A stretch of DNA of 64,000 bases. It comes from Bacteroidetes bacterium GWF2_35_48 (GTDB lineage: Bacteria > Bacteroidota > Bacteroidia > Bacteroidales > GWF2-35-48). The position numbers and the translations under genes are program-made. Positions 1 through 64,000 of this stretch are shown here, piece after piece; within the stretch, counting starts at the first letter, position 1, and every line of letters begins with the position of its first letter. The notes beneath the pieces were generated by a model. The model was not told the origin of the DNA. It searched no databases and was given only the letters and a program-made list of their open reading frames with translations. The stretch spans positions 1 to 64,000 of the forward strand of contig MEOG01000123.1 in assembly GCA_001769125.1 (NCBI GenBank), read 5' to 3'.

Positions 1-114
1 TCAAAAAAAAAGTTTCAAGAAAAATAAAATATTAATAAACGTAATTAAGACTATATTTTTCAGCTTAATTACCAAGTGAGAAATGTTAGTTATAAATAAA
101 TGGAAGATCCATAG

Positions 115-190
115 GAGCGCCCTGTCATCAAAACGCGTTGTAGTAACAAGTCTAACCTAAATGATAAAAATTTATCGGACAATAGTGATT
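115..190 (+). repeat. Degenerate intergenic repeat, long copy
   Basis: The block begins GAGCGCCCTGT (115-125) and ends TTTATCGGACAATAGTGATT (171-190). Both ends recur at 5451-5461 and 5464-5483, where they are only 2 bp apart instead of 45. This looks like the ends of one element, with the second copy an internal deletion. There is no coding sequence in bases 1-237. Confidence 0.5.
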
Positions 191-237
191 GCAAATTATT
201 GTTTTGATATAAATACTAAAGGAAAGAAGCCCCTATT

Positions 238-408
238 TAGTGTTTGCAAGAAAACGCCAACTACTGCGTTACTCTTGTCATGAAAACAGTCATTTACAAA
301 AGTAAACTCCTTGGTTTTCATGACTTCGAAAGCATTTCGGCAAGCTCAATGTATCACCTTGTATTTGACGTTTTCTTTATCAAACACATAGTTTTCTTGC
401 TGACACTA
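238..408. mobile_element. MITE-like stem-loop element, copy A
   Basis: The ends form an 18-bp terminal inverted repeat (238-255 TAGTGTTTGCAAGAAAAC, 391-408), 16 of 18 paired. Inside is a perfect 11-bp stem, GTCATGAAAAC (277-287) with GTTTTCATGAC (314-324), around a 26-nt core. The same core lies in the element at 36453-36631, where stem bases differ on both arms so pairing is kept. No transposase is present. The 64-codon reading frame across it (244-438) follows the hairpin and is not believed to be a gene. Bases 409-596, up to the helicase start, hold nothing recognised. Confidence 0.6.
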
Positions 409-596
409 TTTATTATAAATCAACTGCAACCTCAATAAATGATAAACAACAATTTATATCATATTAATTTGTACAATAAAAATTTATCGCTTACTTTGCG
501 AAAAATAAAAGTGTTTTTAGAACATGCTATTCAGCCTACCATTTTAAGAGTCCGCTTTATCATGCTTTATTTCACTGGTTACGTTAATTATTTTCT

Positions 597-2363
597 ATGA
601 TCTCTTTCAGCGAGTCAGGCCTCAATCCTGATATTATCAAAGCCATAACAGAAATTGGTTTTGAAATTCCAATGCCAGTCCAAGCAGAAGTTATTCCCGC
701 AATACTTAACGGGGATGAAGATCTTGTTGGACTAGCGCAAACCGGAACAGGAAAAACTGCTGCCTTTGGACTTCCTCTTTTACAAAATCTTGATTGCAAA
801 CTGCAAAAACCACAGGCTTTAATATTAAGCCCAACCCGTGAACTTTGTATGCAGATTGCAAACGACCTTGCGTCCTATTCAAAATATATGCAGGGAGTAT
901 CTATCGTTTCCGTTTACGGGGGCGCAGATATCACAAAACAAATTCAAAAACTTCAGCGGGGCGTTAACATTATTGTTGCTACACCCGGTCGCCTGCTCGA
1001 CCTTCTTGAAAGAGGTAAAATTGTAACTTCAAGCATAAAAATACTCATTCTCGACGAAGCAGATGAAATGCTGAATATGGGATTCAAAGAAGATTTGGAT
1101 ATGATTCTGTCAACAATACCTGACGGAAGAAGGACGCTTATGTTTTCTGCAACCATGTCTGTTGAAATTGCAAATATAGCTTCAAACTACATGAAATCGC
1201 CGATTGAAATTCTTATCGGCAAAAGAAATGCAGGAGCTGAAAATGTTTCTCATATTTATTTTATTGCACAGGCAAACGACCGCTATCTTGCACTGAAACG
1301 GATAATAGATTTCTATCCGGATCTTTATGCTTTGGTGTTTTGCAGAACCCGCGAAGAAACAAAAGTTATTGCAGAAAAACTTATAAAAGATGGCTACAGC
1401 GCCGATGCACTTCACGGAGATTTAAGTCAGGCACAGCGCGATACCGCTATGCAGAAATTCCGTCTCAGAAACCTTCAGATTTTAGTTGCAACAGATGTTG
1501 CAGCGCGCGGTTTGGATGTAAATGATTTAACACATGTAATCAACTATAATCTTCCCGATGATGTTGAAAATTATACACACCGAAGCGGAAGAACAGGTAG
1601 AGCCGGGAAAACAGGAATTTGCGCAAGCATCATCCATTCCAGGGAGCAAAATAAAATTCGCGAAATAGAAAGAATGCTCCGTAAAAAAATTGAACCACAA
1701 AAAATTCCACATGGAAAAGAAATATGCGAGCAACAACTCTTCCATCTTATTAATTCGATAGAACATGCTCAATACGATCTGTCACAGGTCGCCTCTTTTC
1801 TTCCCGGAATTTATGAACGACTCTCGATTCTTTCAAAAGAAGATCTATTACAGCGAATCGTAGGTTTAGAGTTTAACCGGCTTTTGAAATATTATGAAAA
1901 TGCTCCAGATTTGAATAAAACTGCTTTTTCAGATAAAAATTTCAAAAATGACAGAAATGACAGAGACGATAATAGCAGACATCGCAAATCAGGAGGAAAA
2001 TACACCCGCTTCTTTCTTAATCTTGGAGCTATGGATGGGCTAAATCCACCGATGCTTATTAATATGACAACAGACCTTACAAGCAATCCAAAAATAGAAA
2101 TCGGCAAAATAAAAATAATGCCAAAATTTTCTTTCTTTGAATGTCTGGAACAAGATATGAACCTAGTGCTGAATTCATTTCAGGGTGTTGAATTCAAATC
2201 AAGAAAAGTCATTCTTGATATTGCATCTGATGCAGAAAATAACGAAAAACCTTATAATACAAAAGAAAAATCAAACAAATCCTATCGTGAAAAATCAGGG
2301 ACAGAAAGAAACTCTGATAAACGCGAAAAAAAATTTAATAAACCAAAAAGATACAGGGATTAA
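597..2363 (+). CDS. DEAD-box ATP-dependent RNA helicase, DbpA/CsdA-like
   Basis: 588 residues. Helicase motifs are in order: Q motif near residue 25, AQTGTGKT (motif I), PTREL (Ia), TPGR (Ib), DEAD (II), SAT (III), then in the second RecA lobe VATDVAARGLDV and HRSGRTGRAG (V/VI). A DbpA-type RNA-binding domain follows at roughly residues 470-545, then a Lys/Arg/Asn-rich tail. The family unwinds short RNA duplexes in ribosome assembly or mRNA turnover, often in the cold. The basic tail probably adds nonspecific RNA binding. It is transcribed alone. Whether it matches DeaD, CsdA or DbpA is not settled from sequence alone. Confidence 0.93.
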   Translation: MISFSESGLNPDIIKAITEIGFEIPMPVQAEVIPAILNGDEDLVGLAQTGTGKTAAFGLPLLQNLDCKLQKPQALILSPTRELCMQIANDLASYSKYMQGVSIVSVYGGADITKQIQKLQRGVNIIVATPGRLLDLLERGKIVTSSIKILILDEADEMLNMGFKEDLDMILSTIPDGRRTLMFSATMSVEIANIASNYMKSPIEILIGKRNAGAENVSHIYFIAQANDRYLALKRIIDFYPDLYALVFCRTREETKVIAEKLIKDGYSADALHGDLSQAQRDTAMQKFRLRNLQILVATDVAARGLDVNDLTHVINYNLPDDVENYTHRSGRTGRAGKTGICASIIHSREQNKIREIERMLRKKIEPQKIPHGKEICEQQLFHLINSIEHAQYDLSQVASFLPGIYERLSILSKEDLLQRIVGLEFNRLLKYYENAPDLNKTAFSDKNFKNDRNDRDDNSRHRKSGGKYTRFFLNLGAMDGLNPPMLINMTTDLTSNPKIEIGKIKIMPKFSFFECLEQDMNLVLNSFQGVEFKSRKVILDIASDAENNEKPYNTKEKSNKSYREKSGTERNSDKREKKFNKPKRYRD

Positions 2364-2485
2364 AAAATTTTCATTTTTGTCACTGCAAAGAAGCGGAATT
2401 ATTCCGTAAGTAATAATCATTTGATACAATAGAATAAATTGCATCGTTTTTATATCTATCTATCAAATACAATAAAAAAATCAGA

Positions 2486-3562
2486 ATGAGCAAAATGAAT
2501 GAGCTTAAAATAGGAAATCTCACCGCAAAAGTACCAATTATACAGGGAGGAATGGGTGTAGGAATTTCTTTAAGCGGATTGGCTTCAGCAGTTGCCAATG
2601 AAGGAGGAATAGGAGTGTTAGCTACAGCAGGAATCGGAGAGCAGGAAAAAGATATTTTCAGTAATTTTATCGAAGCAAACAATCGTGGGCTGCGAAATGA
2701 AATACGAAAAACTAAGTCAATGACAAATGGTATTATAGGGGTAAACATTATGGTTGCTTTATCCAATTATACCGAACTTGTAAAAGTTTCTGTTGAAGAA
2801 AATATAGATATTATTTTTTCAGGCGCAGGGCTTCCTCTAAACCTTCCTGAATATGTAGCAAAATCAGAAAATCATCCAAAATTAGTACCTATTGTTTCAT
2901 CCGGAAAAGGTGCAGCATTGATTGCAAAACGCTGGATAGAAAAATTTAATTATATTCCGGATGCATTTGTTGTTGAAGGGCCACGTGCCGGTGGACATTT
3001 GGGATTTAAAAAAGAACAACTTTTTGACGAAAATTTCAAGCTCGAAATTTTACTTATGGATGTACTTGAGAAAATTAAGCCTTTAGAACAAAAGTATGAT
3101 AAAAAAATTCCTGTGATTTGCGGTGGAGGTATCTTTACAGGTGCAGATATTAAGAAATTTATGGATTTAGGCGCTTCAGGAGTTCAAATGGCTACCCGAT
3201 TTGTTGTTACGAATGAGTGCGATGCCTCTGATGCTTTCAAACAAGCATATCTCGACTCTGTGGAATCGGATATTGAAATTATTGACAGCCCTGTAGGCAT
3301 GCCGGGTCGCGCTTTAAGAAATCAATATATTATTGATGTAAAGAACGGAAATAAAAAACCCTTTAAATGCCCATATCATTGCATCGTTACATGTGATTAT
3401 ACAAATACTCCTTATTGCATTGCTCACGCACTTACAAACGCAAAGAAAGGGCAAATGTCACATGGTTTTGCATTTGCAGGAGATAATGTTTACAGAGTAA
3501 ATAAAATTGTTTCTGTTAAGGAGCTTATTGACGAACTGAAAAATGAATTCGAAAGTATTTAG
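2486..3562 (+). CDS. Nitronate monooxygenase / FabK-like FMN enzyme
   Basis: 358 residues with a TIM-barrel FMN-enzyme signature: IIQGGMGVGIS at the start, GGIGVLATAG, VEGPRAGGHLG, then VICGGGIFTGADIKKFMDLGASGVQMATRF for the FMN phosphate site. The family covers nitronate monooxygenases (2-nitropropane dioxygenase-like) and FabK enoyl-ACP reductases. A Cys-rich stretch (CPYHCIVTC...PYC, about residues 293-310) is typical of one bacterial subgroup of unknown substrate. The start could be this ATG or the one three codons on. It ends just before a strong hairpin and faces the FKBP gene. Confidence 0.85.
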   Translation: MSKMNELKIGNLTAKVPIIQGGMGVGISLSGLASAVANEGGIGVLATAGIGEQEKDIFSNFIEANNRGLRNEIRKTKSMTNGIIGVNIMVALSNYTELVKVSVEENIDIIFSGAGLPLNLPEYVAKSENHPKLVPIVSSGKGAALIAKRWIEKFNYIPDAFVVEGPRAGGHLGFKKEQLFDENFKLEILLMDVLEKIKPLEQKYDKKIPVICGGGIFTGADIKKFMDLGASGVQMATRFVVTNECDASDAFKQAYLDSVESDIEIIDSPVGMPGRALRNQYIIDVKNGNKKPFKCPYHCIVTCDYTNTPYCIAHALTNAKKGQMSHGFAFAGDNVYRVNKIVSVKELIDELKNEFESI

Positions 3563-3571
3563 TGTAACTTA

Positions 3572-3605
3572 ACAGGGTGATTTCGGCTCCGCTCAATCAC
3601 CCTGT
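3572..3605. repeat. Intergenic hairpin with conserved loop (copy 1)
   Basis: A perfect 11-bp stem, ACAGGGTGATT (3572-3582) with AATCACCCTGT (3595-3605), encloses the loop TCGGCTCCGCTC. The loop with its closing bases is the 14-nt sequence TTCGGCTCCGCTCA, shared with hairpins at 7204-7265 and 30284-30329 whose stems are unrelated. It lies between convergent genes, so it may act as a bidirectional terminator, though there is no T-tract. The right arm recurs without its partner near 3682-3696. Confidence 0.7.
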
Positions 3606-3709
3606 AGATAAGGTACTCTATTACGCTGTAAAAAAATTAAGTGGACTCTACCCTTTTCAATCGTACTCCGGTACAAATTCTCAATCACCCTGTAGAAGTT
3701 AAAAGTATC

Positions 3710-4141
3710 CTACGCCTCAATTCCTACAAGTTCCAAATCGAATATTAAGGTTTTTCCTGCCATCGGGTGGTTTGCATCTAAAACAATATGCGTGTCTGAT
3801 ACTTCTGTTACAATAACATTAAACGTATTCCCGCTCTGATCATTCATTTCAAGCATATCACCGAGTTTTGGATTCATGTCTTCAGGAAGTCTGCTTTTCT
3901 CGAATGAAATGAATAAATCGTTATTAATTTCTCCATAACCTTCTGCCGGAAGTATTGAAACAGTTTTCTTATCTTTGATTTCCATTCCTGTTACTCCTTC
4001 TTCAAAACCTGCAATAACAGACTGACTACCGATTACAAATTCAAGAGGTTCGCGGTTTTCTGAGGAATCAAAAACAGTACCATCTTCAAATCTTCCCGTG
4101 TAATGAACAGAGACTTTGTCTCCCTTTTTCGCTTTTGCCAT
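3710..4141 (-). CDS. FKBP-type peptidyl-prolyl isomerase, SlyD-like
   Basis: 143 residues, with no signal peptide, so probably cytoplasmic. The opening KKGDKVSVHYTGRFEDGTVFDSS and the segment VIAGFEEGVTGMEIKDKKTVSILPAEGYGE are the FKBP fold with the SlyD-type insert-in-flap (about residues 70-120). The C-terminal HPMAGKTLIFDLELVGI is diagnostic. SlyD proteins combine prolyl isomerase and chaperone activity. The His/Cys-rich metal-binding tail of E. coli SlyD is absent, so a nickel role is unlikely. It is a single-gene unit, convergent with the nitronate monooxygenase. Confidence 0.92.
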   Translation of the reverse strand: MAKAKKGDKVSVHYTGRFEDGTVFDSSENREPLEFVIGSQSVIAGFEEGVTGMEIKDKKTVSILPAEGYGEINNDLFISFEKSRLPEDMNPKLGDMLEMNDQSGNTFNVIVTEVSDTHIVLDANHPMAGKTLIFDLELVGIEA

Positions 4142-4200
4142 ACTATTAAATTAAAAATTTTTAAAGATAAAATTATATCTTAAATTTTTATTATATACAA

Positions 4201-4572
4201 ATTAATTAACTCAACTTTCGCATAATTTAATTCGCTAAAAAATGAGATCAGCAGCCATTTTTCAAGATAATAATAAAATATTTTTTGCTTTTTCTGTTTT
4301 TATGAAAAATTAAGGCTGAAATCAAAATGATAATATTCCGGTGCGCTGCACCTTTGTAAACAACGCAGCTATCGCTGCTACAAATATTATCGCAGCTCTG
4401 CTGCTATATTTGGAATGCAGCGGCAGAGCCGCATAATATTTGTAAAACTAAAAAAGTATAGAAAATCTAAGGTGCAGGGTATCGTAATATATCTTGCATG
4501 AATTGCTGTTAACAATTGTTTCTAATTACAAAAATTATTAGTTCTTTTTCATGCGAAAGTTGAGTAATTAAT
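4201..4572. mobile_element. 372-bp element with terminal inverted repeats, non-coding
   Basis: The ends are 4201-4223 and 4551-4572, an inverted repeat matching at 22 of 23 positions (one base gap) that includes CTCAACTTTCGCAT. The inside has no reading frame and is packed with short GC-rich palindromes in AT-rich DNA (GCAGC...GCTGC at about 4365-4376, a GCAGCGGCAG/GCCGC cluster at 4417-4432). No clear target-site duplication is seen. It may be a MITE or a structured RNA. It fills the gap between the FKBP gene and the hicBA cassette. Confidence 0.5.
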
Positions 4573-4581
4573 GGTTTTAAA

Positions 4582-4625
4582 ATTGCAATTTCAAACAATG
4601 AAGTCAGGAGATTCCGCCGAGCGGG
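4582..4625 (+). repeat. Direct repeat, hicA-proximal copy
   Basis: The 44-bp sequence beginning ATTGCAATTTCAAAC and ending GCCGAGCGGG recurs in the same orientation at 5171-5213 with one base deleted and about six substitutions. The two copies bracket the hicBA cassette and its promoter. This copy ends two bases before the hicA stop codon. Confidence 0.75.
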
Positions 4626-4627
4626 TG

Positions 4628-4816
4628 TTAAAACGGTAATGGTATTTCCAAATCTTTACAAATTCTTCTGCAAAGATTATTCTTTATTTCTTTGTGACGT
4701 GGCACTGATGAAAGTTTATTGTTTACAATATTCATATAAATACTATGACTCCCTCCCTCTCTAAGCAATTCACACCGGTGAACCCTTAAATGTCTTATGA
4801 AATCAACAATTTTCAT
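4628..4816 (-). CDS. hicA: HicA-family toxin (mRNA interferase)
   Basis: 62 residues, the usual HicA length. The double-stranded-RNA-binding-like fold is seen as ...LLREGGSHSIY... (catalytic His24) followed by VPRHKEIKNNLCRRICKDLEI. HicA toxins cleave mRNAs and tmRNA independently of the ribosome. The start codon overlaps the last base of the hicB stop (TGATG), so the two are translationally coupled with the antitoxin first, the reverse of the E. coli hicAB order. The catalytic His and the GS-H-Y motif are intact, so it is probably functional. Confidence 0.88.
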   Translation of the reverse strand: MKIVDFIRHLRVHRCELLREGGSHSIYMNIVNNKLSSVPRHKEIKNNLCRRICKDLEIPLPF

Positions 4817-5058
4817 CAGGCAAAAACAATATCTTCTCTAATATATTTTCTGTTAGGCAAACGAACTTTTTTTAAATCTTTTTCTGCAATAGCCCGACGT
4901 GCTTCTATAACTAAATTAAGGGCTTCTATAATATTTATTTTTGCTTCTTCGAGCGTTTCCCCTTGAGAGTTTACACCAGGAATTTCTGCAATATAGGCAA
5001 TATATCCGCCTTCTTCATCGGTTTCAAAGACAGCGGTTAATTTCATATTCGTTTTCAT
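4816..5058 (-). CDS. hicB: HicB-family antitoxin
   Basis: 80 residues forming the short HicB partial RNase H fold: KLTAVFETDEEGGYIAYIAEIPGVNSQGETLEEAKINIIEAL. There is no obvious C-terminal helix-turn-helix or ribbon-helix-helix DNA-binding domain, so autoregulation may need another contact. It is translated first and coupled to hicA. ATG codons at residues 1 and 5 are both possible starts; the first lies 33 nt from the -7 promoter element. Confidence 0.88.
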   Translation of the reverse strand: MKTNMKLTAVFETDEEGGYIAYIAEIPGVNSQGETLEEAKINIIEALNLVIEARRAIAEKDLKKVRLPNRKYIREDIVFA

Positions 5059-5090
5059 GATAAAGAATATTAAACTTATAGTTTTATAAG

Positions 5091-5121
5091 CAAAGATACA
5101 GAGATTTTGAGTGATTACAAA
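5091..5121 (-). promoter_or_regulatory. hicBA promoter (Bacteroidota -33/-7)
   Basis: On the minus strand TTTG (5118-5121) is followed after exactly 19 nt by TATCTTTG (5091-5098). This fits the Bacteroidota primary-sigma consensus TTTG-19-TAnnTTTG. It lies just upstream of hicB and inside the direct repeats, so the cassette carries its own promoter. Confidence 0.75.
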
Positions 5122-5170
5122 ATATTTTGTTTTGGGAAAAAGTGCTTTTATGCAATGAGTGCAGCATTGG

Positions 5171-5213
5171 ATTGCAATTTCAAACGACGAAGTCTGAACC
5201 TTCGCCGAGCGGG
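5171..5213 (+). repeat. Direct repeat, hicB-distal copy
   Basis: Second copy of the repeat at 4582-4625, same orientation, 589 bp away. Between 5214 and 5568 there is no gene; the stretch holds the branched palindrome at 5317-5424, the short repeat copy at 5451-5483 and the ABC-F promoter. Confidence 0.75.
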
Positions 5214-5316
5214 GGGAAATTCTAAAAGTCCTTTAGACTAAATAAACGAAATAAGCATATTATAATACACTTTTGTTCATAAGTTAGTTTTACGCTTGAT
5301 TTTATTACTATGACTG

Positions 5317-5424
5317 ATTTTATAAACAGTACGTCACTACCTGCCAGCCGTACTCAAGCCATTGAGGCAGGCAGGCGTGACTAGATAATATATGAACTCC
5401 GTAGGAGTGAACTGTTTATAAAAC
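5317..5424. repeat. Branched palindrome, three-way-junction type
   Basis: An outer stem pairs 5317-5330 (ATTTTATAAACAGT) with 5411-5424. Inside sit two hairpins: GTCACTACCTGCC (5333-5345) with GGCAGGCGTGAC (5370-5381), and ACTCC (5396-5400) with GGAGT (5404-5408). A smaller relative with the same CTGCC/GGCAG hairpin in an outer stem lies at 54285-54363. It may be a mobile palindrome or a transcript-end structure. Confidence 0.55.
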
Positions 5425-5450
5425 GAACAAAATCCAACAACTAAAGCTCC

Positions 5451-5483
5451 GAGCGCCCTGTTTTTTATCGGACAATAATGATT
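5451..5483 (+). repeat. Degenerate intergenic repeat, short copy
   Basis: GAGCGCCCTGT (5451-5461) is joined almost directly to TTTATCGGACAATAATGATT (5464-5483), a 19-of-20 match to 171-190. It reads as a deletion derivative of the block at 115-190. Confidence 0.5.
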
Positions 5484-5544
5484 TCTTTCTTTTCGTTCGG
5501 TTAAAGGAGAATAACATTTATACAAAATTTATTTCATCATTTCG

Positions 5545-5552
5545 TATATTTG
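5545..5552 (+). promoter_or_regulatory. -7 promoter element of the ABC-F gene
   Basis: TATATTTG matches TAnnTTTG and sits 17 nt before the ATG at 5569, implying a very short leader. No convincing -33 TTTG is found at the right spacing. Confidence 0.55.
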
Positions 5553-5568
5553 CAAAAAATAAAAAAGC

Positions 5569-7212
5569 ATGATAGCAGTAGACGGACTAACAGTAGAATT
5601 CGGAGGCACTATATTATTCAAAGATATTTCATTTGCAATTAATGATAAAGATCGCATAGCGTTGATGGGAAAAAACGGCGCGGGCAAATCTACCTTGTTG
5701 AAAATTTTAGCAGGAGAAAAAATACCAAACGGAGGGAAGGTCTCTGCTCCCAAAGACGCTGTGATTGCATATCTTCCCCAACATTTAATAACAGAAAACA
5801 AACGCACTTTGTTTGATGAAGCTGCGATGGCTTTTTCACACATTACGGAGATGGAAAAAGCCATTGAAGTAATGAATAATGAATTATCAACACGCACAGA
5901 TTATGAGTCTGAAAGCTACTTTGAGCTTATTGAAAAGGTCTCAGCATTAAGTGAAAAATACTATGCAATAGAAGACAGTAATTTTGATTCACAGGTTGAA
6001 AAAATTTTATTAGGACTCGGCTTTTTAAGAGAAGATTTCCAAAAGCCGACAAGTGAGTTCAGCGGTGGTTGGCGCATGCGTATTGAGCTTGCCAAAATAT
6101 TACTGAAAAAACCCGATCTGATTCTTCTTGATGAGCCCACCAATCATCTTGATATTGAATCTGTACAGTGGCTCGAAGATTTTCTGATTCAAAGCGCAAA
6201 AGCTGTTATTGTTATTTCACACGACCGCGCTTTTGTGGACAATATTACAAATCGCACCATAGAAGTAACAATGGGCAGAATATACGACTATAAAGTAAAT
6301 TATTCATCCTATCTGCAACTAAGAAAAGACAGACGCATTCATCAGCAAAAAGCGTATGATGAGCAGCAAAAAATGATTGCCGACAATGTAGAATTTATTG
6401 AGCGTTTTAAAGGAACTTATTCCAAAACTTTACAGGTGCAATCGCGCGTAAAAATGCTTGAAAAATTAGAGCCTGTTGAAATAGACGAAGAAGATACATC
6501 GCATCTGCGCTTGAAGTTCCCGCCTTCCCCACGTTCGGGAAATTATCCTGTTATTGCAGAAGAAGTTTCAAAATCGTACGACGAACATGTTGTTTTTTCC
6601 AAAGCATCTTTGATAATTGAAAGAGGAGAACGAATTGCTTTTGTCGGGCGCAACGGAGAAGGAAAATCTACAATGGTGAAATGTATCATGAGGGAGCTGG
6701 AATATGAGGGAAATCTCGACGTTGGTCATAACACGATGATAGGTTATTTTGCCCAAAATCAGGCTTCATTACTTGATGAAGAGCTTACGGTTTATCAGAC
6801 CATTGACGATGTTGCAAAAGGAGATATCCGAACAAAAATTAAAGACCTGCTGGGCGCATTCATGTTTGGTGGCGATAGCTGGACAAAAAAAGTAAAAGTA
6901 CTTTCCGGAGGAGAACGCACGAGACTTGCAATGATAAAACTTCTTCTTGAACCTGTGAATTTGCTCATTCTTGACGAACCCACAAATCATCTTGATTTAC
7001 GTACAAAAGATATTCTGAAAAGTGCGCTTCAAGATTATGACGGCACAATGATTCTTGTTTCCCACGATCGCGATTTTCTTGACGGTCTTGCTACAAAAAT
7101 TTATGAATTCGGAAATAAAAAAGTAAAAGAACATTTAGGCGATATCAAATATTTTCTTGAAAAAAAGAAAATGGAAAATTTGAAGGAAATTGAGAGGAAA
7201 TCAGTAATGTAA
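5569..7212 (+). CDS. ABC-F family ATPase (ribosome-associated)
   Basis: 547 residues with two ABC domains and no membrane segment. Domain 1 has GKNGAGKST (about residue 34), SGGWRMR and LILLDEPTNHLD. Domain 2 has GRNGEGKST (about 361), LSGGERTR and LLILDEPTNHLD. The linker between them is basic and helical. ABC-F proteins bind the ribosomal E site and adjust translation; some give antibiotic resistance. This one resembles the housekeeping Uup/EttA/YbiT-like members more than resistance proteins, but the subfamily cannot be fixed by eye. Its stop codon lies inside the left arm of the following hairpin. Confidence 0.92.
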   Translation: MIAVDGLTVEFGGTILFKDISFAINDKDRIALMGKNGAGKSTLLKILAGEKIPNGGKVSAPKDAVIAYLPQHLITENKRTLFDEAAMAFSHITEMEKAIEVMNNELSTRTDYESESYFELIEKVSALSEKYYAIEDSNFDSQVEKILLGLGFLREDFQKPTSEFSGGWRMRIELAKILLKKPDLILLDEPTNHLDIESVQWLEDFLIQSAKAVIVISHDRAFVDNITNRTIEVTMGRIYDYKVNYSSYLQLRKDRRIHQQKAYDEQQKMIADNVEFIERFKGTYSKTLQVQSRVKMLEKLEPVEIDEEDTSHLRLKFPPSPRSGNYPVIAEEVSKSYDEHVVFSKASLIIERGERIAFVGRNGEGKSTMVKCIMRELEYEGNLDVGHNTMIGYFAQNQASLLDEELTVYQTIDDVAKGDIRTKIKDLLGAFMFGGDSWTKKVKVLSGGERTRLAMIKLLLEPVNLLILDEPTNHLDLRTKDILKSALQDYDGTMILVSHDRDFLDGLATKIYEFGNKKVKEHLGDIKYFLEKKKMENLKEIERKSVM

Positions 7213-7265
7213 AATCGCTCCATGCTTCGACTCCGCTCAGCACAGGTGGAGCGATTCCACATTAC
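7204..7265. repeat. Intergenic hairpin with conserved loop (copy 2)
   Basis: A long stem: GTAATGT (7204-7210) with ACATTAC (7259-7265), then ATCGCTCCA (7214-7222) with TGGAGCGAT (7247-7255), then TGC/GCA closing the loop TTCGACTCCGCTCA (7226-7239). The left arm overlaps the end of the ABC-F gene. The loop is the conserved sequence seen in copies 1 and 3. Confidence 0.75.
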
Positions 7266-7280
7266 CTGAAAATAGATATT

Positions 7281-7733
7281 ATGACAACAACAAAACCCAC
7301 AATCCGCGAATCTTTATTGACAGATGAAGATATTCATCTGATAAAAAAAAGAAGAAATATTTCTCTGATTTTTATTATAGGAACAACGCTCCTGATGGAT
7401 GTTATGTGCGCTATTATGTATTTCTCAAATAAGGATGCAGATGCTCTTGTAATTACAGGTGTTATTCTTACTGCAATTTTTGCTCTCGTAATTTGGTTTT
7501 TATTTAAAGATTCGGAAAAAGATTTTACTACAGGTACAAAATTTATTATCACAGGAATTGTAATTGAAAAAAAACTCAGTGGAGGCAAAACGAAAGAATA
7601 TAAAATTATTTTTGAAAATGAAACTGTAAAAGTTACCTGGAAGCAATATAAAGAAATAAAACCCGGAGACAAAGTTGAAATTCACTATACGCACCATTCA
7701 AAAATATCTTTAGCTATGAGGAAACTCATATAA
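7281..7733 (+). CDS. Small membrane protein, paralogue 1
   Basis: 150 residues, family not recognised. Two predicted membrane helices (about residues 27-48 and 55-75) follow a cytoplasmic-looking charged N-terminus. A soluble C-terminal domain begins TGTKFIITGIVIEKK and ends VEIHYTHHSKISLAMRKLI. The next gene has the same plan and clearly related segments (TGTKYVIKGIVKEK, MEIHFTIHSKILLFMRKI), so the pair arose by tandem duplication. No function is proposed. Confidence 0.75.
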   Translation: MTTTKPTIRESLLTDEDIHLIKKRRNISLIFIIGTTLLMDVMCAIMYFSNKDADALVITGVILTAIFALVIWFLFKDSEKDFTTGTKFIITGIVIEKKLSGGKTKEYKIIFENETVKVTWKQYKEIKPGDKVEIHYTHHSKISLAMRKLI

Positions 7734-7743
7734 TACAACATCT

Positions 7744-8187
7744 ATGAAAACTGAAATAAATGAAATTCTTTTAGATGAAAAAGACTTAAAAGTAATAAAC
7801 AAAAAAAGAAATACTAAAACTATTCTTTGTATATTTTTTTTAGTATTTTTTTCAATTGTGTGCTTCGGATTGTACTTAACAGTATTAGGAATTATCTGGA
7901 TTCTTCTAACAGGCATTGCAATAATCGTTGGATTTGGGCTCTTGGCATTTTACTTACACAATAAATCGAATTTAGATTTAGAAACAGGAACAAAATATGT
8001 TATTAAAGGAATAGTAAAAGAGAAAAACACTATAGGTAGCGAGCCAGATTATTACTACGTAAAAATAGAAACTCAGAATATATTTGTAACCCCAAAACAA
8101 TACGAAATAATAAAAATTAATGAACCTATGGAAATTCATTTTACGATACACTCCAAAATATTACTTTTCATGCGCAAGATAAATTAA
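7744..8187 (+). CDS. Small membrane protein, paralogue 2
   Basis: 147 residues, 10 bp after its paralogue and probably co-transcribed with it. It shares the N-terminal acidic stretch followed by INKKRNTK, two hydrophobic segments (about residues 27-70) and the C-terminal beta-rich domain. Divergence from the neighbour is large except in the TGTK...KGIV and HSK...MRK motifs, which probably mark the functional core. No family recognised. Confidence 0.75.
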   Translation: MKTEINEILLDEKDLKVINKKRNTKTILCIFFLVFFSIVCFGLYLTVLGIIWILLTGIAIIVGFGLLAFYLHNKSNLDLETGTKYVIKGIVKEKNTIGSEPDYYYVKIETQNIFVTPKQYEIIKINEPMEIHFTIHSKILLFMRKIN

Positions 8188-8207
8188 ATGCCGAATAAAA
8201 TTTATTT

Positions 8208-9131
8208 ATGGATTTCAAAAACCAAATACTATTCATCTTACTTATTTTTCTTAGCAGACCTCTCTCTGCAGATACCATTCAAAAGCCCGACGCTTTTCAT
8301 CCTACAAAAGATACAGTTATTTATTGTTATTGCCCGGATACATTTGGCGTTTGCCTGAATGAATCAGACACAATTGAACTTTATAAAATAAAACAAATTG
8401 CTATTAAAGATTCCCTTTTTCTGAAACCCATAGGAGATATTATCATAACAATTGCATCAAGATATCTTGATATTCCTTACGGGACCCCAAAAAGAAAATA
8501 TGCACGACAGGAAAACCTGCTTATCGGGTTTGATAAATTTAATTGTGTAACACTTGTAGAAACAGTATTGGCGATTGCAAAGATAATAAAAGCGAATAAA
8601 ATTGAATTGAATGAATTTGCATCCGAACTCAAAAGAAACCGCTACAGAAGCGGAATCTTAGGGAATTTTTCATCGCGGCTTCATTATTTTTCTGAATGGG
8701 TTTATGATAATGAAAAGCGGGGAATTGTTAAGGACATGAGCTATATAGCGGATAGTACAGTCTGGGGAAAAAAAATTCATTATATGAGTTCTAATAAAAA
8801 AAAATACAAACAACTAAAAAAGAAAGAAACCTATAATGAAATGAGGCAGATTGAAGCGGAACTGTCAAAAAGAAAACGATTTTACATACCTCTTGAAAAA
8901 TTCGATTCGTGCAAAACGAAAATACAAAACGGAGATGTTTTAATTATGACCGTTACCACGCCAGGACTGGACGTTTCGCATACCGGATTTGCAATATGGA
9001 AAAACGATGAACTTTATCTTTTGCATGCATCCAGCAAAGAAAAAAAAGTGGTTTTGTCTGAAAAAAATTTAAAGGAATATCTTACATCAAATAAAAAGAC
9101 GAATGGAATACTTGTGGCAAGACCGCAATAA
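8208..9131 (+). CDS. DUF1460 family amidase-like protein (NlpC/P60 fold)
   Basis: 307 residues with an N-terminal signal-like segment (cleavage near SRPLSA). The catalytic features of DUF1460 are visible: FNCVTLVETV with Cys113, and GLDVSHTGFAIW with His258 followed by LLHASS. DUF1460 proteins are N-acetylmuramoyl-L-alanine amidase-like enzymes in the NlpC/P60 superfamily, so the likely substrate is peptidoglycan or a muropeptide in the periplasm. Residues 185-230 form a charged insert (SSNKKKYKQLKKKE...). It is convergent with the MORN-caspase gene and 18 bp from it. Confidence 0.85.
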   Translation: MDFKNQILFILLIFLSRPLSADTIQKPDAFHPTKDTVIYCYCPDTFGVCLNESDTIELYKIKQIAIKDSLFLKPIGDIIITIASRYLDIPYGTPKRKYARQENLLIGFDKFNCVTLVETVLAIAKIIKANKIELNEFASELKRNRYRSGILGNFSSRLHYFSEWVYDNEKRGIVKDMSYIADSTVWGKKIHYMSSNKKKYKQLKKKETYNEMRQIEAELSKRKRFYIPLEKFDSCKTKIQNGDVLIMTVTTPGLDVSHTGFAIWKNDELYLLHASSKEKKVVLSEKNLKEYLTSNKKTNGILVARPQ

Positions 9132-9148
9132 TAACAAAAGCAAGCTTT

Positions 9149-12100
9149 TTATTCCCTGATTTTCCATAAGCCCCATCTGTCCTGTACTTCGGGACTTGTA
9201 ATGGTTTGAGGAGTTTGTTCTTTATTATTAACAAGAACTGATTTCATCCCGACCTGTTCGTTCAGATACTCTGCAAGCTCCTTGTAAGACACATCGCCTT
9301 TTGTTTCTTTAAGTTTTTTCAGCAAATGATAGGTAAACATTCCATGTTTTGCATCTTTATACGCGAGTGAAGTCTGCTCCCCACTGCTGGATGCAAATAT
9401 TACAAGATTTCCTTTTAAGGGAGTTTCCTTTGGTTTTATTTTCACGGCTCTGGCATTAACAACCGCTTTGTTTCTCGCGCCACCACTGAAACATGCGTCA
9501 AGAAAAATAGTAACTTTTTTTGATGGATATTCCGATAATTTTCTGTAAACATCGGCAAGTTTAACAGCAAACTGTAAATCGGTGCCACTCACATCCACAG
9601 GTAATAAATAGGGCTCTTTTGTTGATTCTTCCGGTACTCCATGACCTGCATAATAAAAGAAAACTTCAGCTTTGCCATTTGCGCTTTTTATTAAAAGATT
9701 CAGTTTATTAAGCTCCTTATGCATTTCCATGGCCTTTGCATTAATTTTCATAATCACATTTTCGTCAGGAATGCCGAATGTCTTGACGGCATAATCTTTA
9801 AAAACACGGGCATCACTCTCTGCAAAATCAACATTTGCCTCATTTTTCAAATCTTCCTGATACGAGCTGTAATCTTCATTTCCGAATATCAATGCAAAGC
9901 GATAAGGATTTTTTGTAGAAATTTCAGGGATTCCTGTATTTACATCATCTTTTACAGAAGACTCTGAATTATTATTATCCGAAGTTTTTGTCCCTGTTGT
10001 ATTATTCGCAGTATTTCCTGTGGCAGCAACAAGTTTGTCGTTTGCCCAGGTTCCTTTTTCTTCGGTACCATCAGCATGCCAGAATGAACCTTCTCCCTGA
10101 AACAAATTATCATAAAATTGTCCGAGATATTTTGATCCGTCCCTATAATACAACTCACCTTTACCTGTCATTTTTTCATCCACAAAATTACCGATATATT
10201 TATCATAAATAGATTCTTTTTTATAAGTATAAGTTCCTATCCCGTTTTTCATATCATTTTTCCAAAAACCTTTATATACAGCGCCGCTTGTAAAATAATT
10301 TGTTCCTTCTCCGTTGCGCTTCATGTTGAGCCATGCGCCTGTATATTTCTCGCCATTTTCCCACACGTAGGTTCCAAAACCATCATCACAATTACCGCTG
10401 ATACAGCCGATATTCGTGGTTTTACCCGAAGTGCTTTTATTGTTTGAAAAAGCATAATCGCTTTTACTGTTACCAACAAATTTTCCATCGCTCCAATAGC
10501 CTGTTTCAGTGGTAGCGTCGTCGGCATAAAAATAAGTGCCGTAACCTTCCATTTTACCGGTATTCCAGCTTCCTTCAAATTTATTACCATTGTTCCAGAA
10601 ATAAGCTCCATGCCCCGATAAAGAATTATCAACAAAATTACCGGAATATTTCGACCCGTCCCCGTAGTAGTAGGTTCCCTGACCATTTCGTTTTCCATTT
10701 TTCCAGTAACCGATGTATTTCTGTCCTGCCCATTTCGTATCTGAACCCCAGATGTAAATGCCAAAGCCATTTTCGCAATTACCGGAAATACATTCTTTGG
10801 AATACGTTGCATTTTGAAGCGCTGTATTTTTCCATGAACCAATATCTTTTGTTCCCTTTTCATAAGTATAAATACCCTGTCCGTTTATTGCGCCATCAGC
10901 CCAGTCGCCGAGATAAAAACTACCGGAAGCCCATTTGCAATAGCCATATCCGCTTAGCGTATTGTTTTTAAAATTACCGGTATAAACGGCTCCTGAATTA
11001 TAAAAATAAACACCCTGCCCTTCTCTGACTCCGTTTACCCATTCTCCCACAAATTTGTCTCCATTATCAAATGTATACATTCCGTATCCGTTCGTGCAAT
11101 TTCCGGCAACACACCCCTTAGATCCTTTCTTGGCGTTATACGTGTAATCACTTGAATAAGCTCCCTGAAAAACATTATCATTCCAGTTTCCTGATTCTAT
11201 TGTTCCGTCGCGATGATACAAGGTTCCCTGTCCCGTTAATTTATCATCAACAAAATTTCCGAGATATTTTTCATATTTTGAAGAAGAAGCATATTCTGAA
11301 ATGCCGTATCCATGCCTCTTGTCGTCTTTCCAGTTGCCAATATATTTTGCGCCGGTTGTAAAAAAATTTGTGCCGTATCCGTTCCGCATTTTATTAACCC
11401 AATATCCTTCATACTTTTCACCGCTTGGAAACACATACGTACCATAGCCATTGTCGCAATCACCGGAAATACATCCTGAAGAAGAGGATTTCTCAGAGAG
11501 ACCCGAGGAAGATTTATTTTCAGTGCCAAGGTATGAATTCTTGTTCCAATAGCCGACTTTCGATGTTCCATCTTTATAAATCATTGTTCCATATCCATCA
11601 TACTTTCCGTCTTTCCAGTCTCCGATATACATTTGACCATCACCAAACATATAAGTACCAAAGCCATTATACGTGCTATTTTTAAATTCGCCGATATACT
11701 CTGCCCCGCTGTCAAACTTGTATGTTCCTGTACCATCTACACAATTTCCGGTAATGCAACCTTTAGTCGCTGTGCCGGTTTTATCTGCTGTGATTCCTGA
11801 GCTTTGCAGAGTTCCTTCAACCCAGTATCCGGTTTTTAAATCGCCTGTGTCGTAATAAAAATAAGAACCATACCCATCTTTTTTATCATTTTTCCATGCG
11901 CCATCATATTTGTCTCCGTTATAATAGTAAAGCACTCCTTTCCCTGTTCTTTTGTTATTAATCGTAGTACCGACATATTTTGAGCCTTCAGTATAATAAT
12001 AAGTTCCCTGCCCTGTCATTTGCATATTTTCCCAGTAGCCCTCATAACGATCGCCGGGATATTCCTGATTTTCGCCCCAAACCCAGATTCCCCATCCATT

Positions 12101-12511
12101 ATCACAATTTCCGGAAATACAGCCTGTCCGAAAATTATGTTCCTGATGTGTATCGTCTTTCCAATCTCCCGATTTTTTTGTTCCATTTGCGAAGAAATAA
12201 ATACCCTGTCCGCTTCTTTTACTGTTTTTCCAATCTCCGGTATATTTATCGCCATTATTCCATTTGAATGTACCCCATCCTTCAAACTGAGCCTTTTTCC
12301 AGCTACCGCAATAAATAGAACCAGTCGTATAATAATACACCCCAAAACCATCCTGCTGGTTGCCTTTAAACTCACCAACATAATAATCTCCGGTAGAAAA
12401 AATATATTTTCCGAATCCATTGGCACAATCACCGGACACACATCCTGTTTTTTGAGAATAACCGTATAAAACAGATGCGACAAACGCTATTAATAAAAAG
12501 TATGATTTCAT
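9149..12511 (-). CDS. Secreted MORN-repeat protein with C-terminal caspase-like domain
   Basis: 1120 residues. A signal peptide (MKSYFLLIAFVASVLYGYSQ) precedes about 800 residues of MORN-type repeats (YxGxWxxGxxxGxGxY). They are grouped in seven blocks, each opened by a GC(I/V)xGxC motif (one reads KECISGNC) that could form a disulfide. After a Ser/Thr/Asn linker, residues 868-1120 are a peptidase C14 (caspase/metacaspase) domain: YAGHG with His957 and DACFSG with Cys1007, both catalytic residues intact. MORN repeats usually bind membranes or shape scaffolds; C14 enzymes cleave after Lys/Arg or Asp. The protein is exported, so the protease would act in the periplasm or outside. No T9SS sorting domain is evident. 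Its role is unknown. Confidence 0.9.
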   Translation of the reverse strand: MKSYFLLIAFVASVLYGYSQKTGCVSGDCANGFGKYIFSTGDYYVGEFKGNQQDGFGVYYYTTGSIYCGSWKKAQFEGWGTFKWNNGDKYTGDWKNSKRSGQGIYFFANGTKKSGDWKDDTHQEHNFRTGCISGNCDNGWGIWVWGENQEYPGDRYEGYWENMQMTGQGTYYYTEGSKYVGTTINNKRTGKGVLYYYNGDKYDGAWKNDKKDGYGSYFYYDTGDLKTGYWVEGTLQSSGITADKTGTATKGCITGNCVDGTGTYKFDSGAEYIGEFKNSTYNGFGTYMFGDGQMYIGDWKDGKYDGYGTMIYKDGTSKVGYWNKNSYLGTENKSSSGLSEKSSSSGCISGDCDNGYGTYVFPSGEKYEGYWVNKMRNGYGTNFFTTGAKYIGNWKDDKRHGYGISEYASSSKYEKYLGNFVDDKLTGQGTLYHRDGTIESGNWNDNVFQGAYSSDYTYNAKKGSKGCVAGNCTNGYGMYTFDNGDKFVGEWVNGVREGQGVYFYNSGAVYTGNFKNNTLSGYGYCKWASGSFYLGDWADGAINGQGIYTYEKGTKDIGSWKNTALQNATYSKECISGNCENGFGIYIWGSDTKWAGQKYIGYWKNGKRNGQGTYYYGDGSKYSGNFVDNSLSGHGAYFWNNGNKFEGSWNTGKMEGYGTYFYADDATTETGYWSDGKFVGNSKSDYAFSNNKSTSGKTTNIGCISGNCDDGFGTYVWENGEKYTGAWLNMKRNGEGTNYFTSGAVYKGFWKNDMKNGIGTYTYKKESIYDKYIGNFVDEKMTGKGELYYRDGSKYLGQFYDNLFQGEGSFWHADGTEEKGTWANDKLVAATGNTANNTTGTKTSDNNNSESSVKDDVNTGIPEISTKNPYRFALIFGNEDYSSYQEDLKNEANVDFAESDARVFKDYAVKTFGIPDENVIMKINAKAMEMHKELNKLNLLIKSANGKAEVFFYYAGHGVPEESTKEPYLLPVDVSGTDLQFAVKLADVYRKLSEYPSKKVTIFLDACFSGGARNKAVVNARAVKIKPKETPLKGNLVIFASSSGEQTSLAYKDAKHGMFTYHLLKKLKETKGDVSYKELAEYLNEQVGMKSVLVNNKEQTPQTITSPEVQDRWGLWKIRE

Positions 12512-12615
12512 AATTGTATGAATTAAAATGAAAGCATAAAATTACAAAAAAAACATTGTTAACAGAAAAAAATGTCATGAAATATATCAGGTAGAATTAA
12601 GAATTAGGAATTAAG

Positions 12616-12971
12616 AATTGAAATACAATAGGAATACAATAGGAATTCAATAGGGACTCAATAGAAATACAATTGTACACCTATCGAATAAACAATTGAA
12701 CATCTATCGTAGCACTACTGAACACCTATTGAACAACTATCGTACATCTATCGTACATCTATCGTACATCTATCGTACATCTATCGTACATCTATCGTAC
12801 ATCTATCGTACATCTATCGTACATCTATCGTACATCTATCGTACATCTATCGTACATCTATCGTACATCTATCGTACATCTATCGAACATCTATCGAACA
12901 ACTATCGAACAACTATCGAACATCTATCGTACATCTATCGTACATCTATCGAACAACTATCGAACATCTAT
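12616..12971. repeat. 11-bp tandem array with an inverted flank
   Basis: From about 12677 to 12971 the unit GTACATCTATC repeats some 26 times; the central copies are nearly identical and the outer ones degenerate (GAACAACTATC, GAACACCTATT). Just upstream, at about 12616-12676, five 11-bp units such as AATAGGAATAC are recognisable reverse complements of the same unit, so the array can fold on itself. Because 11 is not a multiple of 3, all frames stay open with an 11-codon period; the 92-codon frame here is an artefact. The rest of 12512-13142 holds nothing recognised. Confidence 0.9.
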
Positions 12972-13142
12972 TGACATAAATATAAATACCCAAGTAAAAA
13001 TTCAGTTTTTAGCATTCATTAATTATTCATAGTAGGTAAAACAATAAATTCTGAGGTTGAAGAATATCCGGCAAAAATATTATTAAAACTTTATGGAAAA
13101 AATATTTTGCCGGCACCTATAAGGAAACAAAAAATAAATATC

Positions 13143-13877
13143 ATGAAAAATTTAGCTTTTATAATCGGAATCGTCGTTATTCTTGCAAATGTAGCATTTA
13201 CACAGAATGGCGCAATTAAAGGGAAAGTGCTTGATGAATTAAAAGAAGCCATACCCGGAGCAAATATTACATTTTATGTAAATGGAGATAAAAAAGGAAC
13301 AGTAACAGATGAAAATGGGAATTTCACGATTAAACCTTTACAGCCCGGAAGCTATGATCTTGAAATAAGTTTTATGGGTTATGATAAAAAAACCTATAAC
13401 GGAATTCAGGTAAGTGCTGAAAAATTTACATTTCTGAATGAAATAAAAATGAATCCGGCATCAATAACAACAAAAGTAATAGAAATAATAGAGTTCCAAG
13501 ATAAAATTATTGACCCCGAAGGCGGTCCGTTGACAACCCTTCGCAGTAAAGAATTAGAAAAAATGGCTGATACAAGAGATGTATCCAGTATATTACGTGC
13601 GGTATCTACAGATTTTAAAGTGAGTAGTGATGGAAGCGAAATTTATTTCCGTGGTTCTCGAAATGGCGCATCAGCATTTTATATTGACGGACTTCGTGTG
13701 GAAAATATGAACGATGCAATCCCCGGAAATGCCATTGGTATTTTCAATGTATATTCGGGAGGAATTCCAGCGAAATATGGTGATTTTACGGGAGGCGTTG
13801 TTGTAATAGAATCGAAAAGTTATTTTGAACAAATCAGCGAATGGCAGCATAGGATGAGGAAGATTGGGAAGGAGTGA
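13143..13877 (+). CDS. Barrel-less plug protein: CarboxypepD-like domain plus TonB-receptor plug
   Basis: 245 residues from the ATG at 13143; an in-frame TTG 36 bp earlier lacks a signal peptide after it, so the ATG is preferred. The signal peptide (MKNLAFIIGIVVILANVAFTQ) is followed by a carboxypeptidase-regulatory-like beta-sandwich (about residues 24-105) and a TonB-dependent-receptor plug (GSEIYFRGSRNGASAFYIDGLRV...GIPAKYGDFTGGVVVIESKS, about 145-230). The protein then stops, about 650 residues short of a full SusC-type receptor, with no barrel remnant downstream. It may be a natural short family or an old truncation. Confidence 0.75.
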   Translation: MKNLAFIIGIVVILANVAFTQNGAIKGKVLDELKEAIPGANITFYVNGDKKGTVTDENGNFTIKPLQPGSYDLEISFMGYDKKTYNGIQVSAEKFTFLNEIKMNPASITTKVIEIIEFQDKIIDPEGGPLTTLRSKELEKMADTRDVSSILRAVSTDFKVSSDGSEIYFRGSRNGASAFYIDGLRVENMNDAIPGNAIGIFNVYSGGIPAKYGDFTGGVVVIESKSYFEQISEWQHRMRKIGKE

Positions 13878-13881
13878 GATT

Positions 13882-14005
13882 AGTCGGTAGTCGGAAGTTG
13901 AAAAAGTCGGCAGTCAAACAAGTCGGCAGTCGGCAGTCAAAAAGTCGGCAGTCAGACAGGCTGAGGGCTAAAGACTGAAGACTGGGGACTGTAGACTGTA
14001 GACTG
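13882..14005. repeat. CAGTC/GACTG low-complexity palindromic array
   Basis: The first half repeats AGTCGGCAGTC-like units; the second half repeats the complementary theme AGACTGTAGACTG. CAGTC on the left can pair with GACTG on the right in many registers. It separates the plug protein from the sigma factor gene. No gene is present between 13878 and 14120. Confidence 0.65.
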
Positions 14006-14120
14006 TGAAAGACCTATCTTAACACTTCAAAAAAAATATGCGCTCAATTTTGATTAGATTTTTGTCCAGCACAAATGTTTGCCCGTATTAAAAATTATCA
14101 AAAAAATATATCTTTGACGC

Positions 14121-14705
14121 ATGCGATTTTTTAAAACAAATTATAATAAACTTTCTGATACAGAACTCGTGGAATTATACCGTGTTCGCAATGACAATGC
14201 CTGTATTGGAGAGCTATTTGACAGATATGCACCCTTGATTTATGGTGTGTGCCTTAAATATCTGAAAAATCCGGATGACAGTAAAGATGCGTTGCAGCAA
14301 ATTTTTGAAAACCTCTTCAAAGACCTGAAACGTTCTTCAGTTCAAAATTTCAAAAGCTGGATTTATTCAGTAACTCTTAACCGATGCAGAATGATGCTGA
14401 GAAGCCGTCAAAGGAAATTAAAAAGAGAACAGGAAGCGGAAATTGACGTCATTATGCTGATGCACGATGAAAGCCATCCTTTGAATGAAGAATTTCTAAA
14501 TGAAATAAAAAATGCAATTTATGAATTGCAGGACAACCAAAAAATTTGCATTGAATATTTTTTCCTTCAACAAAAAAGCTATAAAGAAATCATTGAATTA
14601 ACAGGGTTCAGCTTTGATCAGGTAAAAAGCTTTGTGCAAAATGGCAAGCGAAATCTGAAACTTTTACTTGAAGAAAAATTTCAAAAAATAAAATCGGAAT
14701 TATGA
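14121..14705 (+). CDS. ECF-family RNA polymerase sigma factor
   Basis: 194 residues. Region 2 is visible as ELFDRYAPLIYGVCLKYLKNPDDSKDALQQIFENLFKDL, with the region 2.4 helix KSWIYSVTLNRCRMMLRSR. Region 4 is weaker: YELQDNQKICIEYFFLQQKSYKEIIELTGFSFDQVKSFVQNGKRNLK. It overlaps the next gene by 4 bp (ATGA), the usual arrangement for an ECF sigma and its membrane partner. Its promoter does not show the GCAACC/CGTCTT motif found near the second sigma gene. Confidence 0.92.
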   Translation: MRFFKTNYNKLSDTELVELYRVRNDNACIGELFDRYAPLIYGVCLKYLKNPDDSKDALQQIFENLFKDLKRSSVQNFKSWIYSVTLNRCRMMLRSRQRKLKREQEAEIDVIMLMHDESHPLNEEFLNEIKNAIYELQDNQKICIEYFFLQQKSYKEIIELTGFSFDQVKSFVQNGKRNLKLLLEEKFQKIKSEL

Positions 14706-15775
14706 GCTATAAGCCTACAAATAAACTCGACGATTATCTGAAAGGAAATCTGGATAAGAAATCGAAAGAAAATTTTCAGAAAACACTGGCTGAGGATAAA
14801 TTTCTTTCTGATGCGACAGATGGTTTTGAAGAATTTCCCGGTACAGAGAAAAATATCGAAGAGGTTAAAAGAAAAATTATTAATAAAAATTCTGTGAAAG
14901 CGACTGCTTCATCTAAACTGATGCTGATAGGGACAATCTTTTTGTTTGTAGTTGCAGTAAGTCTTTCTGTATATAGAATGTTCTCAAAAAATGAAAAAAT
15001 AAAAACAGATTCTGATAATCAAAAAACAGAAAAATTTTCTCCTTTCTTAATTTCTGATGAAGAAATAATTGAGGCTGTTCCAATGGATTCCCATAAACAA
15101 ATACGATACATTAACACGATAAAAAATCAGTCGGTTTCTCTACAAGAAAAAAAAACAGAACCTGAAATTCTTGAAAAAATAGAAGCAAAAAAAATATCAG
15201 AAATAACCAACGACCCGCTATTTGTCTCAGAAAAAGAGTTGAATAAAAAAAGAATTTCAGTGTCAAATCATCCACTGCTTTACATCTATAATCTTAAGGT
15301 TGTTGATTATTCTAAAGTATATAAAAACAATTTGAAAACAAACAATCTTTCAGGACTTGATTCAAAATATGAAAATAATATTTCTCAAAAAAGTGATGCG
15401 GAGTCTGATAAAACTTATGTAACATATAACTATTTTCTAACTGCTTCTCTCGATAAATATAAAAATAATGATTTTAAAAATTCCTTACGCGATTTTTCTG
15501 TTATTCTCAAACATTTTCCGGAAGACCTGAATGCATATTTTTATGGAGGCTTGTGTTTATATAATTTACAAAAATTTGATCGTGCTATACAATTTTTTAA
15601 TCAGGCTATAGAAAACCCTGTCAATAGCTTTTATCAGGAAGCCCGCTGGTATAAAGCACTTTCGATGATTCAGAAAAACGAAAATGAAGATGCAAAAAAC
15701 TTACTCAAAGAAATAATTGACGAAGAAGGGTTTTATGCAAGCAAAGCAGAGGAGAAGGTTAAAGCACTACGGTAA
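14702..15775 (+). CDS. Membrane TPR protein, putative anti-sigma partner
   Basis: 357 residues. A short cytoplasmic N-terminus (LDDYLKGNLDKKSKENFQKTLAEDKFLSDATDGFEEF) resembles zinc-less anti-sigma openings in Bacteroidota. One membrane helix (about residues 71-91) is followed by a variable periplasmic linker and two or three C-terminal TPR units (NYFLTASLDKYKNNDFKNSLRDFSVILKHFPEDLNAYFYGGLCLYNL). Overlap with the sigma gene suggests it holds the sigma factor at the membrane. That is inference; no anti-sigma domain is certain. Confidence 0.75.
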   Translation: MSYKPTNKLDDYLKGNLDKKSKENFQKTLAEDKFLSDATDGFEEFPGTEKNIEEVKRKIINKNSVKATASSKLMLIGTIFLFVVAVSLSVYRMFSKNEKIKTDSDNQKTEKFSPFLISDEEIIEAVPMDSHKQIRYINTIKNQSVSLQEKKTEPEILEKIEAKKISEITNDPLFVSEKELNKKRISVSNHPLLYIYNLKVVDYSKVYKNNLKTNNLSGLDSKYENNISQKSDAESDKTYVTYNYFLTASLDKYKNNDFKNSLRDFSVILKHFPEDLNAYFYGGLCLYNLQKFDRAIQFFNQAIENPVNSFYQEARWYKALSMIQKNENEDAKNLLKEIIDEEGFYASKAEEKVKALR

Positions 15776-15791
15776 AAAATAAAAAACAAAG

Positions 15792-17045
15792 ATGAAAACC
15801 CTTTGCATTCTGGGATTTTTAGTTTCATCATGGCTTTTTGTTTCTGCGCAGAAACAGAGCATGAAGATATACGGAAAAATTTTTGATGCAGCTACCGATT
15901 CGACAATATCTAATGCTTACATTAAAATAGGAGAAGGAAAAGCCGGAGTCTCTTCAGATAAAAATGGAAATTTTTCTTTCATAATAAATTCGTTTCCTTT
16001 AAAAATCACAATCTCCCATGTTGCTTATGAAGAACAAAAAATCATTCTGCACGAACCAGCAAAAAATGGATTGAAAATTCAAATGAAGCCATCGAGTAAG
16101 CTGGTAAAAGAAGTTGTTATTTCATCAGAAAAAGTACAAAATCTAACCAAAAAAAAACTTTTTGCAGTTAATGATTATGAATTTTCGGGGCAAGATATCC
16201 TTATGCTTGTTTATGATTATAATTTCTCTGAGAAAAAAAATCCATGGCTTGTGTTAATGAATTCTTATGGAGATACAATATGCAAAAATTTTATAGGAAA
16301 AGATGGAAGTCTTTTTAAAGACTGTACAGATCAAATTCATCTGATAACAAAAAACGAGGCATGGCAAATATTTATTGATGAAAAAAAAATTACACTTGCG
16401 CATCCAACAGAAAAAAAAGCTTTTTTCAATGCGATGGAACCATGCATAGCAAGCATTGGCACAAATTATTTTCTAAAAAAATATTCACACGGGCAACAGG
16501 TTTTAAACTACATTATTGCAAATACAAATGATACAAGCTATGAAACCATGCGCGTTATAGCCGATCATGCCGGATTGAAAATGCTGGTTTCACGAAATCG
16601 TTTTTTTGCAATGGGAGCAAATCCGCCAACAGATGCAGATTTAAGATTTGAAGAGATGTGTTTCTCCGGTCCTGTATTTGCGCCATTATGCAGACTTGAT
16701 GATGAAATTCTGATTTTCAATTTTGTTGACTCAAAGCTTGAATTCTACTCCCCTGAAGGCATTCATGAAAAAGATATTCTGATTAATTTTCATAAATCCT
16801 CTCATTGGAAAGAAGAAATAATAAGCGATGAAAGATGCAAAAAAGTTTACACCCTTTTTGTAAGAGATGGAATTTCTTCTTTACGTGAAATTAATCTTGA
16901 AAACGGAAAATTAATGCAGACAATAAAAATTCCGAAATTCAAATTTATTGAGAAAATAAAAATCAATGACAATAAGCTTTATTTCTTATACAGAAAAACT
17001 GCATCCGACGAATTGAAAGCGATATATGTTATGAGCTTGGAGTAA
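15792..17045 (+). CDS. Secreted protein with CarboxypepD-like N-terminal domain
   Basis: 417 residues. A signal peptide (MKTLCILGFLVSSWLFVSAQ) precedes a carboxypeptidase-regulatory-like domain (MKIYGKIFDAATDSTISNAYIKIGEGKAGVSSDKNGNF..., residues 24-105), followed by about 300 residues with no recognised family, possibly a beta-propeller-like repeat. It lies 16 bp after the TPR protein, so the three genes from 14121 probably form one operon in which the sigma factor and its partner control an envelope protein. Confidence 0.75.
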   Translation: MKTLCILGFLVSSWLFVSAQKQSMKIYGKIFDAATDSTISNAYIKIGEGKAGVSSDKNGNFSFIINSFPLKITISHVAYEEQKIILHEPAKNGLKIQMKPSSKLVKEVVISSEKVQNLTKKKLFAVNDYEFSGQDILMLVYDYNFSEKKNPWLVLMNSYGDTICKNFIGKDGSLFKDCTDQIHLITKNEAWQIFIDEKKITLAHPTEKKAFFNAMEPCIASIGTNYFLKKYSHGQQVLNYIIANTNDTSYETMRVIADHAGLKMLVSRNRFFAMGANPPTDADLRFEEMCFSGPVFAPLCRLDDEILIFNFVDSKLEFYSPEGIHEKDILINFHKSSHWKEEIISDERCKKVYTLFVRDGISSLREINLENGKLMQTIKIPKFKFIEKIKINDNKLYFLYRKTASDELKAIYVMSLE

Positions 17046-17067
17046 GATAATAGATTGATATAATTTT

Positions 17068-17218
17068 GGATTAAGGATTTAGGAGTAGGAGTAGGAGTAG
17101 GAACACTCTGTCACACTCCTTAATCCTTAATCCTCATCCTACTATTTAATCCATTCTAAAAAGGAAGCAATCCTGTGAGGTATTGTAGGATTGCGTGTGC
17201 GTAAGATATCCTCACAGG
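17068..17218. repeat. Cluster of three intergenic palindromes
   Basis: First, GGATTAAGGATTTAGGAGT (17068-17086) pairs 18 of 19 with 17115-17133 across an (AGGAGT)n microsatellite. Second, GCAATCCT (17167-17174) pairs with AGGATTGC (17187-17194). Third, CCTGTGAGG (17172-17180) pairs with CCTCACAGG (17210-17218), overlapping the second so only one can form at a time. The stretch 17046-17487 has no gene. Confidence 0.6.
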
Positions 17219-17420
17219 TTTGCGAGAGTAGAGGATATTAATGAAATCATATTAAAAAAATCAGTACTTGCACTAATATAAAATATCTGATTTTATATTT
17301 ACTTTTGAAAAATAAGTTTAGATTTTTTTTTTGGTTTAAAAACATAGACCTTTAAAAGCCCGTTTTGCCGGGATTTTCATAAAAAATTATAAAATAAAAA
17401 AAGTTTAGATTATTTGGAAA

Positions 17421-17447
17421 GCAACCTTTTTTGTATATTTTCGTCTT
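17421..17447 (+). promoter_or_regulatory. Candidate ECF-type promoter of the adhesin operon
   Basis: GCAACC (17421-17426) and CGTCTT (17442-17447) are 15 nt apart, 41 nt before the ATG at 17488. The motif resembles ECF promoters (AAC in the -35, CGTC in the -10) and recurs at 25406, 29788 and 63308. Confidence 0.5.
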
Positions 17448-17487
17448 TTAACTACTGAATATCCCGTTAAAAAATTAAAATTATTTT

Positions 17488-17904
17488 ATGATGGCACTGA
17501 TTATAACAATCTTATATCTATTTAACCCCTTGCAAATTCCTGATCAATGGCAGGTATTATTTGAAAACGATCAAATAAAAATTGAAAAAATGCAGTCTGA
17601 TTGTTTAGATGCTGTGAATGGCATCAATCAAAGTAAAATTTTATTAAAATTTACTAATAAAACTACTGCTAAACTAAAGATTAGTTATGAAAAAAAACTC
17701 ATCTACACTTTAGATAGCGGAAATGATAAGGATACTAAAACAGACAGAACTTATGATGTAATACTGGAAGCAGGGCAAAGCAAACAGGGGACATGTGAAA
17801 ACCGCGACAAAAATCTGTTTGTTTTTGAAAAATATCTTGATAGGAGTGCTTCGGAATTAAAGAAATATGAGTTAATAAATATTAAGACACAAACTGTTGA
17901 ATAA
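17488..17904 (+). CDS. Hypothetical exported protein upstream of the adhesin
   Basis: 138 residues, not recognised. A hydrophobic start (MMALIITILYLFNP) suggests export. The body is beta-strand-like, with KILLKFTNKTTAKLKISYEKKLIYTL and a single Cys in QGTCEN. It lies 6 bp upstream of the giant adhesin and behind the candidate ECF promoter, so it may be an assembly or secretion partner of the adhesin. No function is assigned. Confidence 0.75.
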   Translation: MMALIITILYLFNPLQIPDQWQVLFENDQIKIEKMQSDCLDAVNGINQSKILLKFTNKTTAKLKISYEKKLIYTLDSGNDKDTKTDRTYDVILEAGQSKQGTCENRDKNLFVFEKYLDRSASELKKYELINIKTQTVE

Positions 17905-17910
17905 ATTACT

Positions 17911-20900
17911 ATGAAAAAACTGCTTTTATTCATTTGTTCCATTATTATTATAGGCAACAAGCTATATTCTCAATGTACAGTAACAGCAATAAGTTCAACG
18001 GATACTGTAATATGTGGAAGTTGCGCTACGCTATCTGCTTATGGAGAGGGTCAAGGTCTGCAAATTTTTAGTGAAAATTTCAATAACTGGCAACCCACAG
18101 GATGGGCTTTCACACAGCAGGCAACATTCACAAACCCCTGTAGCCCCGGCGGTGTTGATGGTTCTCCTCATTTGTGGATGGGAAATTCATCCGGTGTTCC
18201 GCGTACGCTACAGACCTTATCTTATGATTTATCTACTGCACAGGCTGGTGTTTCTATTTGTTTTGATATGCTGTTTGCAACGCAGGGAGATGCAGCCCCT
18301 TGTGAAGGACCAGATGAACCGGATGAAGGAGTTGCGCTTCAGTATTCAATTGATAATGGTAATACGTGGATTACAATTAATTATTTTGATCCGAATGGCG
18401 GTAATGATCCCAATCTCGTAAACTGGCATCACTGGTGCTTTAATCTTCCTCCTGCAGCAATAACATCCAATACACAGATTCGCTGGTTTCAAGACAATGA
18501 TTCCGGAGCAGATTATGACCACTGGGGCATTGATAATGTACAAATTTATTTTAACGACCCAACCTACGTTATTTCCTACACGCATGATAATTACAGTCTG
18601 GGCGCTAGCGGTGGAGTTGATCCCTATCCCGTATGCCCGCAACAAAATACATGGTATGTTGTACAAATGACCAATGGAACCAGCTATTGCTACGATTCTG
18701 TTAAAGTAAATGTAAAAATGCCGACAATAGTTGCAAATGCAGGACCTGATGTATCTGTATGCCCGGGTCAATGTACTACGCTTAATGGGGAAGCAACTGT
18801 TATTGTAAGTCCTGCCAAAAATCCAACTTACGAAAATAACCAGCTTACTGTTGTTACGGGAGGTACTTCAACTGTGAATATAAATATTACAGACTTGAAC
18901 CAGCAACAAGTTTTGCCGGGAGCAATACAAAGCGTTTGCATAAATGGGTTTACGTTTTCAGGCACACAATTTTGTACTGATTTCAGCGGCTGTAATTGTA
19001 ACGGAACAACAATCCCGATGGGTCAAACCTGTAATCTTGACATCAGTAGTTTTAATGTTTGGCTTCGATCTCCTAATGGCTGCGAAATATTACTTGTTCC
19101 GCAGGGAGAAGCATCAGGTACCAGTTATCCGCAACTTTGTTTTGTTCCATCAGGAGGACAAAGTATAACAGCAGCAAATTTTCCGGCAGCAGGAAACTGG
19201 AATCCGCAGGAATCTCTTTTGGGAATGGACGGATGTGATGCAAATGGCGTATGGTCTGTAGAATTCGATGCGCCCGGAGGACTGGGATTTGGAATGGGTT
19301 CTTTCACTGGCTGGTCTATTACATTTGACGATCCAGAAATCAGTTACCCCGGAGAATTTACATGGACTCCAACAACAAACATGACAGGCGCAACAACTTT
19401 AACCCCTAATGTTTGTCCTGACAATACAACAACCTACACAATCTCAGTTTCCGATACAGCAGGATGTGTAACAGAAACAGACGATGTTGTAGTTTCAATA
19501 GGAAGCTGCTGCAACTTTTCTATTTCTGCTGTAACGACACAACCTTCATGCGGACTTACAAACGGAGCCATTACTATTACAGTTTTACCTTCGGGAAATT
19601 ATTCTTATGCTTGGAGTAACAGTTCTACTTCGCAAAACCTGAGCAATCTTGGTACGGGTACTTATACTTTAACAGTTACTGATATTGCCGGAAACTGCAC
19701 CAATGACACCACAATTACGCTATCCAACCCGAGCGCTCCCACGCTGACATTAAATGCTACGGATGCAAGCTGTGGAGTATCGGATGGTGATATAACTTCA
19801 ACTGTTACCGGAGGAACCGGAACGATAACTTACTTGTGGTCTAATGGAAGCACTGCTACCAATTTAACAGGCCTTGGCGCAGGTTCTTATAGTCTTACTG
19901 TAACAGATGCAAACAGTTGTTCCGCTATTGCTTCTGCTGACATCAGCGCTCCAAATGCTCCTGTATTAGTAGTTTCTTCAAACGATGCTTTATGTGGAAA
20001 TAATGATGGCTCTGCATCTGTAAGTGTCAGTGGGGGGCAAACTCCCTACAATTACAACTGGTCAAATTCTCAGACGACATCTTCAATCTCTGGTCTTGCA
20101 GCAGGTTCTTATACCGTAACTGTTACAGATGGTGCTTCATGTACCGTAACAGCAACAGCAAATGTTAGTAGTATCGGTGGACCCACAATTAATATCACAA
20201 CAAATGATGCTTCCTGCGGAGGGAATAATGGCTCTGCTACAGTTACAGCAAGTGGCGGAACAAGTCCCTACACCTATTTGTGGAGCAATTCTGCAAACAC
20301 TCAAACCATTTCATCTCTAATTGCAGGCACTTACAATGTAACAGTTACAGATGGAAGCACCTGTATCGCAACCGGAACAGCAACAATAAACACAACAAGC
20401 CCACCAAGTGTAACTGTAAGTACAAACTCTGTTACCTGCGGATATTCAAGCGCAGATGCCACTCCAACCGGAGGCACTGCACCTTACACCTTTGCATGGT
20501 CTAATAATATGACGGGACAAAGCATCAACGGACTTGTGTCGGGGAATTACAGCGTTACAGTTACGGATGCAAGCGGTTGTACAGGTACTGCTACATTTAC
20601 AGTTGATCCTCCGGATCCTTTGGTTGCTACAGCATCCATTACTTCAAACTTCAATGGATTTTCAGTGTCCTGTAACGGCGCAACAGATGGTTCTGCTACA
20701 GTTAATGCAATAGGAGGAACTCCTCCGTTTTCATATTTATGGGAATCCGGAGAAACCACGCAATCCCTGACAGGAATTGGAGCTGGTATATATAATGTTG
20801 TTGTAACCGATATTAATAATTGCTATGATACTTCTACCGTTACTCTAACGGAACCTCCGGGTGTTGGAGTAACTATAACAACAATATCGGATATAAATTG

Positions 20901-22557
20901 TTTTAACGGATCAGACGGTTTAATTGACATAAGCATTGCAGGAGGAACATTGCCTTATACTTATATTTGGAGCAATGGAGCAAATACTGAAGATTTGAAT
21001 AATATACCTGCCGGATCGTATTCGGTAACAATAACGGATGCAAACGGGTGCAGCACTTCAGCTAACACGAGTTTGAATCAGCCAACAGCAATGACTATGA
21101 CACTTACCGGAACAAATATTATCTGTAACGGACAAAATAACGGGAGTACAAGCCTTACTGTAAGCGGGGGAGTTGAGCCCTACCAATATTTCTGGTCGAA
21201 CCAGCAAAGCGCAGAAGACTTAAATAATCTATATGCCGGCATCTATTCTGTAACAATTCAGGATGCGAACAACTGTGAAGTTTTTGGTTCTATTTCTATA
21301 ACGGAACCAAGCGGAATATTTCTTGCTCCTCCTGAATCGGCAGTAATTTGTAAAAATACAGATCATACACTTTCAGCAGGAGCAAGCGGAGGAACTCCGC
21401 CTTATACATTCTACTGGAATGGAAATTCAGGAGGTACTACAAATATTATCAACATTTCGCAGAATACGGCTTACAGCGTTTATGTTGTGGATGCGGCAGG
21501 TTGCTCCAGTAATACAAGTAATATTACCATGGGAATTGTACCGGATATTTTCATGAATGCTTATGCTTATGATGATACAATTTGCGTTGGATCATCAACC
21601 CAGATACACACCAATGTTACAGGAGGAACAGGAGGTCCTTATTATCTTTATGGAAACAATAATGAACTCATAACGCCACCTTACACGGTAACGCCATTGC
21701 ATACTACATCTTATGTGTTAACGGCAAGAGATAATTGTAACAATACTGCAAGAGATACAGTTACTATTTATACTGAATCGCTTCCAATGGCAGCATTTTC
21801 ATCAGATGTAGGAGGAGCTTGTGTCCCTTTTGAAGTTACGTTCAACTATCAGGGAAATGAACCGGGAGCAAGTTATTTGTGGGAATTTGGCGAGCAGCAA
21901 TTTATTTCTACTGCGGCTAATCCTACGCATACCTATTCAATTCCCGGCAACTACAGCGTTACATTAACAATAACTAATTCCGCTGGCTGTTCAAGCAGCA
22001 TTACGAATTACAACATGATCAGCGCTTATGCAATTCCAACATCTTCTTTTATGTTTTCACCTAATAATGCCAGTATTTTAAACCCCATGATACAATTTTC
22101 AAATCTATCGGAGGGAGCAAATTCATATATATGGTCATTCGGAGACGGGGACTCATCAAATGTTGAACATCCACTTCATCCCTATCAAGGGAAAGGTCAA
22201 TATACGATAATGCTGATTGCAATTACACAACATAATTGCAAAGACACGTCCAGCCAAAAACTTCAAATAAGGGATGAGTATACATTTTATGCTCCAAGCG
22301 CAATTTCTCCCGATGGAAATTCTTTAAATGATGAATTCAGAGTATATGGAAATGGCATTGATAAAAGTAAATTTGAATTATTTCTTTATGATCGGTGGGG
22401 CGAATTAGTTTTCAACAGCAAAGATATAGAAAAGGGATGGGATGGGACATATATGAGCAAAAAAGCGCAAAGCGGTTCCTACGTGTGGTATGTCAGTTAC
22501 AAAGATTTATCAGGAGTGGGACATCAGGTAAGCGGAAGTGTTACGTTGATACGATAG
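17911..22557 (+). CDS. Giant T9SS-exported adhesin with SprB and PKD repeats
   Basis: 1548 residues. Signal peptide (MKKLLLFICSIIIIGNKLYSQ); a reelin-like module about 50-213; a proprotein-convertase P-like domain about 345-475; eight SprB-type repeats about 546-1133, each of the form C(G/N)...(D/N)G...Y.W.NG...L..G.Y.V.V.D...C; Ig-like modules; two PKD domains from about 1290 (YLWEFGE, YIWSFGDGDSS); and a C-terminal CHU_C / gliding-motility-associated domain (YAPSAISPDGNSLNDEFRV...VTLIR) from about 1455. That last domain is a type B T9SS signal, so the protein should cross the outer membrane and stay at the cell surface. SprB proteins carry gliding adhesion; whether this cell glides cannot be told here. 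Confidence 0.92.
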   Translation: MKKLLLFICSIIIIGNKLYSQCTVTAISSTDTVICGSCATLSAYGEGQGLQIFSENFNNWQPTGWAFTQQATFTNPCSPGGVDGSPHLWMGNSSGVPRTLQTLSYDLSTAQAGVSICFDMLFATQGDAAPCEGPDEPDEGVALQYSIDNGNTWITINYFDPNGGNDPNLVNWHHWCFNLPPAAITSNTQIRWFQDNDSGADYDHWGIDNVQIYFNDPTYVISYTHDNYSLGASGGVDPYPVCPQQNTWYVVQMTNGTSYCYDSVKVNVKMPTIVANAGPDVSVCPGQCTTLNGEATVIVSPAKNPTYENNQLTVVTGGTSTVNINITDLNQQQVLPGAIQSVCINGFTFSGTQFCTDFSGCNCNGTTIPMGQTCNLDISSFNVWLRSPNGCEILLVPQGEASGTSYPQLCFVPSGGQSITAANFPAAGNWNPQESLLGMDGCDANGVWSVEFDAPGGLGFGMGSFTGWSITFDDPEISYPGEFTWTPTTNMTGATTLTPNVCPDNTTTYTISVSDTAGCVTETDDVVVSIGSCCNFSISAVTTQPSCGLTNGAITITVLPSGNYSYAWSNSSTSQNLSNLGTGTYTLTVTDIAGNCTNDTTITLSNPSAPTLTLNATDASCGVSDGDITSTVTGGTGTITYLWSNGSTATNLTGLGAGSYSLTVTDANSCSAIASADISAPNAPVLVVSSNDALCGNNDGSASVSVSGGQTPYNYNWSNSQTTSSISGLAAGSYTVTVTDGASCTVTATANVSSIGGPTINITTNDASCGGNNGSATVTASGGTSPYTYLWSNSANTQTISSLIAGTYNVTVTDGSTCIATGTATINTTSPPSVTVSTNSVTCGYSSADATPTGGTAPYTFAWSNNMTGQSINGLVSGNYSVTVTDASGCTGTATFTVDPPDPLVATASITSNFNGFSVSCNGATDGSATVNAIGGTPPFSYLWESGETTQSLTGIGAGIYNVVVTDINNCYDTSTVTLTEPPGVGVTITTISDINCFNGSDGLIDISIAGGTLPYTYIWSNGANTEDLNNIPAGSYSVTITDANGCSTSANTSLNQPTAMTMTLTGTNIICNGQNNGSTSLTVSGGVEPYQYFWSNQQSAEDLNNLYAGIYSVTIQDANNCEVFGSISITEPSGIFLAPPESAVICKNTDHTLSAGASGGTPPYTFYWNGNSGGTTNIINISQNTAYSVYVVDAAGCSSNTSNITMGIVPDIFMNAYAYDDTICVGSSTQIHTNVTGGTGGPYYLYGNNNELITPPYTVTPLHTTSYVLTARDNCNNTARDTVTIYTESLPMAAFSSDVGGACVPFEVTFNYQGNEPGASYLWEFGEQQFISTAANPTHTYSIPGNYSVTLTITNSAGCSSSITNYNMISAYAIPTSSFMFSPNNASILNPMIQFSNLSEGANSYIWSFGDGDSSNVEHPLHPYQGKGQYTIMLIAITQHNCKDTSSQKLQIRDEYTFYAPSAISPDGNSLNDEFRVYGNGIDKSKFELFLYDRWGELVFNSKDIEKGWDGTYMSKKAQSGSYVWYVSYKDLSGVGHQVSGSVTLIR

Positions 22558-22576
22558 AGGATATATTGAAAAAATA

Positions 22577-24967
22577 TCAGATAATTTTTATACCCATCAA
22601 CGTAATATCATCTACTTGAGCATAAGTTGTTGTATTTTCTGAATCTTTATATTTCATCCAGTTATCCAAGGCTTGCTCAAATTTATCTTTCTGGACAGAC
22701 ATATCTGAAACGCTATTTTCGAGTATGAATTTTTTCAGATTCTTTGAAAGAAATTTCTTTCCTTTAGATCCGCCAAACTGATCCTCATATCCATCACTCT
22801 TGAGATAAATTACATCTCCTTTATTTAATTGTATACTGTGATTCGTGAAGGGCTTCATGTTTTCGTAGATTCCTATGGGTTGTTTGTCTCCCTTCACCTC
22901 ATAAAGGGTTTCGGGAGATAAATCTGCCTTTACCTCATGCAGGGGCTCCGAGGATGTAAAGACAGGGTAATACCCCGTCTTTACTATGTAGAGGGGATTA
23001 TTCGCCCCGGCAAATTGCATTTCGAGAGTTTCTGGATTTATTGCAACAAAAGCAATATCAAGACCATCGCGAATATTTTCTATGCCACCCGAAAGATGCG
23101 ACTGGTGCAAAGATTTTATCACATATTTACGTAACTCATCAAGCGTTGAAGCAGCAGTGATTACGTCTTCCCTTGAAATAATTTCATTCAGATACGTAAT
23201 TGCCAACATGCTCATAAACGCTCCGGGTACCCCATGACCCGTACAATCTGCAACAGCAACAAAAATCCACTTGTTCTTTTTTGCAAACCAATAAAAATCG
23301 CCGCTCACAACATCTTTGGGCTTAAAAATTATAAAATAGTCAGAGCTTAATTTTTCTAAAACAGATTCATCAGGAATAATTGCTTTCTGAATACGGAGCG
23401 CATAATGAATGCTATCCATAACTTCTCTGTTTTTTATTTCCAGTAACTGCTTCTGTGTTTCAATTTCGTCTCTTTGCGTTTGAATTTCCTCATTCTTCTG
23501 ATTCAGTTCTTCATTTCTTTCAAGTATCTGATCGCGCTGGGTTTCAATTTCATCGCGCTGTGCAAGTATTTCCTCGTTTTTCTGATTTAATTCCTCGTTT
23601 TTTGTTTCTATTTCTTTTTTCTGTGCAGCAAGTAAAATATTAGCCTTTTTCTTTTGTCTATAGCTGTAAAAAGCGTATAAAAACATTAACAAAACCAAAA
23701 TAAATCCTGAGATAAATGCGAGCAACTGTGTTCGTTGCTGGCTAATTCTCGCCTGCTTGGTCTCAATATCTGCTTTTTGAAGTTCAATTTGTTTTTGTCT
23801 TTTTTCTGTTTGATATTTTGCATCCAATTCGCTTACAAATTGATCCCTATCTCGGCTTTCCATGCTGTCTTTTGCCCATATAAACATCTTTGTATAGTTA
23901 AGAGCAGTTTTATAGTCGCCCTTCATCTCACTTGCAGTGGATAAATGATTGTACCCAAATTTCAACTGTTCAATCAATTCTTCCTCACGAGCTATTTGTA
24001 TCCCCTTTTTAGCCATTTCTATACCCTCATCAATTTTATGCTGCTCGATATATATACTGGCAATACATATATAAGCATTTGAGAGAACAGCCCTGTGATC
24101 ATGCTTTAATCCAATTTCAAGCGTTTTTTTGAAACTCTCTAAAGACTTATCCTTATCATTCATGCCGTAATAGAGATTTCCCAAATTCAAATAAATATCT
24201 GCAACACCAATTGCATCATTAAGTTTTAATTTTATCGGAAGCGCCTTTTGATAAAAAAACATTGATTTGTCAAATAATCTCATTTCATTATAAATTCCCC
24301 CTAGATTGTTATAGCATGTAGCAATACCGAATTCATCCTTCATAATTTGAAACCCATCCAAAGCTTTCAGATAATACTCTTCTGCTTTTAGATATTCTTG
24401 CTGAACAGAAAAAACATTCCCTATATTAAGCAGACAAGTTATTGTTCCGCGCTTATTACCTGAATTTTCAAAAATTTTCAGCGCTTTCATATACCACGAT
24501 ATAGCCTCATCTCCCCTGAATTGCTCCTGATGCACAACTCCAATATTGGTGTAACATTTAGCCATTTCGTTCAGATTTTGCATTTCTGTAAAAAAGGATA
24601 GAGCTTCATCGTAATATTCAAGAGCTTTTTCGTACTTTCCGTTGTAGTAATAAAATGTTCCGATACTTTTAATACTTTCAGCAAATAATAATTTATAGGT
24701 ATTTAATGGCTGTGTTTTTGCCCGAATATTTGATCTGGCTAAATCTTTAGCTTTATGATACCAGAACAAAGCAGTATCTTCTGAAGAGTATTCAAATAAA
24801 TCTGCAATATCAAAATAGGTTGTAATTCTGACTGAATCTGAATTTGCATTTTTCAAAGATAATAATAGGGAGTCATAGGTATTTATCTGAGAAAAACATG
24901 CTGTTAATCCATTAAAAAACAATAAAGCCCATAACAATAATATAGGTTTAAAATATCTCATTAACAT
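22577..24967 (-). CDS. TPR sensor with SpoIIE/PP2C phosphatase domain
   Basis: 796 residues. N-terminal signal/anchor, about seven TPR units (residues 30-345), a membrane helix (about 395-417), a heptad coiled coil built of near-repeats of NEELNQKNEEI and QRDEIETQ (about 420-525), and a SpoIIE-type PP2C domain (SGDFYWF, VAVADCTGHGVPGAFMSML, GANNPLYIV, LKSDGYEDQFGG). These proteins dephosphorylate anti-anti-sigma-like partners in response to periplasmic input. Within the phosphatase, between GANNPLYIV and GDKQPIGIYE, lies an extra stretch of about 28 residues encoded by palindromic DNA (22891-22990). It is convergent with the adhesin. Confidence 0.88.
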   Translation of the reverse strand: MLMRYFKPILLLWALLFFNGLTACFSQINTYDSLLLSLKNANSDSVRITTYFDIADLFEYSSEDTALFWYHKAKDLARSNIRAKTQPLNTYKLLFAESIKSIGTFYYYNGKYEKALEYYDEALSFFTEMQNLNEMAKCYTNIGVVHQEQFRGDEAISWYMKALKIFENSGNKRGTITCLLNIGNVFSVQQEYLKAEEYYLKALDGFQIMKDEFGIATCYNNLGGIYNEMRLFDKSMFFYQKALPIKLKLNDAIGVADIYLNLGNLYYGMNDKDKSLESFKKTLEIGLKHDHRAVLSNAYICIASIYIEQHKIDEGIEMAKKGIQIAREEELIEQLKFGYNHLSTASEMKGDYKTALNYTKMFIWAKDSMESRDRDQFVSELDAKYQTEKRQKQIELQKADIETKQARISQQRTQLLAFISGFILVLLMFLYAFYSYRQKKKANILLAAQKKEIETKNEELNQKNEEILAQRDEIETQRDQILERNEELNQKNEEIQTQRDEIETQKQLLEIKNREVMDSIHYALRIQKAIIPDESVLEKLSSDYFIIFKPKDVVSGDFYWFAKKNKWIFVAVADCTGHGVPGAFMSMLAITYLNEIISREDVITAASTLDELRKYVIKSLHQSHLSGGIENIRDGLDIAFVAINPETLEMQFAGANNPLYIVKTGYYPVFTSSEPLHEVKADLSPETLYEVKGDKQPIGIYENMKPFTNHSIQLNKGDVIYLKSDGYEDQFGGSKGKKFLSKNLKKFILENSVSDMSVQKDKFEQALDNWMKYKDSENTTTYAQVDDITLMGIKII
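22956..22984. repeat. In-frame palindrome inside the SpoIIE gene
   Basis: GTAAAGACAGGGTA (22956-22969) pairs 13 of 14 with TACCCCGTCTTTAC (22971-22984). It is translated in the minus frame as part of the extra segment near residues 661-671. Next to it are two imperfect direct repeats coding SSEPLHEVKAD and SPETLYEVKGD. Confidence 0.7.
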
Positions 24968-24990
24968 TTACCTTTCTTCCTTTCAAAAAA

Positions 24991-25013
24991 AAACGCTGAT
25001 TTTCTCAGCGTTT
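24991..25013 (-). terminator. Rho-independent terminator of the THX gene
   Basis: On the minus strand AACGCTGA pairs with TCAGCGTT around a short loop and is followed by a run of T (nine in a row, from the A-run at 24985-24993 of the plus strand). It lies 8 bp after the THX stop codon. Confidence 0.8.
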
Positions 25014-25020
25014 TCAAAAT

Positions 25021-25272
25021 TTATTCCTCCGTTTCTTTTTTGGCTTTCGGCTCTTTTTTTGCTTTGGGTTCTTTGGGTTCTTTTGGCTCTTTTGGCTCTT
25101 TTTTTGCCTTTGGTTCTTTAGCTTTTGTTTCAACCACTTCCTGACTCACTACAACAGCTTCTTCCTTTTTAACCGCTCCTTTATAAGCTAGTTTCACTTT
25201 TCTTTTTCTTGATTTTCCATAAGAACCCTGAAAAATCTTGCCTCTTTTTGACTTTTTATCACCTTTTCCCAT
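25021..25272 (-). CDS. 30S ribosomal protein THX with Lys-Pro-Glu tail
   Basis: 83 residues. The first 25 (MGKGDKKSKRGKIFQGSYGKSR...) are the THX signature typical of Bacteroidota, a tiny protein bound at the head of the small ribosomal subunit. Residues 40-83 are an added low-complexity tail of EPKAKKEPKEPKEPK units with net positive charge, coded by near-identical DNA repeats. The tail probably contacts rRNA or is disordered. It is monocistronic, with its own terminator. Confidence 0.88.
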   Translation of the reverse strand: MGKGDKKSKRGKIFQGSYGKSRKRKVKLAYKGAVKKEEAVVVSQEVVETKAKEPKAKKEPKEPKEPKEPKAKKEPKAKKETEE

Positions 25273-25405
25273 AAAATTTTATATAAGCTTGTTCGTTAAT
25301 TATTTATTTCTCTTTTATTTATTGTAAATTTGCAATTTGCAAAATAAACAAAATTCTTACTAAAAAACAATTTTTTACCTTTATAAAAAAAAATTAAAGC
25401 GTCAG

Positions 25406-25433
25406 GCAACGTTCTGACCCAAAAAATTGTCTG
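25406..25433 (+). promoter_or_regulatory. Candidate ECF-type promoter, sigma gene (autoregulation)
   Basis: GCAACG (25406-25411) and TGTCTG (25428-25433) with a 16-nt spacer, 18 nt before the ATG at 25451. It differs from the other three sites at one base in the -35 and two in the -10. If real it points to autoregulation of the sigma gene. The -35 lies in a small hairpin (GTCAG...CTGAC). Confidence 0.4.
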
Positions 25434-25450
25434 TAATAATAAAGCATAGC

Positions 25451-25996
25451 ATGCAAACAGAAAATCAGTTAATAAAAGACTGTCTGAACAAGCGCAAGGG
25501 GGCTATGGATGAATTGTATAAAAGATTTGCTCCCAAAATGTTCGGTATTTGTTTACGTTATGCGAAAAGCAAGATGGAGGCTGAGGATTTTATGCAGGAG
25601 GGATTTATAAAAGTTTTAACAAATTTAGATTCCTTTAGGTGTGATGGTTCTTTGGAAGGTTGGATACGCAGAATTATTGTGAACAATATCATCAACTCTT
25701 ACAGGCAGAAAAAGCCGTACTTTGAAGATATTGACACATGTAAAGAAGCCTATCGTGAATCGGTAGACAGTGGAATTCTGTCCGATCTCACAGCAGAAGA
25801 GCTATTGCGCTTCGTACAAGAGCTGCCTGAAGGATACAAAGTTGTTTTTAACCTTTATGTAGTGGAAGGATATCAGCATAAAGAAATTGCTGAAATGCTG
25901 AATGTAAGCGAAAGCACCTCTAAAACCCAGCTATTGAAAGCCAGAAAAGCATTACAGGAAAAAATTAAAAGTGTAGTTTATGAGCAGGCAATTTGA
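25451..25996 (+). CDS. ECF-family RNA polymerase sigma factor
   Basis: 181 residues from the ATG at 25451; an in-frame TTG at 25427 would add 8 residues and overlap the putative -10. Region 2: ELYKRFAPKMFGICLRYAKSKMEAEDFMQEGFIKVLTNLDSFRCDGSLEGWIRRIIVNNIINSYRQ. Region 4: LPEGYKVVFNLYVVEGYQHKEIAEMLNVSESTSKTQLLKARKALQ, a clear helix-turn-helix. This is the common Bacteroidota ECF type. It overlaps the next gene by 17 bp, so the pair should be a sigma factor and its regulator. Confidence 0.95.
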   Translation: MQTENQLIKDCLNKRKGAMDELYKRFAPKMFGICLRYAKSKMEAEDFMQEGFIKVLTNLDSFRCDGSLEGWIRRIIVNNIINSYRQKKPYFEDIDTCKEAYRESVDSGILSDLTAEELLRFVQELPEGYKVVFNLYVVEGYQHKEIAEMLNVSESTSKTQLLKARKALQEKIKSVVYEQAI

Positions 25997-27806
25997 AAAC
26001 AGGTTTGATGAGCTTTTTAATGAAAAGTTCAGGGATTTCGAAGTAAATCCACCTGAGCACATTTTATCAAATATTAAATCTTCTACAGGAAATACATCTG
26101 TTGCAGAAAAACTCAGTTCCTTTTTCAGAAACAATTTATCATTTGTACTGATAAGCATTTGTGTGCCTGCCGCTGTTGTTGCCATTTATTCATTTTCACG
26201 TACCAATGAAGCCATATCTTCTACTACAAAAAATTTAAATACTGAAATTTCTTTAGTGAAAGAAAATCTCAATCAAAATATTCCTGAAAAACAAAATAAT
26301 GTAAGTCCTAATAATAATAATTCTGAAAATACAAGACCTGCACCCATAATCAAATCAGATGAAACTTGTGGACTTTCTTATGCGCTTCAAGCAAGTAATA
26401 ACAATGGAAAATGGACATCTGATGCAAATGTTTTGATAGACAAACCATCGTCATCGAACACAGAAATTAAAGTTACAAAAGAAGGCTTATATTCTTTTGC
26501 ATGGATACCGGAAGATGCAAACCTGCCTATTGAAAAGACAAACATTCGTTTTTATGCTGCGACAGAAACCAAAGCAAAAGATTTTTCTGTTTGCGGAAAT
26601 GAGTTTGATTTGAAGGCTCAGGCCAGATTCGGCAAAGGAAGCTGGAATCAGGTAAAAGGAATTGAATATTCAGAAATGAACAACCCATTAACCCATGTTA
26701 TATATCAAGGGACAGGACTGGTTAATTTAATATGGAAAGATTATGGGAAATGCGCTTCCAGCGATACATTTAAAGTGCTATTTCAGGAAAAACCTGATGC
26801 ATTTTTTACTACTTCCACAACAGCTTGCACAGAAAGCCCTGTTGAGCTTACGGCAAATAACAAATCATTATTCCATTACGAATGGGAAATCGAGGGCAGT
26901 GAAGCATCAAACCTTCAGGCTTCAAAAGTTAATGTTAGCTGGGAAAAAGCGGGTAAATATAATGTAAGTCTGAAAGTATGGAAAAATGAAAATTGCTTTT
27001 CCATTTCAAATAAAATAATTGAGTTGACAGATGCGCCGAAAGTAAGTTTTGAAACAGTACCTGCAAGCTGCAATAAAGGAGGCTCTATCACAGCAAAACC
27101 GTTAAATAAAGTTGCATTTTACAAGTATTTTTGGATGAATGAAAGTAACCCGGCAGGAAACGTACGGGATAATCTTCAAGCCGGAAACTATAGCGTTATT
27201 GTTACTGATAAAAATAATTGTAAAAAAGAATACAAGGTTGCGCTTGAAGGAACAATGCCCATAAAAGCCGATTTCTACCATTCGAATTACGAACCAACAC
27301 CTCCCGCGACAGTACATTTTGTCAATACAACAACTATAGGCAACAAACCGTCGAAGCAAACAGATGAATTACAATATTCATGGGACTTTGGAGATGGCAA
27401 CAAATCAGACGAATTTACTCCGAAGCATATTTATAGTTCCAGTGGCAATTATACTGTTAAGTTTACAGTAACAGATAAAAACGGTTGCAGTAACTCATAC
27501 TCCAATAACGATATCGTTATTGGCAATACAGCTTCCGGCACCTCAAATGTATTTACGCCAAACGGAGACGGTCAAAATGATTTATTCTATGTTAAAGCCA
27601 ACGCATTATCAAATTTCCACGCTGTAATTACCAATGCACGCGGAGAAAAAGTTCATGAATGGACAAACCCTGAATTAGGCTGGGATGGTACAATTAACGA
27701 TAGCGGAGCACAAGCCGCGACGGGATTATATTATTATACTGTTACTGCAACAACAAGCGATGGAAAACCTTATTCTGATAAAGGAATGGTTCATTTAAGA
27801 AAATAA
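25980..27806 (+). CDS. Membrane protein with anti-sigma-like N-terminus, PKD and T9SS type B domain
   Basis: 608 residues. Residues 1-48 (FENRFDELFNEKFRDFEVNPPEHILSNI) are cytoplasmic and placed like the anti-sigma segment of ECF partners. One membrane helix at about 50-72. The outside part has Ig-like strands, an SprB-like module (about 360-422), a PKD domain (YSWDFGDGNKSDEFTPKHIY, about 440-517) and a CHU_C domain (SNVFTPNGDGQNDLFYV...MVHLRK, 520-608). A T9SS sorting domain on a protein anchored by an internal helix and coupled to a sigma factor is unexpected. It may sense T9SS function. Confidence 0.85.
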   Translation: MSRQFENRFDELFNEKFRDFEVNPPEHILSNIKSSTGNTSVAEKLSSFFRNNLSFVLISICVPAAVVAIYSFSRTNEAISSTTKNLNTEISLVKENLNQNIPEKQNNVSPNNNNSENTRPAPIIKSDETCGLSYALQASNNNGKWTSDANVLIDKPSSSNTEIKVTKEGLYSFAWIPEDANLPIEKTNIRFYAATETKAKDFSVCGNEFDLKAQARFGKGSWNQVKGIEYSEMNNPLTHVIYQGTGLVNLIWKDYGKCASSDTFKVLFQEKPDAFFTTSTTACTESPVELTANNKSLFHYEWEIEGSEASNLQASKVNVSWEKAGKYNVSLKVWKNENCFSISNKIIELTDAPKVSFETVPASCNKGGSITAKPLNKVAFYKYFWMNESNPAGNVRDNLQAGNYSVIVTDKNNCKKEYKVALEGTMPIKADFYHSNYEPTPPATVHFVNTTTIGNKPSKQTDELQYSWDFGDGNKSDEFTPKHIYSSSGNYTVKFTVTDKNGCSNSYSNNDIVIGNTASGTSNVFTPNGDGQNDLFYVKANALSNFHAVITNARGEKVHEWTNPELGWDGTINDSGAQAATGLYYYTVTATTSDGKPYSDKGMVHLRK

Positions 27807-27970
27807 TTGTCGTTTTAAATATTAAAGCGAAAAAATTTTGAAGTTTCGCTGAACTGATAATAAATACCATCATTATTAATAGTGTAATTATTTATCGACT
27901 ATAAAAAATGTAGTGTCTTTGAATGAAAAAAATAATAAAATTTTTATAATCCACCTTTAAAACACCGTTT

Positions 27971-29056
27971 ATGAAAAAGTTTTTTACCCTTCTGGTAATT
28001 TTACAATTATGCAGCATTGCTATCTTTTCACAGCTTGAGGCTACTATTACTGACTCTACCATGGCCGGTGAAAATAATTTACCTTTTATAGTAACAGGAA
28101 CTTTTTTCCTTCCTGACGGATCCGGTCAATCTTATAGCACAAACATAAATTTCGATGCGTTTCCTTCCGGTCAGCTTATTACTGATGCCGGTGATATTTT
28201 TTCCATTGGAATTAATATGGAACATTCATACGCAGGTGATTTAACCATGAAAATTATTTGTCCGAACGGTCAGTACACCAATCTGCTGCTTTATCCGAAT
28301 GGACTGGGATCCTCATATCTCGGAGAACCGATTGATAGCGATCAAAATATGAATCCAGGAACGGGTTATTTTTATAACTGGATCATGGATGCAAGTACTG
28401 TAATGATACCAAATACTACTATTCCAGCGGGAAATTATCTGCCAGTTGACCCCATGAGCTTTGGCGGACTAGTGGGCTGCCCGCTGAACGGTACATGGGG
28501 TATTCAGGTTACTGATAACTTGAACTCTGATAACGGCTATATTTTTTCCTGGCAAATTAATTTCAATCCGCTGATTATACCCTCTGGCTATAATTCGGGA
28601 AGTGCTACAGTAACTGCAAGCGGTGGTGTTCCTCCGTACACATACTACTGGAGCAACGGAGTCACAACCCCTACGATTAACCATCTGGCCCCGGGAATCT
28701 ATTTTGTGACGGTTTACGACAGCAATACAGGAAAAGTTCCGAATACAGCAACGAATCAGGTAACCATAACACAATCAACGACCTCTACTGTTAATAGAAT
28801 GTCTGAAGATGGAGTTAATATTTCTTTCAGCTCTGGAACAAACAACCTTCAGGTTTCTGTTAATACGAATAAAGAATCCAGTGCCGATATCCATATATAT
28901 AATAAACTTGGGCAAACTGTTTATGCAGGTTCACGGTTTTTAGGGAAAGGAAAAAATTATTTTCAGATAGATACTGCAGATTTGAGTACAGGACTGTATT
29001 TTTTTAGAATAGAAGAAAAAGGAGCGCAGCCCGCTATATATAAATTTGTAAAATAA
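27971..29056 (+). CDS. Secreted P-domain protein with T9SS type A sorting domain
   Basis: 361 residues. Signal peptide (MKKFFTLLVILQLCSIAIFSQ); a P-like domain about 55-200 (HSYAGDLTMKIICPNGQYTNLLLYP ... LNGTWGIQVTDNLNSDNGYIFSWQINF), similar to the P module of the 1548-residue adhesin; one SprB-like repeat (VTASGGVPPYTYYWSNGVTTPTINHLAPGIYFVTVYD); and a type A sorting domain at 280-361 (ADIHIYNKLGQTVY...TGLYFFRIEEKG...YKFVK). It should be exported and then cleaved or attached to A-LPS. There is no catalytic domain, so a binding role is likely. Confidence 0.88.
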   Translation: MKKFFTLLVILQLCSIAIFSQLEATITDSTMAGENNLPFIVTGTFFLPDGSGQSYSTNINFDAFPSGQLITDAGDIFSIGINMEHSYAGDLTMKIICPNGQYTNLLLYPNGLGSSYLGEPIDSDQNMNPGTGYFYNWIMDASTVMIPNTTIPAGNYLPVDPMSFGGLVGCPLNGTWGIQVTDNLNSDNGYIFSWQINFNPLIIPSGYNSGSATVTASGGVPPYTYYWSNGVTTPTINHLAPGIYFVTVYDSNTGKVPNTATNQVTITQSTTSTVNRMSEDGVNISFSSGTNNLQVSVNTNKESSADIHIYNKLGQTVYAGSRFLGKGKNYFQIDTADLSTGLYFFRIEEKGAQPAIYKFVK

Positions 29057-29078
29057 AAAGCTTATCTTGTTTAATTTT

Positions 29079-29660
29079 TTAACGATTAAATAAAATTCCT
29101 ATCTGTATCGCAGGATTCAACATTCTTCTGTCAGCATCGTATCTTGAAATAAGGCAAAGAGTTTGTAATGTAAAAGAAAGTTTTTGAGTGATAGAATAAT
29201 CTATGCTTACAAGCGGCGATATAACCCACGTACTGTTTGTGTATAAAAAAGCATTCGAAAGCGTATCATTGATTTGCTTTTCAATATGTAAATTTCTGAT
29301 TAAACCCATTCCTGCAAATACTGATATTGTAAAACGAAACTTTTCTGCCTTCCTGCTGATTCCTAAAAACGTACCGCCATATCCAAAATTAATATACGAA
29401 TTCGATGAGCCTGATGATTTGTAATTCGTTTTCTGACTGCCCCCATATATCCCGGCAGTGAGGTAATCACAAAAATAAAATCTCAGAATTCCTCCTATCC
29501 CAAAGCTAATATCTTCTATTTTCTGATGCTTATTGTTTGTAATGGTATAGCCGGGTTGGAAAAACAACATTCCCCCACTATATATACCAGAAGTAGCTTC
29601 TTGAGAAAAGGAAAATAGTGCAAACGAACAAAATAAAAATGTAATAAATATTTTTTTCAT
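29079..29660 (-). CDS. Putative outer-membrane beta-barrel protein
   Basis: 193 residues with signal peptide (MKKIFITFLFCSFALFSFSQ). The rest alternates hydrophobic and polar residues in strands ending in aromatic residues (GGMLFFQPGYTI, FGIGGILRFYFCDYLTAGIYGG, LSFTLQTLCLISRYD, QIGILFNR), ending close to a terminal aromatic-Asn-Arg. This suits an eight-strand outer-membrane barrel. No specific family recognised. Confidence 0.7.
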   Translation of the reverse strand: MKKIFITFLFCSFALFSFSQEATSGIYSGGMLFFQPGYTITNNKHQKIEDISFGIGGILRFYFCDYLTAGIYGGSQKTNYKSSGSSNSYINFGYGGTFLGISRKAEKFRFTISVFAGMGLIRNLHIEKQINDTLSNAFLYTNSTWVISPLVSIDYSITQKLSFTLQTLCLISRYDADRRMLNPAIQIGILFNR

Positions 29661-29787
29661 TGTAGAAAAAAAGTTCTCGTATTAATAAATAATCAGTGAT
29701 AACGTAAGCAAAAAAAATCTATTCTAAAGATTTAATAAAGGGCAAAACTAACAAACCTATACAAATAAAGAAATAATCTTATTCGAG

Positions 29788-29814
29788 GCAACCGATTAAA
29801 TAAAAAAGAGTCTT
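29788..29814 (+). promoter_or_regulatory. Candidate ECF-type promoter
   Basis: GCAACC (29788-29793) and AGTCTT (29809-29814), spacer 15 nt, 36 nt before the ATG at 29851. Same -35 and spacing as the adhesin-operon site at 17421. Confidence 0.5.
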
Positions 29815-29850
29815 ATTTTTGAACGTTTAACTTAAATTAATTTTAGTATC

Positions 29851-30249
29851 ATGAAAAAAATATTCGCTTTAACTGCTATTATTTTAATGAGCTTTATGGC
29901 TTTTACTCAAAACAATGAAAAGTTAATTCCCGTGTTTGATGATGCGGGTCTTGTAATTAAACACCAAAATGATAAAGCTGTAGTAACTTTTAAAGTTAAA
30001 GCATCCGAGGCACAGCTTGATGCATGTAAGACAAACGCAGCAAAACGCGCAAATTTTTCCAGCCTTACTGTTTCTGAAACAAAGGATAGCGAAGGTTTTT
30101 ACACTTTTACTGTTTCTTCAACAAAACATACAAGTATGGATCACGACAAGCAGTACTTTGTAAAAGTTCTTATGTCAATGGGTATGGAGACTTTTATGTA
30201 CAAAGGGGTGGAATATGAAGCGCAGAAGTTTCCCGGAATAGTAAAATAG
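29851..30249 (+). CDS. Small secreted protein of unknown function
   Basis: 132 residues with a signal peptide (MKKIFALTAIILMSFMAFTQ). The body has alternating strands and helices (KAVVTFKVKASEAQLDACKTNAAKRANFSSLTVSETKDSEGFYTFTVSSTKHTSMDHDKQYFVKVLMSMGMETFMYKG), suggesting a small alpha/beta fold, possibly ferredoxin-like. No T9SS sorting domain, so it is probably periplasmic. It sits behind a candidate ECF promoter. Not recognised otherwise. Confidence 0.75.
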   Translation: MKKIFALTAIILMSFMAFTQNNEKLIPVFDDAGLVIKHQNDKAVVTFKVKASEAQLDACKTNAAKRANFSSLTVSETKDSEGFYTFTVSSTKHTSMDHDKQYFVKVLMSMGMETFMYKGVEYEAQKFPGIVK

Positions 30250-30283
30250 CTTGGAGAAATTTGGGGTACTTTAATAATGTTGC

Positions 30284-30329
30284 AGGTATAATTGCTGACT
30301 TCGACTCCGCTCAGTCAGCGATTATTCCT
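30284..30329. repeat. Intergenic hairpin with conserved loop (copy 3)
   Basis: AGGTATAATTGCTGAC (30284-30299) pairs 14 of 16 with 30314-30329 around TTCGACTCCGCTCA (30300-30313), identical to the loop of copy 2. It lies between two convergent genes, 5 bp from the MBOAT stop, so it may end transcripts from both sides. Confidence 0.75.
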
Positions 30330-30334
30330 ATATT

Positions 30335-31897
30335 CTAAAACTGGAAGTAAATAAACGGTTGCACATACTCTAACCGAAGCTGAAGTACAAGCTGTACGAC
30401 AAAAAGAAAAATAAGAAGCTTTAGTACAAAAGGCATTTTCACAAAAGCATTTGCTATTTGTTCATTTTTTCTTGTTGATATGCCATGCATTGCAAAGCCG
30501 ATAATAACGAGAAACAACCAGAGCCAACGCGCCTGCAGAAACACTGCGAAATAAGAAAAATCAGTATCGGAAAATATTTTCTCTATCATAATCCATGCTA
30601 CGCTGAAACCATCAACGTTAGCTTTAGAAATGATTTCTGTTGCAACGCCATTGCTTATTACTTCTTTTGTTACTTCTATTGTAATATCATTTGCTCTGAA
30701 AAATATCCAGAGAAAAATAACAAAATGAAAAGTAATAAACCATGATACACTTTTGGAAGGAAAATTATCAGGTATTTTTTGCAGCCATTTTTTACAGAAC
30801 TTATGAATTGCCAGTCCTAAGCCGTGCATGCCTCCCCAGAAAACAAAGCGCCAGGCTGCGCCGTGCCACAGCCCGCCAATCAGCATTGTCAAAAATAAAT
30901 TTATATAGGTTCTGATTTTTCCTTTTCTGTTTCCACCCAAAGGGATGTAAATATAATCGCGCAACCACGAGGATAATGATATATGCCAACGCCTCCAGAA
31001 ATCTGTAATATTTCTTGCCTTGTAGGGAAAATTAAAATTTGTTCCAAGATTATAGCCCATAATTAATCCCAGTCCTATAGCCATATCTGAATAGCCTGAA
31101 AAATCGCAATAAATCTGAATTGTGTAACCATAAACAGCCATAAGATTTTCAAATCCGTTATAGGAAGAAGGATTGGAGAAAATAATATCATTATACTGCG
31201 CTACATAATCGGCAATTACAGCTTTTTTAAACAGCCCCACGATGATTAGCCATAAACCTGTGTAAACAGCCTGTTTCGTTATAACAGGAATTTTCTCCAA
31301 CTGTGGAAGAAAATGCGAAGCCTTTACAATGGGTCCTGCTACAAGCTGTGGAAAGAATGTAAGGAAAAAAGCATAGTCGAGAAAATTCTTTGTAGGCTTC
31401 ATTTTTTCCCAATAAATATCGAGAACATAGCTGACCGACTGAAACGTGTAAAACGAAATTCCTACCGGAAGAATTATCTCAAGAAAAGCAAAATTCGATT
31501 CTATAATTTTTGAAATATTAAAAAGAATAAAATTCGTGTATTTAAAATAACCCAGAATACCAAAGCTGAAAAGCAGCGCCAGAAACAACCACGAACGTTT
31601 TGCTCTTTTCGTTTTTGCTTTTTTTATTTGCTGCGCTATCAAAAAATCGCTTACAGATGTAAGTAGAATAAGGAGGAAAAATATTCCGCTTGATTTGTAA
31701 TAAAAGAAGAGACTGAAAGTAACAACCCAAAGGGATGTCATAAATTTTCCCCTTTGATAAATTAAAGTATAAACCAATAAAAACAAAGTGAAAATTACCA
31801 TGAAAAACCCACTGTTGAAAATCATTGGATTTTGTGGGTCAAAGGCAAAATAAGACGATATGTTTGTTAAGATATTCCCGATCATTCCTATTTCCAT
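30335..31897 (-). CDS. MBOAT-family O-acyltransferase (AlgI/DltB-like)
   Basis: 520 residues with about ten membrane helices. The MBOAT core is clear: DYAFFLTFFPQLVAGPI, YCDFSGYSDMAIGLGLIMGYNLGTNFNFPYKARNITDFWRRWHISLSSWLRDYIYIPLGGNRKG and IGGLWHGAAWRFVFWGGMHG with the catalytic His near residue 342. These enzymes pass acyl groups (usually acetyl) from the cytoplasm to an exported glycan. The upstream SGNH gene overlaps it by 10 bp and is the expected transfer partner. No glycan synthesis genes lie nearby, so the substrate is unknown. The ATG at 31885 would remove the overlap. Confidence 0.93.
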   Translation of the reverse strand: MEIGMIGNILTNISSYFAFDPQNPMIFNSGFFMVIFTLFLLVYTLIYQRGKFMTSLWVVTFSLFFYYKSSGIFFLLILLTSVSDFLIAQQIKKAKTKRAKRSWLFLALLFSFGILGYFKYTNFILFNISKIIESNFAFLEIILPVGISFYTFQSVSYVLDIYWEKMKPTKNFLDYAFFLTFFPQLVAGPIVKASHFLPQLEKIPVITKQAVYTGLWLIIVGLFKKAVIADYVAQYNDIIFSNPSSYNGFENLMAVYGYTIQIYCDFSGYSDMAIGLGLIMGYNLGTNFNFPYKARNITDFWRRWHISLSSWLRDYIYIPLGGNRKGKIRTYINLFLTMLIGGLWHGAAWRFVFWGGMHGLGLAIHKFCKKWLQKIPDNFPSKSVSWFITFHFVIFLWIFFRANDITIEVTKEVISNGVATEIISKANVDGFSVAWIMIEKIFSDTDFSYFAVFLQARWLWLFLVIIGFAMHGISTRKNEQIANAFVKMPFVLKLLIFLFVVQLVLQLRLEYVQPFIYFQF

Positions 31898-32871
31898 GGT
31901 GAGAGAATTATTCTTTTTGGTGATTTCTTTCTTTTATGTTCGGGCTTCTCCATTTTAATAGGATATTTGCTGTAATTGCATAACCAGCTTGCAATGCTGT
32001 CCATCCACACTGCGGCTGATTCATAGGTAGGATGCGCTCCGTCTTTTGTTCTTCTGTATTTTAAATTTTTTGATGGGAAATACCTGTCCCAACCTACAGC
32101 GTCAACAATAAGTTTATTAATTCCAGTGTCGTCTTTCCAGTTTGGAGGACCTACCCACACGAACTTTACAGAGTCGAGCTGACTGATAATTTTTTCTACA
32201 TATTTTTTTCTTCTTTCAATAATTTTTGGGACAAACAATTCATTCGCACCCAGAACAAGTATAACATAAGTAGGATTAAATTTTTCAATAAAATGCTTCA
32301 GTGTGTCAGATTTGCCAAACCATAAACTCTGAGAACTGTACCATATCACAGCCTGCATTTCATGACCATTGTGTTCTGAATAATCCTGCAAACGCAAACT
32401 CAGTCCTTCCAGCATGGAGTCGCCGATTATGAGAATTTTCTGAGATGAAGTATCCTTCGTTTTTTTGAAAAGACTAGTGCGCATCAGAGAATCAAGAACA
32501 GGAGATAAAGTTAAGCCTTTGTTTCTGAAAGCCTCATTAACGGTGTCCTTTAAAAATTCTGAATTTTTTTTTGAAGGGTTTTCATTTTTCACTGAAACAT
32601 CTTCAAAAACTTCTTTAATTTCTGCTTTTTGAATATCAGCAGACAAAACATTATAAAAAACATCATTAACTTTATGCCTGTGCTCCATGCTTTTGAGTGA
32701 GTCACTTAACTGTATAACATCATCCTGAATTTTAACTTCTGAAATGTTTTTGTACGTATCAGGGAAAATATCTGCCAGTGTAAAAATTTTATCACTGAAA
32801 GAATATATACCGAATGTAAGTAATGTCAGTGCTAATAGTAGCATAAATTGCCAGATATATTTATTTTGCAT
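31888..32871 (-). CDS. SGNH/GDSL hydrolase-like partner of the MBOAT protein
   Basis: 327 residues from the ATG at 32871. A start at 32958 would put 29 polar residues before the anchor and overlap the esterase gene, so it is less likely. A signal-anchor helix (about 7-27) is followed by a linker and an SGNH domain: ILIIGDSMLEGLSLRL (nucleophile Ser), VLVLGANELF and DGAHPTYES (Asp/His). Such proteins work outside the membrane with MBOAT proteins (compare AlgJ/AlgX, PatB), completing O-acetylation or trimming it. Confidence 0.85.
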   Translation of the reverse strand: MQNKYIWQFMLLLALTLLTFGIYSFSDKIFTLADIFPDTYKNISEVKIQDDVIQLSDSLKSMEHRHKVNDVFYNVLSADIQKAEIKEVFEDVSVKNENPSKKNSEFLKDTVNEAFRNKGLTLSPVLDSLMRTSLFKKTKDTSSQKILIIGDSMLEGLSLRLQDYSEHNGHEMQAVIWYSSQSLWFGKSDTLKHFIEKFNPTYVILVLGANELFVPKIIERRKKYVEKIISQLDSVKFVWVGPPNWKDDTGINKLIVDAVGWDRYFPSKNLKYRRTKDGAHPTYESAAVWMDSIASWLCNYSKYPIKMEKPEHKRKKSPKRIILSPWK

Positions 32872-32933
32872 TTTATATATTTTTTTTACGTATTTTTTTA
32901 CAAATTTAGGCGAATTGCAATGCCTGTAAAATT

Positions 32934-33689
32934 TTATTTTTTTTGAGTAAAAATCCACTTGAATAATTCATCTTCCTTATACGCAACTTTCCACGACCCA
33001 TGCTGTATGTTCGGATATTCTGTATATTTAGGCTTACCACCCGCTTTTATCAAAGCCTGAGTAATATTTCTTGAACGCAGAGGCTTTACGACCTTATCTT
33101 TTGCGCCATGAAAAGCCCACACCGGAATATCTATAATTTTTTTTGCTGTTTTTTCATCTGCGCCTCCGCACACCGGAACTGCTGCTGCAAACCAATCCGG
33201 CTTTCTCGCGATAATATCCCAAACGCCAAAACCTCCCATGGAAAGCCCCGTTACATACATTCTGCTTTTATCAACAGAATTTTTATCTGTAAATTCCTCC
33301 ATCAGCTTTAATAACAAATCCATTGCAAAAGATGGCTTTATCGGCATTGTATGGCTTTCTTTTTTCCAGTTAACTTCGACCCATTTTTTCTTAGGTGGAC
33401 ATTGCGGTACCAGAATTATACACGGATAAGCTTTTCTGATTGCAGAATCTGCAAAATACAAACTGCAATGTGTAAGCTGTTTTTCATTATCATACCCTCG
33501 TTCTCCCGAGCCATGTAAAAACAACAATAAAGGATATTTCAAATTTGCATCGTATTTTTCAGGCAAAAGATATCTGTACCGTAATGTATCGCTTCCTTTA
33601 ATGAATTCAGCTTTCAGAAATAAGGTGTCCTGAGAGAAAGCGTTCATGATGAAAGTTATTATTAATGTTATGATAAAAATTATTTTCAT
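32934..33689 (-). CDS. Secreted alpha/beta-hydrolase (esterase/depolymerase-like)
   Basis: 251 residues from the ATG at 33689, chosen because a signal peptide (MKIIFIITLIITFIMNAFSQ) starts there; an earlier in-frame ATG at 33743 adds 18 residues. Motifs: LLLFLHGSGERGYDNEKQL (oxyanion region), YVTGLSMGGFGVWDI (nucleophile Ser), VWAFHGAKDKVV (acid) and NIQHGSW (His). This is the predicted-esterase type of phospholipase/carboxylesterase and PHB depolymerase-like proteins. A minus-strand -7 element (CAAAATTA at 33741-33748) may drive it and the two genes that follow. Confidence 0.85.
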   Translation of the reverse strand: MKIIFIITLIITFIMNAFSQDTLFLKAEFIKGSDTLRYRYLLPEKYDANLKYPLLLFLHGSGERGYDNEKQLTHCSLYFADSAIRKAYPCIILVPQCPPKKKWVEVNWKKESHTMPIKPSFAMDLLLKLMEEFTDKNSVDKSRMYVTGLSMGGFGVWDIIARKPDWFAAAVPVCGGADEKTAKKIIDIPVWAFHGAKDKVVKPLRSRNITQALIKAGGKPKYTEYPNIQHGSWKVAYKEDELFKWIFTQKK

Positions 33690-33824
33690 TCTATAGATTT
33701 CCCTAAATATATTTATTTCAATTAAAATTCTAAAAAAAGCCAAAATTAAAAAAATGCTTTTAGCTTTACCTATTGATAAACAAAATCTATTATTTATTTT
33801 TACACGTTTATTAAAATACGAGGC

Positions 33825-35096
33825 ATGTCAATGAAATATTTAAAAATTAGCGGGTATCTATTGCTGATTGGCTGCTTTATCCTGCTTGTGTTTGCAAATA
33901 AATGCAATACTCCTGAATCCCCTGAAAAAACAGCTTCATCCATTTCAGAAAAAAAAATAAATCAATCAATTTCCCCTAAAAAAGATTCAATCCCGACTGC
34001 TAAAAATATTTCTTCAAAAAATGTATATTGCAGAGATATTGCTTTGCTGATAGCAGGTTTAAAACCACAAGGCAATGAAGATTTTCAAACAATCACACAA
34101 ACACAGGGCTGGCGTTCCTATAAAAAAACCATTGATTATTCATGGGAACAATTTCACAACCAGAAACTGCTAAGCATTAGAGAATGGCAAAAAAAATATC
34201 TCGAAAATATTAATGCGCAAACAGAAAATTTATTGTATCCTTTCAGTGGACCTGATTTTATTTATGCCAACGCATTTGTACCTGATGCGAAAAAATATTT
34301 TTTGTTCGGTTTGGAGCCCGTGGGAAGCATTCCCGATATTAATGAATTAAAATCAGATTCCATGTATGGATACCAGCAAGCAATGAAAACCTCCATGACG
34401 GCACTGCTTAACTTCTCTTTCTTCATAACAAAACAAATGAAAAAAGACCTCAACAATGTTAAAATTAATGGAACCATACCTCTTCTGCTTTTCTTTATTT
34501 CCCGCTCAGGATATATTGTTTCAGAAATAAAACCTGCTAACATTGATTCATCGGGAACTATTTCAATCAAGGAATACGAACACAAGCTTACGTCCAAAAT
34601 ACAATTCAGCAAGGGAGTTGAAATAAGTTTTTATGATCCGCGAAATGCTTCAGAAAAAAAACTTTACTATTTTTCTTCAGATATTTCAAACAACGGACTT
34701 AAAGGAAACCCAAAGCTTGCTAAATTTTTTTCTGCCCTTTCCGGCACTATAAGCTCGTTTATCAAATCAGCCTCTTATCATCCGCATAAAGATGATTTTT
34801 CAATGATACGTTCCATCATTTTAGAAAAAAGTAAATATATCATACAAGACGACTCCGGTATTCCTTACAGGTATTTTGATAATTCAGACTGGAATCTGTA
34901 TTTTTATGGGAAATACACAGCCCCGATAGAAGGTTTTCATCAATGGTATCAGGCAAAGCTGCTCAATGATTTTCCAAAACAGGCAGAACCCCTGCCATTC
35001 AGATTTGGCTACAACCGGGCTTCATATCTGCTTATAGCTTCACGTAACAGTTACTCCAGAACAATATTTTATAATCCGAGATATTCCATTTTATGA
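33825..35096 (+). CDS. Membrane-anchored protein of unknown function
   Basis: 423 residues. A hydrophobic N-terminal segment (YLKISGYLLLIGCFILLVFANKC) may be an anchor or a weak lipoprotein signal at Cys27. A Ser/Lys linker follows and then an extracytoplasmic domain not recognised by eye (DIALLIAGLKPQGNEDFQTITQTQGWRSYKKTIDYSWEQ...). The next ATG, two codons in, is an equally good start. It overlaps the following gene by 4 bp, so the two products probably work together in the envelope. Confidence 0.7.
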   Translation: MSMKYLKISGYLLLIGCFILLVFANKCNTPESPEKTASSISEKKINQSISPKKDSIPTAKNISSKNVYCRDIALLIAGLKPQGNEDFQTITQTQGWRSYKKTIDYSWEQFHNQKLLSIREWQKKYLENINAQTENLLYPFSGPDFIYANAFVPDAKKYFLFGLEPVGSIPDINELKSDSMYGYQQAMKTSMTALLNFSFFITKQMKKDLNNVKINGTIPLLLFFISRSGYIVSEIKPANIDSSGTISIKEYEHKLTSKIQFSKGVEISFYDPRNASEKKLYYFSSDISNNGLKGNPKLAKFFSALSGTISSFIKSASYHPHKDDFSMIRSIILEKSKYIIQDDSGIPYRYFDNSDWNLYFYGKYTAPIEGFHQWYQAKLLNDFPKQAEPLPFRFGYNRASYLLIASRNSYSRTIFYNPRYSIL

Positions 35097-36220
35097 AAAA
35101 ATTTCTTCGAGTATCTTTATATGTAATAATATTGCTGTTTGCTGTTTTCGGCTTTGGACTGACCCTTGTTTTTATCGCGCAGAAAACCGGTCTGACAAAC
35201 GATCGCGGAGCGGTAGATAAAAACGACCGGATTTTTAAAGAACTTGCAGAAGAAAAAAATCACAATGAAATTTTACTCCCAACATCAGCGATTGACTCAT
35301 TACTCGAAGCCAATACTGAATTCACGGAATTGTTTTATAAAATTCATTTTATCAATAAATATTTTCCCAGAAATGCAGGTTTAATACTTAATACATATAG
35401 AAACACAAAAGATATTAAAATAGTAGAATCAATGATAAAGGCTTTGTCAATTTATATTAATATTGATTCGCTGATAAATCTGCCGGAAAGGCACGACCAT
35501 AAAGTTTATTCAGACAGCTTGGCTCAAAAATGGATGAATTCAAATGAATGGGGCGTGCTGAAAGAAGCTCTGGTAAAAGAAAAAGAATTTGTTCGAAAAG
35601 CAGCTATTGCAACAGGAGTAGAACCAAGAATGATTATTTGTTGTGTTATCGGAGAGCAGATGCGAATTTACAATCAGGCACGCGAAAGATTTAAACAACT
35701 TTTTGCGCCTGTAAAAACACTTTCCTTTATGACAAATCTTTCTTACGGTGTTGCAGGCGTGAAAGAAGGCACAGCTTTACTTACAAGGCATCATTTGAAA
35801 GATACATCCTCTGTTTTTTATCTTGGGAAGAAATATGAAAATCTGCTTGATTTTAAAGAAGATTCGCAAGATGTGATTTCAAGGCTGACCAATTACAATG
35901 ACCATTACTATACGTATGTTTATGTTGGTTTAATTTTAAAACAAATCAAAACCCAATGGGAGCGCACAACATATCCGATATCAGAACGACCGGAAATACT
36001 TTCAACAATATACAATCTGGGGTTCGGAGCCTCAAACCCAAAACCCGATCCTCAAGCCGGGGGATCAACTTTTTTTGTTGATGGAATAGAATATTCTTTT
36101 GGAACCGTAACTTTTGACTTTTATTATTCCGGCGAACTGGCAGATGAATTTCCGTTCTGGGAAAATAAATGGACAGAACCTGCTACAGAAGAGCAAACAG
36201 ATAGTCTTTCTTCTTTGTAA
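35093..36220 (+). CDS. Membrane-anchored protein, possibly lysozyme-like
   Basis: 375 residues with an N-terminal membrane helix (about 5-28). The segment VRKAAIATGVEPRMIICCVIGEQMR, then SYGVAGVKEGTA, and YVYVGLILKQIKTQWERTTYPISERPEILSTIYNLGF resembles the layout of lytic transglycosylase/lysozyme-like folds, with Glu in IGEQMR as a possible acid. That is a weak, by-eye resemblance. The start overlaps the end of the upstream gene (ATGA), indicating translational coupling. The gene is followed by the tRNA gene. Confidence 0.65.
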   Translation: MKKFLRVSLYVIILLFAVFGFGLTLVFIAQKTGLTNDRGAVDKNDRIFKELAEEKNHNEILLPTSAIDSLLEANTEFTELFYKIHFINKYFPRNAGLILNTYRNTKDIKIVESMIKALSIYINIDSLINLPERHDHKVYSDSLAQKWMNSNEWGVLKEALVKEKEFVRKAAIATGVEPRMIICCVIGEQMRIYNQARERFKQLFAPVKTLSFMTNLSYGVAGVKEGTALLTRHHLKDTSSVFYLGKKYENLLDFKEDSQDVISRLTNYNDHYYTYVYVGLILKQIKTQWERTTYPISERPEILSTIYNLGFGASNPKPDPQAGGSTFFVDGIEYSFGTVTFDFYYSGELADEFPFWENKWTEPATEEQTDSLSSL

Positions 36221-36312
36221 AAAATATTTTTTTTTAAATAAGAAAAAAATATTTGAATATTTCAATTGATTTTAATAATATTGCAGTCCCAAAAAAGTTT
36301 TAATAAAAATTC

Positions 36313-36386
36313 GGGCCTATAGCTCAGTTGGTTAGAGCACCTGACTCATAATCAGGGGGTCCCAGGATCATGCCCTGGTGGGCCCA
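36313..36386 (+). tRNA. tRNA with CAU anticodon, probably tRNA-Ile2 (lysidine type)
   Basis: A full cloverleaf folds: acceptor GGGCCTA/TGGGCCC, D stem GCTC/GAGC, anticodon stem CCTGA/TCAGG with loop CTCATAA (anticodon CAT), T stem CCAGG/CCTGG, discriminator A, no encoded CCA. The GGGCC acceptor is the isoleucine-tRNA style, favouring Ile2 (CAU read as AUA after lysidine modification) over elongator Met, but this is not certain. The T loop reads ATCATGC where nearly all tRNAs have TTCRANY: bases 54 and 58 are swapped (A-T in place of T-A). Confidence 0.85.
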
Positions 36387-36391
36387 CAAAA

Positions 36392-36432
36392 GAAACCCTT
36401 GCAGAATCAAAGATGCAGGGGTTTCTTTTTTT
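36392..36432 (+). terminator. Rho-independent terminator after the tRNA
   Basis: GAAACCC-T-TGCA pairs with TGCA-G-GGGTTTC, followed by eight T. It begins 6 nt past the mature tRNA end, so the tRNA is transcribed as a single gene. Confidence 0.85.
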
Positions 36433-36452
36433 AGGGCATGCCTCTTCTGATT

Positions 36453-36631
36453 TAATTAGTGTTTGTCCATAATGTCCGATAGCTGCATTACTCTCGAATT
36501 GAAAACAGTCATTTCGACTTTGCTCAATGCATCGCATTTACAAAAGTAAACTTCTTGGTTTTCAATTCTTCGAAAGCCTTGCTCTCGAACATTCTGAACT
36601 AAACACTGACTTTATGGACAGACACTAATTA
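36453..36631. mobile_element. MITE-like stem-loop element, copy B
   Basis: Terminal inverted repeats at 36453-36476 and 36608-36631 (left end TAATTAGTGTTTGTCCATAA), 22 of 24 paired. An inner perfect stem GAATTGAAAAC/GTTTTCAATTC encloses the same core as copy A (AAAACAGTCATTT...ACAAAAGTAAACTTCTTGG). The core is interrupted by about 24 bp containing TTCGACTTTGCTCA, bounded by a CATTT direct repeat. No coding capacity. It lies between the tRNA and hsdM; apart from it, 36433-36691 holds nothing. Confidence 0.65.
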
Positions 36632-36691
36632 GCGGTCTTCGACCGCAAAAATCAATTTAATTTACTAATTTTAGAGCCTAAAATATTGAAT

Positions 36692-38221
36692 ATGTCAGAA
36701 AATTTAGATTTAGAAAAAACATTGTAGCAAGCTGCTGATAAACTGCGAAATAATATGGATGCAGCAGAATATAAGCATGTGGTTTTAGGATTAATATTTC
36801 TCAAATATATATCAGATGCTTTCGATGAATTATTTATAAAATTAGATACGGAAAAAGAACAAACTGGCGCAAACCCAGAAGATAAAGACGAATACACAGC
36901 AGAAAGAGTTTTTTATGTTCCTCCATCTGCACGATGGAAATGGTTACAGGGAAGAGCAAAATTACCGTCAATCGGCAAAGACATTGACGATGCAATGGAT
37001 TCCATTGAAAAAGATAATCCAAGTTTAAAAGGTGTTTTGCCAAAAGACTATGCGCGACCTGCATTAGATAAACAAAGACTTGGTGAATTAATTGATTTAA
37101 TAGGTTCAATCACTTTAAGCAAAAACAGCAACAATAAAGGAAAAGATGTTTTAGGATTTGTCTTTGAATATTTTTTGGGACAGTTTGCCGATGCAGAAGG
37201 AAAAAAAGGAGGACAGTTTTATACACCGCAAAGCATTGTAAAAGTTTTGGTAGATGTGCTTTCCCCCGAACCGGAAAAAAGGGTTTATGACGGCTGTTGC
37301 GGTAGTGGCGGTATGTTTGTACAAAGCGAAAAGTTTATAGAAATCCACGAACATAGAAAAGGGAAAATTTCTATCTATGGTCAGGAAAGCAATCCGACAA
37401 CCTATAAATTAGCAAAAATGAATCTTGCTATCAGGGGCATTGATGCAAAAATTGATTTAGGCGATACCTTAATGAATGATAAGTTTCCTGAATTAAAAGT
37501 AGATTATGTAATTGCAAATCCTCCTTTCAATGTTAGTGATTACAACATAAATAAATCTGAAACACATAAATGGAAATATGGCATTCCACCATCAGGAAAT
37601 GCGAATTATGCTTGGCTTTAACATTTTGCTAGTAAACTTGCACCTTACGGAACAGCTGGTATTGTTTTAGCTAATGGTAGTATGAGTTCTGAAATTGCAA
37701 CCGAGGGAGAAATCAGAAAAGCAAAGATTGAAGCCGATTTGGTGGACTGCATGGTTTCTTTGCCATCACAATTATTTTATAATACTCAAATCCCTGCCTG
37801 TTTATGGTTTTTAGCAAGAACAAAAACAAATACCAAATTCAGAAACCGCAGCAACGAAATATTATTTATTGATGCTCGTGAGTTAGGGGTAATGATTAGC
37901 CGTAAGCAAAAAGAATTAACAGATTTAGATATTGCGAAAATTTCTGAAACATATCATAATTGGAGAAGTAAAGACTGGAAAGAGAAGTACAAGGATGTAC
38001 CCGGTTTTTGTAAGTCTGCAAATGTTCAGGAAGTACGGAAAAACAATTATATTTTAACCCCCGGTAGGTATATTGATTTTAAAGAATTAGTTGAAGATGT
38101 AGAGGCATTTGATGATAAGATGAAGCAACTCACAGCAACTTTAGGGCAACAAATGCAAAAAGCAGTATCTTTGGACGAAGAAATAAAAAAAAATTTAGCA
38201 AAAATTGGTTATACGGTTTAA
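36692..38221 (+). pseudogene. hsdM: Type I restriction-modification methyltransferase subunit, two nonsense codons
   Basis: Reading from the ATG at 36692, 509 codons stay in one frame to the stop at 38221 except for TAG at 36725-36727 and TAA at 37619-37621. The protein on either side is unmistakable Hsd[36 protein letters not shown], the SAM-binding region [15 protein letters not shown], the catalytic [11 protein letters not shown] and GTAGIVLANGSMSSE. The family has Trp just before the QAADKLR stretch, so TGG became TAG; CAA (Gln) probably became TAA. Both are C:G to T:A changes. There are no frameshifts, so the decay is recent. Sequencing error or readthrough is the alternative. Confidence 0.9.
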
Positions 38222-38238
38222 GAAAGGAGGACAAAACA

Positions 38239-38442
38239 ATGAATTATGACATAAAAATTAAAAGTGAGTCCCTGCATAATGGTCAAATGGAATTTGAACG
38301 ATTGAATAATTTTTCAGATACAATTGAAAAACAAATTGAATCTCAATTAAATGCAAAACAAATGCAAAATGCTTTTGGTGAATTAATTGGTAAATGGCCT
38401 GGCGATGAAAAATGGGAAGATATTATTAAGGATTTAGATTAA
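38239..38442 (+). CDS. Small hypothetical protein orfA, copy 1
   Basis: 67 residues (MNYDIKIKSESLHNGQMEFERLNNF...), acidic, helical, not recognised. It follows hsdM by 17 bp behind a strong AGGAGG Shine-Dalgarno sequence, unusual for this genome. A second copy at 39658-39861 matches at 59 of 67 residues. Its pairing with orfB, 4 bp downstream, in both copies suggests a two-gene unit, perhaps a toxin-antitoxin or restriction-associated accessory pair; that is inference only. Confidence 0.75.
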   Translation: MNYDIKIKSESLHNGQMEFERLNNFSDTIEKQIESQLNAKQMQNAFGELIGKWPGDEKWEDIIKDLD

Positions 38443-38446
38443 ATTT

Positions 38447-38674
38447 ATGACAGTTTCCGAACTAATACAAAAATTACAAACTATGCCTCCTGATGCGCTT
38501 GTGGTTACTGATGGTTACGAAGATGGTTACGATAGCATTAAAAAGGTTTCAGTAATAAAAGTGGAAGAAATCGCTGAAAAAAAGTGGTATATCGGCAAAT
38601 ATGTAAGCACTGAAAACCCTAATGCTTTTGATGTTGTTTTTCTAAATGCCGATACAAAAGCAGATGATAAATAA
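38447..38674 (+). CDS. Small hypothetical protein orfB, copy 1
   Basis: 75 residues (MTVSELIQKLQTMPPDALVV...). The N-terminal LIQKLQTMPPDALVV...GYEDGYD pattern is seen in small phage- and island-borne proteins of unknown function. The C-terminal half is strand-rich with VVFLNAD. It is the second gene of the duplicated orfA-orfB pair; copy 2 (39866-40090) keeps the first 29 residues almost unchanged but has diverged after that. Confidence 0.75.
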   Translation: MTVSELIQKLQTMPPDALVVTDGYEDGYDSIKKVSVIKVEEIAEKKWYIGKYVSTENPNAFDVVFLNADTKADDK

Positions 38675-38700
38675 TTTTTAAGATAAAAATATTGTAACTT

Positions 38701-39570
38701 ATGGATAAACAACGAATCACTCATTTAAAATCAATTTTCGATAAGATAGTTCATGCAATAAACAATGAAGATAACAGCGAACAAGTAGAAATATGGTTTG
38801 CCCGCGAATTGCAGGAAATACTCGGATATGCTCGATGGGAAAATTTTCTGGTTGCCATAAACCGTGCGGTTGAATCTTGTAAAACACAGAATATCAATAT
38901 TGATGACCATTTTCGTGAGGTCACGAAAATGGTTGATTTAGGGAGTGGAGCCAAGCGCGAAATTACCGATTTTATGCTTACCCGATATGCTTGTTATTTG
39001 ATTGCACAAAACGGAGATCCTAAGAAAGAAGAAATTGCTTTTGCTCAAAGTTATTTTGCAGTTCAAACCCGCAAAGCAGAATTAATAGAAGAACGATTGA
39101 ATCTTTTATCCCGTTTGGAGACCAGAGAAAAACTCCGCACCGCAGAAAAACTATTATCGCAAAATATTTTTGAGCGTGGCGTTGACGATAAAGGTTTTGG
39201 GCGTATCCGTTCCAAAGGCGATACAGCATTATTTGGCGGGCACACTACAGAAGATATGAAAAATCGCCTTGGTATAAAATCAAACCGACCTTTAGCCGAC
39301 TTTTTGCCAACTTTAACCATTGCTGCAAAAAATCTTGCAACCGAAATGACCAATTATAATGTTGACAATAAAAATCTACATGGGGAAAATCTTATCACAA
39401 ACGAGCATGTGCAAAACAATAAAAGCGTGAGAGAAATGCTGGACAAACGGGGTATTAAACCCGAAGAATTGCCACCAGCAGAAGATATTAAAAAGCTCGA
39501 ACGCAGTGTTGGTAAAGAAGAAAAGAAAATTGAAAAAGAAACTAAGAAGCTACCAAAAGGTAAAAAATGA
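38701..39570 (+). CDS. dinD: DNA damage-inducible protein D homologue
   Basis: 289 residues. The N-terminal ARELQEILGYARWENFLVAINRAVESC and DHFREVTKMVDLGSGAKREITDFMLTRYACYLIAQNGDPKKEEIAFAQSYFAVQTRKAELIEERL match DinD, followed by FERGVDDKGFGRIRSKGDTALFGGHTTEDMKNRLGI. The E. coli protein is SOS-induced and inhibits RecA filament activities. No LexA box is evident upstream. A Lys/Glu-rich tail closes the protein. Here it sits between two copies of the orfA-orfB pair in the restriction island, a common place for dinD-like genes. Confidence 0.92.
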   Translation: MDKQRITHLKSIFDKIVHAINNEDNSEQVEIWFARELQEILGYARWENFLVAINRAVESCKTQNINIDDHFREVTKMVDLGSGAKREITDFMLTRYACYLIAQNGDPKKEEIAFAQSYFAVQTRKAELIEERLNLLSRLETREKLRTAEKLLSQNIFERGVDDKGFGRIRSKGDTALFGGHTTEDMKNRLGIKSNRPLADFLPTLTIAAKNLATEMTNYNVDNKNLHGENLITNEHVQNNKSVREMLDKRGIKPEELPPAEDIKKLERSVGKEEKKIEKETKKLPKGKK

Positions 39571-39657
39571 GTATGCAGAAAAATCTTTATCTTTGAAAAA
39601 AAATCAACTAACAATAGGCAAAATTGGTTATACGATTTAAGAAAGGAGGACAAAACA

Positions 39658-39861
39658 ATGAATTATGACATAAAAATTAAGAGCGAGTCCCTGCATAATG
39701 GTCAAATTGAATTTGAACGATTGAATAATTTTTCAGATACAATTGAAAAACAAATTGAATCTCAATTAAATGCAAAAAAAATGAAAAATACTTTTGGTGA
39801 ATTAGTAGGGAAATGGCCTGGTAATGAAAATTGGAAAGATATTATTAAGGATTTAGATTAA
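39658..39861 (+). CDS. Small hypothetical protein orfA, copy 2
   Basis: 67 residues, 59 identical to copy 1. The duplication starts upstream of the gene: the last 24 bases of hsdM (GCAAAAATTGGTTATACGGT onward, 38198-38221) reappear at 39618-39640 with one base missing, together with the AGGAGG ribosome-binding site. The hsdM tail there is not part of a gene and marks the duplication border. Confidence 0.75.
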   Translation: MNYDIKIKSESLHNGQIEFERLNNFSDTIEKQIESQLNAKKMKNTFGELVGKWPGNENWKDIIKDLD

Positions 39862-39865
39862 ATTT

Positions 39866-40090
39866 ATGACAGTTTCTGAGCTAATACAAAAATTACAAAC
39901 AATGCCACCTCATGCCCTTGTAGTTTCAGAAGGCTATGAAGATGGATACGATGCTGTCAAAAAAGTATCGCTTATTTCTGTTGCAGAAAACCCAAAAAAA
40001 GAATGGTATGTTGGCAAATATATTGACAGCAAAAAAGCTGATGCATTAGAAGTAGTTTTTTTAAATGCAGAAAATAAAACTGACAAATGA
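39866..40090 (+). CDS. Small hypothetical protein orfB, copy 2
   Basis: 74 residues. It shares the N-terminal 29 residues with copy 1 (one change at Asp16/His16 and a few others), while the C-terminus differs (SVAENPKKEWYVGKYIDSKKADALEVVFLNAENKTDK). It overlaps the DUF3800 gene by 4 bp, so translation of the two is coupled. Not recognised. Confidence 0.75.
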   Translation: MTVSELIQKLQTMPPHALVVSEGYEDGYDAVKKVSLISVAENPKKEWYVGKYIDSKKADALEVVFLNAENKTDK

Positions 40091-40833
40091 GAGAAATTGT
40101 AAACATATATTGCGATGAAAGCTGTCATTTGCAAAATGATGGTGAATCTGTTATGGCAATCGGGGCAATTTTCTGTCCTTCTTCTAAAAAGAAAGAAATT
40201 TTTGAAAGGCTATATGAAATAAAAGAAAAACACAATCTCATTCCAAAGTACAAGAAAAGTGAAAAGGAAAATCGAACATACTACGAATTAAAGTGGAACA
40301 AAGTATCAAAAGCAAAAATTGAATATTTTAAAGATGTAATTAATTATTTTTTTGATGATGATGATTTGCATTTTAGAATTCTGATAGTTCCAGATAAATC
40401 AAAAATTGATTATGAAAAATTTCATCATACACACGATACGTTTTATTACAAAATGTATTTCGGAATGTTAAAGGCAATCCTTAATCCTGACTTTGCCCAC
40501 TTTATTTATATTGACATTAAAGATACCCGTAGCCGCGAAAAAGTTCATAAGCTTGAGCAAGTGCTTAGAAATGATAAATATGATTTTTCAAAAGAAATTA
40601 TAAAACAAGTGCAACAAGTGCGTTCTCATGAGGTTGAATTGATTCAGTTAGCCGATTTACTTGTTGGTGCCGTTGCATATATTAACAGGGGCAAAAAAGA
40701 AAGCAAACCTAAAAAAGACCTTATTGAATTGATAAAGCATCGGTCAAGGTACACCCTTGTAAAATCAACTCTATTGCGGGAATCAAAATTTAATATCTTT
40801 ATTTGGCAACCTCAAAAACCATATTTTGTATGA
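40087..40833 (+). CDS. DUF3800 domain protein
   Basis: 248 residues. The start VNIYCDESCH and the middle RSHEVELIQLADLLVGAVAYINRG are the two DUF3800 signatures (an RNase H-like fold; Asp/Glu in YCDES and Asp in QLADLL are likely metal ligands). DUF3800 genes are frequent in mobile and restriction islands; the biochemical activity is not established. The protein is complete and overlaps both neighbours by 4 bp, suggesting one operon with orfB and the broken gene that follows. Confidence 0.85.
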   Translation: MREIVNIYCDESCHLQNDGESVMAIGAIFCPSSKKKEIFERLYEIKEKHNLIPKYKKSEKENRTYYELKWNKVSKAKIEYFKDVINYFFDDDDLHFRILIVPDKSKIDYEKFHHTHDTFYYKMYFGMLKAILNPDFAHFIYIDIKDTRSREKVHKLEQVLRNDKYDFSKEIIKQVQQVRSHEVELIQLADLLVGAVAYINRGKKESKPKKDLIELIKHRSRYTLVKSTLLRESKFNIFIWQPQKPYFV

Positions 40834-41327
40834 ACGAAGAAGAAATATTGGTTTTCCCTGAACTAATTTATTTGAACGATTATGCAGGCGATTTTGGTTC
40901 TTATTTTAAAGCAGTCTATATCATATTTGAAAATGATTTTATTTAAAATCAACCCAGTTACGAAAGTTTAAAAGTATCTGTAAGAAAATATCCGGAAGTG
41001 AACGGGATGCATAGAACCTTTTATCATATCACGCACGAAGGCGAAGACGAAAGCAACCGAAAACCCAATTTCCGAAGAATGGAGCGCATTAGGTTTCCGA
41101 AATTTATTATAGAGAATTGCAAACACAATGATATATTAATATGGAAAAATAAAAGAGGTAAAGACGAAAGGGTTCTTTTGCTCAATGAAGCAGAAAATTA
41201 TATCGTAATATTAACAGACCGTGGAGAATATTTTATGCTTATTACGGCCTATTATGTTGAGACCAAGCATCGAAAAGAAAAACTTGTTAAAGAGTATAAA
41301 GACTATATAAAAGCCAAAACCGCTTAG
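40830..41327 (+). pseudogene. Barnase/EndoU/RelE-like nuclease family gene split by a stop codon
   Basis: Starting at the ATG at 40830 (overlapping the DUF3800 stop), 38 codons run to TAA at 40944-40946; the same frame then stays open to 41327. The downstream part, RRMERIRFPKFIIENC...ILIWKNKRGKDERVLLLNEAENYIVILTDRGEYFMLITAYYVETKHRKEKLVKEYKDYIKA, resembles the phage-borne Barnase-EndoU-ColicinE5-RelE-like nuclease proteins found in mobile islands; that assignment is from memory. A downstream ATG at 40998 could still give a 109-residue core. Confidence 0.65.
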
Positions 41328-41446
41328 GGTTGCTAAACGGCTTCTTATACTCCTTTAACACTTACAACCTTACGGTTTGGTTACTGAGCTGTTGCAAAGA
41401 TAACAGCAAAAATATGAGAAAAACAAATTTTTGACTAAAAAAAATA

Positions 41447-41771
41447 ATGAGCGAATGGAAAAAATATAAGCTCGATGAATTAGGAAGCATTCTTAATAAT
41501 AAAAGAATTCCTTTAAATTCAAGAGAACGAGCAGAACGAAAAGGGAAATACCCATATTATGGTGCATCAGGTATTGTTGATTATATTGATGATTTTATTT
41601 TTGAAGGTGAACATGTCCTTATTTCCGAAGATGGTGAAAATTTAAGATCAAGGCAAACTCCAATTGCATTCAAAGCAAATGGTAAATTTTGGGTAAATAA
41701 TCATGCTCATATTTTTAAAGGTAAGGAAGATTGGATAAATGATTATATTGTTTATTATCTTAAACATAGGT
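41447..41771 (+). pseudogene. hsdS: Type I restriction specificity subunit, N-terminal stub
   Basis: About 108 codons of a first target-recognition domain: WKKYKLDELGSILNNKRIPLNSRERAERKGKYPYYGASGIVDYIDDFIFEGEHVLISEDGENLRSR...FWVNNHAHIFKG, a classic HsdS opening. The reading frame then runs into the IS200-type element, and its last 25 codons come from that element. The central conserved region, second recognition domain and C-terminus, about three quarters of a usual HsdS, are missing, so it cannot guide methylation or restriction. Confidence 0.88.
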
Positions 41772-42325
41772 TAAAACCCTGCAATTTCATTGCAGATACT
41801 TTAGTTTCTATAAAAGTTGTAAATTTGCAACATGGAACAAAGACATAATTCACATTCAGTAAGTCGATTGAGTGTACATATCGTTTGGGTAACAAAGTAT
41901 CGTTATCATGTACTGCAAGGAGATGTTCAAAAACGATGCAGGGATTTGATAATTCAAATTTGTAGTTCTGAGAATGCACAAATATTAAAGGGTGTTGTGA
42001 GCAAAGATCATGTTCATGTTCACTTGGAATACCCTCCTTCAATAAGTGTAAGCGTTTTAGTAAAGAAATTGAAAGGTCGTACATCTCATCATCTTCAACA
42101 AGAATTTCCTGAATTGAAAAAGAGATATTGGGGTCAGCATTTTTGGGCAATAGGTTATGGTGCGTGGAGTTCAGGGAATATAACTGATGCGATGGTGCAA
42201 GAATATTTAAACCATCATAAAGATGATCCGAATTTGCAGTCCAATGATTGGATTTTAGAGGCGTAGTATGATAAAAAAATTTCATTTTTTTTCTTTTAAA
42301 CCTATGGATTTCCAATCCATAGTAT
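41772..42325 (+). mobile_element. IS200/IS605-family insertion sequence (tnpA only)
   Basis: Subterminal imperfect-palindrome hairpins mark both ends: CTGCAAT-TTC-ATTGCAG (41779-41795) upstream and CTATGGATT-TCC-AATCCATAG (42302-42322) downstream of a single tnpA gene. No terminal inverted repeats or tnpB, as expected for the IS200 group. Exact ends are estimated to within about 10 bp from where hsdS and hsdR homology stops. Confidence 0.85.
41832..42266 (+). CDS. tnpA: IS200/IS605 transposase TnpA (Y1 HUH family)
   Basis: 144 residues, full length for this family. It starts SVSRLSVHIVWVTKYRYHVL, has the HUH pair in KDHVHVHLEYP (His62/His64), and the catalytic Tyr125 in VQEYLNHHKDD. It acts on single-stranded DNA, cutting and joining at the subterminal hairpins without target duplication. 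All catalytic residues are present, so the element may still move. Confidence 0.93.
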   Translation: MEQRHNSHSVSRLSVHIVWVTKYRYHVLQGDVQKRCRDLIIQICSSENAQILKGVVSKDHVHVHLEYPPSISVSVLVKKLKGRTSHHLQQEFPELKKRYWGQHFWAIGYGAWSSGNITDAMVQEYLNHHKDDPNLQSNDWILEA

Positions 42326-43146
42326 ATTTATTAAAAGCTTTTGCTATTTCCGTTCCGCATGATAAAGCCCTTGCAATAAGAGATAATGTTGCATTATTTC
42401 AGGCAATAAAAGTACGCTTGGTAAAAATATCCGACAAAAATGAAGGTGGAAAATCAGATGAAGAAATTGAAACTGCCATTAAACAAATCATTTCAGAAGC
42501 AATTACAGCAGAAAAAGTAATTGATGTTTTTGATGCAGCAGGTTTGAAAAAACCAAACATTGAGATTTTAGATGAACGCTTTTTACAAGAGTTAAAAGAT
42601 TTACCACAGAAAAATTTAGCAGTTGAATTATTAAAAAAATTGCTGAAAGATGAAATTAAAAAGCGAACAAAAATTAATTTGGTTGAGAGTAAGAAATTTT
42701 CTGAAATGCTTGAAGATGCAATCAAACGCTATCACAACGGAATGATTGATACAGTTGAGTTTTTAGAAAAAGTTTTAATCCCATTTGCAGAACAAATAAA
42801 AGCCGCCGATAAAAGAGGTGAAAAATTGGGTCTGGATTATAGAGAATATGCGTTTTATACTGCATTAGAAGTGAATAATAGTGCCGTTTCAATACTTGGT
42901 GATGAAACACTAAAACATATTGCTCAGGAATTACTTCAATCCGTCCGTAATAGTGCAACCGTTGATTGGACAATAAAAGAAAGTGTTCAATCCGCATTAA
43001 GAAGAAATATCCGCAGAATTTTACGATTGCATGGTTATCCGCCAGATTTACAGGAAAAGGCAGTTGATACCGTGATTACACAAGCGAAAATGTTAGCAGA
43101 AGATTTACTTAATGACAAGCCAAAACAAACATCCCAAGAGTTATAA
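42326..43146 (+). pseudogene. hsdR: Type I restriction endonuclease subunit R, C-terminal remnant
   Basis: The open frame begins in the IS at 42268, but homology to HsdR starts at about LLKAFAISVPHDKALAIRDNVALFQAIKVRLVKI (42330) and continues through the C-terminal helical domain (DUF3387 type: NLVESKKFSEMLEDAIKRYHNG...ALRRNIRRILRLHGYPPDLQEKAVDTVITQAKMLAEDLL). The nuclease and helicase motor domains, about 700 residues, are absent. With the hsdS stub on the other side of the IS, this shows one deletion with an end at the element. No own start codon or promoter is evident. Confidence 0.88.
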
Positions 43147-43356
43147 GCACATTTTATATTAACATAAAGCCAATATATTTTATCTCCATATATCTCTTTT
43201 CCTTCCAATTTGCAAAAAATCTAATTATTTTAACTGCATCAGAAACCTGAAAGAAATGCCCCCCTTGTCAGATAACTCATGAAATTTCAAAAAAATAAAA
43301 AGAATTTCGTTCGAAAGCAAAAAATATATATGAATTTATCGTTTTTAAACGAAAGT

Positions 43357-43387
43357 TTTGTTTCGCTGAACTCAAATTTTACCTTTG
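43357..43387 (+). promoter_or_regulatory. polA promoter (Bacteroidota -33/-7)
   Basis: TTTG (43357-43360), 19 nt, TACCTTTG (43380-43387), a full match to TTTG-19-TAnnTTTG, ending 18 nt before the polA ATG. Confidence 0.75.
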
Positions 43388-43405
43388 TAAACAAAACATC
43401 CCACA

Positions 43406-46231
43406 ATGGAAAAAAAATTATTTCTTCTCGATGCTTATGCGCTGATATATCGTTCATATTATGCTTTTATCCGCAATCCACGTTTTAATTCAAAAGGCTT
43501 GAATACCTCTGCTATATTCGGTTTTGTAAATACGCTGGAAGATATTTTGAAAACACAGTCTCCAACACATATTGCTGTTGCATTTGATCTTTCTGCACCA
43601 ACATTCCGCCATGAATTTTACCCGGCATATAAAGCAAATCGTGAAGAAACTCCTGAAGACATAAGGAAGTCTGTTCCGATCATAAAAGAAATTCTGAAAG
43701 CATACAACATCGCTCTACTGGAAGCCCCAGGCTATGAAGCGGATGATGTTATTGGAACACTTGCAAAAAAAGCAGAGAAAAATGGCTTCATTACTTATAT
43801 GATGACTCCTGATAAAGATTACGGACAATTAGTATCGGATACAATTTTTATGTACAAACCCCGCCGTGGAGAAGGAGATGTGGAAATACTTGGCAAAAAC
43901 GAAATCTGTAAAAATTTCAGTTTAATAGATCCCATGCAGTTCATAGACATTTTGGCCTTATGGGGAGATGTTTCCGATAATGTTCCGGGAGCTCCGGGAA
44001 TTGGAGAAAAAACAGCCATTAAACTCATCAGCGAATTTGGAAATATAGACAATATTTATGCGAATATTGACAAACTAAAAGGGAAACAACGCGAAAGTCT
44101 TGAGCAAAATAAAGAGCAAGTGTATCGCGCTAAAAAACTTGTAACAATAGCCATTGATGCGCCTGTCGAATTAGATGAACAGATATTGATGCTTCATAAA
44201 CCCGATAATCAAAAACTGAAAACAATTTTTGAAGAGCTCGAATTTCGCACAATGGCGCAGCGTTTGATTGTTCAACCTGCCGATCCTGCCTTAGCGATGG
44301 TCGAAGAAACACCTGTGCAACCGGAACAAAAACAACAATACTCAATACCACAGCAGGGAATGCTGAACCTCTTCGGGGATGAGCAATTACCAACAGTTAC
44401 AACTGCACAAAAAAGTTTCAAAACCATTCAGGATGTTGAACACAATTATCATTTAATTACAGATAAAGAAAAGCGTTCGGAGCTGATTTCAAAACTTTCT
44501 TCTCTTAACGAATTTTGTTTTGACACGGAAACAACCGGACTTGAAGCCATTGATACAGAAATTGTAGGATTATCTTTTTCATACAAAACAGGAGAAGCAT
44601 TTTATGTGCCGATACCGATAAACAGGGAAGAAGCGCAATCCCTGATTAATGAATTCAAATTGGTTTTTGAAAATACTGAAATAAAAAAAATAGGTCAGAA
44701 CATCAAATACGACATGCTGATGCTAAAGGCGTATGATATTGATGTAAAAGGTGAAATTTTCGATACTATGCTGGCGCATTATCTACTGCAGCCTGAGCTT
44801 CGCCACAACATGAATTTTCTTGCAGAAAGCTATCTGAATTATTCGCCGGTTCCTATTGAAAATCTTATTGGGAAAAAAGGCAAAAACCAAATGAGTATGC
44901 GCTCTGTGGCTCTTGAACAAATTTCAGAATATGCAGGAGAAGATGCAGATATTACCTGGCAACTAAAAGAAATTTTTGAAAAAGAACTTGAAAAAAATAA
45001 TCTCAGCGCTCTTGCTCAAAAAGTTGAAATGCCGCTTGCAAGAGTACTTGCAGATATGGAGTTTACAGGAGTATCTTTAAACACAAAAGCACTGAACATT
45101 TTTGCGCAACAATTGGTTGAGGAAATAATGCAGATAGAAAAAGAAATTTATACGCTGTCGGGTATGGAATTTAATATTTCTTCGCCACAACAGCTTGGGA
45201 AGGTATTATTTGATCATCTGAAAATTTCAAGCGATGCGAAAAAAACAAAAACAGATCAATATTCAACAGGAGAAGAAGTTCTTGAAAAAATTGTGGATGC
45301 GCATCCCGTGATTCCTAAAATACTTGAATTCCGTTCCCTGAAAAAGCTCCATTCCACATACGTAGAAGCCTTGCCAAAACTCATTCATAAGAAAACCGGA
45401 AAAATACATACTTCCTACAATCAGGCTCTGGTATCTACAGGCCGCTTGAGCTCTAATAATCCGAATCTGCAAAACATTCCTATCAGAGAAGAAAGGGGCA
45501 GGGAAATACGAAAAGCCTTCATTCCATCCACAGCAGAACATGTTTTTTTATCAGCAGATTATTCACAGGTTGAGCTTCGTATTATGGCGCATCTGAGTCA
45601 GGATACAGCAATGATAGACGCATTCATTCATGATGAAGATATTCACGCCGCAACTGCTGCTAAAATTTTCAATATTCCGCTTACCGAAGTAACTTCAGAT
45701 ATGCGAAGAAAAGCAAAAACAGCAAATTTCGGAATCATATATGGAATATCATCATTCGGACTGGCGCAGCGTTTATCCATTTCCCGGAGTGAAGCGAAAC
45801 AATTAATAGACGGCTACTTTTTAACATATCCGAAAGTTAAAAAATACATGGATCAATCCATTTTTATTGCCCGTGAAAAAGGTTATGTAGAGACTATTTT
45901 AGGGAGACGCAGATTTTTACCGGATATAAATTCTAAAAATGCAATCGTGCGCGGCGTTGCTGAGAGAAATGCAATCAATGCGCCTATTCAAGGTTCTGCC
46001 GCCGATATCATCAAAATTGCAATGATCAATATCTTTTCTCAATTTGAAAAAGAAAATCTGAAATCAAAAATGATTATGCAGGTGCATGATGAATTGAATT
46101 TTGATGTTCTAAAATCGGAGCTTGATGTTGTAAAAAATATTGTAAGAAATGAAATGCAACAGGCAATTCAGCTTTCTGTACCATTAACTGTAGATATTGG
46201 CGTAGGCGAAAACTGGCTTGAAGCGCATTAA
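43406..46231 (+). CDS. polA: DNA polymerase I
   Basis: 941 residues, three domains. The 5'-3' exonuclease (1-290) starts LFLLDAYALIYRSYYAF and has GYEADDVIGTLA, TPDKDYGQLV and GDVSDNVPGAPGIGEKTA. The 3'-5' proofreading domain (about 345-535) keeps FDTETTGLE (Asp372/Glu374 region) and the distal YAGEDADITWQL, so proofreading should be active. The polymerase domain has motif A DYSQVELRIMAHLS (about 717), motif B RRKAKTANFGIIYG and motif C MQVHDELNFD (about 890). It repairs gaps and removes RNA primers. Confidence 0.97.
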   Translation: MEKKLFLLDAYALIYRSYYAFIRNPRFNSKGLNTSAIFGFVNTLEDILKTQSPTHIAVAFDLSAPTFRHEFYPAYKANREETPEDIRKSVPIIKEILKAYNIALLEAPGYEADDVIGTLAKKAEKNGFITYMMTPDKDYGQLVSDTIFMYKPRRGEGDVEILGKNEICKNFSLIDPMQFIDILALWGDVSDNVPGAPGIGEKTAIKLISEFGNIDNIYANIDKLKGKQRESLEQNKEQVYRAKKLVTIAIDAPVELDEQILMLHKPDNQKLKTIFEELEFRTMAQRLIVQPADPALAMVEETPVQPEQKQQYSIPQQGMLNLFGDEQLPTVTTAQKSFKTIQDVEHNYHLITDKEKRSELISKLSSLNEFCFDTETTGLEAIDTEIVGLSFSYKTGEAFYVPIPINREEAQSLINEFKLVFENTEIKKIGQNIKYDMLMLKAYDIDVKGEIFDTMLAHYLLQPELRHNMNFLAESYLNYSPVPIENLIGKKGKNQMSMRSVALEQISEYAGEDADITWQLKEIFEKELEKNNLSALAQKVEMPLARVLADMEFTGVSLNTKALNIFAQQLVEEIMQIEKEIYTLSGMEFNISSPQQLGKVLFDHLKISSDAKKTKTDQYSTGEEVLEKIVDAHPVIPKILEFRSLKKLHSTYVEALPKLIHKKTGKIHTSYNQALVSTGRLSSNNPNLQNIPIREERGREIRKAFIPSTAEHVFLSADYSQVELRIMAHLSQDTAMIDAFIHDEDIHAATAAKIFNIPLTEVTSDMRRKAKTANFGIIYGISSFGLAQRLSISRSEAKQLIDGYFLTYPKVKKYMDQSIFIAREKGYVETILGRRRFLPDINSKNAIVRGVAERNAINAPIQGSAADIIKIAMINIFSQFEKENLKSKMIMQVHDELNFDVLKSELDVVKNIVRNEMQQAIQLSVPLTVDIGVGENWLEAH

Positions 46232-46317
46232 AATGTTATAACGGGAATCATATAGGTCTTAATAATTTTAAAAACGCAAACACATAGCCAACAAAAAAAA
46301 TGTGTCTACTTTCCCCC

Positions 46318-49300
46318 TCATTCATTTCTCAAAGCATTCTGTAAATTTTTGTTTAAGGATTTTTTCCCGGCAATGTAAATCCATAAAATGGCATTTATTA
46401 ATGTGATTTCAATAATTGTCAAAACAAATAATATAGGAATAGGAGCAGATGAAATCAACGCAGGAATGTTTGAAATAAGTGCAGAAAGAAGACCGGTTAA
46501 AATGCCTGTTATTACAATTATTCCTTGCGATAGCACTTGCATTTTAAGTAGTTTAATTTTTGAAAAACCGAGAGCAAGCAGCATTGCCAGTTCTTGTTTT
46601 TGATCGTGAATGTTTCGAAAAACTAAAATTCCTATTCCCAGCGTGCTGATGACAAGTGCTATTCCGCCCAAAGAAAGAAAAATATCAAGGTAGGTATTTG
46701 TAACCGTATTAAATGCTGCAAGTCTTTCGCTCGTGTCATATAAGCTCAAACCGTTTTGTTGAAACGCTTCTGATAGTTTTTCTTTTATCTTATTTTTCTT
46801 TTCAGCTTTTCCTTCTGCAAGAAAAATAGTACTGCCACCAATTGAGGGATAATTTTCTGTAAAAAATTTGTCAGAAATAATCAGATAGCCCTGAAATATT
46901 GAGTTGGAAAGACCTGCTATCAAAACAAACCGGATGGAATCACCCTTCTCGTTTATATACATAAGCGTGTCGCCGATTGATTTTCTTAAGCCCCATTGGA
47001 TAACCGTCTGGTCAGCTATAGCGGGATAAATGTTTTTTCTAAATTCTGATTTTAATGCTTCCCAAATTTTTTCATCTTTAATTTGATCTGATATTTTCTC
47101 AAATGAAAAAGCCTCTCGTTTTTGAAATTCGTCAGGATTAACCCCTAACAGTGCGGGATTTGAAATTCTGTTCAGATTAAGACAGCTCGCGTCGTCTCCA
47201 TTTTTAACTTTCATTTGTACAAAAGAAATCTCATCATCTGAATCAAGACTGAAATTTTTTTTTCCTTCTTTAGAATTGAGATCATTTAACACAGGGAACA
47301 TCGTTTCTCCCATAAAAAGAAATCCTCCGGTGCCTGCTTTTTTTGATTGTGCATTGCTGAAAACATCACTGCGGTTTAGTCCGACAGAAATAATTAAAAA
47401 AGTTCCGATTGATAACATGATCAATATTGTCAGGGCTCTTTTTCGTGTAAATATAATATTTCTGAACGCAAGTTTCGACAGCGTAAGTTTTGGAACTTTG
47501 CGTGATTTTTTAATTTTCAAAAAGTAGTATATGAGGTTCAGACTTCCTGTAAGAAATATACTTCCTGAAAGAAAAAATAATAAAGGATTTTGAGTTTTTG
47601 TTTTTAGCCCGTAGATAATAAGAGCTGTTGATAATATAGCGCAGCAAATTCCAATAATCAGATTGATATAATTCGTTTTTTGTGAAATTAAAATTGTTTT
47701 TTTCGATTTTATAAGTTCTGTAACAGAAAAAAGTTTTGACCTGTTTGCAGAATAAAGCATCGCTATTACTGATGTTGCTAATCCGGCTATTCCTGAAACT
47801 ACAAGGGTTAATGGGTTTATATGTGTAATGATGGAAGAAGTCCTTACAATGTCATACCAAAGATCGTTCATGAAAAACAGTATAATTTTATTCAGAAAAA
47901 TTCCTGCAATTATTCCCGGAACTACAGCTAATATCGCAATTATTACGCTTTCAAGGAGTATTATTTTTTTAACTTGCTTGTTTTGAAATCCGAGCGCGAG
48001 CAAGATGCCTTTTTCTTTATTTCTTTTTTCAACATTTAGTGAAAACAACAGTGAAACAAGAATCAATGCAGACAGAAGTAAAAAGAAGCTCAATCCAAGA
48101 AACAATTGACCAAAATCCACACCTCCTTTTGCTGCGCGAATAGCTGTATCTTTCGCTTCATATAAAATAAAACCCATGTCGCCCGGACTAATTTTTTTCA
48201 AAATTGTTTCAGCGATATTTTTTTTATTTATGGTATCATCAAAGCGAATTGAAGTTGTGGTTCCAAATTTATTAGCCCATAGTTTTTTTGCAGCAGAACT
48301 GCTTATAAAAGCTTTAGGCGTTCCTCTGTGATTTTTCCAGTATTCTTCATCTTTCTGTCTTATTTTTTTCAGATCAACAGGTATTCCTAATTGCCAGTCA
48401 CTGCAACGATCTACTTCTGCTAATCCTTCAAATTCGGGCATTAACATCGGGTCGTTTCCATAAGCTTCAAAAGGAATTATTTTTTTTATAATAAAACTTG
48501 ATTTTTCTTCTTTCAGCGTTCGTAACGGATCGACAACAAAATAGGCTATCTTAACTGTATCTCCGGGTTTTGCATTAATATCTTCTGCAGTCCATTTATT
48601 AATAATTATTTCGTTCTCTTGTAAATCTGGGTCAATGATTTTTCCAACATCAGCAGCAAAAGAATAGGGAGTTATTAAATCGCCTTTTTGTATGGAATTG
48701 ACCATATATGAAAAAACAGGAATAGCTTCTTTTGAGAATTCTTTGCAAATCGCAACAATGGTATTTTCAATAAAAATGCGGTCGGAAGAAAGTTCTATTT
48801 GTTTCATACTGGCGACATTCCTGAATTTAAGATGAAGGTCTTCAAGCTCCCATGATTCCTGTAGGGTCTGCAATAAAAAAGATTTGTTTAATGATGATAG
48901 ATTCTCTGAAATAAGGATGGTATTGCCTTTATTGCCTAATGATAGCAATTTCCCCAATTGTTTTATGGGCATGAAAATATTATAAGGTGTTACCTGATTA
49001 TTATTAATGTTGAAATTTCCGGCGTTTTTTTCATCAGCAATTTTTGAAATTTTTAAACGGATTGAAACAGAATTCATTTCATCGGGAGAGAAAGGTGCGT
49101 CAAGCGGTACGGGTTTTATTTTTTCTGTTTTTAATAGTAAATCATCTCCAGCTTTAACATTCAGTTCTGCTGCAAGTTTAGTGTTTATAATAATATTTTC
49201 ATCGGCAAATTCTGTATCAAATAATTTTGTATTGAAAACAACTCCAAAGCGTTTGTCAATGCCATTTATCTGAATGTTGTAAATTTTTTTCTCACTTTTT

Positions 49301-49590
49301 TCAGAACCCGCAATTCCTTTTACCTGCAAAAGGGGAGCGCAGGGAGCAGCGATTTTTTTTTCTGTTTTATCACAAAAAGAAATCTGAAAAAAACGATTTT
49401 GGGAAGAAAGAATATATTCTGTTTTTCCAAGCCTATTGATTACAATTTGTTGTAAGCTGAAAGATACAGAATCTCCAATAATAAGCGATGCTGTTATGAT
49501 GGCTGTGCAAAGAACAGAGCCCCATAAAACATTCAGGTTTGAACGTCTGTAATAGAGAAAACTTTTTATGATAAATTTCCAAAGATTCAT
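46318..49590 (-). CDS. Large ABC-type permease, FtsX/MacB-like, double module
   Basis: 1090 residues. An N-terminal helix (FIIKSFLYYRRSNLNVLWGSVLCTAIITASLIIGDSV), a large extracytoplasmic region, a three-helix FtsX core (about 500-640: LFLGLSFFLLLSALILVSLLFSLNVEKRNKEKGILLALGFQNKQVKKIILLESVIIAILAVVPGIIAGIFL), then a second helix/soluble/FtsX-core module ending near 1080. These proteins use a separate ATPase to move lipoproteins, peptides or toxins by mechanotransmission. No ATPase gene lies beside it, so the partner must be elsewhere. Confidence 0.88.
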   Translation of the reverse strand: MNLWKFIIKSFLYYRRSNLNVLWGSVLCTAIITASLIIGDSVSFSLQQIVINRLGKTEYILSSQNRFFQISFCDKTEKKIAAPCAPLLQVKGIAGSEKSEKKIYNIQINGIDKRFGVVFNTKLFDTEFADENIIINTKLAAELNVKAGDDLLLKTEKIKPVPLDAPFSPDEMNSVSIRLKISKIADEKNAGNFNINNNQVTPYNIFMPIKQLGKLLSLGNKGNTILISENLSSLNKSFLLQTLQESWELEDLHLKFRNVASMKQIELSSDRIFIENTIVAICKEFSKEAIPVFSYMVNSIQKGDLITPYSFAADVGKIIDPDLQENEIIINKWTAEDINAKPGDTVKIAYFVVDPLRTLKEEKSSFIIKKIIPFEAYGNDPMLMPEFEGLAEVDRCSDWQLGIPVDLKKIRQKDEEYWKNHRGTPKAFISSSAAKKLWANKFGTTTSIRFDDTINKKNIAETILKKISPGDMGFILYEAKDTAIRAAKGGVDFGQLFLGLSFFLLLSALILVSLLFSLNVEKRNKEKGILLALGFQNKQVKKIILLESVIIAILAVVPGIIAGIFLNKIILFFMNDLWYDIVRTSSIITHINPLTLVVSGIAGLATSVIAMLYSANRSKLFSVTELIKSKKTILISQKTNYINLIIGICCAILSTALIIYGLKTKTQNPLLFFLSGSIFLTGSLNLIYYFLKIKKSRKVPKLTLSKLAFRNIIFTRKRALTILIMLSIGTFLIISVGLNRSDVFSNAQSKKAGTGGFLFMGETMFPVLNDLNSKEGKKNFSLDSDDEISFVQMKVKNGDDASCLNLNRISNPALLGVNPDEFQKREAFSFEKISDQIKDEKIWEALKSEFRKNIYPAIADQTVIQWGLRKSIGDTLMYINEKGDSIRFVLIAGLSNSIFQGYLIISDKFFTENYPSIGGSTIFLAEGKAEKKNKIKEKLSEAFQQNGLSLYDTSERLAAFNTVTNTYLDIFLSLGGIALVISTLGIGILVFRNIHDQKQELAMLLALGFSKIKLLKMQVLSQGIIVITGILTGLLSALISNIPALISSAPIPILFVLTIIEITLINAILWIYIAGKKSLNKNLQNALRNE

Positions 49591-49649
49591 TCAGCAAAGT
49601 TATTTTTTTTACAATATTTTTTTAAGAACATGATATTTTTAATTTTATT

Positions 49650-49762
49650 GTTGCAGGTTGCAAGGTTTCAGGTTGCAGGTTGAACTGCTGGCTGAGCGAA
49701 TCTGTGCTGCTTTAGCGGTAGTCGAAGTCAGTGGATAAACCTGTAATCTTGCAACCTGCAAC
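49650..49762. repeat. GTTGCAGG palindrome, copy 1
   Basis: GTTGCAGGTTGCAAG... (49650-49674) pairs 23 of 25 with 49738-49762. The loop, read on the minus strand, contains GACTTCGACTACCGC and GCTCAGCC, a diverged version of the conserved hairpin loop. Relatives lie at 55589 and 57268. Confidence 0.65.
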
Positions 49763-49865
49763 TTATTTTATATTTCACAAACCTAATATTTTTTACAAGC
49801 TCATTTCTCCCCTTCTTTTTTATTGCAGCATTTATTTTATTTCTGTATGTTTGTCCTGTTTAAAT

Positions 49866-50417
49866 ATGAAAAACATAATTATAAATATTATTTTCTTTAC
49901 AATCTGCTTTAGCGCATTTTCTCAAAAGGCAACGAAAAGCATTGAAGCCGGATTTGGTATTGAATATAATTACCAGACTAAGGGCATTGCTCCTGAAATC
50001 AGAGTTGAAATTCCAGTTTTTGGGAATGCAGCTATTACACCACGCTTATCTTATTTTCCGGGGTTTAACACGGTTCATGAATTATTCCTCGGGATAGATG
50101 CAAATTATCATTATCCGATAATAAAGAAATTTAGTTTTTACAGTCTGCTCGGAGTATATTATGATCACTGGGTTAATAGCGATGATTTTACTTCAACAGT
50201 AGCAAAAAAAAGCAATGTGGTTATTCAGGCCGGAGCTGGCGTTGAATATAACAGAGGATGCCTAAATCCATTTCTCGAACATCGTTATGATTTTAAATGG
50301 AAAGAAGGCACCACTGTTTTGGGCATTAAATTTAATTTCGGAAAGTGTGGCTTTGGTGGAAGAGGAGGAGGCAGAGGAAGTGATTTATGTCCGGCGTATG
50401 GTAACAGAAAGAGGTGA
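49866..50417 (+). CDS. Putative outer-membrane beta-barrel protein
   Basis: 183 residues from the ATG at 49866, chosen because a signal peptide starts there (MKNIIINIIFFTICFSAFSQ); upstream codons run through the palindrome. Strand-like segments (SIEAGFGIEYNYQT, FYSLLGVYYDHW, IQAGAGVEYNRGC, TTVLGIKFNFGKC) fit a small barrel. A Gly-rich run (GFGGRGGGRGS) closes the protein. It lies 70 bp upstream of a lipoprotein gene, perhaps a functional pair. Confidence 0.75.
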   Translation: MKNIIINIIFFTICFSAFSQKATKSIEAGFGIEYNYQTKGIAPEIRVEIPVFGNAAITPRLSYFPGFNTVHELFLGIDANYHYPIIKKFSFYSLLGVYYDHWVNSDDFTSTVAKKSNVVIQAGAGVEYNRGCLNPFLEHRYDFKWKEGTTVLGIKFNFGKCGFGGRGGGRGSDLCPAYGNRKR

Positions 50418-50444
50418 TACATTATATGCACTATTGGATTGTGG

Positions 50445-50464
50445 AGACGTTGCATGCAACGTCT
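50445..50464. repeat. Perfect 20-bp palindrome
   Basis: AGACGTTGCATGCAACGTCT is fully self-complementary and lies between the barrel gene and the lipoprotein gene. It may be an operator, a mobile palindrome or part of an mRNA hairpin; nothing decides between these. Confidence 0.6.
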
Positions 50465-50487
50465 ACTACATAATAAAAAAAATCATT

Positions 50488-51417
50488 ATGAAATCTAAAA
50501 GAAAAATACTTCTCGCATTTTTTGGTTTGACATTAATCTTTGCAGTATTTTCATGCTCTAAAGAACGTTTGGAGCAACAGCAGGAGCCCGTTTATACGAA
50601 TTTAGATAATTTCTATGACGACAATCAGTTGCCCGAGCAAACGTTTACGGTTGATTCTTTAGGTCAGGATTCAATAACAGGCTTGCAGGGCACAAAAATA
50701 TGGGGTGTGCCGAAAACAATTTTTATGAAAAAGTCCGACCATCAGGATGTTTTTTATCCGTTCACGATTAAATTGATTGAAGCATATTCTATTAAAGAAA
50801 TGATTTTTGCAAAACTTCCGAATAAGTCAGGAAGCGCTGTTTTACAGACCGGGTGTGAATTGAAAATTACGGCATGGAAAGATACTGCGGAGCTTGTGTT
50901 GAAACAGAATAACGGATATGGAGTGCTGGCAGATGTTGATACTGTTTTTACAGGAATGAATGTGTTTTATGGCTTTACTGCCGGGTCAACCAATGACTGG
51001 AACAGTGATGTTGTTCAGTGTGGCGATTATCTTTTTACGAATGATGTTGTTACAAGCCTTGTAAATGAAAGTCGTGGCTATAAAATGCGAATTGTAAAAA
51101 CAGGCTGGTTTAGTCCTGCCAAATTTCCTTCAATAAGCGGTACAGGAAGTGTAACATTTACTGCTGAAGGAACGAATACAGAATTAATAGATATTTATAT
51201 TGTTTTTAAAAACCTGCATTCCTACATAAAAGTAAGCAATCTTACTGTAAATGGATTACCCATGGGCCAGCCCATTACAATTTTTGCAATTGGAAATTCA
51301 GCGACATCCATGTATTCTTTCAAACAAGACTATGTTGTAAGCAGCAACTTATCCGTAACCCTCAGTATGCAGACAGCCACGCAAACAGAGGTTCTCAATA
51401 TGCTATCAACATTATAA
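50488..51417 (+). CDS. Lipoprotein of unknown function
   Basis: 309 residues from the ATG at 50488, where a lipoprotein signal begins (MKSKRKILLAFFGLTLIFAVFSC, lipobox Cys). The open frame extends upstream to 50287 but overlaps the barrel gene in another frame. The mature part is beta-rich with no recognised family (KIWGVPKTIFMKKSDHQDVFYPFTIKLIEAYSIKEMIFAKLPNKSG). Probably anchored in a membrane leaflet, possibly surface-exposed. Confidence 0.75.
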   Translation: MKSKRKILLAFFGLTLIFAVFSCSKERLEQQQEPVYTNLDNFYDDNQLPEQTFTVDSLGQDSITGLQGTKIWGVPKTIFMKKSDHQDVFYPFTIKLIEAYSIKEMIFAKLPNKSGSAVLQTGCELKITAWKDTAELVLKQNNGYGVLADVDTVFTGMNVFYGFTAGSTNDWNSDVVQCGDYLFTNDVVTSLVNESRGYKMRIVKTGWFSPAKFPSISGTGSVTFTAEGTNTELIDIYIVFKNLHSYIKVSNLTVNGLPMGQPITIFAIGNSATSMYSFKQDYVVSSNLSVTLSMQTATQTEVLNMLSTL

Positions 51418-51428
51418 CGCATAGACAT

Positions 51429-52256
51429 ATGACCTTAGATATTTTGCAATTTTTAAAAGAGAAAGCAAAAGAAATCCGCATAGATGTTGTGCGTAGTCTC
51501 GAAGCAGCCGGTTCGGGTCATATCGGTGGTTCTCTCGGACTTGCAGATGTGTTTTCGGTTCTGTATTTTCATGCAATGAATCATCGTCCTTCGAATCCGC
51601 ATTGGGAAGATCGCGACAGGCTGGTGCTTTCGATTGGCCATGTTGCTCCTGTTTATTATGCCGCACTTGCTCATGCCGGTTATTTCCCAAGAGAAGAATT
51701 ATTAACGCTCCGTAAATTTGGTTCACGCCTACAGGGGCATCCTGGAAAAGATCATGATCTTCCCGGAATAGAAACATCATCAGGTTCTTTGGGTCAGGGG
51801 CTATCTATTGCTGTTGGAATGGCACTCGCTGCAAAAACAGACAAGAAAAACTGGCGCATTTTTTCTGTGCATGGCGATGGAGAATTGCAGGAAGGCTCCA
51901 TTTGGGAAGCGGCCATGAGCGCAGCGCATTATAAGCTCGATAATATCGTTGCAATTGTTGACAGAAACGATTGTCAGATAGATGGCAGAACAAAAGATGT
52001 GATGAATCTTGAACCTCTTTCCGATAAATGGAAATCTTTTGGTTGGGAGGTAATAGAATGTGATGGCAACAGTATATTTGAACTCTTTGCTGCGTTTGAA
52101 AAAACAAAAAATCAATCAGGAAAACCTTTTGTAATAATTGCAAAAACTTTGATGGGAAAAGGAGTGAAGAGCATTGAAGATGATTACAGGTGGCACGGAA
52201 AAGCACCGTCGAATGAGGAAGCGAAGAGGTTTGTGAGGGAGATTTTAGATTGTTAA
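51429..52256 (+). CDS. Transketolase, N-terminal subunit
   Basis: 275 residues covering the thiamine-diphosphate-binding half: RSLEAAGSGHIGGSLGLADVFSVLYF, RDRLVLSIGHVAPVYYAALAHAGYF, LQGHPG, IETSSGSLGQGLSIAVGMALA, and the TPP motif GDGELQEGSIWEAAMSAAHYKLDNIVAIVDRNDCQIDG. In split transketolases the C-terminal (Pyr) subunit gene usually follows directly; here the next gene is an unrelated secreted protein. The active site needs both halves, so the partner must be encoded elsewhere, or this one is an orphan. Confidence 0.93.
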   Translation: MTLDILQFLKEKAKEIRIDVVRSLEAAGSGHIGGSLGLADVFSVLYFHAMNHRPSNPHWEDRDRLVLSIGHVAPVYYAALAHAGYFPREELLTLRKFGSRLQGHPGKDHDLPGIETSSGSLGQGLSIAVGMALAAKTDKKNWRIFSVHGDGELQEGSIWEAAMSAAHYKLDNIVAIVDRNDCQIDGRTKDVMNLEPLSDKWKSFGWEVIECDGNSIFELFAAFEKTKNQSGKPFVIIAKTLMGKGVKSIEDDYRWHGKAPSNEEAKRFVREILDC

Positions 52257-52386
52257 TTATTTCTTGTATAAAAGCCTCAAATAAAAATGGAAGTATCTAT
52301 TTGCTTTGGAAGCTGGATAATTACGGGTTTATTGAGAATGTTTTTTAGTTATAGCCAGTTATCAAACAAAAAATGACATTCAAACT

Positions 52387-53295
52387 ATGAAAAAAGCAAT
52401 AATGCTTGTAATTCTACTTTTAACAAACAGTAAAATATTTTGCCAAGATATTGTTGATACAACAAAATTATGGAGTAACGTAATAAATAAATTACCATCT
52501 TGGATAGTAATGACAGAATATATCAAATTTGATAACGATACAATGATTGATTTAAAAACTTACAAAAAAGTACTCCGATCAACAGATGAATTTCATAATA
52601 ACTGGTCAATTCATGGTTTTATAAGAGAAACCGTTGACAAGAGAGTATATTTTAGAGCAGATACATCACATCAGGAATATCTATTATATGACTTTGATGT
52701 TTTTCAAAACGATACGATAAATATTTTTTTTTTGAATAGCTATGCAAATGATTTATATCTATCTCCAGTAAAATATAAGATTAGCTTAATAGACAGCATC
52801 TATATAAGCAATGAATATAGAAAACAAATTCATTTAAATATAATATTTGACTTAGATCCTATAGGTTATGAATGTGATCATTGGATAGAAGGAATAGGGA
52901 GTATAAAAGGTATTTTACATGGATATGACGAAATAACTCCATCAGATTCGTATAGATTACTTTGTTATTCTGAAAACAATATTTTAAAATATCAAAATCC
53001 GAATTTTATTTCGTGCTATTATATTTGGACTGGGATTGACATTATTGACAACACATCAGATATTTTAATATATCCCAATCCGATAATTAATATTTCACAA
53101 CTATCAATACCATCAATAGGAGAAAATCATAAATTGACGATAAAAATTTTTAATAGTATAGGACAGAGGATAAAAATAAATGAATTTAATGGAATAATAG
53201 ATATTCATAAAAATAATTTTAAGACTGGTATTTATTACTTCATGATAGCAAATGATACAAGTATTATTAAAACTGGAAATTTCATGATAAAATAA
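52387..53295 (+). CDS. Secreted protein with T9SS type A sorting domain
   Basis: 302 residues with a signal peptide (MKKAIMLVILLLTNSKIFCQ). The first 210 residues are unrecognised and include a GYECDHWIEGIGSIKGILHGYD segment seen in many Bacteroidota T9SS cargo proteins of unknown role. The last 75 residues are a type A sorting domain (ILIYPNPIINISQLSIP...LTIKIFNSIGQRI...FKTGIYYFMIA...KTGNFMIK). Base composition is more AT-rich than the transketolase upstream. Confidence 0.85.
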   Translation: MKKAIMLVILLLTNSKIFCQDIVDTTKLWSNVINKLPSWIVMTEYIKFDNDTMIDLKTYKKVLRSTDEFHNNWSIHGFIRETVDKRVYFRADTSHQEYLLYDFDVFQNDTINIFFLNSYANDLYLSPVKYKISLIDSIYISNEYRKQIHLNIIFDLDPIGYECDHWIEGIGSIKGILHGYDEITPSDSYRLLCYSENNILKYQNPNFISCYYIWTGIDIIDNTSDILIYPNPIINISQLSIPSIGENHKLTIKIFNSIGQRIKINEFNGIIDIHKNNFKTGIYYFMIANDTSIIKTGNFMIK

Positions 53296-53330
53296 CTGGC
53301 TAAAAAATTTGGTTTGATAATTATAAAATT

Positions 53331-54197
53331 ATGAAAAACTTATTAATAATAATATTGGTTTTTGAATTAGTGTTTTCAATAAATGAATTAAAAGCACAAC
53401 AGGTAAATAATAAGATATATTCTGAGATTTGTGATTGCTGGAATTGTCTTATGAATAATAAAAATAAAGAGGCAATAATTAAAGGTGTTTTTCGTAAATA
53501 TACCCCTAATAAAATAGGTAAAGGTGCAAATCAGATGTTCTGGGATTGGGAAATTCAATTGAGCGATGGTTATTCAGTACCAATAAAAAATACATATTCA
53601 GAAATAAATTATTCTTCTTTTGAAAACAAATTTGTCCAGATAAAAGGATTGATATTTTTCGGAACAATCATAGGTTCAGGTAAAGAGCAAAGTGCATCAG
53701 GTTATAGAATTGACCCGATAGAAATCGTGGAGATTAATAATTATGATTTCCAAAAAATACTCAAACAAATTCAAGATTCTTTACCAGATAGTTGGACTGC
53801 TTTAACAGATTTAGCTAATGTAAATGAAATTGTTATACAATCTACGACTATTGATTTAAAACCAGACTTGACAACAAGTGATCCACAAGAACTAAAAGGT
53901 AAATGTGAAATTTTTATACTTAGAGTTCCTCGAATTTCTCCAGATTCAATTGAAATTAAACGTAAATTGAATAAAAAATTGAGAGACAATTTACCTCCTC
54001 AAATATCAAAAGATAATCTTAAAATTTGGTATATTCAAAATGAAAAATCGCTGAAATTATTGGATGAAGAACCAACAAATTATGATAATAATTACAGTTA
54101 CAGAATAAAATGTAGGAGATTCCCAAAGAATGATGAAGATAGAAAAACATATAATAGGATTTTGTCATTTTTAAACAGACATTTTATAAGCTATTAA
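53331..54197 (+). CDS. Secreted protein of unknown function
   Basis: 288 residues with a signal peptide (MKNLLIIILVFELVFSINELKAQ). An N-terminal CDCWNC motif (about residues 35-40) could bind metal or form disulfides. The middle (FWDWEIQLSDGYSVPIKN...FVQIKGLIFFG) looks like a small beta-barrel fold. The C-terminal third is charged and helical. No T9SS domain. It is 36 bp downstream of the T9SS cargo gene, so the two may be co-transcribed. Confidence 0.7.
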   Translation: MKNLLIIILVFELVFSINELKAQQVNNKIYSEICDCWNCLMNNKNKEAIIKGVFRKYTPNKIGKGANQMFWDWEIQLSDGYSVPIKNTYSEINYSSFENKFVQIKGLIFFGTIIGSGKEQSASGYRIDPIEIVEINNYDFQKILKQIQDSLPDSWTALTDLANVNEIVIQSTTIDLKPDLTTSDPQELKGKCEIFILRVPRISPDSIEIKRKLNKKLRDNLPPQISKDNLKIWYIQNEKSLKLLDEEPTNYDNNYSYRIKCRRFPKNDEDRKTYNRILSFLNRHFISY

Positions 54198-54284
54198 ACA
54201 CGAAAAATTATCAACCAATTTCAAGACGATACACTAATTCAATGTTCAACAAAAATTTCAAAACTAAAATAAAATGAATCCACT

Positions 54285-54363
54285 CCGAAAAGTATCAATT
54301 CGCCACGAATCTGCCAGACAGTACAGGCAGGTTCGTGTCATTTTTAACCTATGGGGTTTTCGG
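54285..54363. repeat. Branched palindrome, relative of 5317-5424
   Basis: Outer stem CCGAAAA (54285-54291) with TTTTCGG (54357-54363); inner hairpin CACGAATCTGCC (54304-54315) with GGCAGGTTCGTG (54326-54337). The loop keeps the GTAC found in the larger relative. Confidence 0.5.
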
Positions 54364-54403
54364 AATAGACTCAAAAAATAAATAAAATTAATAATTTACA
54401 AAA

Positions 54404-55492
54404 ATGAAAATTTGTAGTAAATGTATAATAAACGATAAATATCCGGGAATTTCTTTCAATGAAGATGGAGCATGTTCCTTGTGTACAGTACAAAAAAAAT
54501 ATAACCCAATTGGTGAAGATAAATTATTGGACATTTTTCAAAAAGCAAAAAAAATATCATCAAAATATGATGCACTCGTTCCATTAAGCGGGGGTAAGGA
54601 CAGTACGTTTATCTTACATTTAGCGGTAAATGTGTATAAGCTTAATGTATTAGCAATGACTTATGATAATGGATTTTTTAGCCCAACTGCATTACAGAAT
54701 ATTCAAAGATCAATAGAAATAACAAAAGTTAAACATATTTTTTGTAAACCAGATACAAAGGTTTTAAAAAAGATTTATAGAAGTACGCTTTTATATTCAG
54801 GAGATATCTGTGGAGCATGTGATATAGGAACAAAGGCGAATATATTAAAAGTTGCAAAAGATTATTCTTGCCCAATTATTCTATATGGAACATCTCCATT
54901 AGAAGAAGATTCATTTTTGCCAGATTCAGTGCAAGATATAGTAAGATTCAAATATATATTAAGCAAATATTCTGATTTGTCAAGAAAAGAAATTAATGAT
55001 TTTTTAATATATCCGAATCTAAATCTATTTTTACTCTCGATTAATAAAAAAATAGGAAAAATGGCAAAAGAAGTAAAACCATTGTTTTATATAAATAACC
55101 CTACCGACAAAGAAATGGGAGAAATTATTGCAAAAGAATTGGATTGGAAAGAAGATACCGGTAAAGAATATTCCAAACATTTCGATTGTATTGCAGAACC
55201 ACTGACAAATTATGTAAGGAATCAAATATATGGTTATGAAAGAAGGCTATGTCAATATAGTAATATGATAAGACGAAACGAAATTTCGAGAGATAAGGCT
55301 TTAGAATTATATTCGAAAGATGAAATCACATCTTTACCAACAAGCTATCAAAATGTTTTACATTATTTAAACCTTACAGAAAAAGACATTCAAATCATAA
55401 TAAAAAATCAGCCCTTAAAATTTGAAAAGCATACTTCAAAAATTAATAGATTTTTTACAAGTTTAATAAAAATTAAACAAAGAATTAATTAG
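54404..55492 (+). CDS. N-acetyl sugar amidotransferase-like PP-loop enzyme
   Basis: 362 residues. It opens with a Cys knuckle MKICSKCIINDKYPGISFNEDGACSLC and has the ATP-pyrophosphatase PP-loop VPLSGGKDSTF, then AMTYDNGFFSPTALQNI and GDICGACDIGTKANI. This is the WbpG/PseA-like family (TIGR03573 type), which makes an amidino group on a nucleotide-linked or lipid-linked amino sugar of O-antigen or flagellin glycans with ammonia from HisH/HisF-like partners. No glycan or hisHF-like genes are adjacent, so it is an orphan here. AT-rich codon use hints at transfer. Confidence 0.85.
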   Translation: MKICSKCIINDKYPGISFNEDGACSLCTVQKKYNPIGEDKLLDIFQKAKKISSKYDALVPLSGGKDSTFILHLAVNVYKLNVLAMTYDNGFFSPTALQNIQRSIEITKVKHIFCKPDTKVLKKIYRSTLLYSGDICGACDIGTKANILKVAKDYSCPIILYGTSPLEEDSFLPDSVQDIVRFKYILSKYSDLSRKEINDFLIYPNLNLFLLSINKKIGKMAKEVKPLFYINNPTDKEMGEIIAKELDWKEDTGKEYSKHFDCIAEPLTNYVRNQIYGYERRLCQYSNMIRRNEISRDKALELYSKDEITSLPTSYQNVLHYLNLTEKDIQIIIKNQPLKFEKHTSKINRFFTSLIKIKQRIN

Positions 55493-55588
55493 TATTTGCA
55501 TTTGAATTATACTCAAAATGCTTAAATTCTTTACCTCTAGGTTTCGATGCTTCGGCTCTGCTCTGCAACCTCAAGCTCAACCTATCAG

Positions 55589-55642
55589 GTTGCAGGTTAC
55601 AAGTTGTAAGTTGTTATAAACCTGTAACTTGCAACATGCAAC
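55589..55642. repeat. GTTGCAGG palindrome, copy 2
   Basis: GTTGCAGGTTACAAG... (55589-55610) pairs 17 of 22 with 55621-55642. Just upstream (55547-55566) is a degenerate TTCGGCTCTGCTC loop relative. The rest of 55493-55981 holds a -7-like TAAATTTG at 55851-55858 and no credible gene. Confidence 0.55.
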
Positions 55643-55981
55643 TAAAATAAAAAAAAGTTAAAATATCAAACGTTTACAGTATAATAACTTTAAAAGCCTG
55701 ATGAAATTACCGAAATGCCAACACGCAATAAACCGAATTTGTATTTTTTATTTGAAACGTTAGTCACTTACGCAATATATATCCCTACGGCAGCTAAGAA
55801 GCGCGAAACAACGCCTGCCCTCGACCTTTGTGCTTTATACAAAAAAAACGTAAATTTGCAACATAAATTTGATAGATTATCGAATGATAAATAAAGAGAC
55901 TGCATATAAAAAAAATTCTGAATTGGTAGAGCGATTTATGCGTTTTTATGTCAAATGCAATAAATAAAAAATAAAAATAAA

Positions 55982-56404
55982 ATGGGACGAATATTAGCCA
56001 TAGATTACGGGAAAAAAAGAGTGGGGTTAGCTGTTACAGACCCGCTGCAAATTATTGCTACATCTTTAACAACGGTTTCAGCACATGATGCTATGTCGTT
56101 TCTTGAAAATTATTTTAAAACAGAAATTGTAGATCGTGTCGTGATAGGATATCCGCGTCAGATGAATAATGAATTATCGGAGGCAGTAGAATTTATTGAC
56201 CCATTTATTGCTGCATTTAAAAAGAAATTTCCTGACAAGCCTATTGAACTTGCAGATGAGCGGTTCACTTCAAAAATGGCATTTCAAACCATGATAGATT
56301 CTGGGATAGGGAAAATGAAGAGAAGAGATAAAGCATTAGTAGATACAATCAGTGCTACAATAATTTTACAGTCATATCTTGAGCAAAAGAAAAATAAAAT
56401 GTAA
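55982..56404 (+). CDS. ruvX: Putative pre-16S rRNA nuclease / Holliday junction resolvase-like
   Basis: 140 residues of the YqgF/RuvX family: ILAIDYGKKRVGLAVTDPLQIIA, VIGYPRQMNNELSEAVEFIDPF, LADERFTSKMA and RRDKALVDTISATIILQSYLEQ, with the Asp/Glu/Asp metal ligands of the RNase H-like fold. The family trims the 5' end of 16S rRNA precursor in E. coli. Its last 31 bases, including the stop codon, are repeated 845 bp downstream because of the zeta-toxin insertion. Confidence 0.93.
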   Translation: MGRILAIDYGKKRVGLAVTDPLQIIATSLTTVSAHDAMSFLENYFKTEIVDRVVIGYPRQMNNELSEAVEFIDPFIAAFKKKFPDKPIELADERFTSKMAFQTMIDSGIGKMKRRDKALVDTISATIILQSYLEQKKNKM

Positions 56405-56419
56405 TTTTGCAGATAAAAT
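56374..56419 (+). repeat. 46-bp direct repeat, left copy (ruvX 3' end plus promoter)
   Basis: Begins ATATCTTGAGCAAAAG, spans the ruvX stop codon, and contains TAATTTTG (56402-56409), a -7 element. 44 of 46 bases match 57219-57264. The zeta-toxin gene starts 33 bp after this copy and probably uses its promoter. Confidence 0.8.
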
Positions 56420-56452
56420 CAAAGAATTAATTTAATTCCTTAATCAACAACG

Positions 56453-57019
56453 ATGCCTAATTTGTATATTATTGCTGGGTGCAATGGAGCAGGAAAAACA
56501 ACAGCTTCATATACAATTTTACCTGAAATGTTAGAATGTAAGGAGTTTGTTAATGCCGATGAAATAGCAAGAGGAATTTCACCTTTTCAACCTGAAAGCG
56601 TATCAATTGAGGCTGGAAGAATTATGTTAAAACGTATTAAAGACTTAATACAAAAACAGGTTGATTTTGCATTTGAAACTACATTGTCTAATCGAAGTTA
56701 TAGACCCCTAATTATTGATGCCCAAAAGAAGGGTTATTCAGTAACTTTAATTTTTTTCTGGCTGAATTCTGTTGACTTAGCTTTGGAAAGAGTAAAAAAA
56801 AGAGTATTATCAGGAGGTCACAATGTGCCACAAGAAACTATTATAAGACGATATAAGACAGGGGTAGATAATATGTCAAGAATTTATTTGTCTATTTGTG
56901 ATTATTGGATGATATTTGACAATTCAGAACCACCGACATCTTTAATCGCAGAAGGGTTGAAAAAAGGAAATTGCACTATTTATAATCATCAATTTTATAA
57001 TCAAATCATAAAGCCATGA
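56453..57019 (+). CDS. Zeta-toxin-like P-loop kinase
   Basis: 188 residues. Walker A IIAGCNGAGKTTASY, the substrate-binding NADEIARGISPFQPESV, the zeta-type FAFETTLSNRSYRPLI and the lid region RVLSGGHNVPQETIIRRY are all present. Zeta/PezT toxins phosphorylate UDP-N-acetylmuramic-type sugars and block cell-wall synthesis, but this short chromosomal class has no proven substrate. The next gene overlaps by 4 bp and is the probable partner. No epsilon-type antitoxin is seen upstream. Confidence 0.85.
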   Translation: MPNLYIIAGCNGAGKTTASYTILPEMLECKEFVNADEIARGISPFQPESVSIEAGRIMLKRIKDLIQKQVDFAFETTLSNRSYRPLIIDAQKKGYSVTLIFFWLNSVDLALERVKKRVLSGGHNVPQETIIRRYKTGVDNMSRIYLSICDYWMIFDNSEPPTSLIAEGLKKGNCTIYNHQFYNQIIKP

Positions 57020-57177
57020 ATCAAGAAATAGCAAAGGATATCCGAGAAAAAATAATAAAAGGACTTCATTTAGCATTTGAAAAACTTTTATTAATAAAGC
57101 AAAAAGAGGATTCAGAATTAGTTTTTTCCAAAAATGGACAAATAATAACAATAAGAGCCAGAGATTTCAAGAAATGA
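57016..57177 (+). CDS. Small partner protein of the zeta-like toxin
   Basis: 53 residues (MNQEIAKDIREKIIKGLHLAFEKL...), ATG overlapping the toxin stop codon (ATGA). The first half is a charged amphipathic helix and the second half strand-like (ELVFSKNGQIITIRARDF). By position and coupling it should be the antitoxin or a regulator, but it resembles neither the epsilon nor the PezA antitoxin. It lies wholly within the direct-repeat cassette. Confidence 0.7.
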   Translation: MNQEIAKDIREKIIKGLHLAFEKLLLIKQKEDSELVFSKNGQIITIRARDFKK

Positions 57178-57218
57178 GTTTTTTATTTGTTGAGTTTAAC
57201 CAAAATAAGAGAGACATT

Positions 57219-57264
57219 ATATCTTGAGCAAAAGAAAAATAAAATGTAGTTTTGCAGACAAAAT
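57219..57264 (+). repeat. 46-bp direct repeat, right copy
   Basis: Second copy of 56374-56419, still containing the last codons of ruvX out of context and a -7 element TAGTTTTG (57247-57254). It precedes def by 91 bp and is probably the original ruvX/def intergenic junction or its duplicate. Confidence 0.8.
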
Positions 57265-57267
57265 ACT

Positions 57268-57330
57268 GTTGCAGGTTTAAAGTTTCAAGTTTAAGGTTCT
57301 AAATTAAACTTGCAACTTGTACCCTGCAAC
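57268..57330. repeat. GTTGCAGG palindrome, copy 3
   Basis: GTTGCAGGTTTAAAG... (57268-57291) pairs 20 of 24 with 57307-57330. It sits between the right direct repeat and the def start. Confidence 0.6.
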
Positions 57331-57355
57331 TTGCAACATTAATCGTGAAACAAAA

Positions 57356-57919
57356 ATGATTTTACCCATTTATATTTACGGGCATCCCGTACTGAAAAAA
57401 AAAGCAGAGGATATTACAAAAGATTATCCCAATCTCGTGAAATTAATTTCTGATATGCGCGCTACTATGGAGAAAGCAGATGGAGTAGGTCTTGCCGCTC
57501 CTCAGGTTGGCTTGTCTGTTCGTCTTGTTTTAGTTGATGCAGAGCCTATGGCAGATGAAGATGATGATACCGAGAATCTGAAAGAATTTAAACGGGTTTT
57601 TATAAACCTTAAAATTGTTGAAGAAGAAGGGGAGGAGTGGCTTTACAAAGAAGGCTGCCTGAGCGTTCCTACTATCAGGGAAGAGATAAAACGAAAATCA
57701 CGGATTCATATTCAATATTTTAATCAGGATTGGATTTTTCAAGATGAATGGATGGATGGGATAAAGGCACGAATTGTTCAACATGAACACGATCATCTCG
57801 AAGGAATTGTAATTCCTGATAGGATTTCTTCTCTTAGAAAACGTCTGCTGAAAGGCAAACTGACAAATATTACTCAAGGTAAATTTGATGCAAAATATAA
57901 AATAAAAATTAATAATTGA
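57356..57919 (+). CDS. def: Peptide deformylase
   Basis: 187 residues from the ATG at 57356; an upstream non-ATG start would add 13 residues from the palindrome. All three family motifs are present: GVGLAAPQVG (motif 1), EGCLSVP (motif 2, metal-binding Cys) and QHEHDHLEG (motif 3, His-Glu-x-x-His). It removes the formyl group from new proteins in the cytoplasm. A short acidic insert (ADEDDDTENLK, about 63-73) is typical of Bacteroidota deformylases. Confidence 0.96.
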   Translation: MILPIYIYGHPVLKKKAEDITKDYPNLVKLISDMRATMEKADGVGLAAPQVGLSVRLVLVDAEPMADEDDDTENLKEFKRVFINLKIVEEEGEEWLYKEGCLSVPTIREEIKRKSRIHIQYFNQDWIFQDEWMDGIKARIVQHEHDHLEGIVIPDRISSLRKRLLKGKLTNITQGKFDAKYKIKINN

Positions 57920-57924
57920 ATGTT

Positions 57925-58464
57925 ATGAAAGTAATTAGAATATCACTCATTTTATTAACAGTTCTATCCTTTTTTTCCTGCAAAGAGCAGCGATTACAGG
58001 ATATTGAGTATATAAAAAATCTTGAGTCAAAAACATTTTCTCCCAATGTCGTAAAGCTGGATACAAAGCTTGCAAATGAGCTGATAAACGCTTATGAAAA
58101 ATTTAATAAAGATTATCCCGATGATACTTTATCTGCAAATTATCTTTTTAAAGCAGGCGAAATATCTATGAGTATGAATGATGGGAAAAAGGCTTTGTTG
58201 TTTTTTGAAATGTATATGAAGCAGTATCCTGAATTTAAAAAAGCTGCGCATTGTTTGTTTCTTCAGGGATTTGTTTATGAAACTCATTTGAAAGATACTG
58301 CTACGGCGCGAAAAAAATACATGCATTTTCTTGAAAAATATCCCACACATGAATTAGTGAAGGATGCATCTGCCTCTATAGAACTTCTTGGAAAAAGTCC
58401 AGAGGAAATTATCAAGCTTTTTGAAGAGCGCCAGAAACAGGCAGTCCAAACCCCGGGAAAATAA
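57925..58464 (+). CDS. TPR lipoprotein
   Basis: 179 residues from the ATG at 57925; a TTG at 57916 overlaps the def stop and is less likely. Lipoprotein signal MKVIRISLILLTVLSFFSC with lipobox Cys. The rest is two or three TPR-like helices (ANELINAYEKFNKDYPDDTLSANYLFKAGEISMSMNDGKKALLFFEMYMKQYPEFKKAAHCLFLQGFVYE), resembling outer-membrane assembly or gliding lipoproteins. Probably co-transcribed with def and comEC. Confidence 0.8.
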   Translation: MKVIRISLILLTVLSFFSCKEQRLQDIEYIKNLESKTFSPNVVKLDTKLANELINAYEKFNKDYPDDTLSANYLFKAGEISMSMNDGKKALLFFEMYMKQYPEFKKAAHCLFLQGFVYETHLKDTATARKKYMHFLEKYPTHELVKDASASIELLGKSPEEIIKLFEERQKQAVQTPGK

Positions 58465-58473
58465 TTTACCTCT

Positions 58474-60576
58474 TTGGACGAGCTGCGCCAGATACCGCTT
58501 CTTCGTCTTGCAATACCTTTTATTGCAGGAATTGCGCTTTCTGTTTATCTACAGATTCAAGTTCCTTTTGTTGAAATTTTTACTTGCTTGGTATTCCTTT
58601 CATTATTTGTTTTTCACAAAAGCAAATTTTTTTCTAATTATCAGACTTCATGGATTCATGGGATGCTGGTGCATCTGTTTTTTATTTTTTGTGGATTTTG
58701 GCTGGTGCAGATCAATCATGCAAAAATAGCAACAGGTATTCCTGAGAATATAAATCTTATTATTTCTGGTGTTGTATCAGATCCTCCAGCAGAAGGAGGA
58801 AAGAGCCATCGCATTGTGATTGAAGCAGACCAGTACAAAATAAAAAAAGACTGGCAATCTGTAAAAGGGAAAATACTATTGTATTTAGAAAAAGATTCAC
58901 TTATACAAATTCCTGAGCCCGGCGATAAATTAGTTTTTATTACAAATCTTTCAAGGGTTAAAAGTCCTGCGAATCCTTCTGAATTCGATTATAGGCAGTA
59001 TTTGTATTATCGTCATATAGTGCAGCAGGGTTTTATTAAAAAAGATCATTGGAAACTTGTGGCAAAAATGCAGGGAAATTCTTTAGTAACCTATGCAAAC
59101 CGTGTGAGAAATTATCTTATAGATGTATTCAGAAAAAGCGGTTTGGTTGGCGATGAGCTTGCTGTAGCAGCGGCTTTAACAATCGGGTATAAAGATTTGC
59201 TTGAGCAGGATATACGAAGCGCGTATTCTTCTTCCGGTGCTATGCATATTCTTGCAGTTTCAGGTTTGCACGTGGGAATTATTTTTGTAATTTTTAATTT
59301 CTTATTATTTTTTCTCGAAAAATTTAAAAATGGAAAATTAATTAAAGCGTGTATTATTATTTTATTGCTCTGGTTTTATGCTTTTATCACAGGGCTGTCT
59401 CCCGCTGTATTACGTGCAGCAACTATGTTTACATTTGTGGTAATCGGTAAGTCATTAAACCGACAGGTTAGTATCTACAATTCAATGTCAGGAGCTGCGC
59501 TGATACTATTGTTTTACAATCCATTTTATATTGCAGACGTGGGGTTTCAGCTCTCATTTATTGCGGTTATTGGTATTGTAGCTTTGCAACCGGGGATATA
59601 TAAATTATTGTATTTTAAATCGTGGCTGCCTGATAAAATTTGGGGGCTTGTTGCAGTATCTCTTGCTGCTCAAATAGCGACACTTCCAATAACCTTATAT
59701 CATTTCCATCAGTTTCCGAATTATTTTATTCTTACAAATATTGTTGCAATACCTCTTGCTACATTAATATTGTATATGTCTGTTATGCTGTTTGTGTTTT
59801 CTTTTTGGGATTCATTGTTGGTTATAACGGGAAAAATTCTTATTTTTTTAACCTGGTTGCAAAATTCTTTTTTAAAGTGGCTGGAGGAGTTGCCTTATGC
59901 GGTTACTTCGGGAATAAATATTACAGCAACACAAGCAATAATTTTATCATTAATGATTGTTATAGTTTATCATGCTATAAAAGCACGAAAATTATGGCTT
60001 GTTAATGCTTCTCTGGTATTTTTGATTTTTTTTCAAAGCATTACTGTATATGAAAATTTCAACTCCTATTACCAGAAAAAAATAATCGTGTATAAGTTTT
60101 CAAAAGCAGTGGCTATTAATTTTATTTATGGAACAAAATGCGCCGTACTTGAGGATAATGTTGAAGGGAACTCCAGAGTTAAACAAGTAATTACCGGAGG
60201 ATGCACTGGTTTGGGAATAGATGATATAAACTGGATTCCTTTTAACGACTCTACAAAGATGCTGTTCTCTTCAGAAAATTTTTTCAGAAAAAATAGTTTC
60301 ATGAAAATATTTAATACGCGCTTTGTATATGCAGATAATAGTTTTATAAGATCCATTTCTTCTTTTTCAGATACTTTTGAAACAGATTATCTGTATTACA
60401 ATGGTAACAAATTTTCTGATATAAAAATTTTGATTCAAAAATTTTCAATTAAAAAGAAGTTGATTTTTAATGGGCAAAATCAATTGTTTAAAGAAAAAGT
60501 GTTGGAGTTATTGAAGCAAAAAAAATTGTCTCTTTATGATTTGAATGAGAATGAAGCTTTGGTGGTTGATTTGTGA
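58474..60576 (+). CDS. comEC: ComEC/Rec2-type DNA uptake channel protein, no metallo-lactamase domain
   Basis: 700 residues. The N-terminal OB-like DUF4131 region (about 25-180) is followed by the Competence domain with about ten helices (LAVAAALTIGYKDLLEQDIRSAYSSSGAMHILAVSGLHVGIIFVIF ... FYAFITGLSPAVLRAATMFTFVVIGK ... ADVGFQLSFIAVIGIVALQPGI). The C-terminal 170 residues lack the HxHxDH of a metallo-beta-lactamase, as in other Bacteroidota ComEC proteins. The best start is TTG at 58474, as no ATG lies nearby. It should carry single-stranded DNA across the inner membrane. Confidence 0.9.
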   Translation: MDELRQIPLLRLAIPFIAGIALSVYLQIQVPFVEIFTCLVFLSLFVFHKSKFFSNYQTSWIHGMLVHLFFIFCGFWLVQINHAKIATGIPENINLIISGVVSDPPAEGGKSHRIVIEADQYKIKKDWQSVKGKILLYLEKDSLIQIPEPGDKLVFITNLSRVKSPANPSEFDYRQYLYYRHIVQQGFIKKDHWKLVAKMQGNSLVTYANRVRNYLIDVFRKSGLVGDELAVAAALTIGYKDLLEQDIRSAYSSSGAMHILAVSGLHVGIIFVIFNFLLFFLEKFKNGKLIKACIIILLLWFYAFITGLSPAVLRAATMFTFVVIGKSLNRQVSIYNSMSGAALILLFYNPFYIADVGFQLSFIAVIGIVALQPGIYKLLYFKSWLPDKIWGLVAVSLAAQIATLPITLYHFHQFPNYFILTNIVAIPLATLILYMSVMLFVFSFWDSLLVITGKILIFLTWLQNSFLKWLEELPYAVTSGINITATQAIILSLMIVIVYHAIKARKLWLVNASLVFLIFFQSITVYENFNSYYQKKIIVYKFSKAVAINFIYGTKCAVLEDNVEGNSRVKQVITGGCTGLGIDDINWIPFNDSTKMLFSSENFFRKNSFMKIFNTRFVYADNSFIRSISSFSDTFETDYLYYNGNKFSDIKILIQKFSIKKKLIFNGQNQLFKEKVLELLKQKKLSLYDLNENEALVVDL

Positions 60577-60583
60577 AAAAAAG

Positions 60584-61019
60584 GTTATTCGAAAAAATTA
60601 GTGAATGTTTAAATACCCGGCTACTTAGTGTCTGCTGAAAAAGTCTGTCGTATGCCAGATTCGAGGCGACAAGACGAAGATGTATAATAATACTTCGAGT
60701 CGCAGGCAACAAAGAAGATGGTATGCGACAGACTAACAAAACAAAAATATAAAATTATAAAAAGAAGGTGCAAGGATTTTTAATGAATCATTTATTTTAT
60801 CTTGCACTTGTTATAAGAATAACATATTCTAATCATTTAATATCAAATACGTTTTGTGATTTTCAGCAGACCCTAATTATTCGATGGGAACACCCTCGAG
60901 GTTTATACCCGGCAGGTACTCTGAAATCTTGAGGGTGTTTTCCGTTTGAAAATAGCCGGGCATCACTTGTCTTAAATAAAGTTAATTATTTACTATCCAC
61001 TAAAAATGTCGAATAACCG
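60584..61019. mobile_element. Nested inverted-repeat element, non-coding
   Basis: Outermost: GGTTATTCGA (60584-60593) mirrors 61010-61019, with TTAGTG and CCGGCTA segments also mirrored. Next: TTAGTGTCTGCTGAAAA (60625-60641) with 60860-60876, 16 of 17. Inside: AGTCTGTCGTATGCCA (60642-60657) with TGGTATGCGACAGACT at about 60719-60734. Separately, AACACCCTCGAG (60889-60900) pairs with 60928-60939. The region has no gene. It looks like a MITE that landed inside an older palindrome. Confidence 0.6.
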
Positions 61020-61029
61020 AGATGATTTT

Positions 61030-63246
61030 TTAGCGACAAAATTCATTGATTTTTTGACTCGCTTCCGGATGTCCTAATCGTTGTGATGAATGATAATCTT
61101 CACAGGCTTTTTTTGTTTGATTTAATTGGATGTATGCAGTAGCCCTGTTAAAGAAAAAATACGATGCCGTATTATTAATTTTTATCGCTTCATTATAATC
61201 TGAAATTGCTTTTTCATACATGTTAAGAGAAGAATATGCAATGCCCCTGCTGTTGTATGCATCTGCAAATCCGGGTTGCAATTTAATTACTTCTGTAAAA
61301 TCATTAATGGCTGCTTTATCGTTAGAACTTTTCCTGTAGGATTCACCTCTGTTGTATAATGCAAAATGATGTTTCGGATTTTTCGCAAGCACTTTGTTAA
61401 AATCATTAATTGCTTCCTGATATTTTTCAAACTTATTATTCAGGTATCCTCTTAGGTAAAGAGAATTGATGTTTTTATTGTCAAATTTTAACGCTTCATT
61501 GCAATCGGAAAAAGCCTCTTCCATTTTTCCTGTTTGAACGTATGCTAATGCTCTGTTGTAATAGCTGTCAACATTTGCGCTGTCGGTATTAATAGCATGA
61601 GAATAATCGCTCAATGCTTGTGAATTGTTTCCATTCAGATAATATAAATATCCGCGATTATTATATGCCATTGAAAAATCCGGTTTTTTTGAAATTATGT
61701 CTGTATAAAGAACAAATCCGTTTTCCCAAACTTTGTTTCTTTGAAAACTTGTTGTTATAAGAAATAATGAGAGAATGATAAAAGTTGTAACAGTTAATTT
61801 TAAATATTTTTTCCCAAGAGTAGAAAAGGCAAGATAAGTGATAAGAAGAAAAAGACCTAAATAAGCAAGATATGAGTAACGTTCTGCTGTAATAACCCTT
61901 CCTTTTATCGGAATGATGTGCAACACCATAAAAATATTTATAAGAAAGAAGAGGAGTCCGAAAATAATTATTTTCCTATAATTTTTAAATTTCAATATGA
62001 GCAGAGTAAAAATACTTCCTGCAATTGAGATTCCGATAATTGAGTAATAATAAATTTCAGGTAATAATCCCCCTGTTTTTTCGGGATAGGGATAAATGGC
62101 GCATAAATTAAAAGGAGCAAAAAATTTGATAATATAGAAAGACAGAGAATAAGACGCCATGAAGATTCTGTCTAATGGTGAAAAAGTACTGAATTCATTT
62201 TGCAGAAATGTAAAGTGGGAGAAGATAAAAAGCATGAAAACCGAAAATCCAATTAATAACGAAAGTATAATTATCCTTTTTCTATATTTTATATAAAACA
62301 CAGAAATTTTATCTTTAAAAAATGACAAGTTGAAAAATGCTGAAATAGCAAATAAAAAAAATAGTATAGGAAGAATTGTGTGATTAAGAGAAAGAAAAAC
62401 AGTACAAAGAATAATACCTGAAATCAGAGAATATTTTAATTTTTTGTTTTGCAAAAGGTTCTCAAATCGGTCTCTGTTTTTTTCGACCCAATGAATGAAT
62501 ATATAAAGAGCAATAAAGGATAAATAATATCGGAGCTGCATAAAATTTAACAAAATTAACAGCAGTAATATTTTTTCAAAAACCAGCAAAATTGAAAATT
62601 TTCGTGAATGAATATAGTCGAAAAGGAGCAGTATCACAGGAAGAGATAAAGCCTGTATTTTTGATAAAAAAGAAAGTTTTGCGAAAATGAAAACTAACAG
62701 AATAAACAGAAGCGATTTTTTTATCAGATATTTTTGATAAAATAATAAAGAGCTAAGAAAAAACATGGAGTACAGCAGGTCTTTTCTTCCTGTAACCCAT
62801 GCAACAGATTCGCTTCTGAGCGGGTGTACTGCAAATAAAAGGGTTGTAAAAAAAACAATACGCAAATCGGGAGTTATTTTTTTAACTAAAAAAAATACGA
62901 GAATGCAGTTTATCACATGCAACAGGATGTTGAAAATATGATAGGGCATTGGATTTAATTCCCAGAAAAAGTATTGCACCGCAAATGTGAAAAGAGTAAG
63001 ACGCGGTTCCTCTATTTTTGATTCAGAAGAAAAAATTGCCTGAATCCCTTCCCATGTAAAATTTTTTATGTAATTATTTTCTGTAATGTTTATGTTATCG
63101 TCCCAGTTGTAGATAAAGTCATAAGGAATAGTGTTTGCAAAAGTGAAAAAGGCAACACAGAATAAAAGAAACAGCATAATTTTTTTATTGAAAAAAAAAT
63201 GCTTTTTCTCTGCTCCGAAGGCTGTTTTTTTTATTTTTTTGTGCAT
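61030..63246 (-). CDS. TMTC-like multi-pass membrane protein with C-terminal TPRs
   Basis: 738 residues. About ten or eleven helices (residues 20-500) carry the GT-C marks YNWDDNINI near residue 45 and FAVHPLRSESVAWVTGRKDLLYSMFFL, as in TMTC/DUF1736 proteins. Seven TPR units follow (about 505-730: AYNNRGYLYYLNGNNSQALSDYSHAINTD...). Eukaryotic TMTCs are O-mannosyltransferases; the bacterial proteins are uncharacterised, but a lipid-sugar-dependent glycosyltransferase on exported proteins is plausible. Confidence 0.8.
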   Translation of the reverse strand: MHKKIKKTAFGAEKKHFFFNKKIMLFLLFCVAFFTFANTIPYDFIYNWDDNINITENNYIKNFTWEGIQAIFSSESKIEEPRLTLFTFAVQYFFWELNPMPYHIFNILLHVINCILVFFLVKKITPDLRIVFFTTLLFAVHPLRSESVAWVTGRKDLLYSMFFLSSLLFYQKYLIKKSLLFILLVFIFAKLSFLSKIQALSLPVILLLFDYIHSRKFSILLVFEKILLLLILLNFMQLRYYLSFIALYIFIHWVEKNRDRFENLLQNKKLKYSLISGIILCTVFLSLNHTILPILFFLFAISAFFNLSFFKDKISVFYIKYRKRIIILSLLIGFSVFMLFIFSHFTFLQNEFSTFSPLDRIFMASYSLSFYIIKFFAPFNLCAIYPYPEKTGGLLPEIYYYSIIGISIAGSIFTLLILKFKNYRKIIIFGLLFFLINIFMVLHIIPIKGRVITAERYSYLAYLGLFLLITYLAFSTLGKKYLKLTVTTFIILSLFLITTSFQRNKVWENGFVLYTDIISKKPDFSMAYNNRGYLYYLNGNNSQALSDYSHAINTDSANVDSYYNRALAYVQTGKMEEAFSDCNEALKFDNKNINSLYLRGYLNNKFEKYQEAINDFNKVLAKNPKHHFALYNRGESYRKSSNDKAAINDFTEVIKLQPGFADAYNSRGIAYSSLNMYEKAISDYNEAIKINNTASYFFFNRATAYIQLNQTKKACEDYHSSQRLGHPEASQKINEFCR

Positions 63247-63307
63247 TATTCTATTCTGAAAGGAGAAAATTATTAAAAAACAAATGTGATAAAATTTGTT
63301 TTGTCAA

Positions 63308-63335
63308 GCAACCTTTTTAGTAAAAAAAGCGTTTT
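63308..63335 (+). promoter_or_regulatory. Candidate ECF-type promoter
   Basis: GCAACC (63308-63313), 16 nt, CGTTTT (63330-63335). AAGCAACCTTTTT is identical to the 17421 site over 13 bases. It lies 89 nt before the ATG at 63425, farther than at the other sites. Confidence 0.4.
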
Positions 63336-63424
63336 AATAATATTTAAAGCAATGAATTATTTGCAATTAGAAAAATTTATGTTATTTTTCGGACTTGTTA
63401 ACCTGTAAAACCATTCTAAAAATT

Positions 63425-63877
63425 ATGAAAGCAATTTTAATATTTGTTTTGTTCGTATTTTGTTATGTTTCTTCTATTGCTCAGGAATCAAACTATTCAG
63501 TTTTAAAAAATGTTCCATTAAAAAAATACTCTTTCACAATATATGGCATGAATACTTCAGTCCAAGCTGATAATCTGAGTCGCCTTCTTATGCATACACA
63601 TGGGGTATTATATGCCGGTTTTAATGAAGCCAAAACCTCAGGCTTTGTTATTTGCAACAATATAATCTCCAGCAATGAAATAGCAAATGTTTGTGGGCAG
63701 GGTAGTTTTAAGACAGATTACTATACAGAAAAGGCAATATTGTTTGATGAGTTTTTTAACCAAATTGAAAAAATAAATACAGATTTTTTATTTAATTGTT
63801 ATAGTGGTAATGCGTCTCTTGATAAGTTTATCAATGATGGTCGCCTTGAAAAAAAGAATAAAAGAATAACAAAATAA
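63425..63877 (+). CDS. Small secreted protein of unknown function
   Basis: 150 residues from the ATG at 63425 with a signal peptide (MKAILIFVLFVFCYVSSIAQ); an upstream TTG would add ten residues. The body (KKYSFTIYGMNTSVQADNLSRLLMHTHGVLYAGFNEAKTSGFVIC) has a strand-helix-strand-strand order like small ferredoxin-fold domains, without the CxxC of metal-binding ones. No T9SS domain. A secreted protein starts 12 bp downstream. Confidence 0.7.
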   Translation: MKAILIFVLFVFCYVSSIAQESNYSVLKNVPLKKYSFTIYGMNTSVQADNLSRLLMHTHGVLYAGFNEAKTSGFVICNNIISSNEIANVCGQGSFKTDYYTEKAILFDEFFNQIEKINTDFLFNCYSGNASLDKFINDGRLEKKNKRITK

Positions 63878-63889
63878 AGCAATAGACTT

Positions 63890-64000
63890 ATGAAAAAATT
63901 TATATCTTGCTTTCTTATATTATGCTTCTGTTTAGGTGTTTCTTATGGGCAGATAAATTTACCTGTTACAGGAAGTGCTACACACACTACATGCAGCAAT
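63890..64000 (+). CDS. Secreted protein, cut by the window edge
   Basis: The first 37 codons are visible: a signal peptide (MKKFISCFLILCFCLGVSYGQ) followed by INLPVTGSATHTTCSN. In Bacteroidota, this short Gly/Ser/Thr/Cys opening often begins CUB-like or SprB-type T9SS cargo, but too little is present to decide. It lies 12 bp after the small secreted protein and is probably in the same operon. Confidence 0.7.
   Translation, partial: MKKFISCFLILCFCLGVSYGQINLPVTGSATHTTCSN

Follow-up and report, generated by a model that had tools for sequence, protein, structure and literature searches.

We consider it probable that a 608-aa membrane protein encoded by Bacteroidetes bacterium GWF2_35_48 is the anti-sigma factor of the ECF sigma factor whose gene its own gene overlaps, that it is a T9SS-tailed relative of the Dma architecture, and that the T9SS brings its tail to the outer membrane. 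This reading draws on predicted architecture, conserved gene pairing, exchange of tails among relatives, operon linkage, and promoter distribution, all of which are apparent from sequence. The pair lies in a 64,000-nt stretch of DNA (contig MEOG01000123.1, positions 1 to 64,000; hereafter the window), where the following features were identified.

25405..25434, forward strand: candidate ECF promoter for autoregulation, GGCAACGTT-N13-TTGTCT, immediately upstream of the sigma start codon
25451..25996, forward strand: ECF sigma factor, 181 aa counted from ATG (Pfam/NCBIfam)
25980..27806, forward strand: candidate T9SS-tailed, Dma-like anti-sigma factor, 608 aa (HMM calls, HMM of the barrel-type N-module, and AlphaFold model)

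The sigma factor has both region 2 and region 4 (Pfam Sigma70_r2, 1.1e-16, and Sigma70_r4_2, 2.2e-16). It matched NCBIfam TIGR02937 with 106 bits (cut-off, 42.9), and its match to TIGR02985 (92.9 bits) fell below the cut-off of 126.4. We infer from its architecture that it belongs to group ECF21. The ORF has an alternative opening at TTG 25427. The regulator start overlaps the sigma stop by 17 nt, and the two overlapped or lay no more than 15 nt apart in 69 of the 79 surveyed loci with a readable partner. Neither a two-component system nor a TonB-dependent receptor is encoded in the operon. Two other genes near the pair are also found in a congener (locus L062). One encodes a homolog of ribosomal protein Thx with a long KEPK-rich tail (25021-25272), divergent from the sigma gene; the other, upstream of the pair in both genomes and split into two frames in the congener, encodes a protein with TPR and SpoIIE-type phosphatase domains (22577-24967) that is possibly a further regulator.

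The regulator was divided into five parts.

25980..26123, forward strand: cytoplasmic N-module, residues 1-48, two helices, F..LF..KF..FE..PP....I (HMM and model)
26136..26204, forward strand: transmembrane helix, residues 53-75 (hydropathy, 2.28; helix in the AlphaFold model)
26211..26366, forward strand: disordered tether, residues 78-129 (pLDDT <50)
26367..27521, forward strand: consecutive Ig-like/PKD domains, residues 130-514 (Pfam PKD, AlphaFold model, and Foldseek)
27543..27791, forward strand: CHU_C/T9SS type B C-terminal domain, residues 522-604 (Pfam, NCBIfam, and conserved residues)

A preliminary description, made from the DNA letters and ORF translations, had proposed an ECF sigma factor overlapped by a membrane protein with an anti-sigma-like N-terminal segment, a helix, Ig/PKD domains, and CHU_C, and the overlap, the HMM matches, and the AlphaFold model bear this out. 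The SprB module that it also listed received no Pfam call, residues 367-422 being SprB-like by eye only. The AlphaFold model (mean pLDDT of 71, from a 29-row alignment) placed helices at residues 4-18, 26-36, 41-51, and 53-75, followed by a disordered stretch, a series of beta-sandwich domains, and a confident C-terminal domain. PKD was called by Pfam at 2.3e-20, and the top Foldseek matches for the Ig/PKD part were fragments of Aureispira GhpA, a grappling-hook protein from the surface of a member of the Bacteroidota. Residue counts suggest that the tether and extracytoplasmic domains could in principle span the periplasm.

The tail matched CHU_C at 3e-14 with 53.4 bits (Pfam cut-off, 27) and TIGR04131 with 36.1 bits (NCBIfam cut-off, 35), and the former score lies within the 36 to 78 bits seen for real cargo of this and related genomes. 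Residues F525, P527, W568, G570, Y584, and G602 are kept at ≥90% among 29 tailed regulators. A chance match to CHU_C is ruled out by the agreement of two libraries and by this conserved signature. The C-terminal domain had no match among PDB sequences. Judged from the helix position, a cleavable Sec signal peptide is missing from the regulator, and the membrane helix stands behind the 48-residue N-module instead. Pfam gave no FecR match, and no FecR or RsgI domain was called. The genome encodes SprA and 29 PorP/SprF genes. None of the latter adjoins the regulator, the nearest on its contig being at C123:89549, and in this it differs from many type B cargo genes of the same genome.

The family was surveyed in 60 genomes of the order, from which 80 loci were fetched, 79 of them with a readable partner. 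The sigma factor served as the query, so loci were chosen without regard to the tail of the partner. Almost all partners begin with an N-module of the form F..L..kL..fE..PP...W..I...L; a single membrane helix at about residue 50 and then a low-complexity linker come next. With an HMM built from barrel-type N-termini only, all 30 CHU_C-type N-termini scored higher than the 1% shuffle threshold and 28 scored higher than all 3,000 shuffles; the reverse test succeeded for 53 of 54. The N-module of the window scored 29.8 bits with the barrel-type HMM, compared with 11.8 for the best of 3,000 shuffles. NCBIfam "anti-sigma factor" models matched 8 of 83 members weakly (E ≤ 0.01); where inspected, these matches covered the W..I..L and membrane-proximal part and scored below the curated cut-offs. 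In one locus (L162, G032:C34:4263-4817), sigma factor, N-module, and membrane helix share a single reading frame and a separate barrel gene follows, which is either a Dma3-like fusion or a stop codon lost in the MAG. Tandem N-modules, two or more before the membrane helix, were seen in L052, L068, L115, L127, L135, L137, and L159.

Behind this common N-terminus the tails differ. Among 83 proteins scanned with Pfam, 31 carried OMP_b-brl_2, 28 CHU_C, one OmpA, and one Por_Secre_tail. By motif and alignment, 25 of the 79 blind-survey loci had CHU_C-like tails and at least 39 had barrels; at least one CHU_C tail was present in 22 of 46 genomes, and both kinds were present in 12. CHU_C in most homologs is thus ruled out. 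The preliminary description had staked its proposal on CHU_C prevailing, and taken literally that expectation fails, with 54 of 79 partners lacking the domain; most of these carry an outer membrane beta-barrel instead. Parsimony on the sigma tree required no fewer than 10 switches between barrel and CHU_C, on a quick tree with mostly weakly supported forks and with CHU_C classes assigned by motif (28 members confirmed by Pfam). The genome of the window has four such pairs: two CHU_C tailed (in the window and on C129), one barrel tailed (C64), and one on C119 whose barrel is encoded by a separate gene. A single-sequence AlphaFold model of a barrel paralog gave no usable fold (pLDDT of 32).

The motif CAACGTT-N13-TTGTCT precedes the sigma gene in both the window and the congener. 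Across the family, AAC-N17-19-GTC was found upstream of 52 of 94 sigma genes; a control stretch within the following gene gave 9, and shuffles gave 8.75. This distribution suggests autoregulation throughout the family, from a promoter of the general form CAAC-N16-18-GTC. An exact match to CAACGTT-N12-14-TTGTC occurs once in the 6-Mb genome, so targets of the window sigma factor beyond its own operon depend on the family position weight matrix (PWM). The PWM was built from 39 sites of other genomes, leaving out the genome itself and its congener, and was used to scan 837 kb chosen around T9SS genes, with operons compared within those same regions. It led 15 operons, 3 of them sigma operons; column-permuted PWMs led 0.4 on average and 2 at most. 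T9SS cargo was encoded in 9 of the 12 other operons, that of the SprB adhesin at 17911 among them (two more run past the stretch read), versus 56 of 256 operon heads (Fisher p = 8e-5). T9SS core genes were absent from the motif-led operons of the 837 kb. In the window, the scan and the domain searches gave the following.

17420..17452, forward strand: strong family-type promoter, AGCAACC-N-TTCGTCT, leading 17488-22557 (score of 22.8 with sites of its own genome left out)
17488..17904, forward strand: small protein, 138 aa, first gene behind the 17420 promoter
17911..22557, forward strand: T9SS type B adhesin with nine SprB repeats, PKD, and CHU_C (Pfam/NCBIfam)
27971..29056, forward strand: T9SS type A cargo (P_proprotein, SprB, Por_Secre_tail), encoded by the gene that comes next on this strand, 164 nt after the regulator
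29787..29819, forward strand: weaker family-type promoter (score of 18.1), before a small secreted protein without a T9SS domain (29851-30249)
63307..63340, forward strand: family-type promoter (score of 18.4), upstream of the genes for a small secreted protein (ATG 63425) and for a 2,153-aa type B cargo protein running past the window

Scores of 20 or more are expected 0.12 times per 64 kb. The preliminary description had envisaged a candidate ECF promoter in front of a T9SS adhesin, and such a candidate, at 17420, precedes the adhesin gene at 17911. The adhesin gene at 27971 is ruled out as a promoter target, since its best upstream score was −2.1 and it does not adjoin the regulator in the congener. 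Sigma subclades differ in the base before GTC and in the spacing (TGTC/12 in the window group, CGTC/11 in the C129 group, and mostly AGTC/12 in the C64 group). By this rule, which draws on few sites, the 17420 promoter (CGTC/11) would fit the C129 sigma factor better than that of the window, and three other cargo-like operons (on C88, C124, and C113) would fit the latter. A second ECF sigma gene, a membrane protein gene, and a third gene lie upstream of the SprB operon (14121-17045). We also observed a recurrent cassette behind family promoters, in which the gene for a small secreted protein (128 to 177 aa) directly precedes a giant SprB/CHU_C cargo gene (17488-17904 in the window, C123 at ATG 63425, L247, L265, and L275). 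One of the small proteins was tested and had no Pfam family; they are possibly dedicated chaperones or partners of the giant cargo.

T9SS C-terminal domains were encoded by 16 of 46 genes directly downstream of the pairs, compared with 5 of 89 other neighbors (p = 2e-5, uncorrected for kinship), on MAG pieces with simple ORF calling. On conservation of the pair with T9SS genes, which the preliminary description had suggested surveying, downstream cargo and promoter links of the sigma family are supported; the CHU_C tail is carried by a minority. The type of tail and the type of downstream cargo also agreed: CHU_C pairs were followed by five type B genes (L120, L124, L168, L169, and C129) and one type A gene, that of the window, whereas barrel pairs were followed by 0 type B and 13 type A genes (p = 5e-4, Pfam checked), a match for which a few lineages may account. 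The clearest genetic tie between a T9SS-tailed anti-sigma factor and type B cargo is the C129 operon (G000:C129:20970-32554; L049, L282), which encodes a sigma factor, a CHU_C-tailed anti-sigma factor, a 215-aa protein, and a 2,987-aa SprB/CHU_C type B adhesin. Its gene order was found again in L170 and L173 as far as the contig pieces extend. The adhesin gene lies immediately behind the regulator gene in L168 and L169; in L117, L120, L122, and L124, a gene of approximately 425 aa, possibly for a protease of the pathway, stands between the CHU_C-tailed anti-sigma gene and the cargo gene; the L120 copy was checked and encodes an M16 peptidase. Cargo enrichment, the match between tail and cargo type, and the promoter distribution together support a tie of this sigma family to the T9SS.

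For the T9SS-tailed anti-sigma factor that we favor, the proposed mechanism is as follows. Residues 1-48 would hold the sigma factor at the inner membrane, which the protein is predicted to cross once, and the tether, Ig/PKD domains, and CHU_C tail would extend to the outer membrane. There the tail may take the type B route, via SprA and a PorP/SprF-like barrel, so that the C-terminus is placed or fixed at that site, in a role parallel to that of the built-in beta-barrel of its relatives. A surface signal, or pulling or occupancy at the secretion site, would then abolish sigma binding, probably via proteolysis. The freed sigma factor would transcribe its own operon from the predicted CAACGTT-N13-TTGTCT promoter, and together with its paralogs it would transcribe T9SS cargo operons from the computed family promoters.

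Several readings of what the regulator does come into question. It is quite possible, if short of probable, that the protein is a one-piece receptor at the cell surface, with CHU_C serving solely as an anchor and the Ig/PKD domains sensing an extracellular ligand such as a glycan or surface contact. The exchange of tails with outer membrane barrels favors an anchor; with barrels in most of the other partners, the tail looks foremost like an outer membrane or surface destination. Dma2 has been proposed to act as a glycan sensor at the surface (PMC13088901), and a type B CTD protein remains on a PorP-like outer membrane barrel with its CTD intact (PMC9143113), so that by analogy a CHU_C tail could achieve by contact what a fused barrel does. 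Against a surface receptor, no ligand-binding domain of known specificity was found in the regulator, and some tailed relatives (e.g., L124 and L160) consist, by alignment, of little more than tether and CHU_C.

A less likely, though real, possibility is that the regulator reports secretion status. It would masquerade as type B cargo; its being engaged by the T9SS, or stalling there, would pull on or free the sigma factor, so that cargo synthesis follows secretion capacity. The cargo-like CHU_C score, the family promoter in front of T9SS cargo, and the match of tail and cargo type, which favors a tie with the matching secretion branch, agree with such a reporter, and there is a precedent in PorA, a T9SS CTD protein that acts ahead of the sigma cascade PorXY-SigP (PMC7712824). 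Barrel-tailed relatives, which would not pass through the T9SS, are the majority and also adjoin T9SS cargo, and the absence of core genes from the motif-led operons counts against it as well. The more specific proposal of a secretion-coupled checkpoint, in which the T9SS-tailed anti-sigma factor queues as type B cargo and T9SS engagement frees the cargo-transcribing sigma factor, as a membrane-tethered counterpart of FlgM, strikes us as unlikely.

It is improbable that CHU_C is a plain Ig-like fold and that the regulator stays in the periplasm as an envelope stress sensor. The lack of a cleavable signal peptide and of a dedicated PorP/SprF neighbor would suit such a sensor, but the type B signature is retained in 29 divergent regulators. 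CHU_C tails were absent from 36 loci of SprA-less genomes, but also from 21 loci in SprA-positive members of the two families concerned. Every readable tail in these families was a barrel or a short form, whether or not SprA was present (the one motif match, in L212, looks like a barrel by eye). Nearly all genomes of the order (57 of 59) have SprA, making co-occurrence of tail and T9SS a weak comparison; the SprA-less genomes of the phylum sample, nearly all of one family, were left out. That the regulator is instead a coexpressed membrane protein or positive coregulator is very improbable, since the subthreshold NCBIfam anti-sigma matches are outweighed by the conserved overlap, the common N-module, the L162 fusion, and the experimental precedents of Dma1/Das1 and Dma2/Das2, which have the same architecture.

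The pair described here provides a concrete candidate for a regulator by which members of the Bacteroidota match the synthesis of surface adhesins and secreted enzymes to T9SS capacity or to conditions at the surface. It would exemplify a widespread anti-sigma architecture in which a beta-barrel or a T9SS address tag forms the outer membrane end; its operons also encode cargo of the corresponding type, and many cargo genes have a recognizable promoter. The Dma concept would thereby extend past Bacteroides, vesicles, and glycans.

We found no description of a T9SS-tailed anti-sigma factor in the literature searched, which did not include the original Dma paper (Pardue 2024 PNAS). Like Dma proteins, the regulator has an adjacent sigma gene, an N-terminal module, a single membrane helix, a disordered tether, and, putatively, a C-terminal outer membrane element, and sigma fusions occur on both sides (L162 here, and Dma3, which carries its own sigma factor as an N-terminal domain [PMC13088901]). 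Its N-module is common to the barrel-type partners surveyed here, the comparison with the Dma sigma-binding domain being at the level of these partners rather than of published Dma sequences. Unlike Dma, its tail consists of PKD and a T9SS type B domain in place of a beta-barrel, and its family is tied to T9SS cargo, whereas the published Dma roles concern vesiculation and polysaccharide loci. Since the barrel is one of the defining Dma features, we regard the protein as a T9SS-tailed variant and not as a Dma. With T9SS type B cargo such as SprB and PG1035 (CHU_C/TIGR04131) it shares PKD domains and an intact C-terminal domain, but it differs in its cytoplasmic N-module, uncleaved membrane anchor, and lack of an adjacent PorP/SprF gene. 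Transmembrane anti-sigma factors that read an outside signal are familiar from FecR/TonB-transducer cell-surface signaling and from RsgI; the regulator would resemble them in this, but no FecR or RsgI domain was called in it and its operon has no TonB-dependent receptor. FlgM, the anti-sigma factor of sigma28, is soluble and exported whole, and its export is tied to flagellar genes. If the regulator does report on secretion, both would be anti-sigma factors handled by the secretion machine whose substrates their sigma factors serve, although the regulator is membrane anchored and shares no homology with FlgM. In PorA-PorXY-SigP (PMC7712824), too, an ECF sigma factor that affects T9SS genes has a T9SS CTD protein above it in the pathway, but that protein is separate and acts through a two-component system, whereas here the CTD is part of the anti-sigma candidate itself.
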